Source: Cyanobium sp. NIES-981 (lineage in GTDB: Bacteria > Cyanobacteriota > Cyanobacteriia > PCC-6307 > Cyanobiaceae). Taken from it: a stretch of DNA of 64,000 nucleotides. Of the stretch, positions 1 through 64,000 are shown in pieces (the stretch's first letter is position 1; each line of letters opens with the position of its first letter). The DNA lies in the NCBI RefSeq assembly GCF_900088535.1, contig NZ_LT578417.1:2418001-2482000 (forward strand), in the 5' to 3' direction. The translations under genes and the position numbers were made by a program. The notes below the pieces were generated by a model, which was not told the origin of the DNA, did no database searches, and saw only the letters and a list, made by a program, of their open reading frames with translations.

Positions 1-1
1 G

Positions 2-424
2 GCCGCGTTGCACCGCCGCTTCATCGCCGCCATGGACGACGACCTGAACACGGCGGCGGCCCTGGCCGTGCTGTTCGAGCTGGCCAGACCCCTGCGGGGG
101 CTGGCCCACCGGCTGGAGCGGGGCGATGCCGCCGCTGCCCAGGAGCTCGAGAGCCCGCCCCTGGCCAGCCGCAGCCGGTTGCTGCAGGAGCTGGCCGCCG
201 TGCTGGGCCTGCGGCCTGAGCAGCCCGCCAGCGCCGTCCAGGCCCGGGGCACAGGCGATACCGCCGCCCTCGAGGCCCGGATCACCGCGCGGATCGAGGC
301 GCGCCGCTCCGCCAAGGCCGCCCGCGACTTCGCCACAGCCGACCGGATCCGCGCCGAACTGCAGGCCGAAGGCATCGAGCTGATCGACCGGCCCGGCGGC
401 GTCACCGACTGGCTGCGCCACTGA
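2..424 (+). CDS. cysS: Cysteinyl-tRNA synthetase, C-terminal part
   Basis: This is the last 140 codons of a gene entering from the left edge. It would charge tRNA-Cys with cysteine in the cytoplasm. Visible are the DALR-type helical region (MDDDLNTAAALAVLFEL near the beginning) and the typical CysRS tail in which an ARDFATADRIRAEL helix is followed by GIELID and a final TDWLR. The Rossmann core, the zinc site and the KMSKS loop lie outside the window. The gene converges on a small unknown gene 17 bases downstream. Identification rests on the tail alone but this tail is characteristic. Confidence 0.88.
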   Translation, partial: AALHRRFIAAMDDDLNTAAALAVLFELARPLRGLAHRLERGDAAAAQELESPPLASRSRLLQELAAVLGLRPEQPASAVQARGTGDTAALEARITARIEARRSAKAARDFATADRIRAELQAEGIELIDRPGGVTDWLRH

Positions 425-441
425 TCAGGCGGGGACGCAGA

Positions 442-678
442 TCAGGGTTTCGGCTGATCGGCCATCAGCCGCTCGATGCGGCGGATGCGCTGCAGGGTGG
501 TCTGCCACACGTCCAAGCGGAACGCCTGGCTGGCGTCGCCCGCCTGCAGGGCCTGGCGGCAGCCCTCCACCAGCGCCTCGATGTCCTCCCGCCGCTCGAA
601 GGCCTCCCAGAGCTGGCGCTCCAGCCTGGCGCGCTCGATGAAATTCCAGCGTTGCAGCCACACCGGCAGTGGCGCCAT
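442..678 (-). CDS. Small conserved-type hypothetical protein (78 aa)
   Basis: I do not recognise the family. The predicted protein is 78 residues, soluble, rich in Arg, Glu and Trp, and looks entirely helical (WNFIERARLERQLWEAF, then ALQAGDASQAFRLDVWQ, then TLQRIRRIERLM). No signal peptide, membrane segment or metal motif is visible. It reads out 31 bases downstream of the sodium transporter gene on the same strand and so may share its transcript. The amphipathic helices and lack of low-complexity sequence argue that it is a real gene rather than a shadow. An ATG start at 678 is used; overlapping frames in this stretch give low-complexity Ala/Gly/Pro/Arg translations. Confidence 0.6.
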   Translation of the reverse strand: MAPLPVWLQRWNFIERARLERQLWEAFERREDIEALVEGCRQALQAGDASQAFRLDVWQTTLQRIRRIERLMADQPKP

Positions 679-709
679 CCCCAGGCTCCGAACTGCAGCC
701 AGTTAAGCC

Positions 710-2065
710 TCAGCCGCTCCAGCTGCGCACCAGATCCAGCACCGACACCACCAGCCCCGCCGTGATCGCCGGCGGCGACAGCCAGCGCAGGGCCCAGAGC
801 AGCGGCAGCGCCAGGGCCGGAGGGCTGCCGCCCTGGTGCAGGTCGGCCAGGAAGCGCGAGGGCGCCCCCCAGCCCAGCAGCAGGGCCATCGCCAGCCCGC
901 CGCTGATCAGCACCACGCCGCCGAACACCGCATCCATCCGCTCCAGCACCGCCACATCGAGGGCCGCGGGCAGGCCCAGCAGGGCGATCAGCACCACCAG
1001 CAGCCACACCGTGCGCCGCCGGCTCCAGCCGAGCCGGTCGATCAGCGAACTGGTGGGCACCTCCAGCAGCGACACCGAGGAGGTGATCGCCGCGATGTAG
1101 GCCAGGCAGAAGAACAGCACCGCCACCACCCGCCCGCTCGCCCCCAGCGAGGCCAGACCGGTGGGCAGGGCGATGAACAGGGTGCCCACGGTGCTGCCGC
1201 TCACCACATCGCCCAGTCCGAAGCTGGCCACCACGGGGAAGGTGACGCAACCGGCCATTAGGCCCACGGCCGTGTCCATCCCCACCACGCAGGCGGCCTC
1301 CCGGGGAATCGGACTGCGGCGGTCGAGGTAGGCCGCATAGGCCAGGATCGCGCCGATGCCGGTGCCGATCGAGAAGAAGGCCTGGGTGAAGGCGTTGCGG
1401 ATCGTGGTGGGATCGGTGAGCTTGCCGGGATCCCAGCGCAGCAGGAAGGTGCGGTAGCCCTCCGCGGCCCCCGGCAGGGTGAGCGCCCACACCAGCAGCC
1501 CCAGCAGCAGCAGGAACAGCAGGGGCATACCCCAGCGGCTGAGCCGCTCGATGCCGGCGCGGATGCCTGCCGCCACCACCAGCCCGGTGATCGCCAGGCT
1601 GATCAGGTGGCCGAGCACGGCATCGCCGCCGCTGCTGATCGCCGTGAAGTAGGCCTCCGCCGCCGCCATGTCAGCGGGCAGTCCCGCGGTGAGGGCATGC
1701 AGGAGCGAGCGACCGGTCCAGCCCATCAGCACGGCGTAGTAGGCCAGGATCCCCATGGCCGCGGCCATGTAGAGCCAGCCCAGGGGGGCCCAGCGGCGAC
1801 CTCCCGCCGTGATCGGCGCCAGCAGGGGGGCGTGGCCGGTGCTGCGGCCCAGCACCATCTCGGCCACCAGCACCGGCAGACACACCAGCAGCACGATCAG
1901 CACGTAGAGCAGCACGAAGGCGCCGCCGCCGCCCTGGGAGGCCCGGTAGGCGAAACCCCAGAGGTTGCCCAGACCCACGGCGCTGCCCGCGGCCGCCAGC
2001 ACGAAGCCCAGCGACGAGCCCCAGTGCTCACGGGGGTGGCCAGGAGCGCTGCGGAAGCTGGACAT
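710..2065 (-). CDS. Sodium-dependent transporter, NSS/SNF family
   Basis: A 451-residue polytopic inner-membrane protein of the neurotransmitter:sodium symporter family, which couples uptake of amino acids or related solutes to sodium. The first helix carries the family signature region (SAVGLGNLWGFAY) with the unwound Gly-rich sodium/substrate site, followed by about ten further hydrophobic segments; the conserved FFSIGTGIGAILAYAAY helix is helix 6/7-like. The open frame continues upstream to 2722, but that extension is Pro/Arg-rich noise overlapping the next gene, so the ATG at 2065 (MSSFRSAPGH, followed at once by the EHWGSSLGF family start) is chosen. The substrate cannot be told from sequence. 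Length is on the short side for the family, as is common for bacterial members. Confidence 0.88.
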   Translation of the reverse strand: MSSFRSAPGHPREHWGSSLGFVLAAAGSAVGLGNLWGFAYRASQGGGGAFVLLYVLIVLLVCLPVLVAEMVLGRSTGHAPLLAPITAGGRRWAPLGWLYMAAAMGILAYYAVLMGWTGRSLLHALTAGLPADMAAAEAYFTAISSGGDAVLGHLISLAITGLVVAAGIRAGIERLSRWGMPLLFLLLLGLLVWALTLPGAAEGYRTFLLRWDPGKLTDPTTIRNAFTQAFFSIGTGIGAILAYAAYLDRRSPIPREAACVVGMDTAVGLMAGCVTFPVVASFGLGDVVSGSTVGTLFIALPTGLASLGASGRVVAVLFFCLAYIAAITSSVSLLEVPTSSLIDRLGWSRRRTVWLLVVLIALLGLPAALDVAVLERMDAVFGGVVLISGGLAMALLLGWGAPSRFLADLHQGGSPPALALPLLWALRWLSPPAITAGLVVSVLDLVRSWSG

Positions 2066-2085
2066 GGGCCGTGCGGGGGGACTGG

Positions 2086-2763
2086 TCAGGGATCGCCCCA
2101 GTGTCCGGCACACCGCAAGCGCAGCGGTGCGCCGCTGTGGGGGTGGTTGAGCCGCAGGCCCAGGGCATGGAGGCGCAGCCGCCCGGGGGCCGGCGCTCCG
2201 CTGGGATCGGCGCCGCCGTAGATGGGGTCGCCGAGGATCGGGTGGCCGATCGCGGCCAGGTGCACCCGCAGCTGGTGCGAGCGGCCGGTGCGGGGCAGCA
2301 GCAGCAGGCGCGTCCAGCCCGGACCCAGGGCCAGGCGGCGCCAGAGGGTGAGGCTGGGCTTGCCGGCGGGCACCACGCCGTAGCGGGGCGGACGGGTGCC
2401 GACCCGGGCCAGGGGGGCGGCGATGCGTCCCCGCAGGGCCGTCAGCCGGCCGTGCACCTCGGCCCCATAGGCCTTGCGCACCAGGCCCCGCTGGAACTGC
2501 AGGCTCAGGTGGCGATGGCTGGCGGCATCGAGGGCCAGCAGCAGCAGGCCCGAGGTGTCGCGATCGAGCCGGTGCACCAGCCGGGCCGTGGGCCAGCGCT
2601 GCTGCAGGCGGGTGAGGGCCGAGTCGGCCAGGGCAGGACCGAGGCCGGGCTGGCTGAGCAGGCCGGAGGGTTTGTGCACCGCGAGCAGCCAGGCATCGGC
2701 ATGCACCAGCTCCAGGCCCCACCAGCTTGCGGGCGGACCAACCGGCGTGGGCCCAGGCCTCAC
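2086..2763 (-). CDS. RluA-family pseudouridine synthase
   Basis: A 225-residue enzyme expected to isomerise a uridine in rRNA or tRNA to pseudouridine. The catalytic motif HRLDRDTSGLLLLA is present with the invariant Asp, preceded by the VHKPSGLLSQPG strand and followed by GRSHQLRVHLAAIGHPILGDPIYGG, all diagnostic of the RluA family. There is no N-terminal S4 domain, so it resembles the compact RluA/TruC-type members, and the exact target base cannot be assigned. It sits 20 bases upstream of the sodium transporter and 4 bases downstream of the DUF368 gene, all on the minus strand, suggesting a three- or four-gene transcript without an obvious functional theme. Confidence 0.88.
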   Translation of the reverse strand: MRPGPTPVGPPASWWGLELVHADAWLLAVHKPSGLLSQPGLGPALADSALTRLQQRWPTARLVHRLDRDTSGLLLLALDAASHRHLSLQFQRGLVRKAYGAEVHGRLTALRGRIAAPLARVGTRPPRYGVVPAGKPSLTLWRRLALGPGWTRLLLLPRTGRSHQLRVHLAAIGHPILGDPIYGGADPSGAPAPGRLRLHALGLRLNHPHSGAPLRLRCAGHWGDP

Positions 2764-2767
2764 GGAC

Positions 2768-3691
2768 TCAGCCGCCCATCTCCTCCACCCCCGCCCGGGC
2801 CTGCAGGGCTTCGAGCCCCGCCACCAGCGCCACGCCGATGCCCATCAGCAGCAGGGCGGCGGCCAGGGCCGAGGGGCTGGCCGGCGCGGCCAGGGCATCG
2901 CGCAGCACCACCAGCTTGCCCTTGGCGTTGATGGTGGTGTCCAGCACGGTGCGGAACGGCCAGATCTTCCAGAGCGATCCCACCATGAAGCCCACCAGCA
3001 GGGCCACCGTCTGGCCGTGCCAGCGGTGCAGCAGCCAGCGCAGCAGCCGCACGAACAGCAGCAGACCGCTGATGCAGCCCAGGGCGAACGGCACCAGGGT
3101 GGCCAGATCCAGGCCCTTCACCGCCTCCATCACGTGCTGGTACTGCCCCAGCACCAGCAGCAGGAACGAGCCGGAGATCCCGGGCAGGATCATCGCCATG
3201 ATCGCCACGGCGCCGCTCCAGAAGATGGTGAAGGCGTCATGGGGCATGGTCACCGGCACCCGGGTGACCAGCACCAGGGCGCCGATCACTCCGGCGGCCA
3301 TCGCCACCAGGCCGGAGGCTCCCCAGTGGGCATGGCGGGCGATCAGCACGATCGAGCCCAGGATCAACCCGAAGAAGAAGGCGAACAGCAGCACCGGATG
3401 GTGCTCATACAGCCAGGTGATCGGCCGCACCAGCAGCAGCACCGAGGCGCCGATCCCCACCAGCAGGGGCACGAGGAAGCCCAGCTGCACCCGCTCGGCC
3501 GCCTGGCGCCAGGCACCCCGGCGCAGCAGGGCGAGCAGCTCCAGATCGAATCCGGCGATCGCCTCCAGCAGCCGGCCGTAGATGCCCAGGATGAAGGCCA
3601 TGCTGCCCCCCGACACACCGGGCACCACATCGGCGGCCCCCATCGCCAGACCGCAGCCGATCACGTAGGGCAGAGACGGCGCGGGGGCCAT
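2768..3691 (-). CDS. DUF368 membrane protein, probable polyprenyl-phosphate translocase
   Basis: A 307-residue protein with about eight hydrophobic segments. It carries the DUF368 signature near the N terminus, [21 protein letters not shown], and the repeated second-half signature [16 protein letters not shown], consistent with an internally duplicated fold. Members of DUF368 (PopT) have been reported to return undecaprenyl phosphate across the cytoplasmic membrane for reuse in envelope polymer synthesis; assigning that role here is inference by family. The start at 3691 ([12 protein letters not shown]) is preferred over an in-frame ATG eleven codons upstream because the latter has no family similarity. 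It is divergent from dxr, which makes precursors of the polyprenyl carrier. Confidence 0.85.
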
Positions 3692-3741
3692 GGGCGAACC
3701 GGTGGGACACTTGGAGCGCCGCAACCTTAGGGAGCCCTGCC

Positions 3742-4992
3742 GTGAAAGCCATCAGCGTGCTCGGTTCCACCGGCTCGATCGGCACCCAGACCCTCGAGCT
3801 GGCCTGCGAATTCCCCGACCGCTTCCGGGTGGTGGCGCTCACGGCCGGCAACAATCTCGATCTGCTGCTGGAGCAGATCCTGCGCCACGCCCCCGAGGCG
3901 GTGGCCCTGGCCGACGGCGACATGGTGCCGCAGCTGCGGGAGCGCCTGGAGGCCCTGGATCCGGCCCGCCAACCCGCCCGGCTGCCCGAACTGCTGGGCG
4001 GGCCGGAGGGCCTCTGCGCCGCGGCCGCCTGGCCCAGTGCCGATCTGGTGGTGACGGGCATCGTGGGCTGCGCCGGCCTGCTGCCCACCCTGGCCGCGAT
4101 CCGCGCCGGCAAGGATCTGGCCCTGGCCAACAAGGAGACCCTCATCGCCGCCGGCCCGGTGGTGCTGCCGGAGCTGGCGAAATCCGGCTCCCGGCTGCTG
4201 CCGGCCGATTCCGAGCACTCCGCCATCTTCCAGTGCCTGCAGGGCACCCCCTGGGCCGACACCGCCCGCCTCTCCACCGGCGTGCCCACCCCGGGCCTGC
4301 GCCGCATCCAGCTCACCGCCTCCGGCGGCGCCTTCCGCGACTGGGAGCCGGCCGATCTGGCCAAGGCCACCGTGGCCGATGCCACCAGCCACCCCAACTG
4401 GAGCATGGGCCGCAAGATCACGGTGGATTCGGCCTCGCTGATGAACAAGGGCCTCGAGGTGATCGAGGCCCACTACCTCTTCGGCCTGGAGTACGACGCC
4501 ATCGAGATCGTGATCCACCCCCAGAGCATCATCCATTCGATGGTGGAGCTGGCCGACACCTCGGTGCTGGCCCAGCTGGGCTGGCCCGACATGAAGCTGC
4601 CCATCCTCTACTGCCTGAGCTGGCCCGGCCGGCTGCCCACCCCCTGGCGCCGCCTCGATCTCACCGAAGTGGGTTCGCTCACCTTCCGCAAGCCCGACCC
4701 GGCCAAGTACCCCTGCATGGAGCTGGCCTACGCCGCCGGCCGCGCCGGCGGCACGATGCCGGCCGCGCTGAACGCCGCCAATGAGCAGGCCGTGGCCCTG
4801 TTCCTGGAGGAACGGATCCACTTTCTCGACATCCCGCACCTGATCGAGCAGGTGTGCGACCGCCACCGCGCCGATCGGATGGACAGCCCTTCCCTGGAGG
4901 ATGTGCTGGATGTGGACGGCTGGGCACGCCGGGCGACGCGGGAGGCCGCCGCCGCCCTGCAGGCCCGCCTGCCCGCCACCCTGCCGGCCTGA
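3742..4992 (+). CDS. dxr: 1-deoxy-D-xylulose 5-phosphate reductoisomerase
   Basis: Catalyses the NADPH-dependent rearrangement and reduction of DXP to 2-C-methyl-D-erythritol 4-phosphate, the first committed step of the MEP isoprenoid pathway that feeds carotenoids, phytol and quinones. The 416-residue product has the N-terminal NADPH motif [12 protein letters not shown], the [11 protein letters not shown] segment, the metal-binding [11 protein letters not shown] loop, the [10 protein letters not shown] stretch and the catalytic flap [24 protein letters not shown], all in order. The start is a GTG ([10 protein letters not shown]) that places the nucleotide motif at the normal distance from the N terminus. 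ispF of the same pathway lies at 44.9 kb. Confidence 0.97.
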
Positions 4993-4995
4993 GCC

Positions 4996-5370
4996 ATGGC
5001 CGTGAACCCGGCACCGGTGGCCCACCACCTGCTGCTCTGCGCCACCCCCACCAAGCCGCTCTGCTGCCCCGATCCCGCCGTGGGGGACGCCAGCTGGGAC
5101 ACCCTCAAACGCCTGGTGCGCGAGCTCGGCCTCGAGGATCCAGGCCGCGCGGGGGGCATCGTGCTGCGCACCAAGGCCGACTGCCTGCGCATCTGCGCCG
5201 AGGGGCCGGTGCTGCTGGTGTGGCCGGAGGGGATCGTCTACGGCGGCGTCACCCCTGAGCGGATCGAGCGGATCGTGCGCCAGCACGTGGTGGGCGGGGA
5301 GCCGGTGGAGGCGTGGATCGTGCGCCGCCAGCCCTTTCAGTCGCGGACTGATACCCCCACGACAGCCTGA
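4996..5370 (+). CDS. Thioredoxin-like [2Fe-2S] ferredoxin domain protein
   Basis: A 124-residue cytoplasmic protein with the pattern of the thioredoxin-fold (2Fe-2S) ferredoxins: a first Cys region (LLLCATPTKPLCCP) after a short strand, a central helix, then KADCLRICAEGPVLLVWPEGIVYGGVTPERIERIV with the second Cys pair and the typical Tyr-Gly-Val/Thr-Pro-Glu sequence. It starts 3 bases after dxr and is probably co-transcribed; IspG and IspH of the same pathway are iron-sulfur enzymes needing electrons, so a supporting role is conceivable but is inference. The last 34 bases overlap the end of the convergent hydrolase gene. Confidence 0.8.
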   Translation: MAVNPAPVAHHLLLCATPTKPLCCPDPAVGDASWDTLKRLVRELGLEDPGRAGGIVLRTKADCLRICAEGPVLLVWPEGIVYGGVTPERIERIVRQHVVGGEPVEAWIVRRQPFQSRTDTPTTA

Positions 5371-6422
5371 AGCCAAGTGGCGGTAAGACGATCGGCCCAG
5401 GAGCCCCCGCTCCCGTCGCTGCGGCCATGGAACCCGTTGTGGCCGCCCTGCCGGGTGAGCAGCACCTCGAGCGATCCCGGTGCAGGGGAGCGGCCAGCCG
5501 AGGCGACGGCGGCGGCCAGCTCCGCGGCGGGGGCTGCGGGCACCCAGGGATCATCCAGGGCATGCACCAGCAGGGTGGGCGGCAGCCCTTTCCCCTCCTG
5601 GAGCCTGCGGCCGAGGGCCGGCAGCGGTGAGGCCTGCCGGTAGTAGGCCTCCACATCGGCGTAGCCCCAGCGGGGTGCCGTGATGGCGGCGTCGAAGCCG
5701 CGGATGCTGCCGGGCGCGTTGTCGCCCTGGAGGGCGCGTCGCTCGCGGGGATCCACGCCGAAGGGGTCGTCCAGGGTCTGGGCGATCAGCCGTTGCAGCA
5801 GCCAGCGCTGGTAGAGACGGTTGCGGGGCCGCTCGATCTGGGCCGAACTGGCGGCCAGATCCAGGGGGCTGCTCACACACACCAGGCCCGCCAGCAGGGC
5901 CGGCTCCGCCAGGGCGGCATTGAGCAGCACCGTGCCCCCGAGCGAGAGGCCCACGGCCAGCAGCGGCGCCGGCGCCGCCAGGGCAGCGGCCTGCCGCAGC
6001 ACCGGCAGGAGGTCGCGGTTGCAGCGGGCGGCATAGGTGCCCCGGGCCAGGGGGCGGCCGGGTCCGGCGCCGCGCAGGTTCAGGCGCAGCACGGCGAAGC
6101 CGGCCGCCTGCAGCTGCTGCCCCAGCCGGCGCACCCCGCCACGGCGGCTGCTTCCCCCCAGACCGTGCAGCACCACCACCCAGCCCCGGGGCGGCGCTTC
6201 CGGGCTGGCCCCACCGAGCTCCGGAGGATCCAGACAGGCCATCAGATGCTCGCCCCCCTCGAGGTCGAACAGGTGAGGGGTGCCGCGATCGGGCCCCAGC
6301 GCCAGCGGGCGCAGACTGTCGCGCAGGGTCTGCAGGTCGGCGCCCAGCCAGGGGAACCGGGGCTGGAAGGGCTCCGGATCAAGGGCAGCCAGCAGCGGGC
6401 CCGCCCTGAACGTGGGGGACAC
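5337..6422 (-). CDS. Alpha/beta hydrolase, YheT (COG0429) family
   Basis: A 361-residue soluble alpha/beta hydrolase. The catalytic triad candidates are the Ser of GLSLGG, the Asp of HALDDPWVP and the His of QGGHNGF; an oxyanion region VVLHGLGGSS precedes the nucleophile. The PFPWLGADLQTLRD-like N-terminal segment (here RFPWLGADLQTL) is characteristic of YheT-type esterases rather than of haloalkane dehalogenase relatives. Substrate unknown; plant relatives act on membrane or lipid esters. It converges with the [2Fe-2S] gene (34-bp overlap) and starts 6 bases downstream of pntB on the same strand, so it may ride on the pnt transcript. Confidence 0.85.
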   Translation of the reverse strand: MSPTFRAGPLLAALDPEPFQPRFPWLGADLQTLRDSLRPLALGPDRGTPHLFDLEGGEHLMACLDPPELGGASPEAPPRGWVVVLHGLGGSSRRGGVRRLGQQLQAAGFAVLRLNLRGAGPGRPLARGTYAARCNRDLLPVLRQAAALAAPAPLLAVGLSLGGTVLLNAALAEPALLAGLVCVSSPLDLAASSAQIERPRNRLYQRWLLQRLIAQTLDDPFGVDPRERRALQGDNAPGSIRGFDAAITAPRWGYADVEAYYRQASPLPALGRRLQEGKGLPPTLLVHALDDPWVPAAPAAELAAAVASAGRSPAPGSLEVLLTRQGGHNGFHGRSDGSGGSWADRLTATWLQAVVGVSVRD

Positions 6423-6428
6423 CCCCGC

Positions 6429-7859
6429 TCAGGAGGCCACCTTCTGGCGGCCCACCCCCAGCTCCCGCAGCTCGGCGAGCAGCCCGTTGAGCACCGCCTT
6501 GGCATCGCCGAACACCATGGCGGTCTGGGGCAGCTCGAACAGGGCATTGGCGATGCCCGCGTAGCCGGCCCCGAGGCTACGCTTCACCACGAACACCTGA
6601 CGCGCCTGGTCCACCTCCAGCACCGGCATGCCGTAGAGGGGGCTGGCGGGATCGGTCTTGGCGTCGGGGTTCACCACGTCGTTGGCGCCGAGCACGATGG
6701 CCACATCCGTGCGGGGAAATTCGGGATTGATGGCATCCATTTCCTGCAGCTGCTCGTAGGGCACATCGGCCTCGGCCAGCAGCACGTTCATGTGGCCGGG
6801 CATGCGGCCCGCCACCGGGTGGATGGCGTAGCTCACCTCGGTGCCATTGGCTTCGAGGATCTTGGCGAGCTCGCGCAGGGCGTGCTGGGCCTGGGCCACG
6901 GCCAGGCCGTAGCCGGGCACGAACACCACCCGCTCGGCGTTCTCCAGGGCGAGGGCGCACTCCTCGGGACTGCAGCTGGTGATGCGGGTGTAGCCGGCTT
7001 CGCTGCCGCCACCCCCCACCTTGGCCGCCGCCCCGAGGGCGCCGCCGAACAGCACGCTCACCAGCGAGCGGTTCATGGCCGTGCACATCACCTGGGTGAG
7101 GATCAGGCCCGCCGCGCCCACCATGGCGCCGGCCACGATCAGCAGCTGGCTGCCCACCACGAAGCCGGCCGCCGCTGCCGCCACGCCGGAGTAGCTGTTC
7201 AGCAGGGAGATCACCACCGGCATGTCGGCGCCGCCGATCGGCAGGGTCACCCCCACCCCCAGCAGCAGGGCACTGGCCACCAGCACCGCCAGCACCGCAC
7301 CGCCACTGTGGCTGGGCAGCAGCACGGCCGAGCCCAGGGCCACGGCCGCCAGGGTGAGGTTCACGCCGTGGCGCAGGCTGCTCTGGGTCCAGGCGGGCGT
7401 GTCGAGCCAGCCCTGGAGCTTGGCCATGGCCACGATCGAGCCGCTGAAGGTGATGGAACCCACCACCACCGAGATGGCGATCGACACCTGGGCCACCAGA
7501 TCGGAGGCGTCGGACTGGAACAGGGCGACCCCCACCGCCACCAGCAGGGAGGCCAGGCCGCCGCAGCCATTGAACAGGGCCACCATCTCGGGCATGGCCG
7601 TCATCGGCACCCGCCGGGCCGTGATCAGGCCGGCCAGGCCGCCGGCGGCGGCCCCCAGGGCGATGCCGGCCCAGGCGATCGGGGCCGGGCGCAGCTGAAC
7701 CAGCAGGCCCGCCACCGCCAGGCCCATGGCCAGGGCGGCCAGACCGTTGGCGGAGCGGGCCGAGCGCACCTTGGAGAGGCCCTTGATGCCCAGGGCCAGG
7801 AGCAGCACCGCCCCCAGGTCGATGGCCACGGGAAATGCGGCAGCCAGTGTGTCCATCAT
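6429..7859 (-). CDS. pntB: NAD(P) transhydrogenase subunit beta
   Basis: The 476-residue beta subunit of the proton-translocating transhydrogenase, which moves hydride between NADH and NADP+ using the membrane proton gradient. The first half contains eight or more hydrophobic segments (domain II), and the second half is the NADP(H)-binding domain III with VFVPGYGLAVAQAQH, the conserved HPVAGRMPGHMNVLLAEA loop, VAIVLGANDVVNP and the final AMVFGDAK region. The start at 7859 (MMDTLAAAFPVAIDL) gives the usual short N terminus. It lies 109 bases downstream of pntAb; that gap is purine-rich on the plus strand and holds no recognisable gene. Confidence 0.96.
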   Translation of the reverse strand: MMDTLAAAFPVAIDLGAVLLLALGIKGLSKVRSARSANGLAALAMGLAVAGLLVQLRPAPIAWAGIALGAAAGGLAGLITARRVPMTAMPEMVALFNGCGGLASLLVAVGVALFQSDASDLVAQVSIAISVVVGSITFSGSIVAMAKLQGWLDTPAWTQSSLRHGVNLTLAAVALGSAVLLPSHSGGAVLAVLVASALLLGVGVTLPIGGADMPVVISLLNSYSGVAAAAAGFVVGSQLLIVAGAMVGAAGLILTQVMCTAMNRSLVSVLFGGALGAAAKVGGGGSEAGYTRITSCSPEECALALENAERVVFVPGYGLAVAQAQHALRELAKILEANGTEVSYAIHPVAGRMPGHMNVLLAEADVPYEQLQEMDAINPEFPRTDVAIVLGANDVVNPDAKTDPASPLYGMPVLEVDQARQVFVVKRSLGAGYAGIANALFELPQTAMVFGDAKAVLNGLLAELRELGVGRQKVAS

Positions 7860-7968
7860 GAGCGGTTGCGGGTAGAGGCGAAGAAAGAAAGAAGCCGGAA
7901 GGAGCGCCGGGATGGGAGGCGCGAGGGGAGGAGGGACGCGATGCGAGCCTCGGGGTGTGCCCGCCGGC

Positions 7969-8256
7969 TCAGCGCGGCTTGCGGGCGAACATGGCCAGCA
8001 TCCGGTCGGTCACCAGAAAACCGCCCACCACGTTGAACAGGGCGAATCCGAGCGACAGGGACCCCAGCAGCAGCAGCACCGGGCTCTCGCCCGCCTGGGC
8101 GATCAGGGTGAGGGAGGCCAGCACGGTGATGCCGCTGATGGCGTTGGCACCACTCATCAGTGGCGTGTGCAGGGTGGGGGGCACCTTGCCGATCAGTTCG
8201 AGACCCAGCAGGCTGCCGAGCAGCAGCACCCAGAGCGATTCGGAGAGGGAGCTCAT
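7969..8256 (-). CDS. pntAb: NAD(P) transhydrogenase subunit alpha part 2 (membrane part)
   Basis: A 95-residue membrane protein forming the alpha-derived portion of the transhydrogenase domain II. In cyanobacteria the alpha subunit is split in two, and this is the small half: three hydrophobic segments beginning SLWVLLLGSLLGLELIGKVP, then the conserved HTPLMSGANAISGITVLASL and LGFALFNVVGGFLVTDRMLAMF. The start at 8256 (MSSLSESLW) overlaps the pntA stop by 4 bases (ATGA), implying translational coupling; a longer frame to 8322 would add only Gly/Arg/Ala-rich sequence inside pntA. Confidence 0.95.
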   Translation of the reverse strand: MSSLSESLWVLLLGSLLGLELIGKVPPTLHTPLMSGANAISGITVLASLTLIAQAGESPVLLLLGSLSLGFALFNVVGGFLVTDRMLAMFARKPR

Positions 8257-9542
8257 GAGCCCGCCCCCACCAGCTGGGGCTCGTCGGCGGCGGGCACCCC
8301 CACCACATCCGGCCGCCAGCAACGGCCGGCGTGGGTGATCAGGCAGCCGGCCACGATCGGGTCTTCCCGGTTGAGGCAGAAGCCCTGGAGACCAGCCGTC
8401 CCGTCCTCTTCCGGCAATGCTTCCGGCGATGACAGGCTGAGCAGGTGCTCCAGCAGCGCCGCCACATTGCGGGCATAGAGCGCGCTGGCGTGGTTGGGCA
8501 CGCTGCTGGGCAGGGCGTCGGCCCCGATCAGCTGGACGCCGTTGCGCAGCACCGTCTGGCCGGGAACGGTACAGGCGCAGTTGCCGCCCTGCCCCACGGC
8601 CAGATCCACCACCACCGAGCCGGGCCGCAGCCGGTCCAGCATCGTCTCGCTGATCAGACGCGGCGCACGCCGGCCTGGCACCTGGGCCGTGCAGATCACC
8701 ATGTCGGCCTGGGCCAGCTGGTCCTCGAGCTGCTCCCGCTGGGCCGCCAGGAAGGCTTCCGTGGCCGCCTGGGCGTAGCCGCCCACCTCGGCCGGGGTGT
8801 TACCCAGCTCCGGGGGAGCCACGAACCGGCCCCCCAGCGATTCCACCTGCTCGCGCGCGGCGGGACGCACGTCGCTGACGTACACCACGGAACCCAGGCG
8901 GCGGGCCGTGGCCAGGGCCTGCAGGCCCGCCACGCCGGCGCCCAGGATCAGGGTGCGGGCCGGCTGGATCGTGCCGGCGGCCGTCATCAGCATCGGCACG
9001 TAGCGGTCCAGGGCCGCCGCCGCCAGCAGCACCGCCTTGTAGCCGGCGATGTTGGCCTGGGAGGAGAGCACGTCCATGGTCTGGGCCCGGCTGGTGCGGG
9101 GCAGCAGCTCCAGAGCCATGGCCGACACCTGGCGCCGGTTCAGGGCTCCCACCAGCGCATCGGCGCCGTAGGGAGCGAGCAGACCCACCAGCAGAGCGCC
9201 GGGCCGCAATTGCTCCAGGCGTTCCTGGGCGGGGGGCTGGACGCAGAGCACGCCGTCCACCTGCTCCCAGCACGCAGCCTCGGGGGACAACAGTTCGGCG
9301 CCGGCCTCGGCGTAGGCGCGGTCGTGAAAGCCCGAGGGCTCACCGGCACCGGCTTCCACGGCCAGGCGCAGGCCCTTGGCCGTGAGCCTCTGCACGGTTT
9401 CCGGCGTGGCGGCCACCCGCGCCTCGCCGGGCCGGTATTCCCGGGGAATCAGGAGCTGGGGGGGAGAAAGGGACACCGTTGCTTCGCATGGTCCTGTCTC
9501 CATTAGGAAGCGGTGCGGCGCAACCGGCAACGACTCCGCCAC
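8253..9542 (-). CDS. pntA: NAD(P) transhydrogenase subunit alpha part 1
   Basis: The soluble NAD(H)-binding domain I of the transhydrogenase. Family landmarks are PREYRPGEARVAATPETVQRL at the N terminus, the QANIAGYKAVLLAA region, the Rossmann motif LGAGVAGLQALATARRLGSVVYVSD, and the TAQVPGRRAPRLI and GSVVVDLAVGQGGNCACT strands typical of the alanine dehydrogenase/PntA fold. The start is uncertain: 9542 is the longest ATG, an internal ATG lies at 9503 and a GTG at 9476, and the extra N-terminal residues are not family-like. First gene of pntA-pntAb-pntB, preceded by a small unknown gene 45 bases upstream on the same strand. Confidence 0.94.
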   Translation of the reverse strand: MAESLPVAPHRFLMETGPCEATVSLSPPQLLIPREYRPGEARVAATPETVQRLTAKGLRLAVEAGAGEPSGFHDRAYAEAGAELLSPEAACWEQVDGVLCVQPPAQERLEQLRPGALLVGLLAPYGADALVGALNRRQVSAMALELLPRTSRAQTMDVLSSQANIAGYKAVLLAAAALDRYVPMLMTAAGTIQPARTLILGAGVAGLQALATARRLGSVVYVSDVRPAAREQVESLGGRFVAPPELGNTPAEVGGYAQAATEAFLAAQREQLEDQLAQADMVICTAQVPGRRAPRLISETMLDRLRPGSVVVDLAVGQGGNCACTVPGQTVLRNGVQLIGADALPSSVPNHASALYARNVAALLEHLLSLSSPEALPEEDGTAGLQGFCLNREDPIVAGCLITHAGRCWRPDVVGVPAADEPQLVGAGS

Positions 9543-9587
9543 GAATGTGCGGGGTTGCCGACGCAGAGCCGGTCTGAACCGGGCGCC

Positions 9588-9767
9588 TCAGACCAGGGGA
9601 AGAAGCTCCTGCTCGATGCTGACCGCCAGGCCGCGGGCCTGCTGCCGGTGCAGCAGCCGTGCCCGCAGGATCAGCGGGTCGATGTCGCAGTCCTGCCGCC
9701 AGCAGAGCTCGAGATGGCGGCGCTGCCACGACGCCCAGGGGCGGCGGGTCTCGGGGGGGGAGGGCAT
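9588..9767 (-). CDS. Small hypothetical protein upstream of pntA (59 aa)
   Basis: I read an ATG at 9767 (MPSPPETRRPWASWQRR) continuing to a TGA at 9588-9590. The product is 59 residues, charged and helical (RRHLELCWRQDCDIDPLILRARLLHRQQARGLAVSIEQELLPL), without a membrane segment. The composition is ordinary protein-like, whereas other frames here are Pro/Ala/Gly-rich. A run of eight consecutive C in the coding strand just after the start means the frame depends on that count being right. It lies 45 bases upstream of pntA and could be the first gene of the operon. No family recognised. Confidence 0.55.
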   Translation of the reverse strand: MPSPPETRRPWASWQRRHLELCWRQDCDIDPLILRARLLHRQQARGLAVSIEQELLPLV

Positions 9768-9931
9768 GACCGATGGGGAGGGGTGCGGGTGCCCGGAACC
9801 TAGGCAGAGCGGGGATGGGGCCCATCAGCGAGAACACCTATTCAGGCCGGCTGCGTCTGGTCTTCGGGGCCGGACCCTGCCCAGAGCGGGGCTGGACAGC
9901 ACCACGGACAATGGTCAGCGCCTGGAGGGTC

Positions 9932-11461
9932 ATGGCCAATCTGTCATTCGCGCTGGCCGGAGGCCAGCCCCCCCTGAGCGCCGGCAATACCGGCAGCGGC
10001 ATCCAGCCACGCCAGTGGCAGAGCCAGCTGGTGCAGCTGATGCGGGCGCGGCTGGTGAAGGCCCGCCCCGGCGGCCAGGACGTGCTCATCCATGCCGGCC
10101 CCGGCGCCGGCAAGACCCTGGGCGCCCTGCTCGGTTTCCAGCGGCTGCATCAGGAAGGACGTCTGGAGCGGTTCCTGGTGTTCTGCCACCGCTCCTCGAT
10201 CGCGCTCCAGTGGCAGGACGCCGCCAGCCGCCTCGGTCTGCGCCTGGAGCGCTGGGATCCGGAGCTGGGGCTCAACCCCCTGGCGGCCGGCCAGGGCTGG
10301 CAGGGCCTCGTGCTCAGTTACCAGTCCGCTGCCCGCCACCGCCCCCGCCTGGAGGCGGCCTGGAACGATCCCTGGCTCACCCCGGGGGCGAGCCCGGCAG
10401 AGGGGAGCTGCGGCGGCCGCTGGCTGGCGATCGCCGATGAGGTGCACCACCTCGGCATCGATCCGGAGGAGCCGGAGGCGGCGGCCTGGGGCCATGCCTT
10501 CAGCCGCTTCACCGAAACGGCGGCCCTGCGGCTGGGGCTCACGGGCACGCCGTTCCGCGCCGACAACCTGGCCTTCTGCGCGGCCCGGCGCGAGCGCCTG
10601 CGCCAGGGTGATGAGGTGGTGGAGCGGATCACGCCGGACCTGAGCGTGGAGCCGCGCCGGCTGATCGCCGCCGGGGACGTGCGTCCCCTGGAGTTCCGGT
10701 TTCAGGACGGCTGGGTGGAGCACGGACGGGCTGCCAGCCCGGAGGGCCTGCAGCACGGCGACACGGAAACCTCACCGCTCTCCGCCGAGAGCCGCGAAAG
10801 CTGGCGGGCCCGCAACCTGCGGCGGGCGATCCGGCTGGGCGATTCCAGCAGCATCGCCCTGCGGCTGCTGCTGAGCGCCCGCACACGGCTGGAACGGGTG
10901 CGCCGGGAGCACCCGGAGGCCGGAGGTCTGGTGATCGCCCGTGACATCGCCCACGCCCGTGAGGTGAGCGATCTGCTGATCGAGCAGGGCGACCGGGTGC
11001 ATCTGGTGCATTCCCAGGACTGCGCGGCCGCCGACCACCTGCGCGCCTTCAAGGAGGGGGATGCCGACTGGCTGGTGAGCATCGACATGTGCGCTGAGGG
11101 CTTCGATGCACCCCGGCTCCGGGTGGTGGCCTACCTCACCACCGTGGTCACCCGCAGCCGCTTCGTGCAGGCGATCACGCGGGCCGTGCGCATGGATGCG
11201 AAGCGCGCCGCCCAGGAGGCGATCCCGCGTCATCCCTCCTACGTGTTCGCCCCCGCCGATCCCCTGCTCATCTCCTATGCCCGCAGCTGGTCGCTGAGTG
11301 AGCCCTACCTGCTGCGCACCCGGCCGCCCCTGGCTGCCGCCGCCGGCCAGGGCGGCAGCCCCGGCAGCCTCCAGCCCCTGGAGGCGATCGATGAGGAAGC
11401 CGGCGCCATGCTCCGCATGCGCGGGCCCCAGTTGCCCGGATTCCTGCGTCGATCGGCCTGA
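9932..11461 (+). CDS. Superfamily II DEAD/DEAH-type helicase or restriction-like ATPase
   Basis: A 509-residue helicase-like ATPase. Walker A is HAGPGAGKT near residues 54-62, the DEAH-like box is DEVHH near 169, motif III is LGLTGTPFRADN, and the C-terminal RecA domain shows GLVIARDIAHAREV, VSIDMCAEGFDAPRLRVVAYLT (motif V) and SRFVQAITRAVRM (motif VI with an Arg finger). This arrangement matches type III restriction/UvrB-like SF2 enzymes, but no nuclease or methylase partner is adjacent, so the role (DNA repair, RNA handling or defence) is open. Starts at 9911 or 9932 are both possible; 9932 is used because the sequence before it lacks similarity to anything recognisable. It is divergent from the small gene upstream of pntA. 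Confidence 0.82.
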   Translation: MANLSFALAGGQPPLSAGNTGSGIQPRQWQSQLVQLMRARLVKARPGGQDVLIHAGPGAGKTLGALLGFQRLHQEGRLERFLVFCHRSSIALQWQDAASRLGLRLERWDPELGLNPLAAGQGWQGLVLSYQSAARHRPRLEAAWNDPWLTPGASPAEGSCGGRWLAIADEVHHLGIDPEEPEAAAWGHAFSRFTETAALRLGLTGTPFRADNLAFCAARRERLRQGDEVVERITPDLSVEPRRLIAAGDVRPLEFRFQDGWVEHGRAASPEGLQHGDTETSPLSAESRESWRARNLRRAIRLGDSSSIALRLLLSARTRLERVRREHPEAGGLVIARDIAHAREVSDLLIEQGDRVHLVHSQDCAAADHLRAFKEGDADWLVSIDMCAEGFDAPRLRVVAYLTTVVTRSRFVQAITRAVRMDAKRAAQEAIPRHPSYVFAPADPLLISYARSWSLSEPYLLRTRPPLAAAAGQGGSPGSLQPLEAIDEEAGAMLRMRGPQLPGFLRRSA

Positions 11462-11630
11462 GGGGCGCTGAGGGGTCGGGGAGCCGCAGGGGGATCGGTA
11501 CGTTTTCAACACACACCCTTGCCAAATGCCGCCGCATCGGCGATGGGCTTTGAGACGTTGTGTCAACCACTACGTCAGGAGGGAGCCCGGCCCGCCAACG
11601 TGGTGCCACCAACGGACTGGGATCGGGATC

Positions 11631-11867
11631 ATGGAAGCCCCACTGAACCGCCGACTCACCGTTGCCGTGAGCTGGGCCCTGGCCCGCAGGGCCACCCTCG
11701 ACGCCCTGGAGCACTACGAGGAGAGCTACGCCCTCACCGAGGAATTCAGGGAGTGGCTGCTCGGCGTTGAAGACCACCCGCAGCTCCTCGAGCTGGGGAT
11801 GCTGATGGTGCCGAAGGACATGACCAAGGGCGCCAACCCCGAGATTGACGGCATTCTTGAAATCTGA
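11631..11867 (+). CDS. Small hypothetical protein (78 aa)
   Basis: A 78-residue protein of unknown family starting at an ATG (MEAPLNRRLTVAVSW). It looks helical and acidic in the second half (HYEESYALTEEFREWLLGVEDHPQLLELGMLMVPKDMTKGANPEIDGILEI). The frame is open further upstream to 11526, but that part is Arg/Trp/Cys-rich and not convincing. It stands alone between the helicase and NTRC genes with about 170 bases of leader and 100 bases of AT-richer trailer, so it probably has its own promoter. The sequence quality suggests a real conserved cyanobacterial protein; function unknown. Confidence 0.7.
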   Translation: MEAPLNRRLTVAVSWALARRATLDALEHYEESYALTEEFREWLLGVEDHPQLLELGMLMVPKDMTKGANPEIDGILEI

Positions 11868-11970
11868 ACAAAAGCTTAAGGCAGCAGCAGTCCTCCGGCG
11901 TGCCTGGCCCCGCCCGCCGATCCCCCAGGCCGATCTCCTAGGGTTAACTCATAGTCAATCCGCCTAAGCC

Positions 11971-13374
11971 GTGTCCGACGCGCGATCCGCCGCTGCCGCC
12001 GCCCCCAGGCCCGCCGTTGAAAACCTGGTGATCGTGGGCTCCGGCCCGGCCGGCTACACGGCCGCCATCTACGCCGCCCGCGCCAACCTCAACCCGCTCA
12101 TGATCACGGGCTTTCAGGATGGCGGCATCCCCGGTGGCCAGTTGATGACCACCACCCACGTGGAGAACTACCCGGGGTTTCCCGACGGCATCCTGGGGCC
12201 CGACCTGATGGACCGGATGAAGGCCCAGGCCGAGCGCTGGGGCACCACGCTCGTGCTCGCCGACGCCACGGCGATCGATCTGTCCCAGCGGCCCTTCCGG
12301 ATCACGGCCGATGGCACCACCTACCAGGCCCAGAGCCTGATTCTGGCCACCGGCGCCAGCGCCAACCGGCTGGGCCTGCCCCAGGAGGAGCGGTTCTGGA
12401 GCAGCGGCATCAGCGCCTGCGCCATCTGCGATGGCGCCACGCCCCAGTTCCGCGATCAGGCAGTGGCGGTGGTGGGCGGCGGTGACTCCGCCTGCGAGGA
12501 GGCGGTGTATCTCACCAAGTACGGCGACCACGTGCACCTGATCGTGCGCTCCGACAAGCTGCGGGCCAGCAAGGCGATGGCCGACCGGGTGCTGGCCAAC
12601 CCCTCCATCACCGTGCATTGGCATCGCCAGGTGGTGGACTGCAGCGGCACGGACTGGCTCGAGGCGATCACCCTGCGTGACGCCATCAGCGGCGCCACCG
12701 AGGAGCTCGCCGTGAAGGGCCTCTTCTACGCGATCGGCCACACCCCCAACACCCGCCTGGTGCGGGACCAGCTGGAGGTGGATGGCCATGGCTACCTGGT
12801 CACCCGGCCGGGGCGACCCGAAACCAGCGTGGAGGGTGTGTTCGCCGCCGGCGACGTGGCCGATGCCGAGTGGCGCCAGGGCATCACCGCAGCCGGCAGC
12901 GGCTGCCAGGCGGCCCTGGCGGCCGAGCGCTGGCTCAGCCATCACAACCTCGCGGTGGAGGTGAAGCGCGAGGCGGTGGATCCCCAGGAGGTGGGTGAAC
13001 CGAAGCGCACCGCCGAGAGCGACGAGGCCAACTACGACCCCGACGCCCTCTGGCAGAAGGGCAGCTTCGCCCTGCGCAAGCTCTACCACGACAGCGACAG
13101 GCCCCTGCTGGTGGTGTACACCTCACCCACCTGCGGCCCGTGCCATGTGCTGAAGCCCCAGCTCAAGCGGGTGCTGGATGAACTCGGCGGCGCCGCCCAG
13201 GGGGTGGAGATCGACATCGAGGCCGATCAGGAGATCGCCGTGCAGGCCGGGGTCACCGGAACCCCCACGGTGCAGCTGTTCTTCCGCAAGGAACTGAAGC
13301 AGCAGTTCAAGGGGGTGAAGCAGCGCAGCGCGTTCAAGGAGGCCATCGAGACGCTGCTGGCGGTTCCCGTCTGA
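11971..13374 (+). CDS. trxB: NADPH-dependent thioredoxin reductase with C-terminal thioredoxin (NTRC)
   Basis: A 467-residue fusion. Residues 1-320 are a thioredoxin reductase: FAD motif [19 protein letters not shown], active-site CAIC at 150-153, NADPH motif [15 protein letters not shown] and the closing [25 protein letters not shown]. After an acidic linker, residues 355-467 form a thioredoxin domain with CGPC at 388-391. Plant and cyanobacterial NTRC uses NADPH directly to reduce 2-Cys peroxiredoxin and other targets, linking NADPH status to redox control in darkness. The start is GTG at 11971 ([14 protein letters not shown]). The thioredoxin half is complete, with no sign of degeneration. 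Confidence 0.96.
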
Positions 13375-13432
13375 GAGCAGCAGGAGCGACCCGGCAGACG
13401 GTGCTCTGAGCCCGGTGCCGAGCAGCCAGTGC

Positions 13433-13702
13433 TCAGCGCCGGCGTGGCCCTCCGGGACGGTTGCCGCCGGCCCGGGGGCCGGTGGCTCCGGCATTGCGCT
13501 CCCGGTAGGTGATGCGGCCGCGGGTGAGGTCGTAGGGGCTGATCTCGACGAGCACCTTGTCGCCGGCGAGCAGCTTGATGCGGAACTTGGTGAGCTTGCC
13601 GGCCGCCCGGCACAGGCACTGGTGACCGGCCGGCTGCTCCAGGGTCACCAGGTAGAACCCGTTGCCCTGTTCCTTCTCAATCACACCGGAGGTCTCAATC
13701 AT
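13433..13702 (-). CDS. infA: Translation initiation factor IF-1
   Basis: An 89-residue IF-1, an OB-fold protein that occupies the ribosomal A site during initiation. The order of conserved stretches is normal: IETSGVIEKEQGNGFYLV, then AGKLTKFRIKLLAGDKVLVEISPYDLTRGRITYR. The C terminus carries an extra roughly 18-residue Gly/Pro/Arg-rich tail (AGATGPRAGGNRPGGPRRR) compared with the usual 71-72 residues, and the second strand contains two Cys (HQCLCRA) where most homologues have none, a feature worth noting but not disqualifying. It is convergent with NTRC, with 58 bases between the two stops. Confidence 0.9.
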   Translation of the reverse strand: MIETSGVIEKEQGNGFYLVTLEQPAGHQCLCRAAGKLTKFRIKLLAGDKVLVEISPYDLTRGRITYRERNAGATGPRAGGNRPGGPRRR

Positions 13703-13851
13703 GCGGCGAGGCGCTCAATCCATGGAACAGCAGCCTTCAGCTTAGGTGCCGCCCGCACCACTGCTGGCAGCACTGCCTGCAGCGCAGGGTGGTCGGCGGC
13801 CGGCAGCCCAGGCCTAGGGTCGGCGCGACTCCAATCGCGCCGTTCACCGCC

Positions 13852-13938
13852 ATGGTCCTTCCCCCACTCAGTCTGAATCTGGGCCTGCTGTTGATTTCGA
13901 TCGGCGTGGTCAACCTCTGGAATGCCCGCCGGTCCTGA
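13852..13938 (+). CDS. Putative 28-residue single-span membrane protein
   Basis: An ATG at 13852 opens a frame of 28 codons ending TGA at 13936-13938. The peptide has a short polar start, about 19 hydrophobic residues (LSLNLGLLLISIGVVNLW) and a basic end (NARRS), the pattern of the tiny thylakoid or plasma-membrane subunits common in cyanobacteria. It overlaps the start of rluE by 17 bases in another frame. No family match is known to me; it is not PetN, PsbM or PsbX by sequence. The -10-like TAGGGT about 35 bases upstream is suggestive only. Confidence 0.42.
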   Translation: MVLPPLSLNLGLLLISIGVVNLWNARRS

Positions 13939-14608
13939 GGCCCAACCCCGCACGCTGCTGTTCCACAAGCCCTACGGGGTGCTGAGCCAGTTCAGCCCCG
14001 AACCGGGCAGCCGCTGGCGCTGCCTGGCGGATTTCATCCCGGTGCCAGGGGTCTATGCGGCAGGACGTCTGGATGCCGACAGCGAAGGCCTGATGCTGCT
14101 CACGGCCCACGGCCGGTTGCAGCAGCGGCTCACCGATCCGGCCTTCGGCCACTGGCGCACCTACTGGGTGCAGGTGGAAGGGGACGTGGACCAGCGGCCC
14201 GAGGCGCTGGCCCAGCTGCGTCGCGGCGTCCCTGTGCAGGGGAGGCTCAGCCGGCCCGCCCGGGTGCGGCCCCTGCCCGATCCGGGTCTGCCCGCCCGGC
14301 AGCCGCCGATCCGGGAGCGCGCCAGCATCCCCGTGAGCTGGCTGGAACTGCAGTTGCAGGAGGGCCGCAACCGCCAGGTGCGGCGCATGACGGCCAGCGT
14401 GGGGCTGCCCACCCTGCGGCTGATCCGGGTGGCGATCGATCTGATGGATGGCGAACCGCCGCTGCAGCTGGCAGGCCTGGACCCCGGCCAGTGGCGGCCG
14501 CTCCACAGCCAGGAGGAGCAGCGGCTGCAACGGCTGCTGCGTCACTCACCCGGCCGGGGCGGTCGTGCCGGCGGCGGGAAATCCGGCCAGGCCGGCGGCG
14601 GCGGGTAG
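13922..14608 (+). CDS. rluE: RluE-type 23S rRNA pseudouridine synthase
   Basis: A 228-residue RsuA-family pseudouridine synthase without an S4 domain. The catalytic motif is AAGRLDADSEGLMLLT, with the invariant Asp; before it is FHKPYGVLSQFS and near the end PPIRERASIPVSWLELQLQEGRNRQVRRMTASVG, an arrangement very close to Escherichia coli RluE, which modifies one uridine of 23S rRNA. The last 25 residues are Gly/Arg-rich and not conserved. The start at 13922 lies inside the preceding tiny reading frame. Exact target base is inferred from similarity only. Confidence 0.85.
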   Translation: MPAGPEAQPRTLLFHKPYGVLSQFSPEPGSRWRCLADFIPVPGVYAAGRLDADSEGLMLLTAHGRLQQRLTDPAFGHWRTYWVQVEGDVDQRPEALAQLRRGVPVQGRLSRPARVRPLPDPGLPARQPPIRERASIPVSWLELQLQEGRNRQVRRMTASVGLPTLRLIRVAIDLMDGEPPLQLAGLDPGQWRPLHSQEEQRLQRLLRHSPGRGGRAGGGKSGQAGGGG

Positions 14609-14635
14609 GGGGGTCTGGCCTGCCGCAAGGCCGGC

Positions 14636-14851
14636 TCAGCCCAGCACATCCCTGAGTTCACGCACCGTCTGCAGCTGGCCGTAGTAGTAGTTGGCGCGGG
14701 CCCGCCGCTCAGGATCCTCCAGGCTGTCGAAGGCATCGAAGCCCAGGCTCTGCCAGAGCTCGTGGCCGCAGGTGCTGTTCAGAGCCTCCACCGCCTCCGC
14801 CTCCAGGTTGGCCAGCCGGCGCTGCAGGTTCTTGATCTGGGCAACCGACAT
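14636..14851 (-). CDS. Small hypothetical protein (71 aa)
   Basis: A 71-residue protein of unrecognised family. It begins with a likely coiled helix (MSVAQIKNLQRRLANLEAEAVEALN) and continues with LWQSLGFDAFDSLEDPERRARANYYYGQLQTVRELRDVLG, an ordered, conserved-looking sequence. No cofactor motif or membrane segment is visible. It converges on rluE (27 bases between stops) and is followed upstream by a 17-bp triplicated repeat and ycf39 on the same strand, so it may be the last gene of a ycf39 transcript. Confidence 0.7.
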   Translation of the reverse strand: MSVAQIKNLQRRLANLEAEAVEALNSTCGHELWQSLGFDAFDSLEDPERRARANYYYGQLQTVRELRDVLG

Positions 14852-14900
14852 CGGCGAGAGGCATCAACACGCCATAGTACGGACGAACCACCGGCCCTGG

Positions 14901-14951
14901 TGGCCTGCCGGCGGCGGTGGCTTGCCGGCGGCGGTGGCTTGCCGGCGGCGG
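14901..14951 (+). repeat. Three tandem copies of a 17-bp GC-rich unit
   Basis: The unit TGGCTTGCCGGCGGCGG occurs at 14901-14917 (one mismatch), 14918-14934 and 14935-14951. The array fills the end of the short gap between the 71-residue gene and ycf39 and stops one base before the ycf39 stop codon. Each unit is GC-rich and could fold back on itself. Confidence 0.9.
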
Positions 14952-14952
14952 A

Positions 14953-15921
14953 TCAGAAGGGCAGCTTCTTCTTGGCGTCCTTGTCCAGGTCGGCCTCCAT
15001 TTCGCGCAGGCGCTTGAGGATGGTGTCGTAATACTCCTTGAGATAGCTCTCCAGGGTGGTGGTCTCGGCCGGATCGAGCCCGAAGGCCTCGTAGCTCTCC
15101 TCCATCGGGGCATCGAGCCGCACGCCGCCGCCGGTGACCGCCTCGAAGGCCAGCCGCTCCGCCACGTTGAGGCTGGCCTCGAAGAAGCTCGTGAGCCCGC
15201 GCATGAGCTGCAGCAGGAACGGCGGCACCCGGAACACCCGGGCATCCTTGCCGGTGCAGCGTTCGCACAGCTGGGTGATCTCACCGGTGGTCCAGGCCCG
15301 GGGGCCCACCACCGGGAAGGCGCGGCGCACGGTCTGCGGGCACTCCAGGGCGGCCACCGCGAAGCGGGCCATGTCCTGGGTGTTCATGTAGGCAATCGGC
15401 GTGGGCGAGCCGCTCACCCACACCGTCTGCCCCTCCAGCACGGGGATGGCGAACTGGCTGATCAGGCCCTGCATGAAGGCCACACCCCGCAGGATCGTGT
15501 AGTCGAGGTCGGAGGCCTGCAGCCACTCCTCCGTGCAGGCCTTGATGTCCATCAGCGGCACATCCCGGTGCTTCGCCGCATCCAGCAGCGACACGAACAC
15601 CACCCGGCGGACACCGGCGCGGCTGCAGGCGGCGAAGAGGTTCTGCTTGCCCGTCCAGTCGATCTCATAGGCGCTGCCGGGATCGGTGGCCCGGGCCGTG
15701 GCCGCATCGATCACGGCCTCCTGACCCTCCAGCGCGTAATCGAGGCTGTCGGGCTCGAGCAGATCACCCCGGGTGAGCTCACAGCCCCACTCCTGCAGGA
15801 AGGCGGCCTTGCGGGGCGAGCGCACCACGCAGCGAACCTGATGACCGGCGTCGAGGGCACGGCGGGCAATCTGGCGACCGAGGGTGCCCGTTGCGCCGAC
15901 GACCAGTACCTGCATGCCCAT
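14953..15921 (-). CDS. ycf39: Ycf39-type atypical short-chain reductase (PSII assembly)
   Basis: A 322-residue NmrA-like Rossmann protein. The N terminus has VLVVGATGTLGRQIARRAL with the nucleotide Gly motif, followed by VRCVVRSPRKAAFL and GDLLEPDSL, and VVFVSLLDAAKHRDVPLMDIK where a classical reductase would have its catalytic Tyr-Lys pair. This pattern matches Ycf39, which in Synechocystis forms a complex with high-light-inducible proteins and helps insert chlorophyll into newly made D1. The start could be 15921 or the second ATG at 15915. petM is 88 bases upstream on the same strand. Confidence 0.88.
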   Translation of the reverse strand: MGMQVLVVGATGTLGRQIARRALDAGHQVRCVVRSPRKAAFLQEWGCELTRGDLLEPDSLDYALEGQEAVIDAATARATDPGSAYEIDWTGKQNLFAACSRAGVRRVVFVSLLDAAKHRDVPLMDIKACTEEWLQASDLDYTILRGVAFMQGLISQFAIPVLEGQTVWVSGSPTPIAYMNTQDMARFAVAALECPQTVRRAFPVVGPRAWTTGEITQLCERCTGKDARVFRVPPFLLQLMRGLTSFFEASLNVAERLAFEAVTGGGVRLDAPMEESYEAFGLDPAETTTLESYLKEYYDTILKRLREMEADLDKDAKKKLPF

Positions 15922-16009
15922 GGTTCAACCGGCGATGAGCCTAGGGGCGCGCCCGTCGCGCCGAGATCGGGCGAGGCAGGGGGCCGCAGCGGCCGCGCAG
16001 CCGCGGGAG

Positions 16010-16111
16010 TCAGTCCTTGTCGGCGAAACGCAGCAGCAGGGCCCCGCCGGCCAGGCCGACGGGGATCAGCACCCAGAACAGGGCGGCGATGCCGAAGATC
16101 TCAGAGGCCAT
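16010..16111 (-). CDS. petM: Cytochrome b6f complex subunit PetM
   Basis: A 33-residue single-span subunit of the cytochrome b6f complex in the thylakoid membrane. The sequence [19 protein letters not shown] is followed by [14 protein letters not shown], matching cyanobacterial PetM in length and pattern. The start is ATG at 16111. It lies between trm1 (ending 26 bases upstream on the same strand) and ycf39, so three minus-strand genes may be read together. Confidence 0.93.
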
Positions 16112-16137
16112 GAACCGATGCCGTGACGCGCACCGTT

Positions 16138-17337
16138 TTAGCGCGGCGCAGGTTGGGCCACCGCGGGGCTGGCGGCCAGTTCCAGGATCCGTCGCCAGGG
16201 GGCATCGCTGCGGAAGCTGCCGGCCATCACCCCACCCGGCCCGGCCGTCCAGCCGTCCTGGCGCAGGGCGGCCACCAGGGCGTCCAGGCGGGGGGGACCG
16301 CCCCCGAGGCGGCGGCCCAGTTCGGCGCAGGGCCAGCAGCGGGCCGGCACCCCCGCATCCCGGCTGAGGGCCTGCCAGAGGCGGGCACCACCGCGGCCGA
16401 GGCTGGGCAGGGCACCGGCGGCCACCGCCGCCGACTCCTCCGCCGCCATGGCCGCCAGGCGGGAGGGATCCTGGAGCGGACCGAGCCAGAGGGGGCCGGA
16501 CACCGCCAGCGGCGAACCATGGGCTGCGGATGGCGCCCCGCCCGCTGGAGACTCCCCGCAGCCACAGGCTGGCCAGCGGCGCAGCTGCAGCAGGCTCTGG
16601 GTCCACTGCTCGCCGCAGCCATGGCAGTGGGCCAGCAGCCCCAGCTGCTCCTCCTCCCGGACGGCCGGCCTGCGCCGCAGCTGGATGGCCGTGCGAAAGG
16701 TGCGGCCCTCACTGAAGCTGAACAGCGGCGTGATGCCCCGCCCCAGGGTCCAGGCGGCGCGGGCCACCACCCCGATCTGCAGCCGCAGGGCAAGCTCCCA
16801 GCTGGCGGGATGGGCCCGGGCGGCGGCCCCCAGCGAGCGGATGGCCGCGGGGCGGTCATGGCCCGTGGGGGAGCGACCGTCGGTGCTGGCCAGATAGAGC
16901 ACCCCGTCGAAGGCGAGCACCTCCAGGGCCAGGGGCACCAGGGCCGCAGGACAGCCGAAGGCATCGAGGTCCACCAGCTCGAAGCGCTCCTGCCGCAGCA
17001 GGCAGTCGGCCAGCAGGAGATGGGCCTGGCGGTCGCTGAGGCGGAGGGCCAGCGCGGCCGGCAGAGCGGCCAGATTGCGCTCAAGCAGGGGCAGGCGCGC
17101 CGGGTCGGCGTCGTTGGCCCACACCGCCGTGGCCCCCGCTTCGAGCCCGTAGCGCAGGGCCCGCACGCCGCAGCCGGCCATCAGATCGAGCACCCGCCTC
17201 CTGCCGCCGCTCCCCAGGGTGCGCAGCAGCAGCACCCCGAGGTCGCGGCCTGGACGCGACGCCTGTCGGAAGAAACCCGCACCTGGGCAGAACCGGGCCT
17301 GCGCCTCCTCCTCCATGGCGTGCGGGGGCGTCGTCAT
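16138..17337 (-). CDS. trm1: tRNA (guanine-N2-)-dimethyltransferase, Trm1-like
   Basis: A 399-residue SAM-dependent methyltransferase of the Trm1 family, which methylates guanine 26 (and sometimes 27) of tRNA. Seen: [24 protein letters not shown] (the Trm1 N-terminal signature around FYNP in eukaryotes, here CPGAGFF), the SAM site [37 protein letters not shown], and a Cys cluster CHGCG...CGCG that resembles the family's zinc region. The open frame extends back to 17490, but the ATG at 17337 ([13 protein letters not shown]) or the one at 17316 fits the family. Trm1 is mainly archaeal and eukaryotic, with scattered bacterial members including cyanobacteria and Aquifex. Confidence 0.85.
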
Positions 17338-17552
17338 GGCGTGGGGCAGCGGCCAGCTCGGGCACACCCTCCTGCGGGGCAGAGAGGGGGTTCGAGCGTA
17401 TTCGGCCGGCCGGTGGGCTTGTGGAGTTCGCCCCAGTCCTGTGGCGGTTGGAGAGGCTGGGCCCGCGCGCCAGCGGCGGTTCCGGAACACCTACGGTCAA
17501 CGCACCCAACTGGCCCGCTGGGCCAGGGACCTCCGGTCCTGAGCAACTCGCG

Positions 17553-18593
17553 ATGCTTTCCACCCCACCCCATGGCAGGGGCCCAACCCCCGATTCCGGG
17601 GTCGACTGGGGCGAGCACAGCACCTGGATCTGGCAGGGGCTGGCCGTGCACTGGCGCCATCTGCCTCCGGCGGCTGCAGGGCCGGGCTGCCGCAGCGGTG
17701 AGCGCGGAAGTGTGGTGCTCCTGCACGGCTTCGGTGCCGCCAGTGGCCACTGGCGGCGCAACGCCGCGGCGCTGGCCGCCGCCGGATGGCGTGTGTACGC
17801 CCTGGATCTGATCGGTTTCGGAGCCTCCGATCAACCGGGGCCGCACCGCCGCCGCCGGCTCGACAACCGGCTCTGGGCCCGCCAGGTGCAGGCGTTCGTG
17901 GCGGAGGTGGTGGGACATCCGGCGGTGCTGGTGGGCCACTCCCTGGGGGGACTGGTGGCCCTCACCTGCGCCAGCCTCTTCCCAGGCTGGGTGGACGCCG
18001 TGGTGGCGGCCCCCCTGCCGGACCCCGCCCTGCTGCTGGGGCCGGGTGCCTGGCCGCCGCGGCGACGCCCCTGGCGCCGCCGCCTCAGGCGCTGGGGGGT
18101 GATCGTGCTCTGCCGCCTGCTGCCCCTCGAGCTGCTGGTGCCGCTGCTGGCCCACTCCCCCCTGCTGGCCCTGGGCATCCAGTCGGCCTACACCACCCCG
18201 GTGATCGGCGACCGGGAGCTGCACCGGCTGATCGCCCAGCCCGCCCGACGGCCCGGAGCGGTGCGCTCCCTGCGGGCCATGAGCATCGCCATGGCCCTGC
18301 GCCCCCACGGAGCCACGGCCCCCACCCTGCTGCGGCGGTTGCAGCGTCCCCTGCTGCTGATCTGGGGCCATGGCGATCAGCTCGTGCCGATCCAGGTGGC
18401 CGAGCAGATCCGGAGGCTCCGCCCGGACCTGGCGCTGGTGGACCTCGAGCACTGCGGCCACTGCCCCCACGACGAAGCCTCCGAGCCGTTCAACGCCACC
18501 CTGCTCGACTGGCTTGCGGCGGCACCCACGGCCTCCGGCAGGGGCCGAGCGGTAATTTGGGCGCAACAGCCAGGCCCGATCCCCAAGCCATGA
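17553..18593 (+). CDS. Alpha/beta hydrolase
   Basis: A 346-residue hydrolase. The oxyanion region is [15 protein letters not shown], the nucleophile elbow LVGHSLGG, the acid is probably the Asp of [10 protein letters not shown] and the base the His of HCGHCPHDE. The first 40 residues are variable and the frame is open further upstream to 17421; the ATG at 17553 is chosen because it is the first within reach of conserved sequence. The pattern resembles the chloroplast/cyanobacterial family of esterases related to pheophytinase, but the substrate is not predictable. The stop overlaps the ilvH start by 4 bases (ATGA), which implies translational coupling. Confidence 0.85.
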
Positions 18594-19120
18594 AGCACAC
18601 CCTGTCGGTGCTGGTGGAAGACGAATCGGGTGCCCTCAGCCGCATCTCCGGCCTGTTCGCGCGTCGGGGGTTCAACATCGAGAGCCTGGCCGTGGGGCCG
18701 GCCGAGCGGGGGGGCATGTCCAGGCTCACCATGGTGGTGGAGGGAGATGACCGCACCCTCGCCCAGATGACCAAGCAGCTGGACAAGCTGATCAATGTGC
18801 TCGGTGTGATCGATCTCTCCCAGATCCCCTCGGTGGAACGGGAGCTGATGCTGTTGAAGGTGTCGGCACCGGCGGAGAGCCGCAGCGCGATCCTCGACCT
18901 CGTTCAGGTGTTCCGCGCCAATGTGGTGGATGTGGCCGACGATGCCCTCACCCTGGAAGTGGTGGGCGATCCCGGCAAGCTCGTGGCGCTGGAGCAGGTG
19001 ATGGAGCCCTTCGGGATTCTGGAGATCGCCCGCACCGGCAAGGTGGCGCTGGAGAGGGCCTCCGGGGTGAACACCGCCTTTCTGCGGGTCACCGCCTCCA
19101 GCAAGCGGGTGCCGGCCTGA
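18590..19120 (+). CDS. ilvH: Acetolactate synthase small (regulatory) subunit
   Basis: A 176-residue regulatory subunit of acetohydroxyacid synthase, which makes acetolactate for branched-chain amino acids. The N-terminal ACT domain is clear ([19 protein letters not shown], then [17 protein letters not shown]), with the valine-binding region, followed by [13 protein letters not shown] and the C-terminal domain beginning [12 protein letters not shown]. Length matches the family. No catalytic subunit lies nearby; the gene is translationally coupled to an unrelated hydrolase. Confidence 0.96.
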
Positions 19121-19140
19121 GCGCACAGCAACCGCTCAGC

Positions 19141-19182
19141 CTCACCCGCTCAGTCTCACCCGCTCAGTCTCCGCAGCTCAGT
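19141..19182 (+). repeat. 14-bp direct repeats between ilvH and cyclophilin gene
   Basis: Two exact copies of CTCACCCGCTCAGT (19141-19154 and 19155-19168) are followed by a diverged third (19169-19182). The array occupies most of the gap between two convergent genes, and the cyclophilin stop codon (19178-19180 on the minus strand) lies inside the third copy. Confidence 0.85.
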
Positions 19183-19915
19183 CTCCGCCTCGGACGAGCT
19201 TGCCGCCGGACACCAGGCTGGCCTTGGTGATCTTGTCCCCCTGGCGGATTGTGTCGATCACCTCCATGCCCTCGCTCACCCGGCCGAACACGGCATAGCG
19301 GCCATCCAGCTCGGGCAGCGCCTCGAGAGCCACGTAGAACTGGGCACTGGCGGAATTGGGATCGGCGGAGCGCGCCATCGCCACGGCACCGCGCTGATGA
19401 ACCAGGCTGAGCTCCCGGCTCACCCCCGGGTCGGTGAGGGGCTGGCCGTAGCGCGGCGATGCCTCATCCTTCAGCTTCACCTCCAGCGGGATCAACCTCG
19501 CCTCGCCGCTGGCGGGATCAACGTAACTGCCGCTGCCGTACTGGCTGGGCGGCACCACCGGATTGGCACTCGCCGGATCGCCCCCCTGCACCACGAAGGG
19601 CGTGGGATCGCGCACGACCCGGTGGAACACGGTGCCGTCGTAGACCCCACGCTTCACCAGATCCACGAAATTCCCCGCCGTGAGCGGGGCGGCCTCCCCA
19701 TCCAGCTCGATCCGCACCTCGCCCCGGCTGGTCTGGAGGGCAACCGTGGCCGGTCCGCTCAGGCAGGGGGTGGTGGCAGTGGCACAGCCCAGGGACCCCT
19801 GGCTGACCCGGTTCGGGCTGCAGGCCGCCAGGGCCAGTGGCGCCAGCATGAGCACCATGCCGAGGGAGCAGCGGCGCACCAGCCGCCGCAGGCTGATCGC
19901 AACCTGATCGCTCAC
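19178..19915 (-). CDS. Cyclophilin-type peptidyl-prolyl isomerase lipoprotein
   Basis: A 245-residue exported cyclophilin. The N terminus is a signal peptide ([19 protein letters not shown]) with a lipobox ending LAAC, so it is probably membrane-anchored on the luminal or periplasmic side. The cyclophilin fold follows, with [20 protein letters not shown] (active-site Arg), [46 protein letters not shown]. The start is GTG at 19915 and overlaps the ycf4 stop by 4 bases (GTGA), so it is likely translated together with ycf4; a role in folding of photosynthetic membrane proteins is a natural guess but only that. Confidence 0.9.
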
Positions 19916-20496
19916 ACGCCCTCCAGCGGCACACCCAGGAAGCGGGCCAGCTGGGCCCCGGAGCTCTCCAGATCGGCCAGGGGCATGGGTTCCCCGACGC
20001 GGGTGAGGGGAAGATCCCTGCGCCCCTGCAGCTTGAGCGCCAGACGCCGCCGCGGATTGAGGCCGTCACGCACCTCCACCTTCACCGCCTGGATCTCCCG
20101 CAGGGGGATCTCCACATCGATGGTCTGGCGGAAGCCGCGGCGGCTGATCCGGGCCGATCCCGTGGCGCGGTCGAAGCGGTTGCTGCCGGCGCCCACATCC
20201 AGACCGATCACCGTCCAGAGATAGGAGGCCAGCAGCACGGCGGCCACGCCGTAGAGGCCCATCACCAGGCCCTGGGGCACGTACACCAGCTCGGCCGGAT
20301 GGCCGATCGGCAGCAGATCCCTGCCCAGGTAGCTCGAGAGGCTGGTGAGCAGGAAGCCCACGCCGCCGAGGCTCACCACCAGGGCCATGGCCAGGTTGGA
20401 GGGGCGGCGGGAACCGAGCACCGGCTGCTCAAGCACGGAGCCAGGCACGGAGGACTGGGCCTTCACGTCAGAGCCCTGCACATCGGAGGGAGGCAT
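19912..20496 (-). CDS. ycf4: Photosystem I assembly protein Ycf4
   Basis: A thylakoid membrane protein that scaffolds photosystem I assembly. Two hydrophobic hairpins near the N terminus ([24 protein letters not shown] and [20 protein letters not shown]) are followed by the soluble beta-rich domain with [18 protein letters not shown] and [26 protein letters not shown], all typical. The start is ambiguous: ATGs at 20523 and 20496 and a plain family-like start at the KAQSS segment are all possible; 20496 gives 194 residues versus about 185 usually. It is divergent from psbD across a 182-bp intergenic region. Confidence 0.92.
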
Positions 20497-20678
20497 CCAG
20501 GGGGGGTCGGCAATGGGGCCCATCCTGGCTCGTGGGCGGCCGGCCGGAGGCCGGACTGGGAACCCGGGATGGGAGCAGGTCTCGCAAAGCCAGCTGCGAC
20601 AAGGGATTTCAGCCCGTTGCAAGCAGCCTCGCGATCCCGGGGAACGTTGTTACCATCGCCCGGTATCCCGCTACCTCC
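20497..20678. promoter_or_regulatory. Divergent intergenic region between ycf4 and psbD
   Basis: This 182-bp gap separates two photosynthesis genes read outward and must hold the promoters for both. I see a TTGCAA at 20618-20623 and a TACCAT at 20651-20656 on the plus strand, but their spacing (27 bases) is too wide for a standard sigma-70 promoter, so no precise elements are claimed. The assignment is from gene arrangement. Confidence 0.4.
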
Positions 20679-21737
20679 ATGACGATCGCTGTAGGGCGCG
20701 CGCCAGCGGCACGGGGATGGTTCGACGTCCTCGATGACTGGCTCAAGCGCGACCGCTTCGTATTTGTGGGGTGGTCCGGTCTGCTGCTGTTCCCCTGCGC
20801 CTACCTGGCGCTGGGCGGCTGGCTCACCGGCACCACCTTCGCCACCTCCTGGTACACCCATGGCATTGCCAGCTCCTACCTGGAGGGCTGCAACTTCCTC
20901 ACCGCGGCGGTGAGCACCCCGGCCGACGCCATGGGCCACAGCCTGCTGCTGCTCTGGGGCCCCGAGGCCCAGGGTGACTTCGTGCGCTGGGTGCAGCTCG
21001 GCGGCCTCTGGCCGTTCGTGGCCCTGCACGGTGCCTTCGGTCTGATCGGCTTCATGCTGCGCCAGTTCGAGATCGCCCGCCTGGTGGGCATCCGCCCGTA
21101 CAACGCCATCGCCTTCTCCGGGCCGATCGCGGTGTTCGTCAGCGTGTTCCTGATGTACCCGCTGGGCCAGAGCAGCTGGTTCTTCGCCCCCAGCTTCGGG
21201 GTGGCCGCCATCTTCCGCTTCCTGCTGTTCCTGCAGGGCTTCCACAACTGGACGCTGAACCCGTTCCACATGATGGGCGTGGCCGGCATCCTGGGCGGTG
21301 CGCTGCTGTGCGCCATCCACGGCGCCACGGTGGAGAACACCCTGTTCGAGGACGGGGAGCAGTCGAACACCTTCAAGGCGTTCGAGCCCACCCAGGAGGA
21401 GGAGACCTACTCGATGGTGACGGCCAACCGCTTCTGGAGCCAGATCTTCGGGATCGCCTTCTCCAACAAGCGCTGGCTGCACTTCTTCATGCTGTTCGTG
21501 CCGGTGATGGGTCTGTGGACCAGCAGCATCGGCATCATCGGCCTGGCCCTCAACCTGCGCGCCTACGACTTCGTGTCGCAGGAGATCCGCGCCGCCGAGG
21601 ACCCCGAGTTCGAGACCTTCTACACGAAGAACATTCTTCTGAATGAAGGCATCCGCGCCTGGATGGCACCGGCTGACCAGCCGCACGAAAACTTCGTCTT
21701 CCCTGAAGAGGTACTGCCCCGTGGAAACGCCCTTTAA
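20679..21737 (+). CDS. psbD: Photosystem II D2 protein
   Basis: The 352-residue D2 reaction-centre subunit, which with D1 binds P680, pheophytin, QA and the non-haem iron. The start MTIAVGRAP, the [22 protein letters not shown] segment, the [23 protein letters not shown] loop, the [15 protein letters not shown] stretch and the ending [14 protein letters not shown] are as expected; the length is exactly that of the family. It is followed by psbC with a 17-bp overlap, so the pair forms one transcript that ends at a strong terminator at 23193. Confidence 0.99.
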
Positions 21738-23109
21738 TTCCGGCCTGGTGAGTGTCGGGGGCAAGGACCTCGACTCCACCGGCTATGCCTGGTGGGCCGG
21801 CAACGCCCGCCTGATCAACCTCTCCGGTCGCCTGCTCGGCGCCCACGTGGCCCATGCCGGCCTGATGGTCTTCTGGGCCGGCGCCATGATGCTGTTCGAG
21901 GTGAGTCACTTCACCTTCGACAAGCCCATGTACGAGCAGGGCCTCATCTGCATGCCCCACGTGGCCACCCTCGGCTACGGCGTGGGCCCCGGCGGTGAGG
22001 TCACCAATCTCTACCCCTTCTTCGTGGTGGGGGTGCTCCACCTGATCAGCTCCGCCGTGCTCGGCCTCGGCGGGCTGTACCACGCCCTGCGCGGCCCTGA
22101 GATCCTGGAGAACTACTCCTCCTTCTTCTCCCAGGACTGGCGTGACAAGAATCAGATGACCAACATCATTGGTTATCACCTGATTCTTTTGGGCGTCGGC
22201 GCCCTGCTGCTGGTGTTCAAGGCCATGTTCTTCGGTGGCGTCTACGACACCTGGGCCCCCGGCGGCGGTGACGTGCGCCTGATCACCAACCCCACCCTCA
22301 ATCCGGGCGTGATCTTCGGCTACCTCACCCGTGCCCCCTTTGGCGGCGAGGGCTGGATCATCGGGGTCGACTCGATGGAGGACATCATCGGCGGCCACAT
22401 CTGGATCGGCCTGATCTGCATCTTCGGTGGCATCTGGCACGTGATCACCAAGCCTTTCGGCTGGGTGCGCCGCGCCTTCATCTGGAACGGGGAGGCCTAC
22501 CTGAGCTACAGCCTCGGCGCCCTGAGCCTGATGAGCTTCATCGCCTCGGCCTACATCTGGTTCAACAACACCGCCTACCCTTCGGAGTTCTACGGCCCCA
22601 CCAACGCCGAAGCCTCCCAGGCCCAGAGCTTCACCTTCCTGGTGCGTGACCAGCGCCTCGGCGCCAACATCGGCTCCGCCATGGGTCCCACCGGTCTGGG
22701 CAAGTACCTGATGCGCTCCCCCACCGGCGAGATCATCTTCGGTGGTGAAACCATGCGCTTCTGGGATTTCCGTGGCCCCTGGCTGGAGCCCCTACGCGGC
22801 CCCAATGGCCTCAGCCTCGACAAGCTCCAGAACGACATCCAGCCCTGGCAGGTGCGCCGCGCGGCTGAATACATGACCCACGCCCCCAACGCGTCTCTGA
22901 ACTCGGTGGGCGGCATCATCACCGAGCCCAACTCGGTGAACTTCGTGAACATCCGCCAGTGGCTGGCGTCCACCCAGTTCGTGCTGGCCTTCTTCTTCCT
23001 GGTGGGTCACCTCTGGCATGCGGGCCGCGCCCGCGCCGCCGCCGCCGGTTTCGAGAAGGGCATCGACCGTCAGGCCGAGCCCACTCTGGCCATGCCGGAC
23101 CTCGACTGA
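21721..23109 (+). CDS. psbC: Photosystem II CP43 chlorophyll protein
   Basis: The 462-residue core antenna protein of photosystem II. The start is the GTG at 21721 ([14 protein letters not shown]), which lies inside the end of psbD; the overlap of 17 bases with GTG initiation is the arrangement also known from chloroplasts. Key regions include [27 protein letters not shown], the large luminal loop with [16 protein letters not shown] and [23 protein letters not shown] (containing the Glu and Arg that approach the manganese cluster) and the final helix [22 protein letters not shown] longer frame reaching back to 21643 is not coding. Confidence 0.98.
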
Positions 23110-23192
23110 TCCCGCCTTCCGGTTTCAGGACCCGGACGAAAGCACCCGGAGTTCGACATCTCGAGTTCGACATCCGGATCGTGCCCCAGGGA

Positions 23193-23222
23193 CCTCCGCT
23201 TTCAGCGGGGGGCTTTTTTTTT
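23193..23222 (+). terminator. Rho-independent terminator after psbC
   Basis: A 7-bp stem (CCTCCGC/GCGGGGG, one G-U pair) with loop TTTCA is followed after two bases by nine consecutive T residues. It lies 83 bases downstream of the psbC stop in the correct orientation. Just upstream, the 12-base sequence GAGTTCGACATC occurs twice (near 23152 and 23164). Confidence 0.85.
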
Positions 23223-23400
23223 GCGGAAGGGCCACTTCAGCCCCGGGTACCAAGACCTGTCCCCCCGCCCCGGAGCGGGCCTGTCAGATCTGGTCAGACC
23301 TCCGAGAGTGCCGGTCATGGCTCAGGCAGACGGGTTCCATACGGTCTGGTGAGCGCTGCAGGTGTTCCTGTCGGCAGCCACTCCCACCCATCCGATACCC

Positions 23401-24165
23401 ATGACCACACCCTCCACCCTGAACGGGTCATCCGGCCCGGTGAAGCCACTGACCAGGGGGCTCACGGCGATGGCCGGCGCCGCCGCCGCCATCGCCGGTC
23501 TGCTCAGCACCACGGCACCGGGCGATGCAGCCCCCCGGGGCGTGTCCAGCCCTGCGGCCGGGGTGATCTGTGATGCGGCGGCCCAGAGCTGCTACACCCG
23601 CGACGGTGCCTCACTGCAGGAAACCCGCCGCTACTTCGGGCCCCAGGCCGAGCGCCAGCTCTGGGGCGAGCTGATCGGCCGCCGGCCCAGCCAGGAGTTC
23701 AGCCTCAGCAACGGCACACGCTGCAATCTGAAGGCCACGACCTGCTGGGTCGAGAGCAACGGCCGGCGGCGCACGGAGCGGGAGATGACCCGGGATCTGT
23801 TCGGCTCGGTGGCCCGCAACGACAGGGAGGTGACCACCTACGAGGGTCGCTGCACCCTCGTGCAGGGCTCCAGCGTGGTGCTGCACAACGGCGACTGTTC
23901 CCTGCGGCTGGTGGAGCGCAGCAACGGCGTGACGCGCTACGTGGTGATGCAACCGGACGGACGCCGCTTCAACTTCACGGACCGCCGGGGCCGCCTCGAA
24001 GTGACCGATGCCACGGGCACCTCGGCGGTGACCTTCATCGACCACGGCTACACCGGCGTGTTCCGTTGGAGCAACCTCACCCTGGTGGCCACGCGCGAGA
24101 ACCAGGGGCTGAATCGCGGGCGTCTGACCAGTGATGGCATCGGCGACCTGTTCGGTGAGCGTTGA
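23401..24165 (+). CDS. YcgJ-like exported protein
   Basis: A 254-residue protein with an N-terminal signal (MTTPSTLN then a basic stretch, then AMAGAAAAIAGLLS, cleavage likely near GDAAP). The following region repeats the YcgJ (Fels-1 prophage-like) pattern: VICDAAAQSCYTRDGASLQETRRYFGPQAERQL and FSLSNGTRCNLKATTCWVESNGRRR, with two Cys pairs likely forming disulfides. The C-terminal 120 residues (from REVTTYEGRC) add a beta-rich domain with one more Cys pair (GRC...GDC) that I do not recognise. Exported, function unknown. It stands alone after the psbC terminator. YcgJ is known mostly from enterobacteria, so this is an unusual place for it. Confidence 0.72.
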   Translation: MTTPSTLNGSSGPVKPLTRGLTAMAGAAAAIAGLLSTTAPGDAAPRGVSSPAAGVICDAAAQSCYTRDGASLQETRRYFGPQAERQLWGELIGRRPSQEFSLSNGTRCNLKATTCWVESNGRRRTEREMTRDLFGSVARNDREVTTYEGRCTLVQGSSVVLHNGDCSLRLVERSNGVTRYVVMQPDGRRFNFTDRRGRLEVTDATGTSAVTFIDHGYTGVFRWSNLTLVATRENQGLNRGRLTSDGIGDLFGER

Positions 24166-24180
24166 GGGCCGTGCCGCCGG

Positions 24181-24741
24181 TCAATCGAGCAGCCAGCGGC
24201 GCAGCAGCGGCAGGCTGAGGCCGATCACGTTGCTGACGCAGCCCTCCAGACGCTCGATCAGCATCCCCCCGCGGCCCTCGAGGGCGAAGCCACCGGCGCA
24301 GCGCAGGGGCTCACCGCTGGCCACATAGGCGGCAATGGCGGCCTCGCCCACGGGGGCGAACTCCACCCGGGTGCTGACCACGGCCACGAGGGGGGCCTGC
24401 CCCGGCCGGAGCAGACAGTGCCCGGTGTGCAGGTCTGCCCAGCGGCCGGCCATGCGGCGCCAGCGGGCCGTGGCTTCGGCGACGTCCCGGGGCTTGCCGA
24501 AGGCCTCACCCTCGAACTCCAGCACCGAATCACAGCCCAGCAGCGCCGATGCGGCCGGCCCTGGTGCCGGCGCTGCCAGCACGGCCTCCGCCTTCGCCCG
24601 GGCCAGCCGCTGCACCAGCTGGCGGGGATCGGGATGATGGATGGCCTGCTCATCCACCCCGCTCACCTGCACGCGATGGCGGATGCCGGCCTGCTCCAGG
24701 AGACGGCGCCGCGCCGGGGAGGCAGAAGCGAGTACCAACAT
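24181..24741 (-). CDS. maf: Maf-like nucleotide pyrophosphatase
   Basis: A 186-residue Maf protein, a house-cleaning nucleoside triphosphate pyrophosphatase that removes modified nucleotides. The N-terminal signature [19 protein letters not shown] is complete, followed by [18 protein letters not shown] (catalytic Asp region) and [31 protein letters not shown]. The CDSVLEF version of the central motif resembles the YceF (7-methyl-GTP) subgroup. The start at 24741 is the natural Maf start; the frame upstream of it is non-coding. It converges on the YcgJ-like gene with a 15-base gap and is divergent from the next gene by 30 bases. Confidence 0.92.
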
Positions 24742-24771
24742 CGGCCGCGGTGGGTCAGGGAGAATTCCCCC

Positions 24772-25167
24772 ATGAAACGACGGCCGCCCACCGGCACTGC
24801 TGCCCTGCCCCACGACGCCCGCTCCTGGGCGCGGGCCTCCCAGGCCCTGCGCTGCCTGCCGTTCCGGCGCGGGTTCTACGAGCTGGTGGCCACCAGCCCC
24901 CTGAGCAGCAGCGCCTTCTGCCGGCTGCCCCAGGCCCGTGAGCTCTGCCGTCGCCCCATGGGTGCCCAACGGGTGGAACAGCACTGGATCTGGCTGATCC
25001 GGCTGGGGGTGCTGCGGCGGGAGGTGGATGGCCAGGGCCTCACCGAGCGGGTGCGGCTCACACCGATGGGCCGCGACCTGCTCCACCAGTGGCGCGGAGA
25101 GATTCCGGCGGCACCCCTGCTGGAGCGGATCCACCACCAGCTGCGGCGCAGCCGCCCGCGCCTGTGA
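24772..25167 (+). CDS. Npun_F0494 family protein
   Basis: A 131-residue protein of a cyanobacteria-specific family of unknown function. The recognisable stretches are [28 protein letters not shown] near the N terminus and [34 protein letters not shown] in the second half, which reads like a winged-helix DNA-binding fold (helix, turn, then a beta-hairpin wing), although that is my inference. The stop overlaps the cobQ start (GTGA), suggesting translational coupling. The ATG at 24772 is chosen because it lies immediately downstream of the divergent maf promoter region. Confidence 0.78.
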
Positions 25168-26645
25168 GGGCGCTGATGGTGCTCGGGACCAGCAGCGGCG
25201 CCGGCAAGTCGCTGATGACCGCGGCCCTCTGCCGGGTGCTGCGGCGGCGGGGGGAGCAACCCCTGCCGTTCAAGGGGCAGAACATGAGCAACAACGCCTG
25301 GGTGGACGCCAGCGGCGGCGAGATGGCCTACTCCCAGGCCCTGCAGGCCTGGGCAGCGGGGCTCGAGCCCCGCTGCGCGATGAACCCCGTGCTGCTCAAG
25401 CCCCAGGGGGACAGCACCAGCGAGGTGATCCACCTCGGCCGCAGCGTGGGCACCGCCCGGGCCGAGCACTACTACCGCGACTGGTTCCGGCCGGGCTGGA
25501 CCGCGATCCGCCAGGGTCTGCGGGAGCTGCAGGCCGGCCATCCGAACGGGCGGCTGGTGCTGGAGGGCGCCGGCAGCCCGGTGGAGGTGAACCTGCAGGC
25601 CCGCGACCTCACCAACCTGCGCCTGGCCCAGTTTCTGCGGGCCCGCTGCCTGCTGGTGGCCGACATCGAGCGGGGCGGGGTGTTCGCCCAGCTGGTGGGC
25701 ACCCTGGCCCTGCTGTCTCCCGTGCAGCGGCCCCTGATCCGGGGGCTGCTGATCAACCGCTTCCGCGGCCGCCGGGAGCTGTTCGACAGCGGACGCCAGT
25801 GGCTCGCGCAGCACACCGGCATCCCCGTGCTGGGCGTCATGCCCTGGCTCGAGGAACTCTTTCCACCGGAAGACTCCCTCGATCTGCTGGAGCGCCGCGG
25901 CCGCAAACCCCAGGCCGATCTCCAGATCACGGTGCTGAAGCTGCCCTCCCTGAGCAACTTCTCCGACCTCGACCCCCTCGAGGCGGAACCCAGCGTGCAG
26001 CTGCGCTGGCAGAAACCTGAGGAACCGCTCGGGCAGCCCGATGCGGTGATCCTCCCCGGCAGCAAGCAGACCCTGCGGGACCTGGCTGCCATGCAACGCC
26101 ATGGCTGGCAGGAGCAGCTGCGGGCCTATGTGCACAGCGGAGGCCAGGTGTTCGGCCTGTGCGGAGGCCTGCAGATGCTCGGCCAGGAGCTGCACGACCC
26201 CGAGGCTCTGGAGGGAAGCGGCCCTGGCGCCGGGCTGGGCCTGCTGCCCCTGCGCACCAGCTACGGCCATGGCAAGGCCCTGCGGCAGCGGCAGAGCCCG
26301 GCCCTGTGGCCCCCCGGTCCGCCGCTGGAGCTGCAGGGGTTCGAGCTGCACCGCGGCCACACCACCTGCATGGCCGCCGCCCATCCCCTGGCGGACGAGG
26401 CCGGGCTGGGCTGGTGGCAGCCGGTGGGCCTTCAGGGGGGGACCGTGGCCGGCACCTACCTGCACGGTGTGTTCGACGCTGGCCCCTGGCGGCGCCGCTG
26501 GTTGAACCTGCTGCGGCATCGCCGCGGACTGGCGCCCCTGAGCGAACATCACCCCAACCACGCCGAGCAGCGCGATGCCCTGCTCGATCGGCTCGCCGAT
26601 GCCTTCGAGGCCCACGTCGACCTCACTCCCCTGCTGAGCTCCTGA
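25164..26645 (+). CDS. cobQ: Cobyric acid synthase
   Basis: A 493-residue glutamine-dependent amidotransferase that amidates four carboxylates of the corrin ring in (pseudo)cobalamin synthesis. The N-terminal dethiobiotin-synthase-like domain starts [21 protein letters not shown], followed by [13 protein letters not shown] and [14 protein letters not shown]. The C-terminal class I amidotransferase domain has the nucleophile [10 protein letters not shown] and the catalytic His in [12 protein letters not shown] at 25164 is preferred since it overlaps the preceding stop by 4 bases and directly precedes the first strand. cobL, another enzyme of the pathway, is at 55.8 kb; the two are not clustered. 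Confidence 0.95.
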
Positions 26646-26890
26646 TGCCCACCGGCCCGATCCCGATCCACTGGTCCGATGGCTCCAGCACCCTGGTTCA
26701 GCCCGGTTGCCCCTGGCTGGAGGCGGCCCGCCAGGCCGGGTTCATGATCCCCACGGGCTGCCTGGGGGGCAGCTGCGGCGCCTGCGAGATCGACGTGAAC
26801 GGACGCACGGTGCGGGCCTGCATCGCCACGGTGCCCTCCAGCCGCCGCGGCTCCCTCACGGTGGATCTCGCCGCTGACCCCTTCTGGTGA
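26645..26890 (+). CDS. Plant-type [2Fe-2S] ferredoxin-like protein
   Basis: An 81-residue ferredoxin. The cluster ligands are in GCLGGSCGACEIDVNG and RACIA, i.e. the C-x4-C-x2-C plus distal C pattern of plant-type ferredoxins. It is shorter than the photosynthetic ferredoxin PetF (about 97 residues) and carries no acidic patch at the N terminus, so a specialised electron donor is more likely. Its ATG overlaps the last base of the cobQ stop codon, making a coupled three-gene set; an electron-transfer step in corrin metabolism (for example cobalt reduction) is a possible reason, inferred from position only. Confidence 0.85.
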   Translation: MPTGPIPIHWSDGSSTLVQPGCPWLEAARQAGFMIPTGCLGGSCGACEIDVNGRTVRACIATVPSSRRGSLTVDLAADPFW

Positions 26891-26932
26891 CGCCGGCTGC
26901 CGAACCCGCCAGGACCGTGGAGCGCCAGGGGC

Positions 26933-28162
26933 TCAGGCCTGGATCAGGCCGCCGCCCACCAGCACCTCGCCTGCATAGAACACGGCCGCCTGGCCGGGCG
27001 TGATCGAGAACTGCTCCTCGGCGAACTCCAGACGCACGCGATGGGGGCGTTCAGCGGCGCGGTCGGCGTCGGTGGGGGGCAGGGGCGTGAGCAGGGCAGG
27101 CTCCGGCGCACTGCGGTAGCGCACCTGGGCCATCACCTCCAGCGGCTGGTCCGGAGCGGCCATCGACACCCAGTTCACCGCGCCCACCACGCAATCGCCG
27201 CGGGCCGCCTCACGGCGCGGGGCCACCACCACCCGGTTGAGGGCACCATCGAGCCGCACCACGTGGAGCGGTTCGCTCCAGGCCACACCAAGCCCTTTGC
27301 GCTGGCCGATGGTGAAGTGCTCGATCCCGTCGTGCCGGCCCACCACCTGGCCGTCCTGGAGCACGATCTCGCCCTGCCGGGGTGGCAGGTAGGCATCCAG
27401 GAAGGCCTTCATGGAGCCGTGATGATCGGCGAGGCAGAGGTCCTGACTCTCGGGCTTGTGGGCGGTGCGCAGCCCATGCCGCTCCGCCTCCAGGCGGGTG
27501 TCGGGCTTGGTGAGCTCCCCGAGGGGGAACACGAGGCGCCCCAGCACCTCCTGGGGCAGGTCGTAGAGGAAGTAGCTCTGATCCTTGCGGGGGTCGAGTC
27601 CCCGCAGCAGCTGATGCCGCCCGCCCCCATCCCCGGGCACGGGCAGCGGGTCGGCGGCGTCGCTGCGGCGCACGCGGGCGTAGTGGCCGGTGGCCAGCCG
27701 CTCCAGACCCCGCTGCTCCCGCGCCCAGGCCAGCATCGGAGCGAACTTCACCTGCCGGTTGCAGCGCGAGCAGGGCAGCGGCGTGATCCCCGCCGCATAG
27801 CCCTCCACGAGGAAGTCCACGATCTGGGCGCGGAAATGGTCGCGGAAGTCCACCACGTGGTGGGGCACGCCCAGCTGCTCGCAGATGCCTGCGGCGTCCA
27901 CCAGCCCCTCGGCGCAGCAGGCCCCCTTGCCGCTCATCAGCCAGAGGGTGAGCCCCTCCACCTGCCAGCCGGCCTCCACCAGCAGGGCGGCCGTGAGCGA
28001 GCTGTCCACACCGCCCGAGAGACCCACCGCCACCCGATGGTCACCCGGCCAGCTGCGCAGCCGCTCCAGGGTTTCGGCCCCTGCGCGCGTGGCGGCAGCA
28101 GTGCCGGCAGGCGGGGCGGCGGACGTGCCGGCGCGGCTCGACGCGGGGGCAGCGCTGGGCAA
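26933..28162 (-). CDS. mnmA: tRNA-specific 2-thiouridylase MnmA
   Basis: Adds sulfur to the wobble uridine of tRNAs for Lys, Glu and Gln. Present are the PP-loop [18 protein letters not shown], the [10 protein letters not shown] motif with the catalytic Cys, [21 protein letters not shown] and the second Cys in ESQDLCLAD. The C-terminal barrel ends with [20 protein letters not shown]. The start is unclear: the frame stays open to 28453, across the divergent nnr start, and contains no ATG near the conserved region. A TTG at 28162 gives 409 residues with a roughly 43-residue low-complexity N terminus and is the most reasonable choice. Confidence 0.92.
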
Positions 28163-28218
28163 CGGACGACGGCACGGCAGTACCCCTCCATCATGAAGGG
28201 ACGTCCCCGCGGGTTGCC

Positions 28219-29919
28219 GTGCCTGCCCCCTCCTCCAGCAGCCCCCAGCCCGGTCGGGCGGTGCCGCCGCCAGTGGCGGCCCGGCAGCCGGGGCCGAGCT
28301 GGCCCGCCCGCGATGCCGGCCACCTGCTGGTGCATGGCGAGCAGATGGCGGCCCTGGAAACCGAGCTCTTCGACCGGGGCATGCCGGTGGAGGCCCTGAT
28401 GGAGAAGGCGGGCCTGGCGCTGAGCCGGAGGCTGCTGGCGCAGCACGGTGCACGGCTGCGCAGCCAGGGCGCCGTGGTGCTGGTGGGACCAGGCCACAAC
28501 GGGGGTGATGGCCTGGTGGTGGCCCGGGAGCTCCACCTGGCCGGCATCGCCGTGCGGGTGTGGTGTCCGTTCGAGCGGTGCAAGCCCCTCACGGCAGCCC
28601 ACCGCCGCTATGCGGCCTGGCTGGGCATTCCGATCGAGGCCGAGCCGCCCGATCCGGCCGGAACTGCGCTCTGGCTCGACGCCCTGTTCGGCCTGAACCA
28701 GAACCGCCCTCCCGGGGAAGCTCTGGAGGAGCTGCTCCAGGCGCGGGAGCGGGGGATGCCGAACGCTCTGGTGGCCATCGACGTGCCCACGGGCCTCTGC
28801 AGCGACAGCGGCCGCTGCCTCGGGGCCGTGGCGGCCCGCGCCTGCCGCACGCTCTGCCTGGGGCTGGTGAAGATCGGCCTGATCCAGGACCCCGCCCTGC
28901 ACTGGGTGGGCGATCTGGAGACGGTGCCGCTGGGGCTGCCGGCCGCGGTGCTGGAGGCCCTGCCGGCCGGCCAGCCCCTCGGCCTGCGCGGCGACGACCT
29001 GGCCAGCGCCCCCTGGCCCCGGCTGCCTGTGGCGGCCTCGAAATACGAACGCGGCCGGGTTCTGCTGGTTGCCGGCAGCGGACGCTATCCGGGAGCTGCC
29101 CAGCTGGCCCTGCAGGGGGCCAGCGCCACGGGCTGCGGCAGCCTGCGCATGGCGGCCCCCACGGTTCTGGCCGGGGCTCTCACCGCCAGGGCGCCCCACC
29201 TGGTGCTGGACCCGCCCCTTGGCTGCGATGCGGCGGGAGCCCTGTTGCTCGCAGGCCTGGCCGACCTCGAGCTGCAGCGACTCGACGCCGTGCTGGTAGG
29301 CCCCGGCCTGGGCCGGCTGGATCCAGGGCTGGGTGCACCCGGTGCCGCCGCAGAGCGCCGGGCCTGGGAGCTGCTGCTGCAGTTTCCAGGCCTGCTGGTG
29401 CTGGATGCCGATGGACTCAACCGTCTCGCCGAGGCCGGGGTCGGCGGGCCCGGGGCCAGCCCTGAAGCCTGGCTGCGCGCCCGCTCGGGGCCCACATGGC
29501 TCACGCCCCATGGGGGGGAATTCGGCCGTCTGTTTCCGGCCTGGGCCATGGCGCCGCCCCCCCAGGCCGCCTGCAGTGCCGCCGTGGCGGCGGGGGTGAA
29601 CCTGGTGCTGAAGGGGGCCCGCAGCGTGGTGGCGGGAGCGGATGGCCGCTGCTGGCAGCTCTGTGAAGCCGAGCCCAGCGCAGCCCGCGGCGGCCTCGGC
29701 GACGTGCTGGCCGGCTTTGCGGCCGGCCTGGGAGCCATGGCCATGGCCAGCACGGCCGAGGCCGGCGCCGAACTGCTGGCCTCGGCCTGCCTGGCCCACG
29801 CCATCACCGCGCGGCGGGTGCGGCGGGCCGGCGGCCCCGGCAGCTGCACCCCCATGGCGGTCGCCACGGGCCTGGCGGGGCTGGAGCCGCTGGCGAGCGG
29901 CGAAGCAACTCCTGGCTGA
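28219..29919 (+). CDS. nnr: Bifunctional NAD(P)H-hydrate epimerase/dehydratase
   Basis: A 566-residue fusion that repairs hydrated NAD(P)H. Residues 30-250 are the epimerase (YjeF N-like): [45 protein letters not shown] and [13 protein letters not shown]. The C-terminal half is the ADP/ATP-dependent dehydratase: [54 protein letters not shown] and [20 protein letters not shown]. The start GTG at 28219 is followed by a 25-residue Pro/Ser-rich stretch. It is divergent from mnmA, with about 56 bases between the chosen starts. Confidence 0.93.
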
Positions 29920-29961
29920 AGGCGCGGGCCGAACGTGTGTATTCAGAAACATCAACCATGT

Positions 29962-29999
29962 GCTTTTGCAAGCAAAAGCTGAAGGGTTATGGAAATAAC
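29962..29999 (+). promoter_or_regulatory. Two adjacent inverted repeats upstream of the sigma factor gene
   Basis: The first is GCTTTTG-CAAG-CAAAAGC (29962-29979, perfect 7-bp arms) and the second GTTAT-GGAA-ATAAC (29986-29999, perfect 5-bp arms). They lie in a 130-bp gap that is markedly richer in A and T than the flanking genes, 52-89 bases before the sigma factor start. Neither is followed by a T run, so protein binding (operators) or a leader RNA structure is more likely than termination. Inference from symmetry only. Confidence 0.5.
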
Positions 30000-30050
30000 A
30001 ACGGACGCAGCCTTTTCACGCGGATAGTCTTAGTCCTCGACTGCCGACCC

Positions 30051-31031
30051 ATGAATTCCCCGTCCCTGGGCGCCCGCACCGGCGAGAGCAGTCGCACCGG
30101 CGAGAGCAGTCGCGCCAGTGAACGCAGCAGCGAGAGCAGTCGCAGGCGCAGCAGTGATCCGATCAGCTGGTACCTGGCCAGCATCGGCCGCGAACCTCTG
30201 CTCACTCCTGCCGAGGAGATCGAACTCGGCAACCAGGTGCAGACCATGATGCAGCTGGTGGAGGCCGGCAAGCCCGCCTACAGCGACCACGAGAAGAAAC
30301 TGCTGCGGATCGGCAGGCGCTCCAAGCAGCGGATGATGAAGGCGAACCTCCGCCTCGTTGTGAGCGTGGCGAAGAAGTACCAGGGCAAGGGCCTGGAGCT
30401 GCTCGACCTCATCCAGGAAGGCTCGCTGGGGCTGGAGCGGGCCGTGGAGAAATTCGACCCCACCCGCGGCTACAAATTCTCCACCTACGCGTTCTGGTGG
30501 ATCCGCCAGAGCATGACCCGCGCCATCGCCTGCCAGTCGCGCACCATCCGCCTGCCGGTGCATCTGAGCGAACGGCTCAGCGCCATCCGCAAGGTGAGCC
30601 TTGAACTGGCCCACAAGCTGGGGGCCATGCCCAGCCGCCAGGAGATCGCCGAGGCGATGGAGATCCCCCTCGATGAGCTCGATGGCCTGCTGCGCCAGGC
30701 CCTCACCACCTCGAGCCTGGATGCCCCGGTGAATGGCGACGAGGGCCGCAGCTTCCTCGGCGACCTGATCGCCGACTCCAGCGAGGAGGAGCCCCTCGAC
30801 CGGGTGGAGCGGGGGCTCAATCACGAGCAGCTGGATCACTGGATGAATCACCTGAGCGAGCAGGAGCGCCACGTGCTCCAGCTCCGCTTCGGTCTGGCAG
30901 GCCGGGAGCGTCACACCCTGGCCGAGATCGGCCGCCAGCTCGACGTGTCGCGGGAGCGGGTGCGGCAGGTGGAGCTGAAGGCCCTGCGTAAGCTGCGCAA
31001 CCTCACCCGCCGCCTGCCCAGCGGCATCTGA
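30051..31031 (+). CDS. RNA polymerase sigma-70 factor, group 2
   Basis: A 326-residue RpoD-like sigma factor lacking region 1.1, so a group 2 (nonessential, stress or circadian-type) factor. Regions in order: 1.2 (DPISWYLASIGREPLLTPAEEIELG), 2.1-2.4 (MKANLRLVVSVAKKYQGKGLELLDLIQEGSLGLERAVEKFDPTRGYKFSTYAFWWIRQSMTRAI split across the core and -10 recognition helix), region 3, and 4.2 (HTLAEIGRQLDVSRERVRQVELKALRKLR) for the -35 element. The N terminus is a Ser/Arg-rich repeat (GESSRTGESSR...). The ATG at 30051 is chosen; an in-frame ATG at 29937 would run through the inverted repeats and is unlikely. Which Sig type it corresponds to cannot be decided here. Confidence 0.93.
   Translation: MNSPSLGARTGESSRTGESSRASERSSESSRRRSSDPISWYLASIGREPLLTPAEEIELGNQVQTMMQLVEAGKPAYSDHEKKLLRIGRRSKQRMMKANLRLVVSVAKKYQGKGLELLDLIQEGSLGLERAVEKFDPTRGYKFSTYAFWWIRQSMTRAIACQSRTIRLPVHLSERLSAIRKVSLELAHKLGAMPSRQEIAEAMEIPLDELDGLLRQALTTSSLDAPVNGDEGRSFLGDLIADSSEEEPLDRVERGLNHEQLDHWMNHLSEQERHVLQLRFGLAGRERHTLAEIGRQLDVSRERVRQVELKALRKLRNLTRRLPSGI
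30078..30143 (+). repeat. 18-bp coding repeat in the sigma factor N terminus
   Basis: The 18-bp unit ACCGGCGAGAGCAGTCGC is present exactly at 30078-30095 and 30096-30113, with a partial third copy (15 of 18 bases) at 30129-30143. It encodes repeated T-G-E-S-S-R, giving the factor a short Ser/Arg-rich disordered head. Confidence 0.85.
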
Positions 31032-31059
31032 CGCTCCGGCCCCGGGGCGTTCCGGCCCG

Positions 31060-31974
31060 GTGCGTCCGCCGCTCGTCTACCACCCCGCCTACTCGGCGCC
31101 GCTGCCGAGCAGCCATCGCTTCCCGATGGCCAAGTTCCGGCTGCTGCTGGAGCGGTTGCAGCAGCTGGAGCTGGCGGGCCCCGGGGAGCTGCATCAACCG
31201 CTGCCGGTTCCCCGGCGCTGGCTGGAGGCCGTGCACCCGCGCACCTATCACCAGGCCTTTGCCCGGGGTGAACTCAGCCGTGCCGACCAGCGGCGGATCG
31301 GTCTGCCGGCCACCGAGCCCCTGGTGCGGCGCACCTGGCTGTCGGTGGGAGGCACCCTGCTCACGGCCCGGCTGGCGCTGCGGCACGGCATCGCCTGCCA
31401 CCTGGCCGGGGGAACCCACCACGCCTTCCCGGCCTACGGCAGCGGCTTCTGCATCTTCAACGATGTGGCCGTGGCCAGCACGGTGCTGCTGGGGGAAGGG
31501 GCCGTGCGGCGCCTGATGGTGGTGGATCTGGATGTGCACCAGGGCGATGGCACCGCAGCGATCTTCGCTGCAGAACCCCGCGTGTTCACCCTGTCGGCCC
31601 ATGGGGCCAGCAACTTCCCCCTGCGCAAGCAGACCAGCGACCTCGACATCCCCCTGAGCGACGGGATGGAAGACCACGAGTATCTGGTGGCGATCGGCAA
31701 CCACCTGCCGGATCTGCTGGATCAGCTGCAACCCGATCTGGTGCTGTACAACGCCGGGGTGGACCCCCACCGCGACGACCGGCTGGGCAGGCTCTGCCTC
31801 AGCCACGCCGGACTGATCAACCGGGATCGGCTCGTGCTCGATGCCTGCCTGCGGCGCAGGATCCCCGTGGCCACCGTGATCGGCGGAGGCTACGGACCTC
31901 TCCAGGAGCTGGTGGAGCGCCACGCCCTGGTGTTCCGGGCTGCCGCCGAGCAGGCCAGGCTGCACGGACTCTGA
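31060..31974 (+). CDS. Histone deacetylase-family (AcuC-like) metal hydrolase
   Basis: A 304-residue member of the arginase/deacetylase fold. The active-site features are visible: LAGGTHHAFPAYGSGFCIFNDVAVA (His pair and the FCIFND stretch), VVDLDVHQGDGTA (metal-ligand Asp and His), FTLSAHGASNFP and VLYNAGVDPHRDDRLGRL (third metal Asp). Bacterial relatives deacetylate small molecules such as acetylpolyamines, or protein lysines; the substrate here is unknown. The start is GTG at 31060, 28 bases after the sigma factor stop, so the two genes may share a transcript. It converges on pdhA. Confidence 0.9.
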   Translation: MRPPLVYHPAYSAPLPSSHRFPMAKFRLLLERLQQLELAGPGELHQPLPVPRRWLEAVHPRTYHQAFARGELSRADQRRIGLPATEPLVRRTWLSVGGTLLTARLALRHGIACHLAGGTHHAFPAYGSGFCIFNDVAVASTVLLGEGAVRRLMVVDLDVHQGDGTAAIFAAEPRVFTLSAHGASNFPLRKQTSDLDIPLSDGMEDHEYLVAIGNHLPDLLDQLQPDLVLYNAGVDPHRDDRLGRLCLSHAGLINRDRLVLDACLRRRIPVATVIGGGYGPLQELVERHALVFRAAAEQARLHGL

Positions 31975-31998
31975 ACCGGGCAGCCTGCGGGGCCGGTG

Positions 31999-33129
31999 TC
32001 AGTCTTCCGCCCAGATGTAGCGGGTGAGCTCGGCGGCATCAGGTTCTGGAGCTTCGAGGGCGAAGCTCACGCAGTCGGCCACTTCGGCATCGATGTCCCT
32101 GTCGATGGCCTTGAGCTCATCGGCCGAGGCCAGGCCCTGTTCCACCAGGTGGGCCGCCAGGCGGTTGATCGGGTCGCGCTTGGCCCAGAACTCCTTCTCG
32201 GCCTCGGCCCGCAGCTCGTCGGGATCGGCCAGGGAGTGGCCGCGGTAGCGGTAGGTGAGGCACTCCAGCAGGGTGGGACCTTCCCCGGCCCTGGCCCGCT
32301 CGATGGCCCGCTGGGCCGCGGCGCGCACCGCGAGCACATCCATGCCGTCCACCTCCTCGCCGGCCATGCCGAAGGCCGCGGCCTTGCGCCAGATCTCGGG
32401 GTCACTGGTGGCCCGGTTGTGGTCCATGCCGATGGCCCACTTGTTGTTCTCCACCACGAACAGGATCGGCAGCTTCCAGAGGGCCGCCATGTTCAGGCAC
32501 TCGTAGAACTGGCCGATGTTGCAGGTGCCGTCGCCGAAGAAGGCCGCCGTCACGGCATCACTGGAAGCATCACCGAGGGCGTCGCGCTTGTAGCGGCTGG
32601 TGAAGGCCGCGCCCAGAGCCACCGGGATGCCCTCGCCGATGAAGGCATAGCCCCCCAGCAGGTGATGCTCCCGGGAGAACAGGTGCATCGAGCCGCCGCG
32701 GCCCTTGCTGCAGCCGGTTTCCTTGCCGAACAGCTCGCTCATCACCTGGCGGGCCGGCACACCGCAGCTGAGGGCATGCACGTGGTCGCGGTAGGTGCTG
32801 CAGAACCAGTCGTGCTGGGCCCGCATGGCCTTGATCACCCCCGTGCTCACGGCCTCCTGACCGTTGTAGAGGTGCACGAACCCGAACATCTTGCCGCGGT
32901 AGTACATCTCCGCGCACTTGTCCTCGAAGCGGCGGCCCAGCACCATGTCGCGATACAGCATCAGCCCCTCGTCGCGGTTCACCGTGGCCGGTGTGGCGGG
33001 ATAGAGGTTTTCGAGCCGCTCGGCATGGGGACCGGCCCCGAAGCCCCCGTCGGCGGAACAGCCCGGTGCGCCGCTGCCGGCAAGGCCGGAGGCCGCCGTG
33101 ATGTCGCGACTGGTGTCAGCCTGGGTCAT
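31999..33129 (-). CDS. pdhA: Pyruvate dehydrogenase E1 component, alpha subunit
   Basis: A 376-residue thiamine diphosphate enzyme subunit that decarboxylates pyruvate at the head of the PDH complex. The ThDP site is [33 protein letters not shown] (residues about 198-229), preceded by the activation loop [27 protein letters not shown]. The conserved phosphorylation-loop region [16 protein letters not shown] is present. The first 45 residues are a variable extension. No pdhB, E2 or E3 gene is adjacent, as is common in cyanobacteria, where the complex genes are scattered. Confidence 0.96.
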
Positions 33130-33278
33130 GTCGGAAAGTGCCTCAGAAAGTCCCGCGATGGGCCCCTGGTCAGGCAGGAAGCTGGCTGAACTGTACGGGG
33201 TCCGGCTGCAGGAACTGTGAGAAGGGCAGCCAAAACCGAAGACCCTGACTACAGTCGGCCCTCAGTGGCCAGCCCGGG

Positions 33279-35309
33279 TTGGAACTGCCGATCGATCACT
33301 TCCGGTTGCTCGGTGTCAGTCCGACCACGGATGCCCAGACTGTTCTGCGCACCCTGGAGCAGCGCCTCAACCGGCCGCCGGACCACGGCTTCACTCCCGA
33401 GACCCTGCAGGCCCGGGAATCACTGCTGCGCCTGAGCGCCGACCTGCTCACCAACAGCGAGCGGCGCGCGGCCTACGAGTCGGAGCTCACCGCCCTGGCC
33501 AGCAGCGAACAGCCTCTCCAGGCCGGCCTGGAGATTCCCACCAGCCGCGAACTCGGCGGGTTGCTGCTGTTGCTGGAGGCCGACCAGCCGCTCGAATGCT
33601 TCAGCCTGGCCCGGCGCTGCCTGCAGCCTCCCCAGGCCCCCACCCTCGGCAGTGGCCGCGAGACCGACCTCAGCCTGCTGGCCGGCCAGGCCTGCCTGGC
33701 GGGCGGGGCCGAACTGCAACGTCACCGCCGCTACGAGGCCGCCGCACACACCCTGCAGGAAGGCCTGCAGCTGCTCCAGCGGATGGGGCAGCATCCGGCC
33801 CTGCGCCAGCAGATCAGCGACGAGCTCAAGCGGCTGCGGCCCTTCCGGGTGCTGGATCTGCTCAGCCGCAACCTGGCGGCCTCCGAGGAGCGCGCCGAAG
33901 GCATCGCCCTGCTCGAAGACCAGGTGCGCGAGCGGGGGGGGCTGGAGGGCAGCGACGACCCCACCCTCACGCCGGAGGAGTTCCAGGCCTTCTTCAAGCA
34001 GATCCGCGCCTACCTCACGGTGCAGGAGCAGGTGGACCTGTTCAGCCGCTGGGCGGAGAGGTCCCCGGCTGCCGATTTCCTGGCCAGCACGGCCCTCACC
34101 GCCTCCGGGTTCGCCCAGCGCAAGCCGGATCGCATCGCCGCAGCCCTGCGGCGGCTGGAGGCCGCGGGCCAGGAAGGGATCCAGCCCCTGCTGGCCTGCC
34201 TGCATCTCCTCCTGGGCCAGGTGGAGGCCGCCCAGCACGCCTTCCGCCAGGGGGCGAGCCCTGAGCTCAGGGAGTGGGCGGAGCAGCAGAGCAGCGATCC
34301 GCTGGCCCAGCTCTGCGCCTACTGCACCGACTGGCTGGCCCGCGATGTGCTGCCGGGCTACCGCGACCTGGAGGCCGATCCCGACCTGGAGGCCTACTTC
34401 GCCGACCGCGACGTGCAGGCCTACATCAACCGGCTGGCGCCGACACCGCCTCCCCCGGCAGCGGCGGAACCATCCGTTCTGCCCGACCACTGGGCCAGCG
34501 ACAGCGGCGATTTCGGCAGCGGGGACCCCCTGACCCCCCAGGCCTGGAGCCCGTCCGGGGAACTGCTCGACACTGACGACACTGACGACGCTGATGACGA
34601 TGGTTTCCCTGACGACGGGCCGTGGATCGGTGGCTGGTGGCCGCGAAGCTGGCGCCTGCCCGATCTCCCCCCGCTGCCATGGCCGCCGCCGCTCTCCCGG
34701 CGCCAGGGGCGCATCACGGCCGCGGCGGCCGCCCTCCTGCTGGCCGCAGGAGCGGCACTGCTGCTGCGGCCGCGGCCCGATGCCACACCGATCCCTGTGG
34801 AGCCCAGCCCGTCCAGCGCGGTGCCGGAGCCCAAGGCAGCCCCAGGCCCCGATGCACCGCCCAGCACCCCGGCCCCAGGCGGCAGCACCCCATCCCCGAA
34901 CCAGGCCGCGCTGCCCCTGAGCGCAGCGGCACCCACCGAGGCGGAGCTGAAGGGCTTGCTGGAAACCTGGCTGGCCGCCAAGGCGGCCGTGCTCGAGGGC
35001 CAGCAGGCCCCGGTTCCCCTCGACCAGCTGGCGCGGCCTGGCCAGATCGAGCGTCTGCAGCAGGAACGCCGGGAGGACGCAGCCCGGCAGCAGACCCAGA
35101 AGATCGACGCCAGAGTGGGCGACGTGACGGTCGAGGAGCGCAGTGCCGGCCGGATCGCCATCCTGGCGACCATCAACTACAGCGACCAGAGGCTGGATGC
35201 CGAGGGCAAGCCGGCGGGCCCCAGCTCCGCCGCCACCTTGCGCAACCGCTACGTGTTCGGCCGCGATGGGGGGGTGTGGCGCCTGGCGAGCTTCGGCGCC
35301 GCCCGCTGA
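33279..35309 (+). CDS. ftn2: Cell division protein Ftn2/ZipN (ARC6 homologue)
   Basis: A 676-residue FtsZ-ring anchor of cyanobacteria and plastids. The N terminus is J-domain-like (ELPIDHFRLLGVSPTTDAQTV, then ERRAAYESEL), followed by a long helical repeat region. A strongly acidic run (DTDDTDDADDDGFPDD) and a Trp/Pro-rich linker precede one membrane span near ITAAAAALLLAAGAALLLR, then a Pro/Ser/Ala-rich periplasmic linker and the C-terminal ARC6-like domain (EAELKGLLETWLAAKAAVLEG to the end). The start is TTG at 33279, which gives the family start LELPIDHFRLLG; no ATG is available nearby. A 149-bp gap upstream separates it from the divergent pdhA and shows no gene. Confidence 0.9.
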   Translation: MELPIDHFRLLGVSPTTDAQTVLRTLEQRLNRPPDHGFTPETLQARESLLRLSADLLTNSERRAAYESELTALASSEQPLQAGLEIPTSRELGGLLLLLEADQPLECFSLARRCLQPPQAPTLGSGRETDLSLLAGQACLAGGAELQRHRRYEAAAHTLQEGLQLLQRMGQHPALRQQISDELKRLRPFRVLDLLSRNLAASEERAEGIALLEDQVRERGGLEGSDDPTLTPEEFQAFFKQIRAYLTVQEQVDLFSRWAERSPAADFLASTALTASGFAQRKPDRIAAALRRLEAAGQEGIQPLLACLHLLLGQVEAAQHAFRQGASPELREWAEQQSSDPLAQLCAYCTDWLARDVLPGYRDLEADPDLEAYFADRDVQAYINRLAPTPPPPAAAEPSVLPDHWASDSGDFGSGDPLTPQAWSPSGELLDTDDTDDADDDGFPDDGPWIGGWWPRSWRLPDLPPLPWPPPLSRRQGRITAAAAALLLAAGAALLLRPRPDATPIPVEPSPSSAVPEPKAAPGPDAPPSTPAPGGSTPSPNQAALPLSAAAPTEAELKGLLETWLAAKAAVLEGQQAPVPLDQLARPGQIERLQQERREDAARQQTQKIDARVGDVTVEERSAGRIAILATINYSDQRLDAEGKPAGPSSAATLRNRYVFGRDGGVWRLASFGAAR

Positions 35310-35390
35310 GCCACTCCCCCGGCGGCGCGGGTTTTTACGATCCTGGGCTGCGGCCACCGCCGCCCGACCCTCCCCTGCGCCCCCACCGCG

Positions 35391-36875
35391 ATGTTCGACG
35401 AGCTCTCCCAGCGGTTTGAAGACGCCGTCAAGAACCTGCGCGGCCAGGGGGCGATCAGCGAAACCAACATCGAGGGCGCCCTGAAGGACGTGCGCCGGGC
35501 GCTGCTGGAGGCGGACGTGAGCCTGCCGGTGGTGAAGGACTTCGTGGACGAGGTGCGCCGCAAGGCCGTGGGCGCCGAGGTGGTGCGCGGCATCAGCCCG
35601 GATCAGAAGTTCATCCAGGTGGTGCACGAGCAGCTCGTCGACACCATGGGGGGCGAGAACGCACCGCTGGCGGCGGGGGGCAAGCCCGGCGAACCCTCGG
35701 TGGTGCTGATGGCCGGTCTGCAGGGTGCCGGCAAGACCACCGCCACCGCCAAGCTGGGCCTCCATCTCAAGGAGCAGGGCCGGCGGGCCCTGCTGGTGGG
35801 AGCCGACGTGTATCGGCCGGCGGCCATCGAGCAGCTCAGGACCCTGGGGGGGCAGATCGGGGTGGAGGTGTTCAGCCTCGGCACCGAGGCGAAGCCCGAG
35901 GACATCGCCGCCGCCGGCGTGGCCAAGGCCCGCGAGGAGGGGCACGACACGGTGCTGGTGGACACCGCCGGCCGCCTCCAGATCGACGCGTCGATGATGG
36001 AGGAGATGGTGCGGATCCGCGAGGCCGTGCAGCCCGATGAGGTGCTGCTGGTGGTGGATTCGATGATCGGCCAGGAGGCCGCCGAACTCACCCGTGCCTT
36101 CCACGCGCAGGTGGGCATCACCGGCGCCGTGCTCACCAAGCTCGACGGCGACTCCCGCGGCGGCGCCGCCCTCTCGATCCGCAAGGTGAGCGGCGCCCCG
36201 ATCAAGTTCATCGGCACCGGAGAGAAGGTGGAGGCGCTCCAGCCGTTCCACCCCGAGCGGATGGCCAGCCGGATTCTGGGCATGGGCGATGTGCTCACCC
36301 TGGTGGAGAAGGCCCAGAAGGAGGTGGAGCTGGCCGATGTGGCGCGGATGCAGCAGAAGCTGCAGGAGGCCAGCTTCGACTTCTCCGACTTCGTGCAGCA
36401 GATGCGGCTGATCAAGCGGATGGGGTCCCTGGGGGGCCTGATGAAGATGATCCCGGGGATGAACAAGATCGACGACGGCATGCTCAAGCAGGGGGAGCAG
36501 CAGCTCGGGAAGATCGAGGCGATGATCAGCTCGATGACCGCCGCCGAGCGGGAGAATCCCGACCTGCTGGCCTCGATGCCCTCCCGCCGGCGCCGCATTG
36601 CCCAGGGCAGCGGCCACACCCCCGCCGAGGTGGACAAGGTGTTGGCCGATTTTCAGCGGATGCGGGGCTTCATGCAGCAGATGACCAAGGGCGGCGGCAT
36701 GCCCGGGATGCCCGGGATGGGGGGCATGCCTGGCATGGGCGGCGGCTTCCCCGGCATGGGGGGCTTTCCCGGCATGCCGGGGATGGGCGGCCCGGCGGGT
36801 CCAGGCGGCAGAGGGGGTGGAAGCCGCAAGGCGAACCGGCCACCGAAGAAGCGGAAGGGCTTCGGCCAGCTCTGA
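35391..36875 (+). CDS. ffh: Signal recognition particle protein Ffh (SRP54)
   Basis: A 494-residue GTPase that delivers ribosomes making membrane proteins to the translocon. The NG domain has MAGLQGAGKTTATAKLG, VGADVYRPAAIEQL, LVDTAGRLQIDASMMEEM and TKLDGDSRGGAALS. The M domain follows (MGDVLTLVEKAQKEVEL, then PGMNKIDDGML, SMPSRRRRIAQGSG). The C terminus is extended by about 45 residues dominated by Gly, Met and Pro repeats (GMPGMPGMGGMPGMGGG) before a basic end. rpsP follows after 48 bases, a gene order common in bacteria. Confidence 0.97.
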   Translation: MFDELSQRFEDAVKNLRGQGAISETNIEGALKDVRRALLEADVSLPVVKDFVDEVRRKAVGAEVVRGISPDQKFIQVVHEQLVDTMGGENAPLAAGGKPGEPSVVLMAGLQGAGKTTATAKLGLHLKEQGRRALLVGADVYRPAAIEQLRTLGGQIGVEVFSLGTEAKPEDIAAAGVAKAREEGHDTVLVDTAGRLQIDASMMEEMVRIREAVQPDEVLLVVDSMIGQEAAELTRAFHAQVGITGAVLTKLDGDSRGGAALSIRKVSGAPIKFIGTGEKVEALQPFHPERMASRILGMGDVLTLVEKAQKEVELADVARMQQKLQEASFDFSDFVQQMRLIKRMGSLGGLMKMIPGMNKIDDGMLKQGEQQLGKIEAMISSMTAAERENPDLLASMPSRRRRIAQGSGHTPAEVDKVLADFQRMRGFMQQMTKGGGMPGMPGMGGMPGMGGGFPGMGGFPGMPGMGGPAGPGGRGGGSRKANRPPKKRKGFGQL

Positions 36876-36923
36876 ACCCCACCAGGTACATTGGTTGTTT
36901 GGACACCTAGCGGCACAGCCACG

Positions 36924-37322
36924 ATGATCAAGCTCCGCCTGAAGCGGTTCGGCAAGAAGCGGGAAGCGAGCTTCCGCCTCGTGGCCACCAACAGCACCTC
37001 CCGCCGGGATGGGCGTCCGCTCGAGGAGCTGGGCTTCTACAACCCCCGCACCAAGGAGACCCGGCTCAACACCGAGGCCATCCGCGCCCGTCTCGCTCAG
37101 GGCGCCCAGCCCACCGACACGGTGCTGACCCTGCTCGAGCGGGGCGGGCTGGTGGAGAAGACGGTGCGCCCATCGGTGACCGCAGGCCAGGCCAAGCAGG
37201 CGGCCGCCCGCGAAGCCGCTGCCAAGCAGGCGGCCAGGGAAGCCGCGGAAGCCAAGGCGGCAGCCGAGGCCAAGGCAGCTGAGGAGGCTGCAGCCGCCGC
37301 CGAACCGGCTGCCGAGGCTTGA
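36924..37322 (+). CDS. rpsP: 30S ribosomal protein S16
   Basis: A 132-residue S16. The conserved 80 residues begin [25 protein letters not shown] and include [10 protein letters not shown] and [17 protein letters not shown]. The normal protein ends near here; this one adds about 50 residues of almost pure Ala, Lys and Glu ([39 protein letters not shown]), likely a long charged helix. The stop overlaps the phoH start by 4 bases (TTGA). Confidence 0.95.
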
Positions 37323-38359
37323 GCCCCAGCCCCACCGCAGAACCTGGAGGACGCAGCAGCACCTCCATCGCCCTGCCCAACTCCGCCGCCGCCCTGGCCC
37401 TGGCGGGTCCGGCCGAAGCCACCCTGCGCCAGCTCGAGGCCCTCACCGGCGCCTCCCTGGTGCTGCGGGGTCTTGATCTCTGGATCGCGGCCCGTCCGAA
37501 CCAGCTGCAGCGCGCCACCGCCCTGGTGGAGATGCTGAGGCCGCTGTGGGATCAGGGACAGGCCATCAGCCCGGTGGATCTGCAGACGGCCCTCCAGGCC
37601 CTCGACACCGACCGCACCGAGGAACACCGCGCCCTCGGCCAGCACGTGCTGGCCCGCAGCCAGAGCGGTCAGCTGCTGCGGCCCCGCACCCTGCGGCAGA
37701 AGGCCTACGTGGAGGCCATGGAGCACCACGACCTCACCCTGGCCCTGGGTCCGGCCGGCACCGGCAAGACCTTTCTGGCCACGGTGCTGGCTGTGCGGAT
37801 GCTGAATGAACGCCGGGTGCAGCGTCTGATCCTGACGCGGCCCGCCGTGGAGGCGGGCGAGCGGCTGGGTTTTCTCCCTGGCGACCTGCAGCAGAAGGTG
37901 GATCCCTACCTACGGCCCCTCTACGACGCCCTTCACGCCCTGCTGGGCGCCGAACGCACCACCGCCCTTCTCGAGAAGGGGGTGATCGAGGTGGCTCCGC
38001 TGGCCTACATGCGCGGGCGCACGCTCGCGGACGCTTTCGTGATCCTCGATGAGGCCCAGAACACCACCAGCGCCCAGATGCGCATGGTGCTCACCCGGCT
38101 GGGCGAGAACTCCCGGATGGTGGTCACGGGCGATCCCACCCAGCTGGATCTGCCGCCGGGGGTCACCAGCGGGCTCAGCGAGGCGGCCGACGTGCTCGAA
38201 GGGGTGGAAGGGGTGGCCATCTGCCGGCTGAGTGCGGCCGATGTGGTGCGCCATCCCCTGGTGCAGCGCCTTGTCACCGCCTACGCACAGCGCGACGCGG
38301 GCCGCGAACCTGGAGGCCGGCGGCCCGCGCCCACGCGGCCAGCACCACGCCGCCCCTGA
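37319..38359 (+). CDS. phoH: PhoH-like ATPase
   Basis: A 346-residue P-loop ATPase of the PhoH family, implicated in RNA metabolism or ribosome maturation. Walker A is [18 protein letters not shown], Walker B is [23 protein letters not shown], and the sensor-like region [19 protein letters not shown] is typical. The N-terminal 100 residues include a weak RNA-binding-like segment ([17 protein letters not shown]) as in the family. It starts with TTG at 37319, coupled to the rpsP stop. The C-terminal 30 residues are Arg/Pro-rich and not conserved. Confidence 0.93.
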
Positions 38360-38499
38360 ACCTCAGCAACCGCAACAGGCCTGCGGGCGGGCGCTCCGCC
38401 TTTGCCCATGGGGAGATCCGCACCTGCCGCAGGCCTCCGGGCTCTGCCACCACCGATGCGGCGCTGGCAGGATGGTGGGAGTTCGAAACCTGGTGCGCC

Positions 38500-39231
38500 A
38501 TGCCGGCCAGCAGCAATTTTCAGGAGGCCATCCGCGAGGCGCAATCCAGCGCGCTCGTGGGGCCCAATGTGGTCAACAAGGCCCTGCCGTATGTGGGCGG
38601 CGGCATGGTGCTCACCGCCGGCGGGGTGATCGGCGGCCTGTCGATGATCGGCAGCCCGTTGTTCATGCCCCTGTTCTGGGTGGCCCTGATCGGCAACTTC
38701 ATCCTCTTCTTCGTCGCCCAGAACGTGGCGATGAAGGGGAACAACAGCACGGCGCTGCCGATCCTGGCCGTCTACAGCCTGATCACCGGCTTCACCCTCA
38801 GCGGCATCGTGGCCTACGCCCTCAGCGTGGCGGGGGTGGGGGCCATCGGCACCGCCACCCTGGCCACGGGCATCACCTTCGTGGTGGCCTCCTTCGCCGG
38901 CCGTCGCATGAGTGACAGCGTCGGCCAGGCCCTCACCGGTGTGGTGGGCCTCGGGATCATCGGCCTGCTGATCGCGATGGTGGTGCAGATCGTGGGCAGT
39001 ATCTTCGTGCCCGGCATGTTCGGCGGCAACGGCTTCGAGCTGCTGATCGCCGGCTTCGGCACCGTGCTGTTCATCGGTGCCGCCTTCGTGGACTTCTACA
39101 CGATGCCCCGCACCTACAGCGACGAGCAGTACCTGGCCGGCGCCCTGGGGATGTACCTCACCTACATCAACCTGTTCATCTTCATTCTGCGGCTGATCAT
39201 CGCCCTGCAGGGCGGTGGACGCCGCGACTGA
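38500..39231 (+). CDS. Bax inhibitor-1/YccA family membrane protein
   Basis: A 243-residue protein with seven hydrophobic segments. The end sequence LLIAGFGTVLFIGAAFVDFYTMPRTYSDEQYLAGALGMYLTYINLFIFILRLI matches the BI-1/YccA (transmembrane BAX inhibitor) family, whose members act as pH-sensitive calcium leak channels or interact with FtsH. The predicted N-terminal 25 residues are polar. A 140-bp gap before it (38360-38499) shows no gene. A terminator follows 58 bases after the stop. Confidence 0.9.
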   Translation: MPASSNFQEAIREAQSSALVGPNVVNKALPYVGGGMVLTAGGVIGGLSMIGSPLFMPLFWVALIGNFILFFVAQNVAMKGNNSTALPILAVYSLITGFTLSGIVAYALSVAGVGAIGTATLATGITFVVASFAGRRMSDSVGQALTGVVGLGIIGLLIAMVVQIVGSIFVPGMFGGNGFELLIAGFGTVLFIGAAFVDFYTMPRTYSDEQYLAGALGMYLTYINLFIFILRLIIALQGGGRRD

Positions 39232-39289
39232 CCTGTCAGCAGCCTGGCCCTGGCCAGCAGGACCTGCCCCAGCCAGAGGCCATGCATCG

Positions 39290-39313
39290 GCGCCCCCCAC
39301 GGGGCGCTTTTTT
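39290..39313 (+). terminator. Rho-independent terminator between convergent genes
   Basis: A perfect 7-bp stem GCGCCCC/GGGGCGC with loop CCAC (39297-39300) is followed by six T residues at 39308-39313. It ends transcription of the BI-1 gene; without a T run on the other strand it is probably not fully bidirectional for the convergent gene whose stop is at 39367. Confidence 0.88.
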
Positions 39314-39366
39314 CATGGGTGAACGCGGGAGTGAACCCGGCGGTCGGGCCGGCAACCCAGGGGGCT

Positions 39367-39894
39367 TCAGCCTTCCGCCACCGCCTCCACGGCCCCGGCG
39401 ATCGCACGGCGCTGCTCGGCGTCGTAGCCCCAGCGATCGAGAAACGCCACATCCTCCCCTTCGCCGCAGCCGGCGGCGGCCAGCAGGATCTCCAGCCGCT
39501 GCTTCACGGCATGGGGGTCGAGCAGGCGCAGCAGCTCGGTGCAGCGGCTGGCCACCCGTTCCGAGCCGCTCTGCTGGGCCCCATCGCCGGCCCGGGCGTG
39601 GTGCAGGGCCATGGCGGTGCTCATGGCCAGGTTGCGGGCCGAGAGATCCACCACCCCCTCCCCGGCCGCCCGCAGCTGCAGCACCAGCGGCTCGGGGAGG
39701 CGGTCCATCAGCGGACAGTCGCCGGCCAGGCTCACCACGAAGAAGCCCCGGGCCCCGTCGCGGGCCGCCACCAGCTCCGCCACCCGATCGGCCAGCACCT
39801 CGTCGCTGAGTTCGCCGTTCTCCCACAGGCCCAGCCACTGGGCCGTGATCTCCATCGCCTGCTGAAAGGTGGGTTCGAGGGGCGTGGTGGTCAT
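39367..39894 (-). CDS. Hypothetical protein (175 aa)
   Basis: A 175-residue soluble protein of a family I do not recognise by name. It reads as well-formed coding sequence: TFQQAMEITAQWLGLWENGELSDEVLADRVAELVAARDGARGFFVVSLAGDCPLMDRLPEPLVLQLRAAGEGVVDLSARNLAMSTAMALHH, followed by a helical C-terminal half ending RRAIAGAVEAVAEG. No cofactor or membrane motif is visible. The start is ATG at 39894 (MTTTPLEPTF); the frame upstream runs antisense through era and is not coding. It is divergent from era over 132 bases. Confidence 0.8.
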   Translation of the reverse strand: MTTTPLEPTFQQAMEITAQWLGLWENGELSDEVLADRVAELVAARDGARGFFVVSLAGDCPLMDRLPEPLVLQLRAAGEGVVDLSARNLAMSTAMALHHARAGDGAQQSGSERVASRCTELLRLLDPHAVKQRLEILLAAAGCGEGEDVAFLDRWGYDAEQRRAIAGAVEAVAEG

Positions 39895-39966
39895 GGCGCC
39901 AGGGCGGGGGAAAGGACACGCTCCCCTAGAGGTTATGGACCCGGCGGCGCCGTGGTGGCCTCCTTG

Positions 39967-39988
39967 CGGCCCCGTGGCGGCCCCGTGG
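39967..39988 (+). repeat. Short direct repeat in the era leader
   Basis: Two exact copies of the 11-base unit CGGCCCCGTGG (39967-39977, 39978-39988), flanked by further related GTGG/CGGC-rich pieces from 39940 to 40010. It lies between the divergent 175-residue gene and era. Confidence 0.7.
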
Positions 39989-40026
39989 TGGTCCCCCGGC
40001 GGCCATGGGCTGACAATCTGGACCCC

Positions 40027-41091
40027 ATGCACCCAACCGAGCCGCCCACCAATTCCGGCCCACAACGGCCCGCACCTGAGGAGGAGGCTGGGGCGGGCGT
40101 GCTGCTGCCCGTGCCCGATCCGGCCGAGTCGGCCCGCCTGCTGGGCGGTGGCCCGGGCGCTCCGGCGTTCCGCTCCGGCTTCGTGGCCCTGATCGGCCGG
40201 CCGAACGTGGGCAAGTCCACCCTGCTCAACCAGCTGGTGGGCCAGAAGGTGGCCATCACCTCCCCGGTGGCCCAGACCACCCGAAACCGGCTGCGGGCCA
40301 TCCTCACCACGCCCAAGGCCCAGCTGGTGCTGCTCGACACCCCCGGCATCCACAAGCCCCACCACCTCCTCGGCGAGCGGCTGGTGAAGACGGCCCGCAG
40401 CGCCATCGGCGAGGTGGACGTGGTGCTGCTGCTGGTGGACGGCAGCCAGAGCGCCGGCCGCGGCGATGGCTTCATCGTGGAGCTGCTGCGCCACTGCCGC
40501 GCCCCCGTGCATGTGGCCCTGAACAAGCACGATCTGGTGTCTGCCGATCAGGCGGCGGCGCTGGCGGAGAGTTACCGCGGCCTGCTGGCCGGCCGGGGCG
40601 ATTTCGCCATGCCGGAGAGGAGCGAACCTCTGGGTTGGCCCCTCCACCCGGTGAGCGCCCTCACCGGCGAGGGCACCGCCGAACTGGTGGACGCCCTCAG
40701 CGCTGACCTGCCACCCGGCCCCCACCTCTATCCGGCCGATGCGGTGAGCGATCAGCCCGAGCAGCTGCTGATGGCGGAACTGATCCGCGAGCAGGTGCTC
40801 AGCCACACCCGCGAGGAAGTGCCCCACTCGGTGGCCGTGAGCATCGACCGGGTGGTGGACGACGGCCCCCGCACGGCCGTGCTGGCCACCGTGCTGGTGG
40901 AGCGCTCCAGCCAGAAGGGCATCCTGATCGGCAAGGGCGGGCGGATGCTGAAGACCATCGGCCAGGGCGCCCGCCTGCAGATGGAGAAGGTGTTCTCCGG
41001 GCCGGTGTACCTGGAGCTGTTCGTGAAGGTGGTGCCGGGCTGGCGCCGCAGCGCCGCCCGCCTGGCCGAGCTGGGCTACAGGGGGGAGTAG
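40027..41091 (+). CDS. era: GTPase Era
   Basis: A 354-residue GTPase needed for 16S rRNA maturation and small-subunit assembly. The G motifs are present: VALIGRPNVGKSTLLNQLVGQKVAITS, VLLDTPGIHKPHHLLGERL, ALNKHDLV and the SALTGEGT loop. The C-terminal KH domain contains SQKGILIGKGGRMLKTIGQGARLQME and ends LFVKVVPGWRRSAARLAELGY. The first 55 residues (MHPTEPPTNSGP to the start of the G domain) are a variable, Pro/Glu-rich extension relative to the roughly 300-residue norm. The GKGGR RNA-binding loop is intact. Confidence 0.96.
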   Translation: MHPTEPPTNSGPQRPAPEEEAGAGVLLPVPDPAESARLLGGGPGAPAFRSGFVALIGRPNVGKSTLLNQLVGQKVAITSPVAQTTRNRLRAILTTPKAQLVLLDTPGIHKPHHLLGERLVKTARSAIGEVDVVLLLVDGSQSAGRGDGFIVELLRHCRAPVHVALNKHDLVSADQAAALAESYRGLLAGRGDFAMPERSEPLGWPLHPVSALTGEGTAELVDALSADLPPGPHLYPADAVSDQPEQLLMAELIREQVLSHTREEVPHSVAVSIDRVVDDGPRTAVLATVLVERSSQKGILIGKGGRMLKTIGQGARLQMEKVFSGPVYLELFVKVVPGWRRSAARLAELGYRGE

Positions 41092-41111
41092 GAGCGGCGC
41101 GTGGGAGTGGC

Positions 41112-41137
41112 GGGTGAGAGCGGAGGGTGAGAGCGGA
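41112..41137 (+). repeat. 13-bp tandem repeat after era
   Basis: Two exact copies of GGGTGAGAGCGGA (41112-41124 and 41125-41137) with related GAGTGAG/GGGAGTGG pieces on both sides fill the 77-bp gap between era and the lyase gene. Confidence 0.75.
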
Positions 41138-41168
41138 GAGTGAGCAGGGCGACTGAGAGAATGGCCCG

Positions 41169-41690
41169 ATGAGCGACACCCCAGCCTTTCCGCCCGAGGA
41201 GATCGGCGCCTTCCTGCGCTTCTGCGCCGGTGAGTGGATGAGCCTGCGCAGCGAGTTCGCCCTGGGGGAAGCGGAGGCGGCAGGGCACGAGGCCGGCGAG
41301 GGCGACGAATGGCACAGCAGCGAGCGGGGCGAGCTGGTGGTGACCTTCCTGGAGCCGGCAGCAGGCCACGGCCCGGGCGGCTTGCGGGTGGGTCCCAGGA
41401 ACAGCCCGCAGCGGGAGCTGCACTTCAGCTCCGATGGCCGTTTCTCCAGTGGGGCGGCAGGCACCCCAGCTGAGGCCACGCTGCTGGAGGGAGAGTGGGA
41501 ACTCTGGCCCGACGGCAGCCTCGAACTCCGGCTCCAGCAGGAGGGCCGCGAGGTGCGGGAGCGCATCTGGTTCACCAAGCCCAACCTGCGGCTGCGCAGC
41601 ACGGTGGAACGGCAGGGGGACGGCAGCCCGGAACGGGCCAGCTTCAGCTCCGAGATCCGCCGGGTGAGCCGTCCCGCCGCCGGCAGCTGA
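41169..41690 (+). CDS. CpcS/CpeS-family phycobiliprotein lyase
   Basis: A 173-residue lipocalin-like lyase that would attach a bilin chromophore to a phycobiliprotein cysteine. The family start is seen in IGAFLRFCAGEWMSLRSEFAL and the family end in RERIWFTKPNLRLRSTVERQGDG followed by ASFSSEIRRV. Whether it serves phycocyanin, allophycocyanin or phycoerythrin cannot be told, and no phycobilisome genes are in the window. Its stop codon shares one base with the trmD start. The protein contains an unusual Gly/Ala/Glu insert around residues 38-50. Confidence 0.8.
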   Translation: MSDTPAFPPEEIGAFLRFCAGEWMSLRSEFALGEAEAAGHEAGEGDEWHSSERGELVVTFLEPAAGHGPGGLRVGPRNSPQRELHFSSDGRFSSGAAGTPAEATLLEGEWELWPDGSLELRLQQEGREVRERIWFTKPNLRLRSTVERQGDGSPERASFSSEIRRVSRPAAGS

Positions 41691-42406
41691 TGGCGATGCG
41701 GCTGGACGTGGTGAGCCTCACGCCCGAGGCCTTCGCCCCGCTGCTGAGCCTCGGGGTGATCGGACGCGCCTTCGCCGCCGGCATCGCCGAGCTGCATGTG
41801 CACAATCCCCGCGATCACGCCACCGACCGCTACCGCAAGGTGGATGACGAGCCCTACGGCGGCGGCGCCGGCATGGTGCTCAAGCCCGAGCCCGTGTTCG
41901 CCGCGGTGGAGGCCATCCCCGTGCTGCCCCGGCGGCGGGTGCTGCTGATGAGCCCCCAGGGGCAGCCGCTGCGGCAGGCCGACCTGCGCCGCTGGGCCGG
42001 CGAGGCCGACCAGCTGGTGTTTCTCTGCGGCCACTACGAGGGCTTCGATGAGCGCATCCGCTGCCTCGCCGATGAGGAGGTGTCGATCGGCGATTTCGTG
42101 CTCACCGGCGGCGAGCTGCCAGCCGCCGTGATCATCAATGGCGTGGTGCGGCTGCTGCCGGGCACGGTGGGCACCGCAGCCTGCCTGCAGGAAGAGAGCC
42201 ACAGCACCCTGCTGCTGGAGCATCCCCACTACACCCGGCCGGCCAGCTTCCGGGGCCTGGAGGTGCCGGCCGTGCTGCGCAGCGGCGACCACGGCGCCGT
42301 GGCCCGCTGGCGCCTGGAGCAGCAGCAACAGCGCACCGCCGAACGCCGCCCCGATCTCTACGCCCGCTGGCAGGCGCAGCAGCAGGCCGGCCCACCCCCA
42401 TGCTGA
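41690..42406 (+). CDS. trmD: tRNA (guanine-N1-)-methyltransferase
   Basis: A 238-residue SPOUT methyltransferase that makes m1G37 in tRNAs and prevents frameshifting. The trefoil-knot SAM site is visible: [75 protein letters not shown] and the hinge [27 protein letters not shown]. The start ATG at 41690 shares a base with the preceding stop, giving coupled translation with the lyase gene. Confidence 0.97.
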
Positions 42407-42777
42407 TCACCACCACCCCCAGCCTCGAGGGCCAGACCATCCAGCACTATCTGGGTCCGGTGCACGGCGAGGCGATCCTGGGCGCCAACATCTTTCGCGA
42501 CCTGCTGGCCTCGGTGCGCGATGTGGTGGGCGGCAGGGCCCGGGCCTACGAGAAGGCGCTGCAGCAGGCCCGCCAGGAGGCCATGGAGGAGCTGGCCCGC
42601 AGGGCCGAGCTGCTGGGCGCCGACGCCGTGGTGGGCCTGCAGCTCGACACCGAGGTGCTGGGCCAGTCGGGCGGAATGCTGATGGTGTGCGCGGTGGGCA
42701 CGGCGGTGCGCCTGGAGGAGGCGGGTCGTGGCCGCGCCCTGCCCCTGCCGCCGCCGCCTCTGCCGCCCCAGGCCTGA
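42400..42777 (+). CDS. YbjQ/UPF0145 family protein
   Basis: A 125-residue protein of the YbjQ family (heavy-metal-binding-type domain, probably a pentamer). The family pattern is intact: [57 protein letters not shown], then [35 protein letters not shown] Pro-rich tail of about 15 residues follows. The ATG at 42400 overlaps the trmD stop by 7 bases. Function in this organism is unknown. Confidence 0.88.
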
Positions 42778-42791
42778 GACGGCGGAGCGGC

Positions 42792-43673
42792 TCAGATCTG
42801 CCCCTGCTGGAGACCCTTCAGGGCCGCCAGCAGCGACGCCGGGCTCTGGGGATCCACCATCAGCACACTGCCCCCCTTCGCCTGGGCCATCTCCTGCCCC
42901 ATCACCATCCAGTCGCTGGCCAGCAGCAGCCGCAGGGCTTCGGCCGCGGCGGGGTTGGCCTCGATCGCCTCGGCCAGCCGGGTGGCCGCCGCGGCCCTGG
43001 CCTCCGCCTGAAGCGTCTGCTGCTTGGCCTCCGCCTCAGCCTGCAGCAGCAGGGCCTGGGCCCGGCCGCGGGCGGCGTTGAGCTCGCTGTCGCGCACCCC
43101 CTCCGAGCGCAGGATGGCGGCCCGCTTCTCCCGCTCGGCGGTCATCTGCTGCTCCATCGCCTGCTGCACCCCGGCCGAGGGGTGGATGTCGCGCAGCTCC
43201 ACCCGGGTCACCTTCACGCCCCAGGGGTCGGTGGCCTGATCCAGCTCCCGCAGCAGGGCCTCGTTCACCTCCTGGCGGGTGGTGAAGGTCTGGTCGAGGT
43301 CGAGCTTGCCCATCTCGGCGCGGATCTGGGTGAGCACCAGGTTCACCATCGCCGCCTGCAGGTTGTCGACGCCGTAGTAGGCGCGGGCGTGCTCCAGCAG
43401 TTGCCAGTACACCACCGCATCCACCTCGATCGACACGTTGTCGCGGGTGATGCACTGCTGGGGCGGAATGTCGAGCACCCGCTCCTTGAGGGATTCGTGG
43501 CTCACCACCTTCTCCACCACCGGCAGCACGAAGGAGAGGCCCGGCTGGAGCTGGCGGTCGTACTTGCCGAGGCGCTCCACCAGGCGCGACTGGCCGCCGC
43601 TGGTCACCTTGATGCTGTTCACCCCGAGGAACGCCATCACCAGCAGGGCCGGCAGCCCGAACAGGGTTTCCAT
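42792..43673 (-). CDS. SPFH-domain (stomatin/prohibitin-like) protein
   Basis: A 293-residue membrane-anchored stomatin homologue. An N-terminal hydrophobic anchor (METLFGLPALLVMAFLGVNSI) precedes the SPFH domain: VERLGKYDRQLQPGLSFVLPVVEKV, RVLDIPPQQCITRDNVSIEVDAVVYWQLLEHARAYYGV, and a long coiled-coil with the typical EREKRAAILRSEGVRDSELNAARGRAQALLLQAEAEAKQQ. Such proteins scaffold membrane microdomains or restrain FtsH-type proteases. It is divergent from the NfeD gene 61 bases away, an unusual layout, since the two are normally co-transcribed. It converges on ybjQ (14 bases between stops). Confidence 0.93.
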   Translation of the reverse strand: METLFGLPALLVMAFLGVNSIKVTSGGQSRLVERLGKYDRQLQPGLSFVLPVVEKVVSHESLKERVLDIPPQQCITRDNVSIEVDAVVYWQLLEHARAYYGVDNLQAAMVNLVLTQIRAEMGKLDLDQTFTTRQEVNEALLRELDQATDPWGVKVTRVELRDIHPSAGVQQAMEQQMTAEREKRAAILRSEGVRDSELNAARGRAQALLLQAEAEAKQQTLQAEARAAAATRLAEAIEANPAAAEALRLLLASDWMVMGQEMAQAKGGSVLMVDPQSPASLLAALKGLQQGQI

Positions 43674-43734
43674 CGCCGGAGCAGCAGCACGGTCCCAGGC
43701 TAGGCAGCATGGAGAGAGCCCACCACCCGACCCC

Positions 43735-44178
43735 ATGGCCCTGGCGTCCCTGATCTGGCTGCTGGTGGGCCTGGGCCTGCTGGCGATCGAATGGCTGGGT
43801 GCGGAATTCGACGGCCTGTTGGAGGCGGCCGTGGCGGCGCTGGTGGCGTCGGTGCTGAGTGCCCTGCTGCCCTGGCCGCCGCTGCTGCAGGTGGCGGCCT
43901 TCGCGGTGCTGAGCGGCCTGGGTCTGCTGGCCCTGCGGGGCTGGGAGAAGCGCAGCCGGGAGCGGGCGATTCCCGCCAGCAGCCGCAGCCAGCGGGCCGA
44001 GGTGATCGGGGGCTTCGACGGCGGCCCGGAAGGGCGGGTGCGCTGGCAGGGCCAGAGCTGGGCCGCCGTCTGCCTGGAGACGGGCGCCCCGCTGCCGCCC
44101 GGCGCCGCCGTGACGGTGATGGGGCGCGACGGCAACCAACTCCAGGTTGTTGCCGAAGGCAGGAGCGGCTCTACCTGA
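43735..44178 (+). CDS. NfeD-like membrane protein
   Basis: A 147-residue partner of SPFH proteins. Two or three membrane segments (LIWLLVGLGLLAIEWLGAEFDGL, AAVAALVASVLSALLPWPPLLQVAAFAVLSGLGLLAL) are followed by a short soluble OB-like domain (AEVIGGFDGGPEGRVRWQGQSWAAVCLETGAPLPPGAAVTVMGRDGNQLQVV), the standard C-terminal domain of short NfeD proteins. The start ATG at 43735 is taken. It is divergent from the SPFH gene and is the last high-GC gene before the AT-rich segment. Confidence 0.9.
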   Translation: MALASLIWLLVGLGLLAIEWLGAEFDGLLEAAVAALVASVLSALLPWPPLLQVAAFAVLSGLGLLALRGWEKRSRERAIPASSRSQRAEVIGGFDGGPEGRVRWQGQSWAAVCLETGAPLPPGAAVTVMGRDGNQLQVVAEGRSGST

Positions 44179-44254
44179 ACTGGTCCATGGCCTCGAACCA
44201 GTCCAGAAACAGGCGCATCCATAGCGACCTTCTCGCGGGGATTCGATATCATGA

Positions 44255-44815
44255 ATGTTCAAATATTTTGACTACATGAGTCCCGATAAAATACCAATCT
44301 TCGCCCAAATCAAAGCCATCTTCAGCCTACTCTTAGGGTCATCCCAGGGTCATCACACTAAAAGCCCATCCCCCCACGAGTTGGCCAGGCACAACCACAC
44401 CAATGAATTAACTGCTATGAATCCCATGGCTCCGCAGTCCGCAAGGGACAAGCCGGTCCCACTCTCACAGTTGCAGACGACAGCACCGATTTCCCAACCC
44501 ACTCCTCCAATGGCCACCTCCAAACAAAAATCTCTTGCCGATTACTGCAAGGGCATTGCCGAACAAACCGGCCTTACCGAAACACAAGTCAGACTCGTTT
44601 GCGAGCTATTCTTGAGTGGTCTTCTGAAACAGCTTCGTGCGGGCATTCCTTTTGTTTCGTGGATGATTCACATCAATCCCGAGCCAGAATCCACTACAAC
44701 CACGAAGCCTGAAACCCCACGAAGAACCGCAAGTCTCTTGGCAAGGATCACACAAGTTCCTACATTCAACGAGGACAAGTTCCAACAGTCAATCCAAACA
44801 CGTCTTAACTCTTAA
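44255..44815 (+). CDS. Divergent HU/IHF-like DNA-binding protein
   Basis: A reading frame of up to 186 residues in the AT-rich segment. The last 100 residues read like the HU fold: helices LADYCKGIAEQTGLTETQVRLVCELFLSGLLKQL, then RAGIPFVSWMIHI in the position of the HU beta-sheet, a shortened arm (PRRTASLLARI), and VPTFNEDKFQQSIQTRL for the final strand and helix (compare the HU ending with VPAF...ALKDAV). The signature GFGxF turn and the arm Pro are not recognisable. The N-terminal 85 residues are polar, Pro/Ser/Thr/His-rich. Starts at 44417 and 44510 are alternatives to 44255; none has a clear ribosome-binding site. The HU assignment is my inference. Confidence 0.55.
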   Translation: MFKYFDYMSPDKIPIFAQIKAIFSLLLGSSQGHHTKSPSPHELARHNHTNELTAMNPMAPQSARDKPVPLSQLQTTAPISQPTPPMATSKQKSLADYCKGIAEQTGLTETQVRLVCELFLSGLLKQLRAGIPFVSWMIHINPEPESTTTTKPETPRRTASLLARITQVPTFNEDKFQQSIQTRLNS

Positions 44816-44817
44816 AT

Positions 44818-44839
44818 CCAGAACCCACTGATATTCTGG
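44818..44839 (+). other. Hairpin after the HU-like gene
   Basis: Perfect 6-bp arms CCAGAA/TTCTGG separated by ten bases begin 3 bases after the HU-like stop codon. No T run follows, so it is not a convincing rho-independent terminator, but it lies between the HU-like stop and ispF and could affect translation or transcript ends. Confidence 0.4.
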
Positions 44840-44896
44840 AGGGATACAATCGAACGTTTTGATTCGACTGATCACGCAACGTCAGTCCTCCCTGTC

Positions 44897-45376
44897 CTGC
44901 GCATCGGCAACGGCTACGACATCCACCGGCTGGTGCCCGGCCGGCCCCTGATCCTGGGGGGGCAGTGCCTGCCGCATCCCGATGGGCTGGGGCTCGATGG
45001 CCACAGCGATGCCGATGTGCTGGTGCACGCCCTGATGGATGCCCTGCTCGGTGCCCTCGCCCTCGGCGACATCGGCAAGTACTTTCCCCCCGAGGATCCC
45101 CGCTGGAAGGGGGCCGACAGCCTGGTGCTGCTGGAGCAGGTGATGGCGCTGGTGCGGCAGCGGGGCTGGAGCGTGGTGAACCTCGACGCGGTGGTGGTGG
45201 CGGAGCGCCCGAAGCTCAAGCCCCACATTCCCGCCATGCAGGCGGCCATCGCCCAGCGGCTGGGCCTCGAGGCCGACCAGGTGGGGGTGAAGGCCACCAC
45301 CAACGAACGGTTGGGTGCCGAAGGCCGCGAGGAGGGCATCTCCTGCCACGCGGTGGCCCTGCTGCAGCGGCCATGA
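44897..45376 (+). CDS. ispF: 2-C-methyl-D-erythritol 2,4-cyclodiphosphate synthase
   Basis: Closes the MEP-pathway intermediate to ME-cPP, using a zinc site. The conserved order is [22 protein letters not shown], the [27 protein letters not shown] stretch, and [25 protein letters not shown]. Counting the CTG at 44897 as residue 1 puts the metal ligands at Asp8 and His10, exactly the numbering of the Escherichia coli enzyme, and gives 159 residues, a normal length. No ATG, GTG or TTG occurs in this frame between the in-frame TAA at 44813 and the GTG at 44933, and starting at 44933 would delete both ligands. A CTG start is therefore proposed; a damaged start is the alternative. Confidence 0.88.
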
Positions 45377-45945
45377 CCCCGGCCCATCGGCTGACGACCG
45401 CTGCCCTGAGGGGCCTGCTGCTGGCGCTGCTGCTGGGCGCCGTTGGGCTGCAGGCTGGCCCTGGGGTGCGCGCCGCTGCCGCCGCTCCCCCGGCCGTGGT
45501 CCGCCCGGGCGCTCCTGCCAGGTCCACCAGCTCTCCTCCCCCCCGATCCGCCATGGCCGAATCCCCGCCGGAGCCGCGTGCAGAGCAGCCTGCAGAGCCC
45601 ACGGCGGAGCAGCCTGCAGGAGAAGCGCCAGCCGCGGTGGTGGAGGTGCTGCGGCTGCAGGTGCCGACCGGGGCCCGCGAGGCCTGGCTGGCGGCGGAAC
45701 GGGACAGCTGGGAACCCTGGCTCTCCCGGCAGGACGGCTTTCTGGGGCGTCAGCTGTTCTGGGATCCCGAACGGGAGGAAGGTCTGCTGCTGATCCGCTG
45801 GGCCAGCCGGGCCCAGTGGAAAGCCATCCCCGCCGAGGCCGTGAGCGAGGTGCAGGAGCGGTTCGAGCAGCGCGCCCGCGAGCTCACGGGCAGCAGCACC
45901 AACCCCTTCCCGCTCGTCTTCGAGGCCGAGCTGCAGCCGCTCTGA
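45373..45945 (+). CDS. TIGR03792 family protein
   Basis: A 190-residue protein whose C-terminal 105 residues fit TIGR03792, a small cyanobacterial family related to the dimeric alpha/beta-barrel (antibiotic-monooxygenase-like) fold: [67 protein letters not shown] leader with a hydrophobic stretch ([18 protein letters not shown]) then a long Pro/Ala/Glu/Ser-rich linker precedes it, so it is probably exported or membrane-tethered. The ATG overlaps the ispF stop by 4 bases (ATGA). Confidence 0.8.
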
Positions 45946-45967
45946 ACCCAGCCCCTCCGCGCCCCTT

Positions 45968-46849
45968 GTGCTCCCCTTGACCGTGCCTCCGTCCCAACCC
46001 GCAGCAGCCGGCCCGGACGGCACCTACGTGCTCGGCTGTGATCGCCTGGAGCTCGAGCGCCTGGGCCGCCAGCACGCCATCTGGCGCGACGACTGCCTGC
46101 GGGTCTGGCGCCAGGCGGGCTTCGGCAGCGGCGCGAAGCTGCTCGACCTGGGCTGCGGTCCGGGCTTCGCCAGCCTCGATCTGGCCGAGCTGGTTGGGCG
46201 CGACGGCCGGGTGCTCGGAATCGACAGCGCCGCCCCCTACCTGGCCCACCTTGGGGAGCAGGCCAGGCGCCGGGATCTGCCCCAGCTGCAGACACTGCAA
46301 TGGGACCTGGCCGCTCCAGGTGCTCCTGACGACCTCACGGACAGCGGGCATGGGCCGCCCGGGACCTGGGATGGGGCCTGGTGCCGCTGGCTGGCCATGT
46401 TCCTGCCCCAGCTGGATCCCCTGCTCGAGCTGGTGCAGCGGGCCCTGCGGCCCGGTGGCGCCCTGGTGCTGCACGAATACGTGCGCTGGGACACCTTCTC
46501 CCTGCACCCGCAGGGCACGATGCTGCGCCGCTTCGTGGCCCGCTGCATCAGCCACTGGCGGGACCACGGCGGTGACCCCGACGTGGCCAGCCGCCTGCCT
46601 GCCCTGCTGGGGGCACGGGGCTTTCGCCTGGCCCACTGCCGCAGCCTGATGGCCTGCTCAGCGGCCACCGCGCCCAAGGCGCAGTGGCTGCAGGACTTCC
46701 TGGCCTCCTATCCCACCCAGCTGATGGGCGCCGGCCTCTGGAGCAGCGCGGAGCAGGAGGCCCTGGGGCGGGAACTGGAGCAGGGCCGCCGCGCGGACAG
46801 TCTGTGGATCACGCCCGCCCTGGTGGAGATGGTGTGGATCCGACCTTGA
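45968..46849 (+). CDS. SAM-dependent methyltransferase
   Basis: A 293-residue class I methyltransferase. The SAM motif is LLDLGCGPGFASLDLAELVGRDGRVLGIDSAAPYL, with post-I and motif III sequences (WDGAWCRWLAMFLPQL, RALRPGGALVLHEYVRW). The substrate is unknown; the C-terminal region is unremarkable. GTG at 45968 is the longest start and TTG/GTG codons at 45977 and 45983 are alternatives. The stop overlaps the larB start (TTGA). No adjoining gene hints at the substrate. Confidence 0.88.
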   Translation: MLPLTVPPSQPAAAGPDGTYVLGCDRLELERLGRQHAIWRDDCLRVWRQAGFGSGAKLLDLGCGPGFASLDLAELVGRDGRVLGIDSAAPYLAHLGEQARRRDLPQLQTLQWDLAAPGAPDDLTDSGHGPPGTWDGAWCRWLAMFLPQLDPLLELVQRALRPGGALVLHEYVRWDTFSLHPQGTMLRRFVARCISHWRDHGGDPDVASRLPALLGARGFRLAHCRSLMACSAATAPKAQWLQDFLASYPTQLMGAGLWSSAEQEALGRELEQGRRADSLWITPALVEMVWIRP

Positions 46850-47550
46850 GTTCCCCGACCCCAGCTCCCGGCCAGGAACCGGAGCACAGGCTTGATCTGG
46901 AGCGCCGCCAGCGCCTGGGGATGGTGGAGGCCGTCTGGGGCCAGAACAAGACCGCCGAGCAGATCGCCGCCATCGCCCGGCGTCTGCTGGCCGCGGGCGA
47001 GGTGCTCCTGGCCACCCGGGTGTCGGCGGAGAAGGCGCAGGCCGTGCTGGCGCAGGTGCCCGAGCTGGGCCTGCGGCACCATCCAGCCGCAGGCTGCCTC
47101 ACCAGCGGAAGCCTGCCGGAACCACCGTGCTCCGGCGGCGGTGTAGCGGTGCTGGGCGGCGGCACCAGCGATCTGGGGGTGGCCAGCGAGGCCTGCCTGG
47201 CCCTGCGCTGCCACGGCATCCGCACGAGCCTGCTGCTGGATGTGGGAGTGGCCGGGCTGCACCGCCTGCTGGGGCAGCTGGAGCAGTTGCGGCAGGTGGA
47301 GGTGCTGATCGCCTGCGCTGGCATGGAAGGCGCCCTGCCCACCGTGCTGGCGGGACTCCTGCCCCAGCCGGTGATCGGCGTGCCGGTGTCGGTGGGCTAC
47401 GGCGTGAGCGCCGGGGGCATGGCCGCCCTGCACGGCATGCTGGCCAGCTGCGCCCCGGGGCTCACGGTGGTGAATGTGGACAACGGCTACGGCGCCGCCA
47501 TGGCGGCGCTGCGCATCCTCAGAGGTGCTGGAGCTGGGGGTAGGTCGTGA
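46846..47550 (+). CDS. larB: LarB / CpmA-type pincer-cofactor carboxylase
   Basis: A 234-residue AIR-carboxylase-like protein. In lactate racemase maturation, LarB carboxylates and hydrolyses nicotinic acid adenine dinucleotide to begin the nickel pincer cofactor; in Synechococcus elongatus the relative CpmA was found as a circadian phase modifier. The family features are the N-terminal LDLERRQRLGMVEAVWGQNKTAEQIAAI, the GGTSDLGVASEACLALRCHG loop and PVIGVPVSVGYGVSAGGMAALHGMLASCAPGLTVVNVDNGYGAA. Start TTG at 46846, coupled to the methyltransferase stop. No larC or larE is nearby. Ends in a 32-bp antisense overlap with the DUF1517 gene. Confidence 0.9.
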   Translation: MSSPTPAPGQEPEHRLDLERRQRLGMVEAVWGQNKTAEQIAAIARRLLAAGEVLLATRVSAEKAQAVLAQVPELGLRHHPAAGCLTSGSLPEPPCSGGGVAVLGGGTSDLGVASEACLALRCHGIRTSLLLDVGVAGLHRLLGQLEQLRQVEVLIACAGMEGALPTVLAGLLPQPVIGVPVSVGYGVSAGGMAALHGMLASCAPGLTVVNVDNGYGAAMAALRILRGAGAGGRS

Positions 47551-48529
47551 GCAGCTCCTCGGTGCTGAACACCTCGCCGACGCCATCCGGCTGCCAGATC
47601 ACTTCGATGGCGAGCAGGTCCGACGCGGACACCCCCCCCAGCACCTGCAGGGAATCGCGCAGCTGATCGGCTGAGCCGGCCCCCTTCAGGGAGAGGCGCT
47701 GGCGGGTGGCCACCAGCAGGGTCACTGCGATGTAGTCGCTGCTGGCATCACTGTCACCGGCGGAGTCGGCGGCGGCGGAGCGCCGGCCGGCCACGTTGGT
47801 GGTGAGCTCCGCGTCGAGCTTGCTGCGCTCGGCCATGCTCAGGCGGTTGAAGGTGGATTCGGCGCTGGCGAAGGGCACCTGCCCCACCTCGGCGTTGGCG
47901 TACACCCAGAGATCGGGGTGACGCAGCAGGGCCAGGGTGGTCTCCTGCAGCACCATCTGCAGACCGCTGCTGCTGCTGGTGTCGGCCCGGGAGGCCAGCG
48001 TGCGCAGATCGCTCTGCACATCGCGGGCGGCGGCGAGCAGGCCCACCTGCACCTGGCTGATGGTGACCGGACCATCGGGCCGGGGCGCATAGCCGCCGCC
48101 GTTACCGGGCAGGGACGGGGCGCCGCCGGCACCGCGCAGGGCATTGCCGATCAGGCCGATCACGGCCATCAGGATCAGGAAGCCGAACAGGCCGCCACCC
48201 CCGAACCCGAAAATGGGGATCAGGAAGGGGAAGCCGAGCCCGCCGCCGCCGAAACCGCCGCCGCCACCGCGGTAGCCGCCGCCGCCGTAGCTGCGCGGCA
48301 TCGAGGGGGCCGAACGGAAACTGCCGCCGCCGATCCTGCCGCCCCTGGCGGCCAGGGCGGGCTCAGGCGCCCACACCAGCAGCGTGAGCATCAAGGCGGG
48401 AAGAATCACGAAAGTCAGGCTGCGGCGCCACCAGCGGAGGCGGCCCGGTTGCTGAGCAATGGTGGGGGAGATGGGGGCTTCGGAAAGCGGCAACGGGGCC
48501 GGTGCGAGTGGGAGAAATCTAGGAACCAC
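47519..48529 (-). CDS. DUF1517 membrane protein
   Basis: A 336-residue protein of a family found in cyanobacteria and plastids. It has a membrane segment near residue 43 (SLTFVILPALMLTLLVWAPEPALA, a likely signal anchor), then a Gly-rich stretch (RGGRIGGGSFRS, YGGGGYRGGGGGFGGGGLGFPFLIPIFGFGGGGLFGFLILMAVIGLI), and a conserved C-terminal domain starting VTISQVQVGLLAAARDVQSDLRTLASRAD. The start is taken as GTG at 48529; this overlaps the thiS stop by 11 bases. The open frame above it belongs to the thiS region and is not coding. Function unknown. Confidence 0.85.
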   Translation of the reverse strand: MVPRFLPLAPAPLPLSEAPISPTIAQQPGRLRWWRRSLTFVILPALMLTLLVWAPEPALAARGGRIGGGSFRSAPSMPRSYGGGGYRGGGGGFGGGGLGFPFLIPIFGFGGGGLFGFLILMAVIGLIGNALRGAGGAPSLPGNGGGYAPRPDGPVTISQVQVGLLAAARDVQSDLRTLASRADTSSSSGLQMVLQETTLALLRHPDLWVYANAEVGQVPFASAESTFNRLSMAERSKLDAELTTNVAGRRSAAADSAGDSDASSDYIAVTLLVATRQRLSLKGAGSADQLRDSLQVLGGVSASDLLAIEVIWQPDGVGEVFSTEELLTTYPQLQHL

Positions 48530-48767
48530 CTCCCACGATGGTGACCACCTCCAGCACGTCGGATTCCACCACCGCCTGGGTGGACCAGTTCTGGCGGGGC
48601 AGGATCGCCCCGTTGAATTCCACCACCACCAGACGCGGCTGGTAGCCCAGTCCTTCAAGCACCCGCTCAAGCGTCAGCCCGGCACGGCAGGAGCGGCACT
48701 CCCCGTTCACCTGGATGAGGATCGCGCTCTCCGGGGCCGGAGATGGTGGCTCCTGGGGGGTAGACAT
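48519..48767 (-). CDS. thiS: Thiamine biosynthesis sulfur carrier ThiS
   Basis: An 82-residue ubiquitin-like sulfur carrier for thiazole synthesis. The core sequence ILIQVNGECRSCRAGLTLERVLEGLGYQPRLVVVEFNGAILPRQNWSTQAVVESDVLEVVTIVGGGS has the ThiS fold pattern, but the chain ends GGGS rather than in the bare GG that is adenylated; the extra Ser would have to be removed or tolerated. It lies 83 bases downstream of thiE on the same strand, so thiE-thiS-DUF1517 form a probable operon. Confidence 0.88.
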   Translation of the reverse strand: MSTPQEPPSPAPESAILIQVNGECRSCRAGLTLERVLEGLGYQPRLVVVEFNGAILPRQNWSTQAVVESDVLEVVTIVGGGS

Positions 48768-48850
48768 CGGGGGGGGGAATGGTGGCGAGGTCGGGTGGTG
48801 GCGGGGGGCTGGCCACAGGGTTGCACGGGCCGCTGGAGTGCGGGTGGAGC

Positions 48851-49945
48851 TCAGCTGCTGCAGCCGAGGGCCGAGAGCAGCTCCCTGCTGGCGGCCGCCG
48901 GGTCATCCGCCTCGGTGATCGCCCGCACCACGGCCACCCGCTCGGCCCCGGCCTGGCGCACGGCCGCGATGCCCTCCGCCGTGATCCCCCCGATGGCGAA
49001 AAAGGGAAGGGGACAGGCCTGGGCCGCCTGGCTCACGTAGGCCAGTCCCACCGGCTGGCGGCCGGGCTTGGTGGGGGTGGCCTGCACCGGCCCCACCCCC
49101 ACGTAGTCACAGCCGTCCTGGATCGCCTGCCGCAGCTGCGGCAGGGCGTGGGTGCTGCGGCCGATCAGGCGATCCGGGCCGAGCAGCCGCCGGGCCAGGG
49201 CGGGTGGCAGATCACCCTGGCCGAGATGAACGCCGTCGGCATCCACCGCCAGGGCCAGGTCGATGCGGTCGTTGACGATGAACAGGGCGCCGGCCTCGCC
49301 GCAGAGCGCGCGCAGGGCCCGGGCCTGCTGCAGCCGCTGCTGGTCGGGGAGGGGGGCACCGTCGGGTCCCACGCTCTCCGGCTTGGCGCGGTACTGCACC
49401 AGCCGCACCCCGCCCGCCAGAGCCCCGGCCACCACGCCCTCCAGATCGGGCACGGGGCTGGTGACCAGGTAGAGATGGCAGGCCGCCAGCCGCTGCCGGC
49501 GGGCCTCGCCGTCCTGGCCGGCGCGCAGCAGATCGGCGTCCAGGTCGTAGAGCGCGTAGCGGATGGTGGCCGCCTCGGCCGCCAGGGGCGGGTCGATGCC
49601 GCGCCCGAATTCCTCCAGCACCCGCAGGGCCTCCTGCACCCGGGAGGCATTCGCGGCCACCACCTGCTCCGGCCGCTGCCGCTCGGCCTGGGCCGGATGG
49701 GTCAGGCCCGCGCCCGAATCGGTGGCGGTGTGACGCGCCCGCTTGTACTCCTCCCCGTGCAGGCGCCCCAGGCGCTGGCGCAGGTCCTTGCAGCGGGCCA
49801 CCAGATCCGCCCGCTCCAGGCCGAAGCGGGCCCAGTCCTCCAGCACCCGCAGGCCCTCGCGGGCGCGGTCGAGGTTGGCGTCCAGCAGCCGCCGCACCGC
49901 CGGGGTGTCGGCGGCGGCCTGCGGGGAGAGGGGGGGGAGCACCAT
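48851..49945 (-). CDS. thiE: Thiamine-phosphate synthase, two-domain cyanobacterial type
   Basis: A 364-residue enzyme joining HMP-PP and the thiazole phosphate. Residues 1-140 are the extra N-terminal domain found in cyanobacterial ThiE (VRRLLDANLDRAREGLRVLEDWARFGLERADLVARCKDLRQRLG, then AANASRVQEALRVLEEFGR). The C-terminal barrel has CHLYLVTSPVP, LVQYRAKPES, LFIVNDRIDLALAVDADGVHLGQGDLP, IGRSTHALPQL, VGVGPVQATPTKPG and FAIGGITAEGIAAVRQAGAERVAVVRAI. The start is ATG at 49945; a longer frame to 50044 overlaps a small plus-strand gene leader and is not coding. Confidence 0.95.
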   Translation of the reverse strand: MVLPPLSPQAAADTPAVRRLLDANLDRAREGLRVLEDWARFGLERADLVARCKDLRQRLGRLHGEEYKRARHTATDSGAGLTHPAQAERQRPEQVVAANASRVQEALRVLEEFGRGIDPPLAAEAATIRYALYDLDADLLRAGQDGEARRQRLAACHLYLVTSPVPDLEGVVAGALAGGVRLVQYRAKPESVGPDGAPLPDQQRLQQARALRALCGEAGALFIVNDRIDLALAVDADGVHLGQGDLPPALARRLLGPDRLIGRSTHALPQLRQAIQDGCDYVGVGPVQATPTKPGRQPVGLAYVSQAAQACPLPFFAIGGITAEGIAAVRQAGAERVAVVRAITEADDPAAASRELLSALGCSS

Positions 49946-50035
49946 GGCCGGACGTTGAGGAAAGGGACGGACGGCACCGCCGGGACTGTCTAGGTTGGGC
50001 GGCAACCCCGGGGGCCGCGGCCCGTCACGAAGGCC

Positions 50036-50152
50036 ATGGAACAAGGCGGTCCGGACAACCCGATGCTGGTGCTGGTGTCAGGGATTCTGCTGCTGGGCGG
50101 CATCGCCACCTTCATGGCCTGGGGGCTCACCCACGCCTACCCCGGCGGTTAG
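50036..50152 (+). CDS. Putative 38-residue single-span membrane protein
   Basis: An ATG at 50036 opens a frame of 38 codons ending TAG at 50150-50152. The peptide has a polar start (MEQGGPDNP), one membrane span (MLVLVSGILLLGGIATFMAWGL) and a short polar end, the shape of tiny thylakoid subunits. The leader, between divergent thiE and this gene, contains a TAGGTT box 40 bases upstream. Its last 75 bases overlap the end of ribF on the opposite strand, so one of the two ends is probably over-extended. I cannot name a family. Confidence 0.55.
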   Translation: MEQGGPDNPMLVLVSGILLLGGIATFMAWGLTHAYPGG

Positions 50153-51112
50153 GGAGCGGGCCCGCGCCGCATCCCGGCCGATCTGGGCGCTGAGGGCCTC
50201 CACGCCGTCGAAGCGCTGCTGGCGGCGCAGCAGGGCCACCGGCTCCACCTGCAGCTGCCGGCCCGTGAGCTCCACCTGCCGGTCGAGCAGATGCACCTCC
50301 ACGGCCGAGGCAGCGAGGGGATCCACCGTGGGCTGGGGGCCGAGGTTCATCACCGCCGGCAGCCACGGTCCGGCCGCATCCAGCTGGGCCCAGGCCGCAT
50401 ACACCCCCTCCATCGGCAGGAACTTGCGGCCGTCCACCTGCAGGTTGGCGGTGGGCCAGCCCAGCTGGCGGCCCAGACCCCGCCCCCGCACCACCACACC
50501 GCGAAAGCGGTAGGGCCGCTGCAGCAGCCGTTCCGCTTCCACCAGATCGCCTGCCGCCAGGGCACGGCGGATGCGGCTGCTGCTGAGCCGCTCCTCCCCA
50601 TCGGTGAGCATCGGCACCACCTCCACCTGGATGCCCCGGGCCGCCGCCAGCGCCGCCAGGGTGTCGGTGTCGCCCTGGCGGTTCACCCCGAAGCGGAAGT
50701 TGGTGCCCACCGCGATCCGGCGGCTGTCGAGCTGGTTCACCAGCACCCGGTCCACGAAGGCCTCCGGATCGAGGGCCGCCAGCTGCCGGTCGAACGGCAC
50801 CAGCACCAGCTGGCGAATCCCCAGCGGTTCGAGCAATTCCAGTTTTTCGCTGGGCAGATCGAGGCGCAGCCGCGGTTCGCCGTGCAGCACCTCCCGCGGA
50901 TGGGGCCAGAAGCTCACCACCGTGGGGATCAGCTGCGGCTCGCTGGCCGCCGCCGGCCCGGTCACCGCCGCGATCACGCGGCGATGGCCCCGGTGCAGGC
51001 CATCGAAACTGCCGAGGGCGATGGCGGTGGGGCGCTGGGCCTCCTGGGGTGTTCGCAGGGGAATCAACGCGACAGATCCCAACGCCGGTGCGAGCCTGGC
51101 CGATCTTCCCAT
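50078..51112 (-). CDS. ribF: Bifunctional riboflavin kinase / FAD synthetase
   Basis: A 344-residue enzyme making FMN and FAD. The N-terminal FAD synthetase half has AIALGSFDGLHRGHRRVI, VVSFWPHPREVL, and FRFGVNRQGDTDTL; SSSRIRRALAAGDLVEAERLLQRPY joins it to the riboflavin kinase half, RGVVVRGRGLGRQLGWPTANLQVD and VYAAWAQLD. The usual C terminus ends near RFDGVEALSAQIGRD; here about 30 further residues follow (ending QQQNP), overlapping the small plus-strand gene. The start ATG at 51112 is divergent from the DUF3611 gene by 32 bases. Confidence 0.93.
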   Translation of the reverse strand: MGRSARLAPALGSVALIPLRTPQEAQRPTAIALGSFDGLHRGHRRVIAAVTGPAAASEPQLIPTVVSFWPHPREVLHGEPRLRLDLPSEKLELLEPLGIRQLVLVPFDRQLAALDPEAFVDRVLVNQLDSRRIAVGTNFRFGVNRQGDTDTLAALAAARGIQVEVVPMLTDGEERLSSSRIRRALAAGDLVEAERLLQRPYRFRGVVVRGRGLGRQLGWPTANLQVDGRKFLPMEGVYAAWAQLDAAGPWLPAVMNLGPQPTVDPLAASAVEVHLLDRQVELTGRQLQVEPVALLRRQQRFDGVEALSAQIGRDAARARSLTAGVGVGEPPGHEGGDAAQQQNP

Positions 51113-51144
51113 GGCACCTTTGGGTGGCCGTTCCCGCCGCCGCC

Positions 51145-51726
51145 ATGGCCGACCGCCTCGATCTGCAGTTGATCTCGGCGGCGCTGCGGCGTCTGGGCTG
51201 GGTGCGCTTCTGGATCCAGCTGGTGCTGGCGGTGGTGGTGGTGGGGGTGCTGGTGTTCAACAACATCGGCGGGCGGCTGGCGGCCAACTCCTCCCGCGCC
51301 CTGGGGCTGGGCCCGGGCATTTCGCTCACCACGCTGTCGTTCCTGCTGCTGCTCTGGTGCCTGTGGCAGAGCTGGCTGGTGGTGCGCTGCGGCCGCGCCC
51401 TGGCCAGCCCGGTGCGCCCGAGCCGGGGGGAAACCGCCCGGCTGGTGAAGCGGGGGCTGCTGGCCGATCTGGCGGGCCTCAGCCTGGCGGCCGTGGGCTA
51501 CCAGGCCATGGCCGGCAGCCTGTTCGTGCAGGCCTCCCAGCAGGTGCCGGGGTTCTTCGGCGCCCAGATCCAGTCGCAGCCGGGCACCGGCGGGCGGGTG
51601 ATCGGCCTGCCGATCACCTCGATCGAGATGTTCTCGGTGCTGGGCAACACCCAGGTGCTGTTCGCCCACCTGATCGGACTGGCCATCAGCCTGTGGCTGC
51701 TGCAGCGGATCTACCGAACCACCTGA
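51145..51726 (+). CDS. DUF3611 family membrane protein
   Basis: A 193-residue protein with four membrane segments, of a family seen in cyanobacteria and plastids. Matches include the N-terminal [20 protein letters not shown] segment, [32 protein letters not shown] and the C-terminal [34 protein letters not shown]. The start is ATG at 51145, followed by [18 protein letters not shown]. It ends with a 16-bp antisense overlap with surE. Function unknown. Confidence 0.88.
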
Positions 51727-52502
51727 GGCAGGTCGCGGCAGGCGCCCCGCCAGAACAGCTCCGGCTGCAGCGGCGTGAGCGCCACCCCGCCGCCGTTCAC
51801 ATGGGCCACGTCCACGGGCCAGTCGGCCGGGCCCGCCACCTTGGCCTCCAGGTCGTTGGCCACTTCCCCGGCCAGCCAGTAGTAGGTGCGGCCCCGGGGA
51901 TCCACCCGCCGGTCGAACTGGTCGGTGTAGCGGCGCACCGCCGTGCGGCACCAGCGCAGCTGGCCGATGCTCTCGGCCGGCAGCGGCGGCACATTGAGGT
52001 TGAGCAGCACCCCGGCGGGCCAGCCCGCCTCCAGCATCTGCTCGGCCACATCCAGGGCGATGGCGGCGGCGGGCACGAACTGGCGCCACTGGAAGTCGGC
52101 GCTGCTCACCGCCAGCGACGGCAACCCTTCGATCGTGCCCTCCATGGCCGCGCTCACGGTGCCGGAGTAGAGCACGTCGGTGCCCAGGTTGGGGCCGTGG
52201 TTGATGCCCGAGAGCACCAGATCGGGCCAGGTGTCCAGCAGGGAGAAGAGCGCCAGCTTGACGCAGTCGCTGGGGGTGCCGCTGCAGGCCCAGGCCACCA
52301 CGCCATCGTCGAAGAGCTCATCGGCCCGCTCGGCCCGGATCGGGGTCTGCAGGGTGAGGCCATGGCCGGTGGCGGAGCGCTCCTGATCCGGGCACACCAC
52401 CGTCACCTCATGCCCCCGGGCGAGGGCGGCGTTGGCCAGGGTGCGGATGCCGGCGGCGAAGACCCCGTCGTCGTTGCTGATCAGGATCTTCAGGGGGGCC
52501 AT
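51711..52502 (-). CDS. surE: 5'/3'-nucleotidase SurE
   Basis: A 263-residue metal-dependent phosphatase acting on nucleoside monophosphates and polyphosphate. The signature is [23 protein letters not shown] (the two metal-binding Asp residues), then [40 protein letters not shown] and LPSLAVSS. The ATG at 52502 gives [13 protein letters not shown], the usual start. It is divergent from pheS by 59 bases, with which it is often adjacent in cyanobacteria. Confidence 0.95.
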
Positions 52503-52561
52503 CGGAACGCTGGAGGCTGCTCCGTACAGTCTCCCCCTTGCCCTCCGCCCCCGCGAACGCG

Positions 52562-53590
52562 ATGAGCGCCGCCTCCTCCACAGGGTCCAGCCCCCTCTCC
52601 CTGGAGCAGCTCACCGGCCAGCTGGAGGCCCTCGAGGCCGAGGCCGCCGCGGCCATCGCCGCCGCCGCCACCGCCGCCGAGCTGGAGGAGCTGCGGGTGG
52701 GCCTGCTGGGCAAGAAGGGACGCCTCTCGGCGGTGCTCGGCGCCATGGGCAAGCTGCCGGGGCCAGACCGGCCGGTGATCGGGCAGCGGGCCAACGTGCT
52801 CAAGGAGCAGGTGCAGGGTCTGCTGGCCGAGCGGCTGGCGGCCGTGAAGGGCGCCGCCATGGCCGCGCGCATCGCCGCCGAAACCCTGGATGTGACAGCC
52901 CCCTGCAGCTACGTGCCGCCGGGCCACCGCCACCCCCTGCTCAGCACCACCGAGGAGATCGTGGACATCTTCTGCGGCCTCGGCTACCGGGTGTCGGAGG
53001 GGCCGGAGATCGAGACGGACTACTACAACTTCACCGCCCTCAACATCCCCGAGCACCATCCGGCCCGGGACATGCAGGACACCTTCTACCTGGCGGATGG
53101 CCGGCTGCTGCGCACCCACACCTCACCGGTGCAGATCCGTCATCTCGAGAACAACCCGCCGCCGGTGCGGGTGATCGCCCCGGGCCGCGTGTACCGCCGC
53201 GACGCGGTGGATGCCACCCACTCGCCGGTGTTCCACCAGGTGGAGGTGCTGGCGATCGACGAGGGACTCGACTTCAGCCACCTGCGCGGCACCGTGACCA
53301 CCTTCCTGCAACGGTTCTTCGGCGATCTGCCGGTGCGCTTCCGGGCCAGCTACTTCCCCTTCACCGAGCCCAGTGCCGAGGTGGATGTGCAGTGGCGGGG
53401 CCGCTGGCTCGAGGTGATGGGCTGCGGCATGGTCGATCCGGCCGTGCTGGCGGAGATGGGGCTGGATCCGGAGCGCTGGAGCGGCTTCGCAGCCGGGCTC
53501 GGGGTGGAGCGGTTCTGCATGGTGCGCCACGGCATCGACGACATCCGCCGGCTGTACACGAGTGATCTGCGCTTCCTCGAGCAGTTCTGA
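52562..53590 (+). CDS. pheS: Phenylalanyl-tRNA synthetase, alpha subunit
   Basis: A 342-residue class II synthetase subunit that charges tRNA-Phe with PheT. Coiled N-terminal helices ([40 protein letters not shown]) bind tRNA; the catalytic core contains [53 protein letters not shown], motif 2 [47 protein letters not shown] and motif 3 [24 protein letters not shown] at 52562 ([10 protein letters not shown]) is preferred over a TTG eight codons upstream. Confidence 0.97.
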
Positions 53591-53658
53591 GCCGGGGCCG
53601 GCCCAGGAGAGTTCCGGGCGAGCCCCATAAACTCCAAGGGCCCCCTGCCCCTCGATCG

Positions 53659-54576
53659 GTGCCCTGTGTCGGACTGATCGTGAACGACGGCAAGGATCTG
53701 GCCGTCTCCACCGCCGACGCCATCCAGTGCCGCCTCGAGGCCCATGGCCGCGCCGTGGTGCGGGTGAGCAGCTCCGGCGGCATGGTGGGCTTCGCCAACC
53801 CCGACCAGCACCTGCGGGCCAAGGGCTACGCCGCCTGCGTGCCCAGCACCTTCACCGAGGAGCTGGAGCTGGCGATCGTGCTCGGCGGCGACGGCACCGT
53901 GCTCTCCGCCGCCCGCCAGACCGCACCGATCGGCGTGCCGATCCTCACGATCAACACCGGTCACCTGGGCTTTCTGGCCGAGGCCTACCTGCACCAGCTG
54001 GATCAGGCCCTCGAGCAGGTGATCCGCGGGGAGTGGAGCGTGGAGGAGCGCACCCTGCTGGTGGTGAGCGTGCTGCGCAGCGAGCAGCGGCGCTGGGAGG
54101 TGCTCTGTCTCAACGAGATGGCCCTGCACCGCGAGCCGCTCACCTCGATGTGCCACTTCGAGATCGCCATCGGCCGCCATGCCCCGGTGGACATCGCCGC
54201 CGACGGCGTGATCCTCTCCACCCCCACCGGCTCCACTGCCTATGCCCTCAGCGCCGGCGGACCGGTGATCACGCCCGACTGCCCGGTGCTGCAGCTCACG
54301 CCGATCGCCCCCCACTCCCTGGCCTCGCGCGCCCTGGTGTTCAGCGACCGCGAACCGGTGACCGTGTTCCCCGCCACGCCGGAGCGGCTGATGATGGTGG
54401 TGGACGGCAGCGCCGGCTGTTACATCTGGCCGGAAGACCGGGTGCTGATCCGCCGCAGCGACCACCCGGTGCGGTTCGTGCGGCTCAACGACCACGAATT
54501 CTTCCAGGTGCTGCGCAACAAACTGGGCTGGGGCCTGCCCCATGTGGCCAAGCCCGGCAACGGAGCGATGCCATGA
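53659..54576 (+). CDS. nadK: NAD kinase
   Basis: A 305-residue kinase forming NADP from NAD and ATP or polyphosphate. The nucleotide motif GGDGT is at residues 76-80 within [20 protein letters not shown], followed by [27 protein letters not shown] and [22 protein letters not shown], which are diagnostic. The start is GTG at 53659 ([11 protein letters not shown]). The ATGA overlap with the following response regulator gene means the two are probably translated together. Cyanobacteria usually have two NAD kinases; which this is cannot be stated. Confidence 0.94.
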
Positions 54577-55253
54577 CGCCCGCGGCGTGGGTGTGGCTGC
54601 TCGGACCGGAGGCCGAGGCCCTCGCCGCGCGACTGCGGGCCTCCGGCTATGCCCTCTGGCAGGAGCCGGAGCAGGAACGGGAGCAGGAGACGGCCCCGCC
54701 GGATGTGGTGCTGCTTTCGGCCTGCCAGGAACAGCGGATTCCGGAGCTGCGCCGCCGCCTCGGCGCCACCCCGCTGCTGCTGGACGTGCGGGACGACACC
54801 GTGGACGCGCGGGCCCACTGCCTCAGTTCCGGTGCCGACGACTTCTGGCTCTCCAGCCTGGGCCCCAGCGATCTGCTGATGCGGCTGCGGCTGCAGCTGG
54901 GCCTCAGCAGGAGCGCGGCCGTGCCGATGCAGCTCCTGCAGCTGGCGGATCTCAGCCTCAATCCCACCACCCGCCAGGTGCGGCGCGGCAGCCGCGCGGT
55001 GGCCCTCACGGCCCGGGAGTACCAGCTGCTGCTGCTGCTGCTGGAGCGGCGCGGCACCGTGGTGAGCCGCGACCAGATCCTGCGGCAGGTGTGGGACGAC
55101 CGCCAGGCCACCAGCAGCAACGTGATCGAGGTGTACGTGCGCTACCTGCGCCAGAAGCTGGAGGAGGGCGGCGAACGGCGGCTGATCCACACCGTGCGGG
55201 GCCAGGGCTACTGCCTCAGCGAGCGCCTGCCTCCCCTGGAGGGTCGCGGTTGA
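54573..55253 (+). CDS. OmpR/PhoB-type response regulator with degenerate receiver
   Basis: A 226-residue DNA-binding regulator. The C-terminal winged helix is intact and OmpR-like ([51 protein letters not shown], then [35 protein letters not shown]). The N-terminal receiver is odd: the acidic pair after strand 1 is replaced by LLGPE, the phosphoacceptor Asp after strand 3 by Ser ([10 protein letters not shown]), and the Lys of strand 5 by Ser ([10 protein letters not shown]). It therefore probably works without phosphorylation. The start overlaps nadK by 4 bases and the stop shares its last base with the next ATG. Confidence 0.85.
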
Positions 55254-55819
55254 TGCCCCCACGCCTGCTGCCAAGCCTGCCCCTGCGTCGCCTGGTGGGT
55301 GCCCTGCTCGGCCTCGGGCTCAGCGGCGGCGCCGTGGTCCTGGCCGACGAGCCCCAGCCACCGGCCCTGCCGCAGGCCCAGGCTCCTGCGAGCCAGGCTC
55401 CGCCGCCCCAGTGGCTGCCGCTGGAGGCGCGCTGGTGCCTCGAACCGGAGCGCTGCATCGCGCTGGAGGTGGCGGATGAGCCCCACGAACAGGCCAAGGG
55501 GCTGCAGCTGCGGCCGGCCCTGCCACCGCTGCGGGGCATGTGGTTCCCCTTTCCAAGGCCCACCGCGGCCCGCTTCTGGATGCACCGCACCCCCGAGCCG
55601 CTCGACATGCTGTTCGTGGCCGGCGGCCGCGTGGTGGCGATCGAGGCGGCGGCCCAGCCCTGCCCGCGGCTGCCCTGCCCCAGCTACGGCCCGAACCAGC
55701 TGGTGGAGGGCGTGCTGGAACTGGCCGCCGGCCAGGCGGCGGCCCAGGGGATCGCGGTGGGCACCCGGGTGGTGATCGAACCGGCGCTGGTCACCCCGCC
55801 CGGCGGCGCTCCCCCCTGA
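55253..55819 (+). CDS. DUF192 domain exported protein
   Basis: A 188-residue protein. The N terminus is a signal peptide (LRRLVGALLGLGLSGGAVVLADE), followed by a Pro/Gln/Ala-rich linker, and then the DUF192 domain: LEVADEPHEQAKGLQLRPALPPLRGMWFPFPRPTAARFWMHRTPEPLDMLFVAGGRVVAIEAAAQPC, ending with ELAAGQAAAQGIAVGTRVVI. DUF192 proteins are small exported beta-barrel-like domains of unknown role. The ATG at 55253 shares a base with the preceding stop. Its last 29 bases overlap the end of cobL on the opposite strand. Confidence 0.88.
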   Translation: MPPRLLPSLPLRRLVGALLGLGLSGGAVVLADEPQPPALPQAQAPASQAPPPQWLPLEARWCLEPERCIALEVADEPHEQAKGLQLRPALPPLRGMWFPFPRPTAARFWMHRTPEPLDMLFVAGGRVVAIEAAAQPCPRLPCPSYGPNQLVEGVLELAAGQAAAQGIAVGTRVVIEPALVTPPGGAPP

Positions 55820-57167
55820 GCAGCAGCACGGGATTCATCGGCGCCAGCCGGGTGCCGTCGGCCAGGGGCGCCCCGCGCCAGCTCTGGTGCTGACCCACCG
55901 CCACCGCGAGCCCGGCCTGCTCCAGGCAGGGGCGCAGCTCGGCCAGGGCCTCGACTGTGGCCAGGGGCAGCACCACCACACCACCCGGCCGCAGCCGGGG
56001 CAGCACGGCCTCGAGGATCGCCCGCCGGTCCCGGCCGCCGCCGCCCAGCAGCACCCGATCCGGCGCAGGCAGCTCTGCCAGCACCTGCGGCGCCCGGCCC
56101 TCCAGCACCGCCTCCGGCTGCACGCCCAGCCGGGCGGCATTGGCCCGGATCAGGGCGCTGGAGCCGCCGCGGGCTTCCACGGCCCAGAGCCGCAGGCCCG
56201 GCCGCAGCCGCAAGGCCTCCAGGCCCACCGAGCCCACCCCTGCCCCCACATCCCAGAGCACGCCGCTGGCGGGCAGGGCCAGATCGGCCAGCAGCTGGAT
56301 GCGCACCTCCCGCTTGGTCATCAGCCCGGGCCGATCCGCGTGCTGCAGGAACAGACCATCGGGCAGGCCGAACAGGGGGAGGGAGGCCGGATCGGGCGGC
56401 GGTGGCGGCTCGGCGATCAGCAGCACCAGGTGCAGGGGGTCCAGATCGGCTGGCAGGGGGCCATCCGGCGCCAGCCGCTGCACCCGCTCCCGGGGATGGC
56501 CGAGCCGCTCGCACAGCCACAACGCATAGGCCGCCTCCAGGCCGGAGGCGGCCAGGAGCCGACGCACCTCCTCCACCCCCCCGCGGCCGGGATCAGTGAG
56601 CACCGCCAGGGCGGCGGGGCGCTTCTGCAGCGCCGCCGCCAGGGGTTCGGGGTCGCGGCCGTGCAGGCTCACCCAGCTGGCGTCCTGCCAGGGGCGGCCG
56701 AGGCGGGCGAAGGCGAGCTGCAGGCTGGAGGGGGCGGGGTGAAAACGCAGGCGCTCGCGGGGAAAGCGCTGCAGCAACAGCCGGCCGATGCCGAACCAGA
56801 GGGGATCGCCACTGGCCAGCAACACCGCCGGCCGGCCGGCCGCGAAGGCCTGCTCCAGGGGGCCATGGATGAGCTCCGGCCTGTCGCTGGCCAGCAGTTC
56901 GGGACCCTCCGATCCCGCCGGCACCCGGCCGGCCGCCTGCTCCTCCTGCCACCAGGGGGCCAGGTCCGCCAGCAGCCGCGCCGGGGCCAGCACCAGACGA
57001 GCCTGCCGCAGCAGCGCCAGGCTGCGGGGCGCCAGGCCGGCCACCCCGGCGGCATCGGTGCCGATCACCTCCAGCACGCCGGGAGGGGTCGTCGCATGCT
57101 CGCTGCTGGCGGCCGCTGCCGGCTCGCTGCCCTGGGTGCCTTCTGCCATGGCAGCCATGATGCTCAT
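55791..57167 (-). CDS. cobL: Precorrin-6Y C5,15-methyltransferase (decarboxylating)
   Basis: A 458-residue fusion of the CbiE-type methyltransferase (N-terminal half) and CbiT-type methyltransferase/decarboxylase (C-terminal half), which methylates the corrin ring at C5 and C15. The first half shows VIGTDAAGVAGLAPRSLALLRQARLVLAP and VLLASGDPLWFGIGRLLL, and the second half VLWDVGAGVGSVGLEALRLRPGLRLWAVEA (SAM motif) with VLLGGGGRDRRAILEAVLPRLRPGGVVVLPL. The start ATG at 57167 gives a 28-residue Ala/Glu-rich leader; 57158 or 57149 are alternatives. No other corrin gene is adjacent. Confidence 0.93.
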   Translation of the reverse strand: MSIMAAMAEGTQGSEPAAAASSEHATTPPGVLEVIGTDAAGVAGLAPRSLALLRQARLVLAPARLLADLAPWWQEEQAAGRVPAGSEGPELLASDRPELIHGPLEQAFAAGRPAVLLASGDPLWFGIGRLLLQRFPRERLRFHPAPSSLQLAFARLGRPWQDASWVSLHGRDPEPLAAALQKRPAALAVLTDPGRGGVEEVRRLLAASGLEAAYALWLCERLGHPRERVQRLAPDGPLPADLDPLHLVLLIAEPPPPPDPASLPLFGLPDGLFLQHADRPGLMTKREVRIQLLADLALPASGVLWDVGAGVGSVGLEALRLRPGLRLWAVEARGGSSALIRANAARLGVQPEAVLEGRAPQVLAELPAPDRVLLGGGGRDRRAILEAVLPRLRPGGVVVLPLATVEALAELRPCLEQAGLAVAVGQHQSWRGAPLADGTRLAPMNPVLLLRGERRRAG

Positions 57168-57222
57168 CCCAGCCTTGATCGAGCGTCAGCCGCCGGGGAA
57201 ACCCACTGCTGACTTGAACGGC

Positions 57223-58725
57223 ATGGCGCCAAGCGTCTTCAACGGGATGGCACCCACACCGACACCCTTCACCGTGGTTCAGGTGGGCAGCCTTGGGGTG
57301 ATCGGCGACAACGTCTACCGCATGCACGAACCAGCCGCCGCCATGGCCCGGCTGCCCAATGTGGAGGTGTTCGAGGTGCACGCCCTGGCGCGCGATTGGG
57401 ATGCAGCGGCCCTCGCCGCTGATGTGCTGGTGCTCACCATGACGATGGATGTCGAGGTGTTCCGCCTGGTCCACCAGCGCCGGCAGCTGGGCAAGCCCAC
57501 CGTCTGCGAGGTGAACGACTACCTGCCCGACGTGCAGCCCTGGAACCCCGCCCACCGCTCCTGGGCTGATCCACGGGCACGGCGGCTGTTCGAAGAACTG
57601 ATCCGCCGTTGCGACGCCACCCAGGTGACCACGGCGGCCCTGGCCCAGCGGCTGGCGCCCCTGGCGCAGCGCCTGGCGGTGTTCCCCAACCAGATCGCCC
57701 AGCTACCACCGCCCCGACAACGCAGCAGCAACGGCGAGCTGAGCGATGAAGCCCGCCAGGTGGTGGTGGGTTGGGGTGGCTCCATCGGCCACATGGAAGA
57801 CCTGCGCGCCATCGCTCCGGCCCTGGGCCGCTGGTTGCAGGGCCAGCCGCGGGCAAGGCTCGAGATCATGGGCGACCCTGCCCTGGCAGCGTTCTTTGCA
57901 GACGTGCCCCGCCAGCAGTTCCGCTTCCATCGCGCCGGGCCACTGCCGCACTACCTCGCCTGGCTGGGCAGCCTCGACATCGGCCTGGCACCACTGCTGA
58001 CCACGGAGTTCAACCGCTGCCGCTCGGATGTGAAATTCCTGGAGTACGCCGCCGCTGGCGTCACCCCGGTGCTGCAGCGGCTCGATCCCTACGCCGGGGT
58101 GTGCGATGGCGTCACCGGCTTTCTGTTCTCTGATCAGGAACAACTGCTGTCGATCATGGATCAGCTGATCGCCGATCCAGCTCTGCGCCGGCAAGTGGCC
58201 GATTCCGCCTACAAGCAGGTGGCCCGCCAGCGCCGCGGCGACGACCATGCCGCCCGGCGGATCGCCTTCTACCGCGAGCTGCAGGGTGGTTGCCGAGCAG
58301 CCATGGAGCCCTTGCCGGCTGCGCTGCAGCGGGCCGGCACCCGCCCTCTCCACAGCCTGCGCGGTGCCAGGCAGCTGGCGGAGCGCCTGTTTCGCCTCGA
58401 TCTGAGCACTCCGGCGGAACGCCACCTGGCCGCGGGAATGGACGCCCTGCAGATCGGGGCGTTGGAGCGGGCGATGGGCGAATTCAGCGCTGCCGTGCGC
58501 CTCGATCCGTCAGACCCCCATGCCCTCACCTTCCTGGGGCACTGCCAGCTGCGGCAGGGAGAGCTCCTGGCGGCGCGGGAAGCCTTCGAGGGGGCGGTCG
58601 CGCTGGATCCCCTGCTGTCGCGCCCGGTGCGCGCCCTGGCCCGGCTTCACCGCCAGGCCGCGGAGCACTACGGCCGTGTGGCCCATGGGCTCAACCCGTT
58701 CGAATCTTCCGGCAGCGCCCCATGA
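57223..58725 (+). CDS. Glycosyltransferase (group 1-like) with C-terminal TPR segment
   Basis: A 500-residue protein. Residues 10-390 look like a GT4-type transferase: VVQVGSLGVIGDNVYRMHEPAAAM, PTVCEVNDYLPDVQPW, FPNQIAQLP, VVGWGGSIGHMEDLRAIAPAL, LEIMGDPALAAFF, LDIGLAPLLTTEFNRCRSDVKFLEYAAAGVTPVLQRLDPY and CDGVTGFLFSDQ, with the terminal conserved acid region. The last 110 residues (LSTPAERHLAAGMDALQIGALERAMGEFSAAVRLDPSDPHALTFLGHCQLRQGELLAAREAFEGAVALDP) are two or three TPRs. ATG at 57223 is taken; 57247 is an alternative. The stop overlaps the next start by 4 bases (ATGA). First gene of the surface cluster. Confidence 0.85.
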   Translation: MAPSVFNGMAPTPTPFTVVQVGSLGVIGDNVYRMHEPAAAMARLPNVEVFEVHALARDWDAAALAADVLVLTMTMDVEVFRLVHQRRQLGKPTVCEVNDYLPDVQPWNPAHRSWADPRARRLFEELIRRCDATQVTTAALAQRLAPLAQRLAVFPNQIAQLPPPRQRSSNGELSDEARQVVVGWGGSIGHMEDLRAIAPALGRWLQGQPRARLEIMGDPALAAFFADVPRQQFRFHRAGPLPHYLAWLGSLDIGLAPLLTTEFNRCRSDVKFLEYAAAGVTPVLQRLDPYAGVCDGVTGFLFSDQEQLLSIMDQLIADPALRRQVADSAYKQVARQRRGDDHAARRIAFYRELQGGCRAAMEPLPAALQRAGTRPLHSLRGARQLAERLFRLDLSTPAERHLAAGMDALQIGALERAMGEFSAAVRLDPSDPHALTFLGHCQLRQGELLAAREAFEGAVALDPLLSRPVRALARLHRQAAEHYGRVAHGLNPFESSGSAP

Positions 58726-60587
58726 GCCAGGCCCTCGGCGCCCTGCTCCAGCAGCGTGGTGATCTCCAGGGGGCCAGCGAGGCCTACCAGCAGGCCCTGC
58801 AGCGCGATCCGGCCAATGCCGAGGCGGCAGACCAGCTCACCCTGCTGGCCCGCCAACTGCGGCACGGCGACCAGGCCGAAGCGGCGGAAGCCGCCCTGCG
58901 CGCCGTGCTGCGCGCCGCACCCCGGCACCCGGCGGCCCTGTTCGAGGCCGGCGTACTGCTGATGGGCCAGGCGCGCTTCCCGGCGGCACGGGCCTGTCTG
59001 GGGCGGCTGGTGCGCCTGGAGCCCCGCCACCGCGATGGGCTGTTCCAGTACGGCCAGGTGCTGGAGGCCCTGGGGGATCCGGAGGCCGCCATCGCCGCCC
59101 ACGTCCGCGCCCTGCAGTGCGATCCGTCCGCCACCGACGTGCTGGTGCATCTGCAGGTGCTGCGGCTGCGGCTCTGCGACTGGCACCGGCACCACGAGCG
59201 GCTGGCTCGGATGATCCAGCGGCTCGAGCAGCACGCCAGCCGGCCGGCCGCCGCGCCGATCACCCCGCTGCGACTGCTCAGTTTCCCGCTGCCGCTGGCG
59301 CTGCAGCGCCGCCTCGCTGAGCGCTACAGCGCATCCACCGTTGCGCCACCGCCGGCACCACCACTACGGGCAGCGAAGGCGCTGTCAACGCCCCCGGCTG
59401 CCCCGAGACAGGGGCGGATCCGCCTCGGCTATCTCTCCGCCGATTTCCGCCACCACGCGATGGGCACCCTCCTGCATGGCTTGTTCCGGCATCACGATCG
59501 GGAACGCTTTGAGGTGTTCGCCTATTCCCTCGCCGACCTTGAGGATGCCTACACCGCCTCGGTGCGCCAGGGCGTTGATACATACACCGTGGTGTGCGGA
59601 TGGAGCAACGGCGCGATCGCGGATCGCATCCGCGCTGACCGCATCGACGTGCTGATCGATCTGATGGGCCACACCCACCACGGCCGCCCGGCGGTGCTGG
59701 CCCAGCGGCCCGCTCCGCTGCAGCTGCACTATCTGGGCTACCCCGGATCGCTGGGTGCCAGCTGGATCGATGGGCTGATCGCCGATGCCCAGCTCATCCC
59801 AGTGGAGCTGGAGCACGGCTACAGCGAACCGATCCTGCGGCTGCCCTGGGGCTTCGTGAGCTCTCCAGCCCCTGAGCCCTGCGACAACGTGGCTGATGGC
59901 CTGGAACGGCAGCGCGCCCGGCAACGAGCCGGCTTGCCCGCGAAGGCTGTGGTGTTCGCCTGCTTCAACCGGCCTGAGAAGCTCGATCCAGATCGCTTCT
60001 CGCTCTGGCTGGCCATCCTCCTGCAGGTGCCCGGTTCAGTGCTGTGGCTGCTGATGGAGCACCCCCTGGTGCGCCAGCGCTTGCGCCAGTACGCCAGTGC
60101 CGCCGGTGTTGATCCGGCGCGGATCGTGTTTGGAGATCAGGTGGGCAGCGGGGAGTTCAGCGCCCTGTGCTCCCTGGCCGATCTGTTCCTCGACACCGCG
60201 TGCTACGGCTCCGGCGCCACCGCCGTGGCAGCCCTGGCCGCCGGCCTGCCGTTGCTCACCTGCCCTGGCGAGAGCTTCTCCTCACGCATGGGCACCAGCC
60301 TCTGCGCCGCCACCGGTCTGGACGAGCTGATCTGCCCAACGCCCGAGGCCTACCGAGAGCGCGCCATTGCCCTGGGCCGTAACCCCCAGCGCTTGCGGCA
60401 GCTGAGCCGCCACCTGCTCAGCCAGCAGGCAACACTGCCCCTGTTTCAGACCAGCGCCTGGGTACGTGAGTTCGAGCTGCTGCTGCTGAGGCTGGTGAAT
60501 GCCGGGCTGCCGGCCGAGGACACCGCAGGATGTAGACATCATGAAGATCAGCCGGGTTCAGGGGATAATCCTTTGGCGCCGGATTAA
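58722..60587 (+). CDS. O-GlcNAc transferase-like protein (TPR plus GT41)
   Basis: A 621-residue protein resembling SPINDLY/OGT enzymes that glycosylate Ser/Thr residues of proteins. TPRs fill residues 1-150 (MSQALGALLQQRGDLQGASEAYQQALQRDPANAEA, VLLMGQARFPAARACLGRLVRLEPRHRDGLFQYGQ). The GT41 catalytic part follows: [111 protein letters not shown] and SLADLFLDTACYGSGATAVAALAAGLPLLTCPGESFSSRMGTSL. Overlaps the preceding gene by 4 bases and ends 8 bases before the next frame, so all three genes are likely co-transcribed. Bacterial members glycosylate surface proteins or other targets. Confidence 0.88.
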   Translation: MSQALGALLQQRGDLQGASEAYQQALQRDPANAEAADQLTLLARQLRHGDQAEAAEAALRAVLRAAPRHPAALFEAGVLLMGQARFPAARACLGRLVRLEPRHRDGLFQYGQVLEALGDPEAAIAAHVRALQCDPSATDVLVHLQVLRLRLCDWHRHHERLARMIQRLEQHASRPAAAPITPLRLLSFPLPLALQRRLAERYSASTVAPPPAPPLRAAKALSTPPAAPRQGRIRLGYLSADFRHHAMGTLLHGLFRHHDRERFEVFAYSLADLEDAYTASVRQGVDTYTVVCGWSNGAIADRIRADRIDVLIDLMGHTHHGRPAVLAQRPAPLQLHYLGYPGSLGASWIDGLIADAQLIPVELEHGYSEPILRLPWGFVSSPAPEPCDNVADGLERQRARQRAGLPAKAVVFACFNRPEKLDPDRFSLWLAILLQVPGSVLWLLMEHPLVRQRLRQYASAAGVDPARIVFGDQVGSGEFSALCSLADLFLDTACYGSGATAVAALAAGLPLLTCPGESFSSRMGTSLCAATGLDELICPTPEAYRERAIALGRNPQRLRQLSRHLLSQQATLPLFQTSAWVREFELLLLRLVNAGLPAEDTAGCRHHEDQPGSGDNPLAPD

Positions 60588-60595
60588 GCCCCAGA

Positions 60596-62620
60596 TTGGG
60601 CAGACCGCACCGGGCTTCGCTGCGCTTCCTGAGTTCCCCAGCCCTTGCCGCTTGGCTGATCCAGCAGCAGGTTTCCCTCGCCTTCTCCACCTACCGCGCC
60701 AATCGGGTCCTCTTTCTTGGCGTTGATCCCCAGGGCCGTTGCGCCCTGCACGAGCGCCTGTTTGATCGGCCGATGGGGCTGTTCGTGGCCGGCGAGAGCC
60801 TATGGATGGCGGCCCGCTGCCAGATCTGGCGCCTCGACAACCTGCTCGGCCCAGGCCACCTGCATGAAGGCGGCGACCGGCTCTATGTGCCTGCTGCCGC
60901 CTTCACCACCGGCGATGTGAACGCGCATGAAGTGGTGCTTGGCACTGATGGCCAGCCGATCTTCGTGAACACGGCCTTCAGCTGCCTGGCCACCCTGGCG
61001 CCGCTCTGCAGCTTTGCGCCCACCTGGGCCCCTCCGTTCATCAGCAAACTGGCCGGCGACGACCGTTGCCATCTCAACGGCCTGGCCCTCCAAGACGGTA
61101 TCCCCACCTGGGCCACCGCCTGCGGCGGCAGCGGTGAACCCTCCTCCTGGCGCAACAACCGCACCAAAGGCGGGGTGCTGCTCCACATCCCCAGCAACAG
61201 CATCACCGCCACGGGTCTCTCGATGCCCCATTCGCCCCGCTGGCATGGCGGCAAGCTCTGGCTGCTCAACTCCGGCACCGGTGAATTGGGCTGGATCGAG
61301 AACGGCTTGTTCCAGAGCCTCTGCGCCCTGCCGGGCTTTGTGCGGGGATTGGCCTTTGCGGGCGGCTGCGCCGTGGTGGGGCTCTCCAAGCTGCGCTCGC
61401 CCCAGTTCACTGGCCTGCCGCTGGAAGAACGCCTGAATGCCGAGGCCATCCCGGGCGGCTGTTGCGGCCTGCGGGTGATCGATCTGGCCAGTGGGCAGGT
61501 TCTCCACAGCCTCGATCTACCCGAGCCCATCGATGAGCTCTTTGATGTGGCCATCCTCCCCGGCGTGCGCCAGCCCCGCGCCCTCGGCCTCCAGGGCGAG
61601 GAGATCGACTGCCTGGTGAAAATCCCCGATCTGCCCGAACTCCTGCACGTGCGGCCCCTGGCCCCCAGCGGCAAGCCCCACCAGGGGCCGGCGGTGCGGC
61701 CCTTTGGCCTGCCCGAACCCTCGGCGCCAACGGCCGATACCCCCATCCGCTATCAGCGGGTGTTCCATCTCACCCCCGCCAACCTCGCCCCCTACGCCGA
61801 ACTCACCTTCCCTTCCCTTGCCCCCGGAAGCAGCGCCCTCGCCCGCATCCAGGGCGAACTGCTGGGCCTTTCCGCCATGGCCACCGGCGCCATGGTGGGT
61901 TTCGCGATTGCCGAGCGGCTCGCCGCTGGCGGTGCCCAGCTGCTCTCCCTCAAGGTGGATCCCGCCTGGCGCCGCCGCGGCATCGGCACCGGCCTGCTGC
62001 AGCGGCTGATGGTGTTTCTCGCCAAGGAGGGCATCACACCGCTGAACCTCCGCTACAAGGCCAGCCCGGAGATCAGCGCCTGCTTTGAGCCCATCCTGGC
62101 GCGCCTGGGCTGGAGTCAACCCCGCACCGATTTCGTGCTTCTGGAGGGCCGCAGCGATCAACTCGCCGCGATCGACTGGGCCGATCGCCATCCGATCACC
62201 CCCCCCTACAGCCTCCTTCCCTGGCACCAGCTCAGCGAGCCTCAACGGGCCCAGGTCGCCAGGCTCGACGCCCCGGCCGAATTACAGCCACCGGCCAATC
62301 CAGAGGGGCTCGAGCCATCGATCTGCCTGGCCCTGCTGCACCACGACAGCCCGGTGGGCTGGGTGCTGGCCCATCGCACCGGCGCTGCCAGCGTGCGCTA
62401 CTCCAGCCTCTATGTGACCCCAGCCCATCGCGGCCGTGCCCGTGCCCTGGCCCTGCTGGCAGAAGCATTTCGCCGTCAGCACGCCGCCGCCATCCCCACG
62501 GCCCGTGCCGCCATCGACCGCCGCAACTCCGCGATGCTGCGCCTGCTCAAACGACACCTCGGTCTGCACCTGAGCAGCGTCGGCCGCTCCCGAGTGACCC
62601 AGTCGATGTTGCTGCAGTAA
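60596..62620 (+). CDS. TIGR03032 family protein with two C-terminal GNAT domains
   Basis: A 674-residue protein. Residues 1-340 fit TIGR03032 (a beta-propeller-like family of unknown function): FSTYRANRVLFLGVDPQGR, MGLFVAGESLWMAARCQIWRLDNLL, DVNAHEVVLGTDGQPIFVNTAFSCLATLA, LNGLALQDGIPTWATACG, and ELFDVAILPGVRQPRALGL. The remaining 330 residues contain two acetyltransferase-like domains, with acetyl-CoA loops LKVDPAWRRRGIGTGLLQRLM and LYVTPAHRGRARALALLAEAF; the second lacks the full Q/RxxGxG/A pattern. The start is a TTG at 60596; a later start is possible. The family often accompanies TPR and sulfotransferase genes in polysaccharide clusters. Confidence 0.8.
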   Translation: MGRPHRASLRFLSSPALAAWLIQQQVSLAFSTYRANRVLFLGVDPQGRCALHERLFDRPMGLFVAGESLWMAARCQIWRLDNLLGPGHLHEGGDRLYVPAAAFTTGDVNAHEVVLGTDGQPIFVNTAFSCLATLAPLCSFAPTWAPPFISKLAGDDRCHLNGLALQDGIPTWATACGGSGEPSSWRNNRTKGGVLLHIPSNSITATGLSMPHSPRWHGGKLWLLNSGTGELGWIENGLFQSLCALPGFVRGLAFAGGCAVVGLSKLRSPQFTGLPLEERLNAEAIPGGCCGLRVIDLASGQVLHSLDLPEPIDELFDVAILPGVRQPRALGLQGEEIDCLVKIPDLPELLHVRPLAPSGKPHQGPAVRPFGLPEPSAPTADTPIRYQRVFHLTPANLAPYAELTFPSLAPGSSALARIQGELLGLSAMATGAMVGFAIAERLAAGGAQLLSLKVDPAWRRRGIGTGLLQRLMVFLAKEGITPLNLRYKASPEISACFEPILARLGWSQPRTDFVLLEGRSDQLAAIDWADRHPITPPYSLLPWHQLSEPQRAQVARLDAPAELQPPANPEGLEPSICLALLHHDSPVGWVLAHRTGAASVRYSSLYVTPAHRGRARALALLAEAFRRQHAAAIPTARAAIDRRNSAMLRLLKRHLGLHLSSVGRSRVTQSMLLQ

Positions 62621-62704
62621 AAGCCATCGCAACCTGATAGGCTCCCGCGCGATTCTTGACGGCAAGAGCTAGAGGTAGGCGCCACTAGGTGCAGCCACCA
62701 CCTC

Positions 62705-62722
62705 GAATCCCAAGTGGGATTC
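62705..62722 (+). promoter_or_regulatory. Inverted repeat upstream of the repeat-protein gene
   Basis: Perfect 8-bp arms GAATCCCA/TGGGATTC separated by only two bases lie 71-88 bases upstream of the GTG start at 62793. The 172-bp gap shows no gene and no T run after the repeat, so an operator is more likely than a terminator. Inference from symmetry. Confidence 0.45.
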
Positions 62723-62792
62723 CTGATCTGGCCAGGCCCAGCCCGGAGCACCTGAGTTCAGCCCCTCCACTCTTTCCCATCGGCTTCCATCC

Positions 62793-64000
62793 GTGACCCA
62801 GCTCCTGCTCGCCGGCACCTCCATTGCTGCCACCTCCCACCTGGAGATGGCACTGCAACGGGTGAACAACCGCCTGCAGGCCTGGGCCAGCAATACCCAC
62901 GCCTACAACGCCCACCTGCTCGACGTTTTCGGGGCGCAGAGCAGCGAGGCCACCAGCACCCTCCAGGCCAGCCTCAGCGGCGCCGGGCTGGGGATCCGCC
63001 TGGAGATCCTCGATGGCTCTACCCTCAGCGGCATCAACGCGGCCTACACCAGCGCCGCAGCCGATGGCACTGAACGGATCTATCTCAATGCCACCTGGCT
63101 GCAGAACGCCACAGCCGTGCAGATCGAGGCGGTGCTGCTGGAAGAGCTCGGCCATGCCATCGACAGCCGCCTCAATAGTGGCGCTGACACCCCCGGCGAC
63201 GAGGGTGAAATCTTCTCCGCCCGCCTGCGCGGCACCACACCCGCTACCACAGCCTTCACAGAAGACGACCAGCAGCTGATCAACCTCAACGGCCAGAACC
63301 TGATGCTGGAAGCTGCTGCGGACACCACTCCGCCTAGAGGGAGCTTCTTCCAGGGTGCGGCCTTTGCCGCACCCTCCACCAATCCCTTCGGGATTACCGA
63401 TGTGGGCCGCTACGCCAGCCCGGCCCTCGCGGATGCCGACGGCGATGGCGATCTGGATCTCTTCATTGGCAATAGCGACGGCAACACACTCTTTTTCCGC
63501 AACACCGCCAGCCCTGGCGCCACCGCTCCCTCCTATGCCGCAGCCTCCACCAATCCCTTCGGGATATCCGATGTGGGCTCCTACGCCAAGCCTGCCTTCG
63601 CGGATGCCGACGGCGATGGCGATCTGGATCTCTTCATTGGCAATAAAGACGGCAACACACTCTTTTTCCGCAACACCGCCAGCCCTGGAGCCACCGCTCC
63701 CTCCTATGCCGCAGCCTCCACCAATCCCTTCGGGATGACCGATGTAGGCTACTTCGCCAAGCCGGCCTTCGCGGATGCCGACGGCGATGGCGATCTGGAT
63801 CTCTTCATTGGCAATAAAGACGGCAACACTCTCTTTTTCCGCAACACCGCCAGCCTTGGCGCCACCGCTCCAGCCTTTGACGCACCCTCCACCAATCCCT
63901 TCGGGATCACCGATGTAGGTTCCTTCGCCAGCCCGGCCTTCGCGGATGCCGACGGCGATGGCGATCTGGATCTCTTCATTGGCAATTCCTACGGCAACAC
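62793..64000 (+). CDS. Large FG-GAP/VCBS-repeat protein, N-terminal part
   Basis: An uninterrupted frame from GTG at 62793 leaves the right edge after 402 codons without a stop. It begins TQLLLAGTSIAATSHLEMALQRVNNRLQAW, with no classical signal peptide. Residues 114-124 (VLLEELGHAID) resemble the E-x-x-H helix of zinc peptidases but lack the second His, and the surroundings (SRLNSGADTPGDEGEIFSARL) are common at the heads of giant cyanobacterial repeat proteins. From residue 190 onward, four 57-residue repeats follow, each with DADGDGDLDLFIGN, a calcium-binding loop of the FG-GAP/VCBS type. Probably a secreted, calcium-stabilised surface protein exported by a type I system (C-terminal signal would lie outside the window). 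Confidence 0.85.
   Translation, partial: MTQLLLAGTSIAATSHLEMALQRVNNRLQAWASNTHAYNAHLLDVFGAQSSEATSTLQASLSGAGLGIRLEILDGSTLSGINAAYTSAAADGTERIYLNATWLQNATAVQIEAVLLEELGHAIDSRLNSGADTPGDEGEIFSARLRGTTPATTAFTEDDQQLINLNGQNLMLEAAADTTPPRGSFFQGAAFAAPSTNPFGITDVGRYASPALADADGDGDLDLFIGNSDGNTLFFRNTASPGATAPSYAAASTNPFGISDVGSYAKPAFADADGDGDLDLFIGNKDGNTLFFRNTASPGATAPSYAAASTNPFGMTDVGYFAKPAFADADGDGDLDLFIGNKDGNTLFFRNTASLGATAPAFDAPSTNPFGITDVGSFASPAFADADGDGDLDLFIGNSYGN
63361..64000 (+). repeat. Tandem 171-bp coding repeats
   Basis: The landmark AATCCCTTCGGGAT recurs starting at 63381, 63552, 63723 and 63894, always exactly 171 bases apart, so the unit is 57 codons with no length drift. The copies are almost identical at the DNA level (long identical stretches, including GCGGATGCCGACGGCGATGG), with scattered substitutions that mostly change residues between the calcium loops. 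The array continues past the window, and the fourth copy is incomplete. Confidence 0.93.

What the first reader, a model, noticed from the sequence alone, without database searches (positions are those of the whole stretch)
60596..62620. TIGR03032 fused to tandem acetyltransferase domains
TIGR03032 has no assigned function. Here it is fused to two GNAT-like domains, the second with a degenerate acetyl-CoA loop, giving a direct functional hint: the propeller-like domain may bind the glycan or protein that the first GNAT domain acetylates.
Basis: partly seen in the sequence, partly recalled or inferred. Interest (0 to 1): 0.6.

Follow-up and report, generated by a model that had tools for sequence, protein, structure and literature searches.

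The report
Propeller-acyltransferase modifier of giant secreted proteins
A cyanobacterial protein joins a beta-propeller of unknown function to a pair of acyltransferase domains, and the genes around it and around its relatives suggest that it chemically modifies the giant surface or secreted protein encoded next door, which gives the unstudied propeller family (TIGR03032) a testable role.

Summary
The fusion is real: one intact 674-aa ORF (60596-62620) with TIGR03032/DUF4915 (residues 10-342) and two GNAT domains (about 385-520 and 538-674). It is not an assembly join. TIGR03032-GNAT fusions occur across Cyanobacteriota, also as TIGR03032-GNAT-TPR-GT41. The second acetyl-CoA loop is degenerate here (one Gly to Ala), but relatives keep the Gly. 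TIGR03032 is a predicted six-bladed propeller with residues invariant across three phyla. It is also fused to O-GlcNAc-transferase-like GT41, GT2, sulfotransferase/hydroxylase and TPR domains. Its gene sits beside a giant FG-GAP/RTX/cadherin-type protein in 39 of 62 loci, against 0 of 191 control genes; outside cyanobacteria the neighbour is usually an autotransporter or anchored surface protein. The GNAT pair is homologous to tandem GNATs of lanthipeptide-type clusters, one of which is shown to acylate lysine. Here the ORF lies in a cassette of about 9.5 kb (GT4, GT41, TIGR03032-GNAT-GNAT, FG-GAP protein) absent from that site in nine congeners. Best reading: a cytosolic modification cassette in which the propeller engages the giant exoprotein and GNAT1 acylates it. 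Acylation, donor and target residue are inferred, not shown.

The parts
60596..62620 (+). TIGR03032-GNAT-GNAT fusion gene, TTG start, 674 aa
   Evidence: same architecture in relatives
60623..61621 (+). TIGR03032/DUF4915 domain (residues 10-342), predicted six-bladed beta-propeller
   Evidence: 448 bits to TIGR03032; model pLDDT about 80-98 by block in 11-330; VIA Z 23.8 to nidogen YWTD propeller
61748..62155 (+). GNAT1 (residues 385-520)
   Evidence: PF00583; model
61970..61987 (+). GNAT1 acyl-CoA loop R459-RR-G462-I-G464
   Evidence: R459, G462, G464 invariant in A1; loop alignment
62207..62617 (+). GNAT2 (residues 538-674)
   Evidence: GNAT-like fold in model; homologous to second domain of RiPP tandem GNATs
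62429..62446 (+). GNAT2 loop R612-GR-A615-R-A617, degenerate here (Gly to Ala at 615)
   Evidence: Gly kept in L036, L042, L044, L082-L085
58722..60587 (+). TPR-GT41 (O-GlcNAc-transferase-like) gene; its ATG overlaps the stop of the preceding gene and it ends 8 bp before the fusion gene; only GT41 gene of the genome
   Evidence: PF13844 228 bits; start; genome search
57241..58725 (+). GT4-like glycosyltransferase with C-terminal TPR
   Evidence: PF13524 26.2 bits and TPR
62793..64000 (+). Start of a 1210-aa FG-GAP repeat protein with C-terminal Hint_2 domain (continues past the window to about 66425): proposed substrate
57168..64000 (.). Accessory cassette, about 57.2 kb to about 66.9 kb in window coordinates, absent between CbiET-like and GH-like flanking genes in nine congeneric genomes

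Best explanation
The protein is one enzyme of a cytosolic modification cassette for a giant secreted repeat protein. The TIGR03032 propeller engages the polypeptide of the neighbouring FG-GAP protein before export. GNAT1, which has the intact acyl-CoA loop, transfers an acyl group (acetyl or longer) to an amino group of that protein, most likely a lysine side chain. GNAT2 probably shapes the acceptor groove or is structural. The upstream GT4 and GT41 glycosyltransferases modify the same protein. Shown by tools: the fusion and its conservation, the predicted folds, the intact first loop, the link of TIGR03032 to giant secreted proteins and to other modifiers, the homology of the GNAT pair to RiPP-cluster tandem GNATs, and a cassette-sized presence/absence difference between congeners. 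Inferred: cytosolic location, the physical contact, acylation itself, the acyl donor and the acceptor residue.
For: Adjacency: 39 of 62 TIGR03032 loci have an FG-GAP/RTX/cadherin-type gene within 2.5 kb (31 of them downstream on the same strand) against 0 of 191 control genes from TIGR03032-carrying genomes; 18 of 23 GNAT-fused genes do, and three of the other five lie at contig ends. Own genome: one TIGR03032 gene, one GT41 gene and two FG-GAP_3 places in 3.02 Mb; the first two and one FG-GAP gene are contiguous. Domain swapping: TIGR03032 joined to GNAT-TPR-GT41, TPR-GT41 in both orders, GT2-TPR, Glyco_tranf_2_5, and Asp_Arg_Hydrox-Sulfotransfer_3. Outside cyanobacteria: autotransporters or anchored surface proteins adjacent or one gene away. 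GNAT pair: the annotated non-TIGR03032 plasmid hits whose surroundings were opened sit in Nif11/NHLP RiPP clusters; several cyanobacterial stand-alone relatives sit with LanM and NHLP/Nif11 precursors; profile match E 4.6e-64 over 286 columns. NpuN, a tandem GNAT with its loop in the first domain, acylates Lys1 of NpuA from acyl-CoA in vitro (PMC13060382). Site without the cassette in nine congeners.
Against: TIGR03032 also occurs alone next to autotransporters, so it may act without a GNAT. 23 of 62 loci showed no such neighbour within 2.5 kb; some are contig-limited. One TIGR03032-GNAT-GNAT gene (L039) has its nearest one 9.6 kb away. The FG-GAP neighbours are not lysine-rich, and several are lysine-poor against their own neighbours. 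No FG-GAP protein is known here to be acylated. The adjacency seeds and threshold were chosen after looking at the loci, and the 62 loci are not phylogenetically independent.
Confidence: 0.5

Rival explanations
1. The GNATs acetylate an amino sugar of a glycan that the GT4 and GT41 enzymes put on the exoprotein, and the propeller binds that glycan.
For: Glycosyltransferases adjacent or fused; Foldseek also lists glucosamine N-acetyltransferases among tandem GNAT folds; one relative fuses the same GNAT pair to an N-terminal part that looks GT-like by eye, not tested by Pfam (L210).
Against: The sequence relatives of the pair found here sit mostly in peptide-modification clusters.
Confidence: 0.2
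2. TIGR03032 is itself an enzyme that makes a first modification of the exoprotein, and the fused GNATs or glycosyltransferases elaborate it.
For: D94, C130, W144, D156, C158, H159 and R250 invariant and H111, N161, H212, S213, R215, R186, R267, E314 nearly so in 71 sequences from three phyla; several lie at the start of predicted strands, as active sites do in propeller enzymes (inference); stand-alone copies next to autotransporters.
Against: No sequence similarity to a known enzyme family found; best structural matches are YWTD propellers, known protein binders, though fold alone does not show function.
Confidence: 0.2
3. Association without substrate relation: TIGR03032 genes travel with adhesin and glycosylation islands but act on something else, such as cell-surface polysaccharide.
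For: Patchy distribution (25 of 250 genomes of the order), plasmid copies, accessory block; one plasmid locus with ACP, adenylate-forming enzyme and glycosyltransferase but no exoprotein nearby.
Against: The exoprotein gene is often within about 250 bp downstream on the same strand, across phyla and secretion types.
Confidence: 0.1

Closest known systems
TIGR03032 / DUF4915 (PF16261) family
   Same: Full-length match well above cut-off; also found fused or alone in other bacteria
   Different: Curated as function unknown; the GNAT fusion and the link to giant secreted proteins are not described in the searched library
Tandem GNATs of RiPP clusters (selidamide/nostolysamide type, e.g. NpuN)
   Same: Two GNAT domains with homology over both; intact loop in the first
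   Different: Here fused to a propeller and next to a 1210-aa FG-GAP protein, not a small leader-peptide precursor; NpuN itself was not compared directly
HlyC-type RTX toxin lysine acyltransferases (PF02794)
   Same: As recalled from general knowledge: GNAT-like fold, acylate lysines of a type I-secreted protein encoded next door, before export
   Different: No match to PF02794 in the Pfam scan at E up to 1; analogy only
SPINDLY/OGT-like GT41 protein glycosyltransferases
   Same: GT41 is in the cassette, and fused to TIGR03032(-GNAT) elsewhere
   Different: Separate gene here; its acceptor is unknown
Tandem GNAT enzymes MshD, VipF, clavulanic-acid tandem GNAT
   Same: Same predicted tandem GNAT fold
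   Different: MshD model scores 15.6 bits against a cut-off of 163.1

Membership tests
TIGR03032 | Score above curated cut-off over the whole model | tested here: met
   448.3 against 251.5 bits, model positions 2-334 of 335
GNAT superfamily, domain 1 | Pfam cut-off and Q/R-x-x-G-x-G/A loop | tested here: met
   PF00583 47.5 against 20.7 bits for the protein; R459-RR-G462-I-G464
GNAT superfamily, domain 2 | Q/R-x-x-G-x-G/A loop | tested here: not met
   R-G-R-A-R-A in this protein; GNAT-like fold present in model; loop glycine intact in several relatives
RiPP tandem GNAT acyltransferases (selidamide type) | Homology across both GNAT domains | tested here: met
   hhalign E 4.6e-64, 286 columns, against alignment A4 of RiPP-cluster and related stand-alone tandem GNATs; BLASTP 3e-17 and 1e-20
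RiPP tandem GNAT acyltransferases (selidamide type) | Small NHLP or Nif11 leader-peptide precursor and RiPP enzymes in the locus | tested here: not met
   Neighbours on the coding strand are GT4, GT41 and an FG-GAP protein
RiPP tandem GNAT acyltransferases (selidamide type) | Transfers acyl groups to Lys/Orn side chains | not testable with these tools
   Needs biochemistry
HlyC-type acyltransferases (PF02794) | Sequence match to the family model | tested here: not met
   No PF02794 match at E up to 1
Mycothiol synthase MshD | NCBIfam equivalog cut-off | tested here: not met
   15.6 against 163.1 bits
YWTD/NHL-type six-bladed propellers | Fold | tested here: met
   VIA Z 23.6-23.8, 235-239 aligned residues, rmsd 2.8-3.0 to 1npe; predicted models

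The most novel reading that the evidence does not exclude
TIGR03032 defines a general module, possibly an enzyme in its own right, of modification systems for giant exoproteins exported by different secretion routes in several phyla. Fused or neighbouring GNATs, glycosyltransferases, hydroxylases and sulfotransferases are interchangeable add-ons, and the GNAT-fused forms lipidate surface proteins with enzymes related to lipopeptide-forming RiPP acyltransferases.
Probability: 0.25. Interest if true: 0.85.

Novelty: new variant of a known kind. Interest (0 to 1): 0.62.

Why it matters
TIGR03032 is an orphan family found in at least three phyla. Linking it to giant secreted proteins and to interchangeable modifying enzymes makes its function directly testable, and points to an unrecognised acylation or glycosylation of cyanobacterial FG-GAP/RTX-type exoproteins. 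It also links RiPP lipidation enzymes with modification of giant surface proteins.

Tried and rejected
Assembly join or frameshift: rejected, since the same one-ORF fusion is in other genera; one apparent split (Cyanobium sp. Aljojuca 7A6, L131/L133) falls at contig ends. A conserved dead second GNAT: rejected, the loop glycine is kept in several relatives. Phage origin: no match in 50,697 phage records. Sequence-related solved structures: only GNATs for the GNAT part, none for the propeller. Literature on TIGR03032/DUF4915: no paper in the searched library. Selidamide paper PMC8784127 is not held, so NpuN and kamptornamide GNATs were not compared directly. A simple motif count for neighbours missed PF01839-type FG-GAP proteins and was replaced by phmmer with seeds, most of them Pfam-checked. 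Lysine content of the FG-GAP neighbours was not informative. Promoter and terminator scan of 56900-63200 found none. The GNAT tree puts the TIGR03032-fused and GT-fused pairs together (86/93) but is unrooted with several long branches, so the direction of descent is not claimed.

Full report
What is there. The window lies at 2418001-2482000 of a 3.02-Mb single-contig genome whose named relatives are Cyanobium, Synechococcus and Vulcanococcus. ORF 60596-62620 is intact, starts with TTG and ends in TAA. TIGR03032 matches residues 10-342 with 448 bits; two GNAT stretches follow. A model from a 40-sequence alignment (pLDDT 87.9) shows a propeller, a disordered linker and two GNAT-like folds. The propeller's best matches are YWTD propellers (Z 23.8; a stand-alone member gives Z 23.6). 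Foldseek ranks tandem GNATs first for the whole model.

Is the fusion real and old? Yes. The same single-ORF T-GNAT-GNAT architecture occurs in several genera of the family (L036, L039-L046) and in other families of the class (L082, L084, L085); L083 carries three GNATs and L047 and L081 one. T-GNAT followed by TPR and GT41 occurs in L037, L080, L087, L089 and L093. The first acyl-CoA loop is conserved in nearly all of them. The second has Ala for one Gly here and in some relatives, while others keep Gly.

What TIGR03032 keeps company with. In one protein: GNATs, GT41, GT2, Glyco_tranf_2_5, Asp_Arg_Hydrox plus sulfotransferase, TPR. Next door: FG-GAP, RTX, Ig/cadherin-type giant proteins. By phmmer with seeds most of which were Pfam-checked, 39 of 62 loci have such a gene within 2.5 kb and 31 have it downstream on the same strand, against 0 of 191 genes of at least 250 aa from 20 control regions of TIGR03032-carrying genomes. 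These loci are related to one another and the seeds were picked after a first look, so the Fisher value is a description, not a test of independent events. In a 386-genome sample, 45 of 56 genomes with TIGR03032 have FG-GAP_3 against 72 of 330 without; genome size and kinship confound this. On plasmids of Phyllobacterium, Novosphingobium (two strains), Loktanella and Planctomyces the gene lies next to or one gene from an autotransporter or a choice-of-anchor protein; in Diaphorobacter it follows a sulfotransferase, with an IPTL-CTERM protein beyond that; one locus (Qingshengfaniella) has no such neighbour.

The local cassette. GT4-TPR (57241-58725), TPR-GT41 (58722-60587, ATG overlapping the previous stop), the fusion gene and the FG-GAP protein (1210 aa, C-terminal Hint_2) run in one direction. 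The GT41 and TIGR03032 genes are the only ones of the genome, and FG-GAP_3 has one other place. The flanking CbiET-like and GH-like genes (named from their sequence, not from a family search) are 9,797 bp apart here but 317-698 bp apart in nine congeners and about 1.6 kb in a tenth. The block is therefore accessory; an insertion here or loss elsewhere cannot be told apart. Two of the nine congeners (G090, G221) carry a TIGR03032 gene elsewhere in their genome.

What the GNAT pair is related to. Against 72,556 plasmids, hits without TIGR03032 are few; the annotated ones whose surroundings I opened (Mesorhizobium, Shinella, Ensifer, Aminobacter) sit in Nif11/NHLP RiPP clusters, and a frameshifted Microcoleus copy lies beside an ABC transporter and a radical SAM-like gene. 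Stand-alone relatives in cyanobacteria lie with LanM and NHLP/Nif11 precursors in several loci; others (L205, L212, L213) show no clear RiPP context. The two profiles match over 286 columns at E 4.6e-64. The nostolysamide paper reports that the tandem GNAT NpuN, with its loop in the first domain, puts acyl groups from acyl-CoA on a lysine side chain of a RiPP (PMC13060382).

Mechanism. The partner enzymes change while the neighbouring giant exoprotein stays, so the common element TIGR03032 most simply deals with that protein. GNAT1 has the intact loop and the pair resembles peptide acyltransferases, so acylation of the exoprotein, probably on lysine, is my best guess (0.5). GT41 and GNAT chemistry needs sugar nucleotides and acyl-CoA, hence the cytosol before export (inference). 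The invariant residues of TIGR03032 leave open that it is an enzyme.

Verdict. Observation confirmed; interpretation partly supported and widened. A new variant of a known kind: tandem GNAT acyltransferases attached to an orphan propeller in an exoprotein-modification cassette.

Noticed in passing
window 62793-64000, continuing to about 66425 (L031:10794-14426): The FG-GAP repeat protein ends in a Hint_2 (hedgehog/intein-like) domain, suggesting self-processing after or during export.
   Followed up: partly
L210:7182-9077: The same GNAT pair follows an N-terminal part of about 340 aa that looks glycosyltransferase-like by eye; no TIGR03032; a large protein that looks secreted lies nearby.
   Followed up: partly
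L105:7740-10778: Asp/Arg beta-hydroxylase, sulfotransferase and TIGR03032 in one protein, next to a stand-alone TIGR03032 gene.
   Followed up: partly
L083:6422-8950: TIGR03032 followed by three GNAT domains.
   Followed up: partly
L170 (Ensifer sp. PDNC004 plasmid): Two GNAT genes in a Nif11 RiPP cluster lie directly beside an MBG-domain protein and a ShlB/FhaC-type transporter, a possible bridge between RiPP acylation and two-partner-secreted giant proteins.
   Followed up: no
L160 (Qingshengfaniella alkalisoli plasmid): TIGR03032 next to an acyl carrier protein, an adenylate-forming enzyme, an acyltransferase and a glycosyltransferase, without an obvious exoprotein.
   Followed up: no
L158:7775-8681 (Microcoleus vaginatus PCC 9802 plasmid): A frameshifted tandem GNAT of the same family near a radical SAM-like gene and an ABC transporter.
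   Followed up: no
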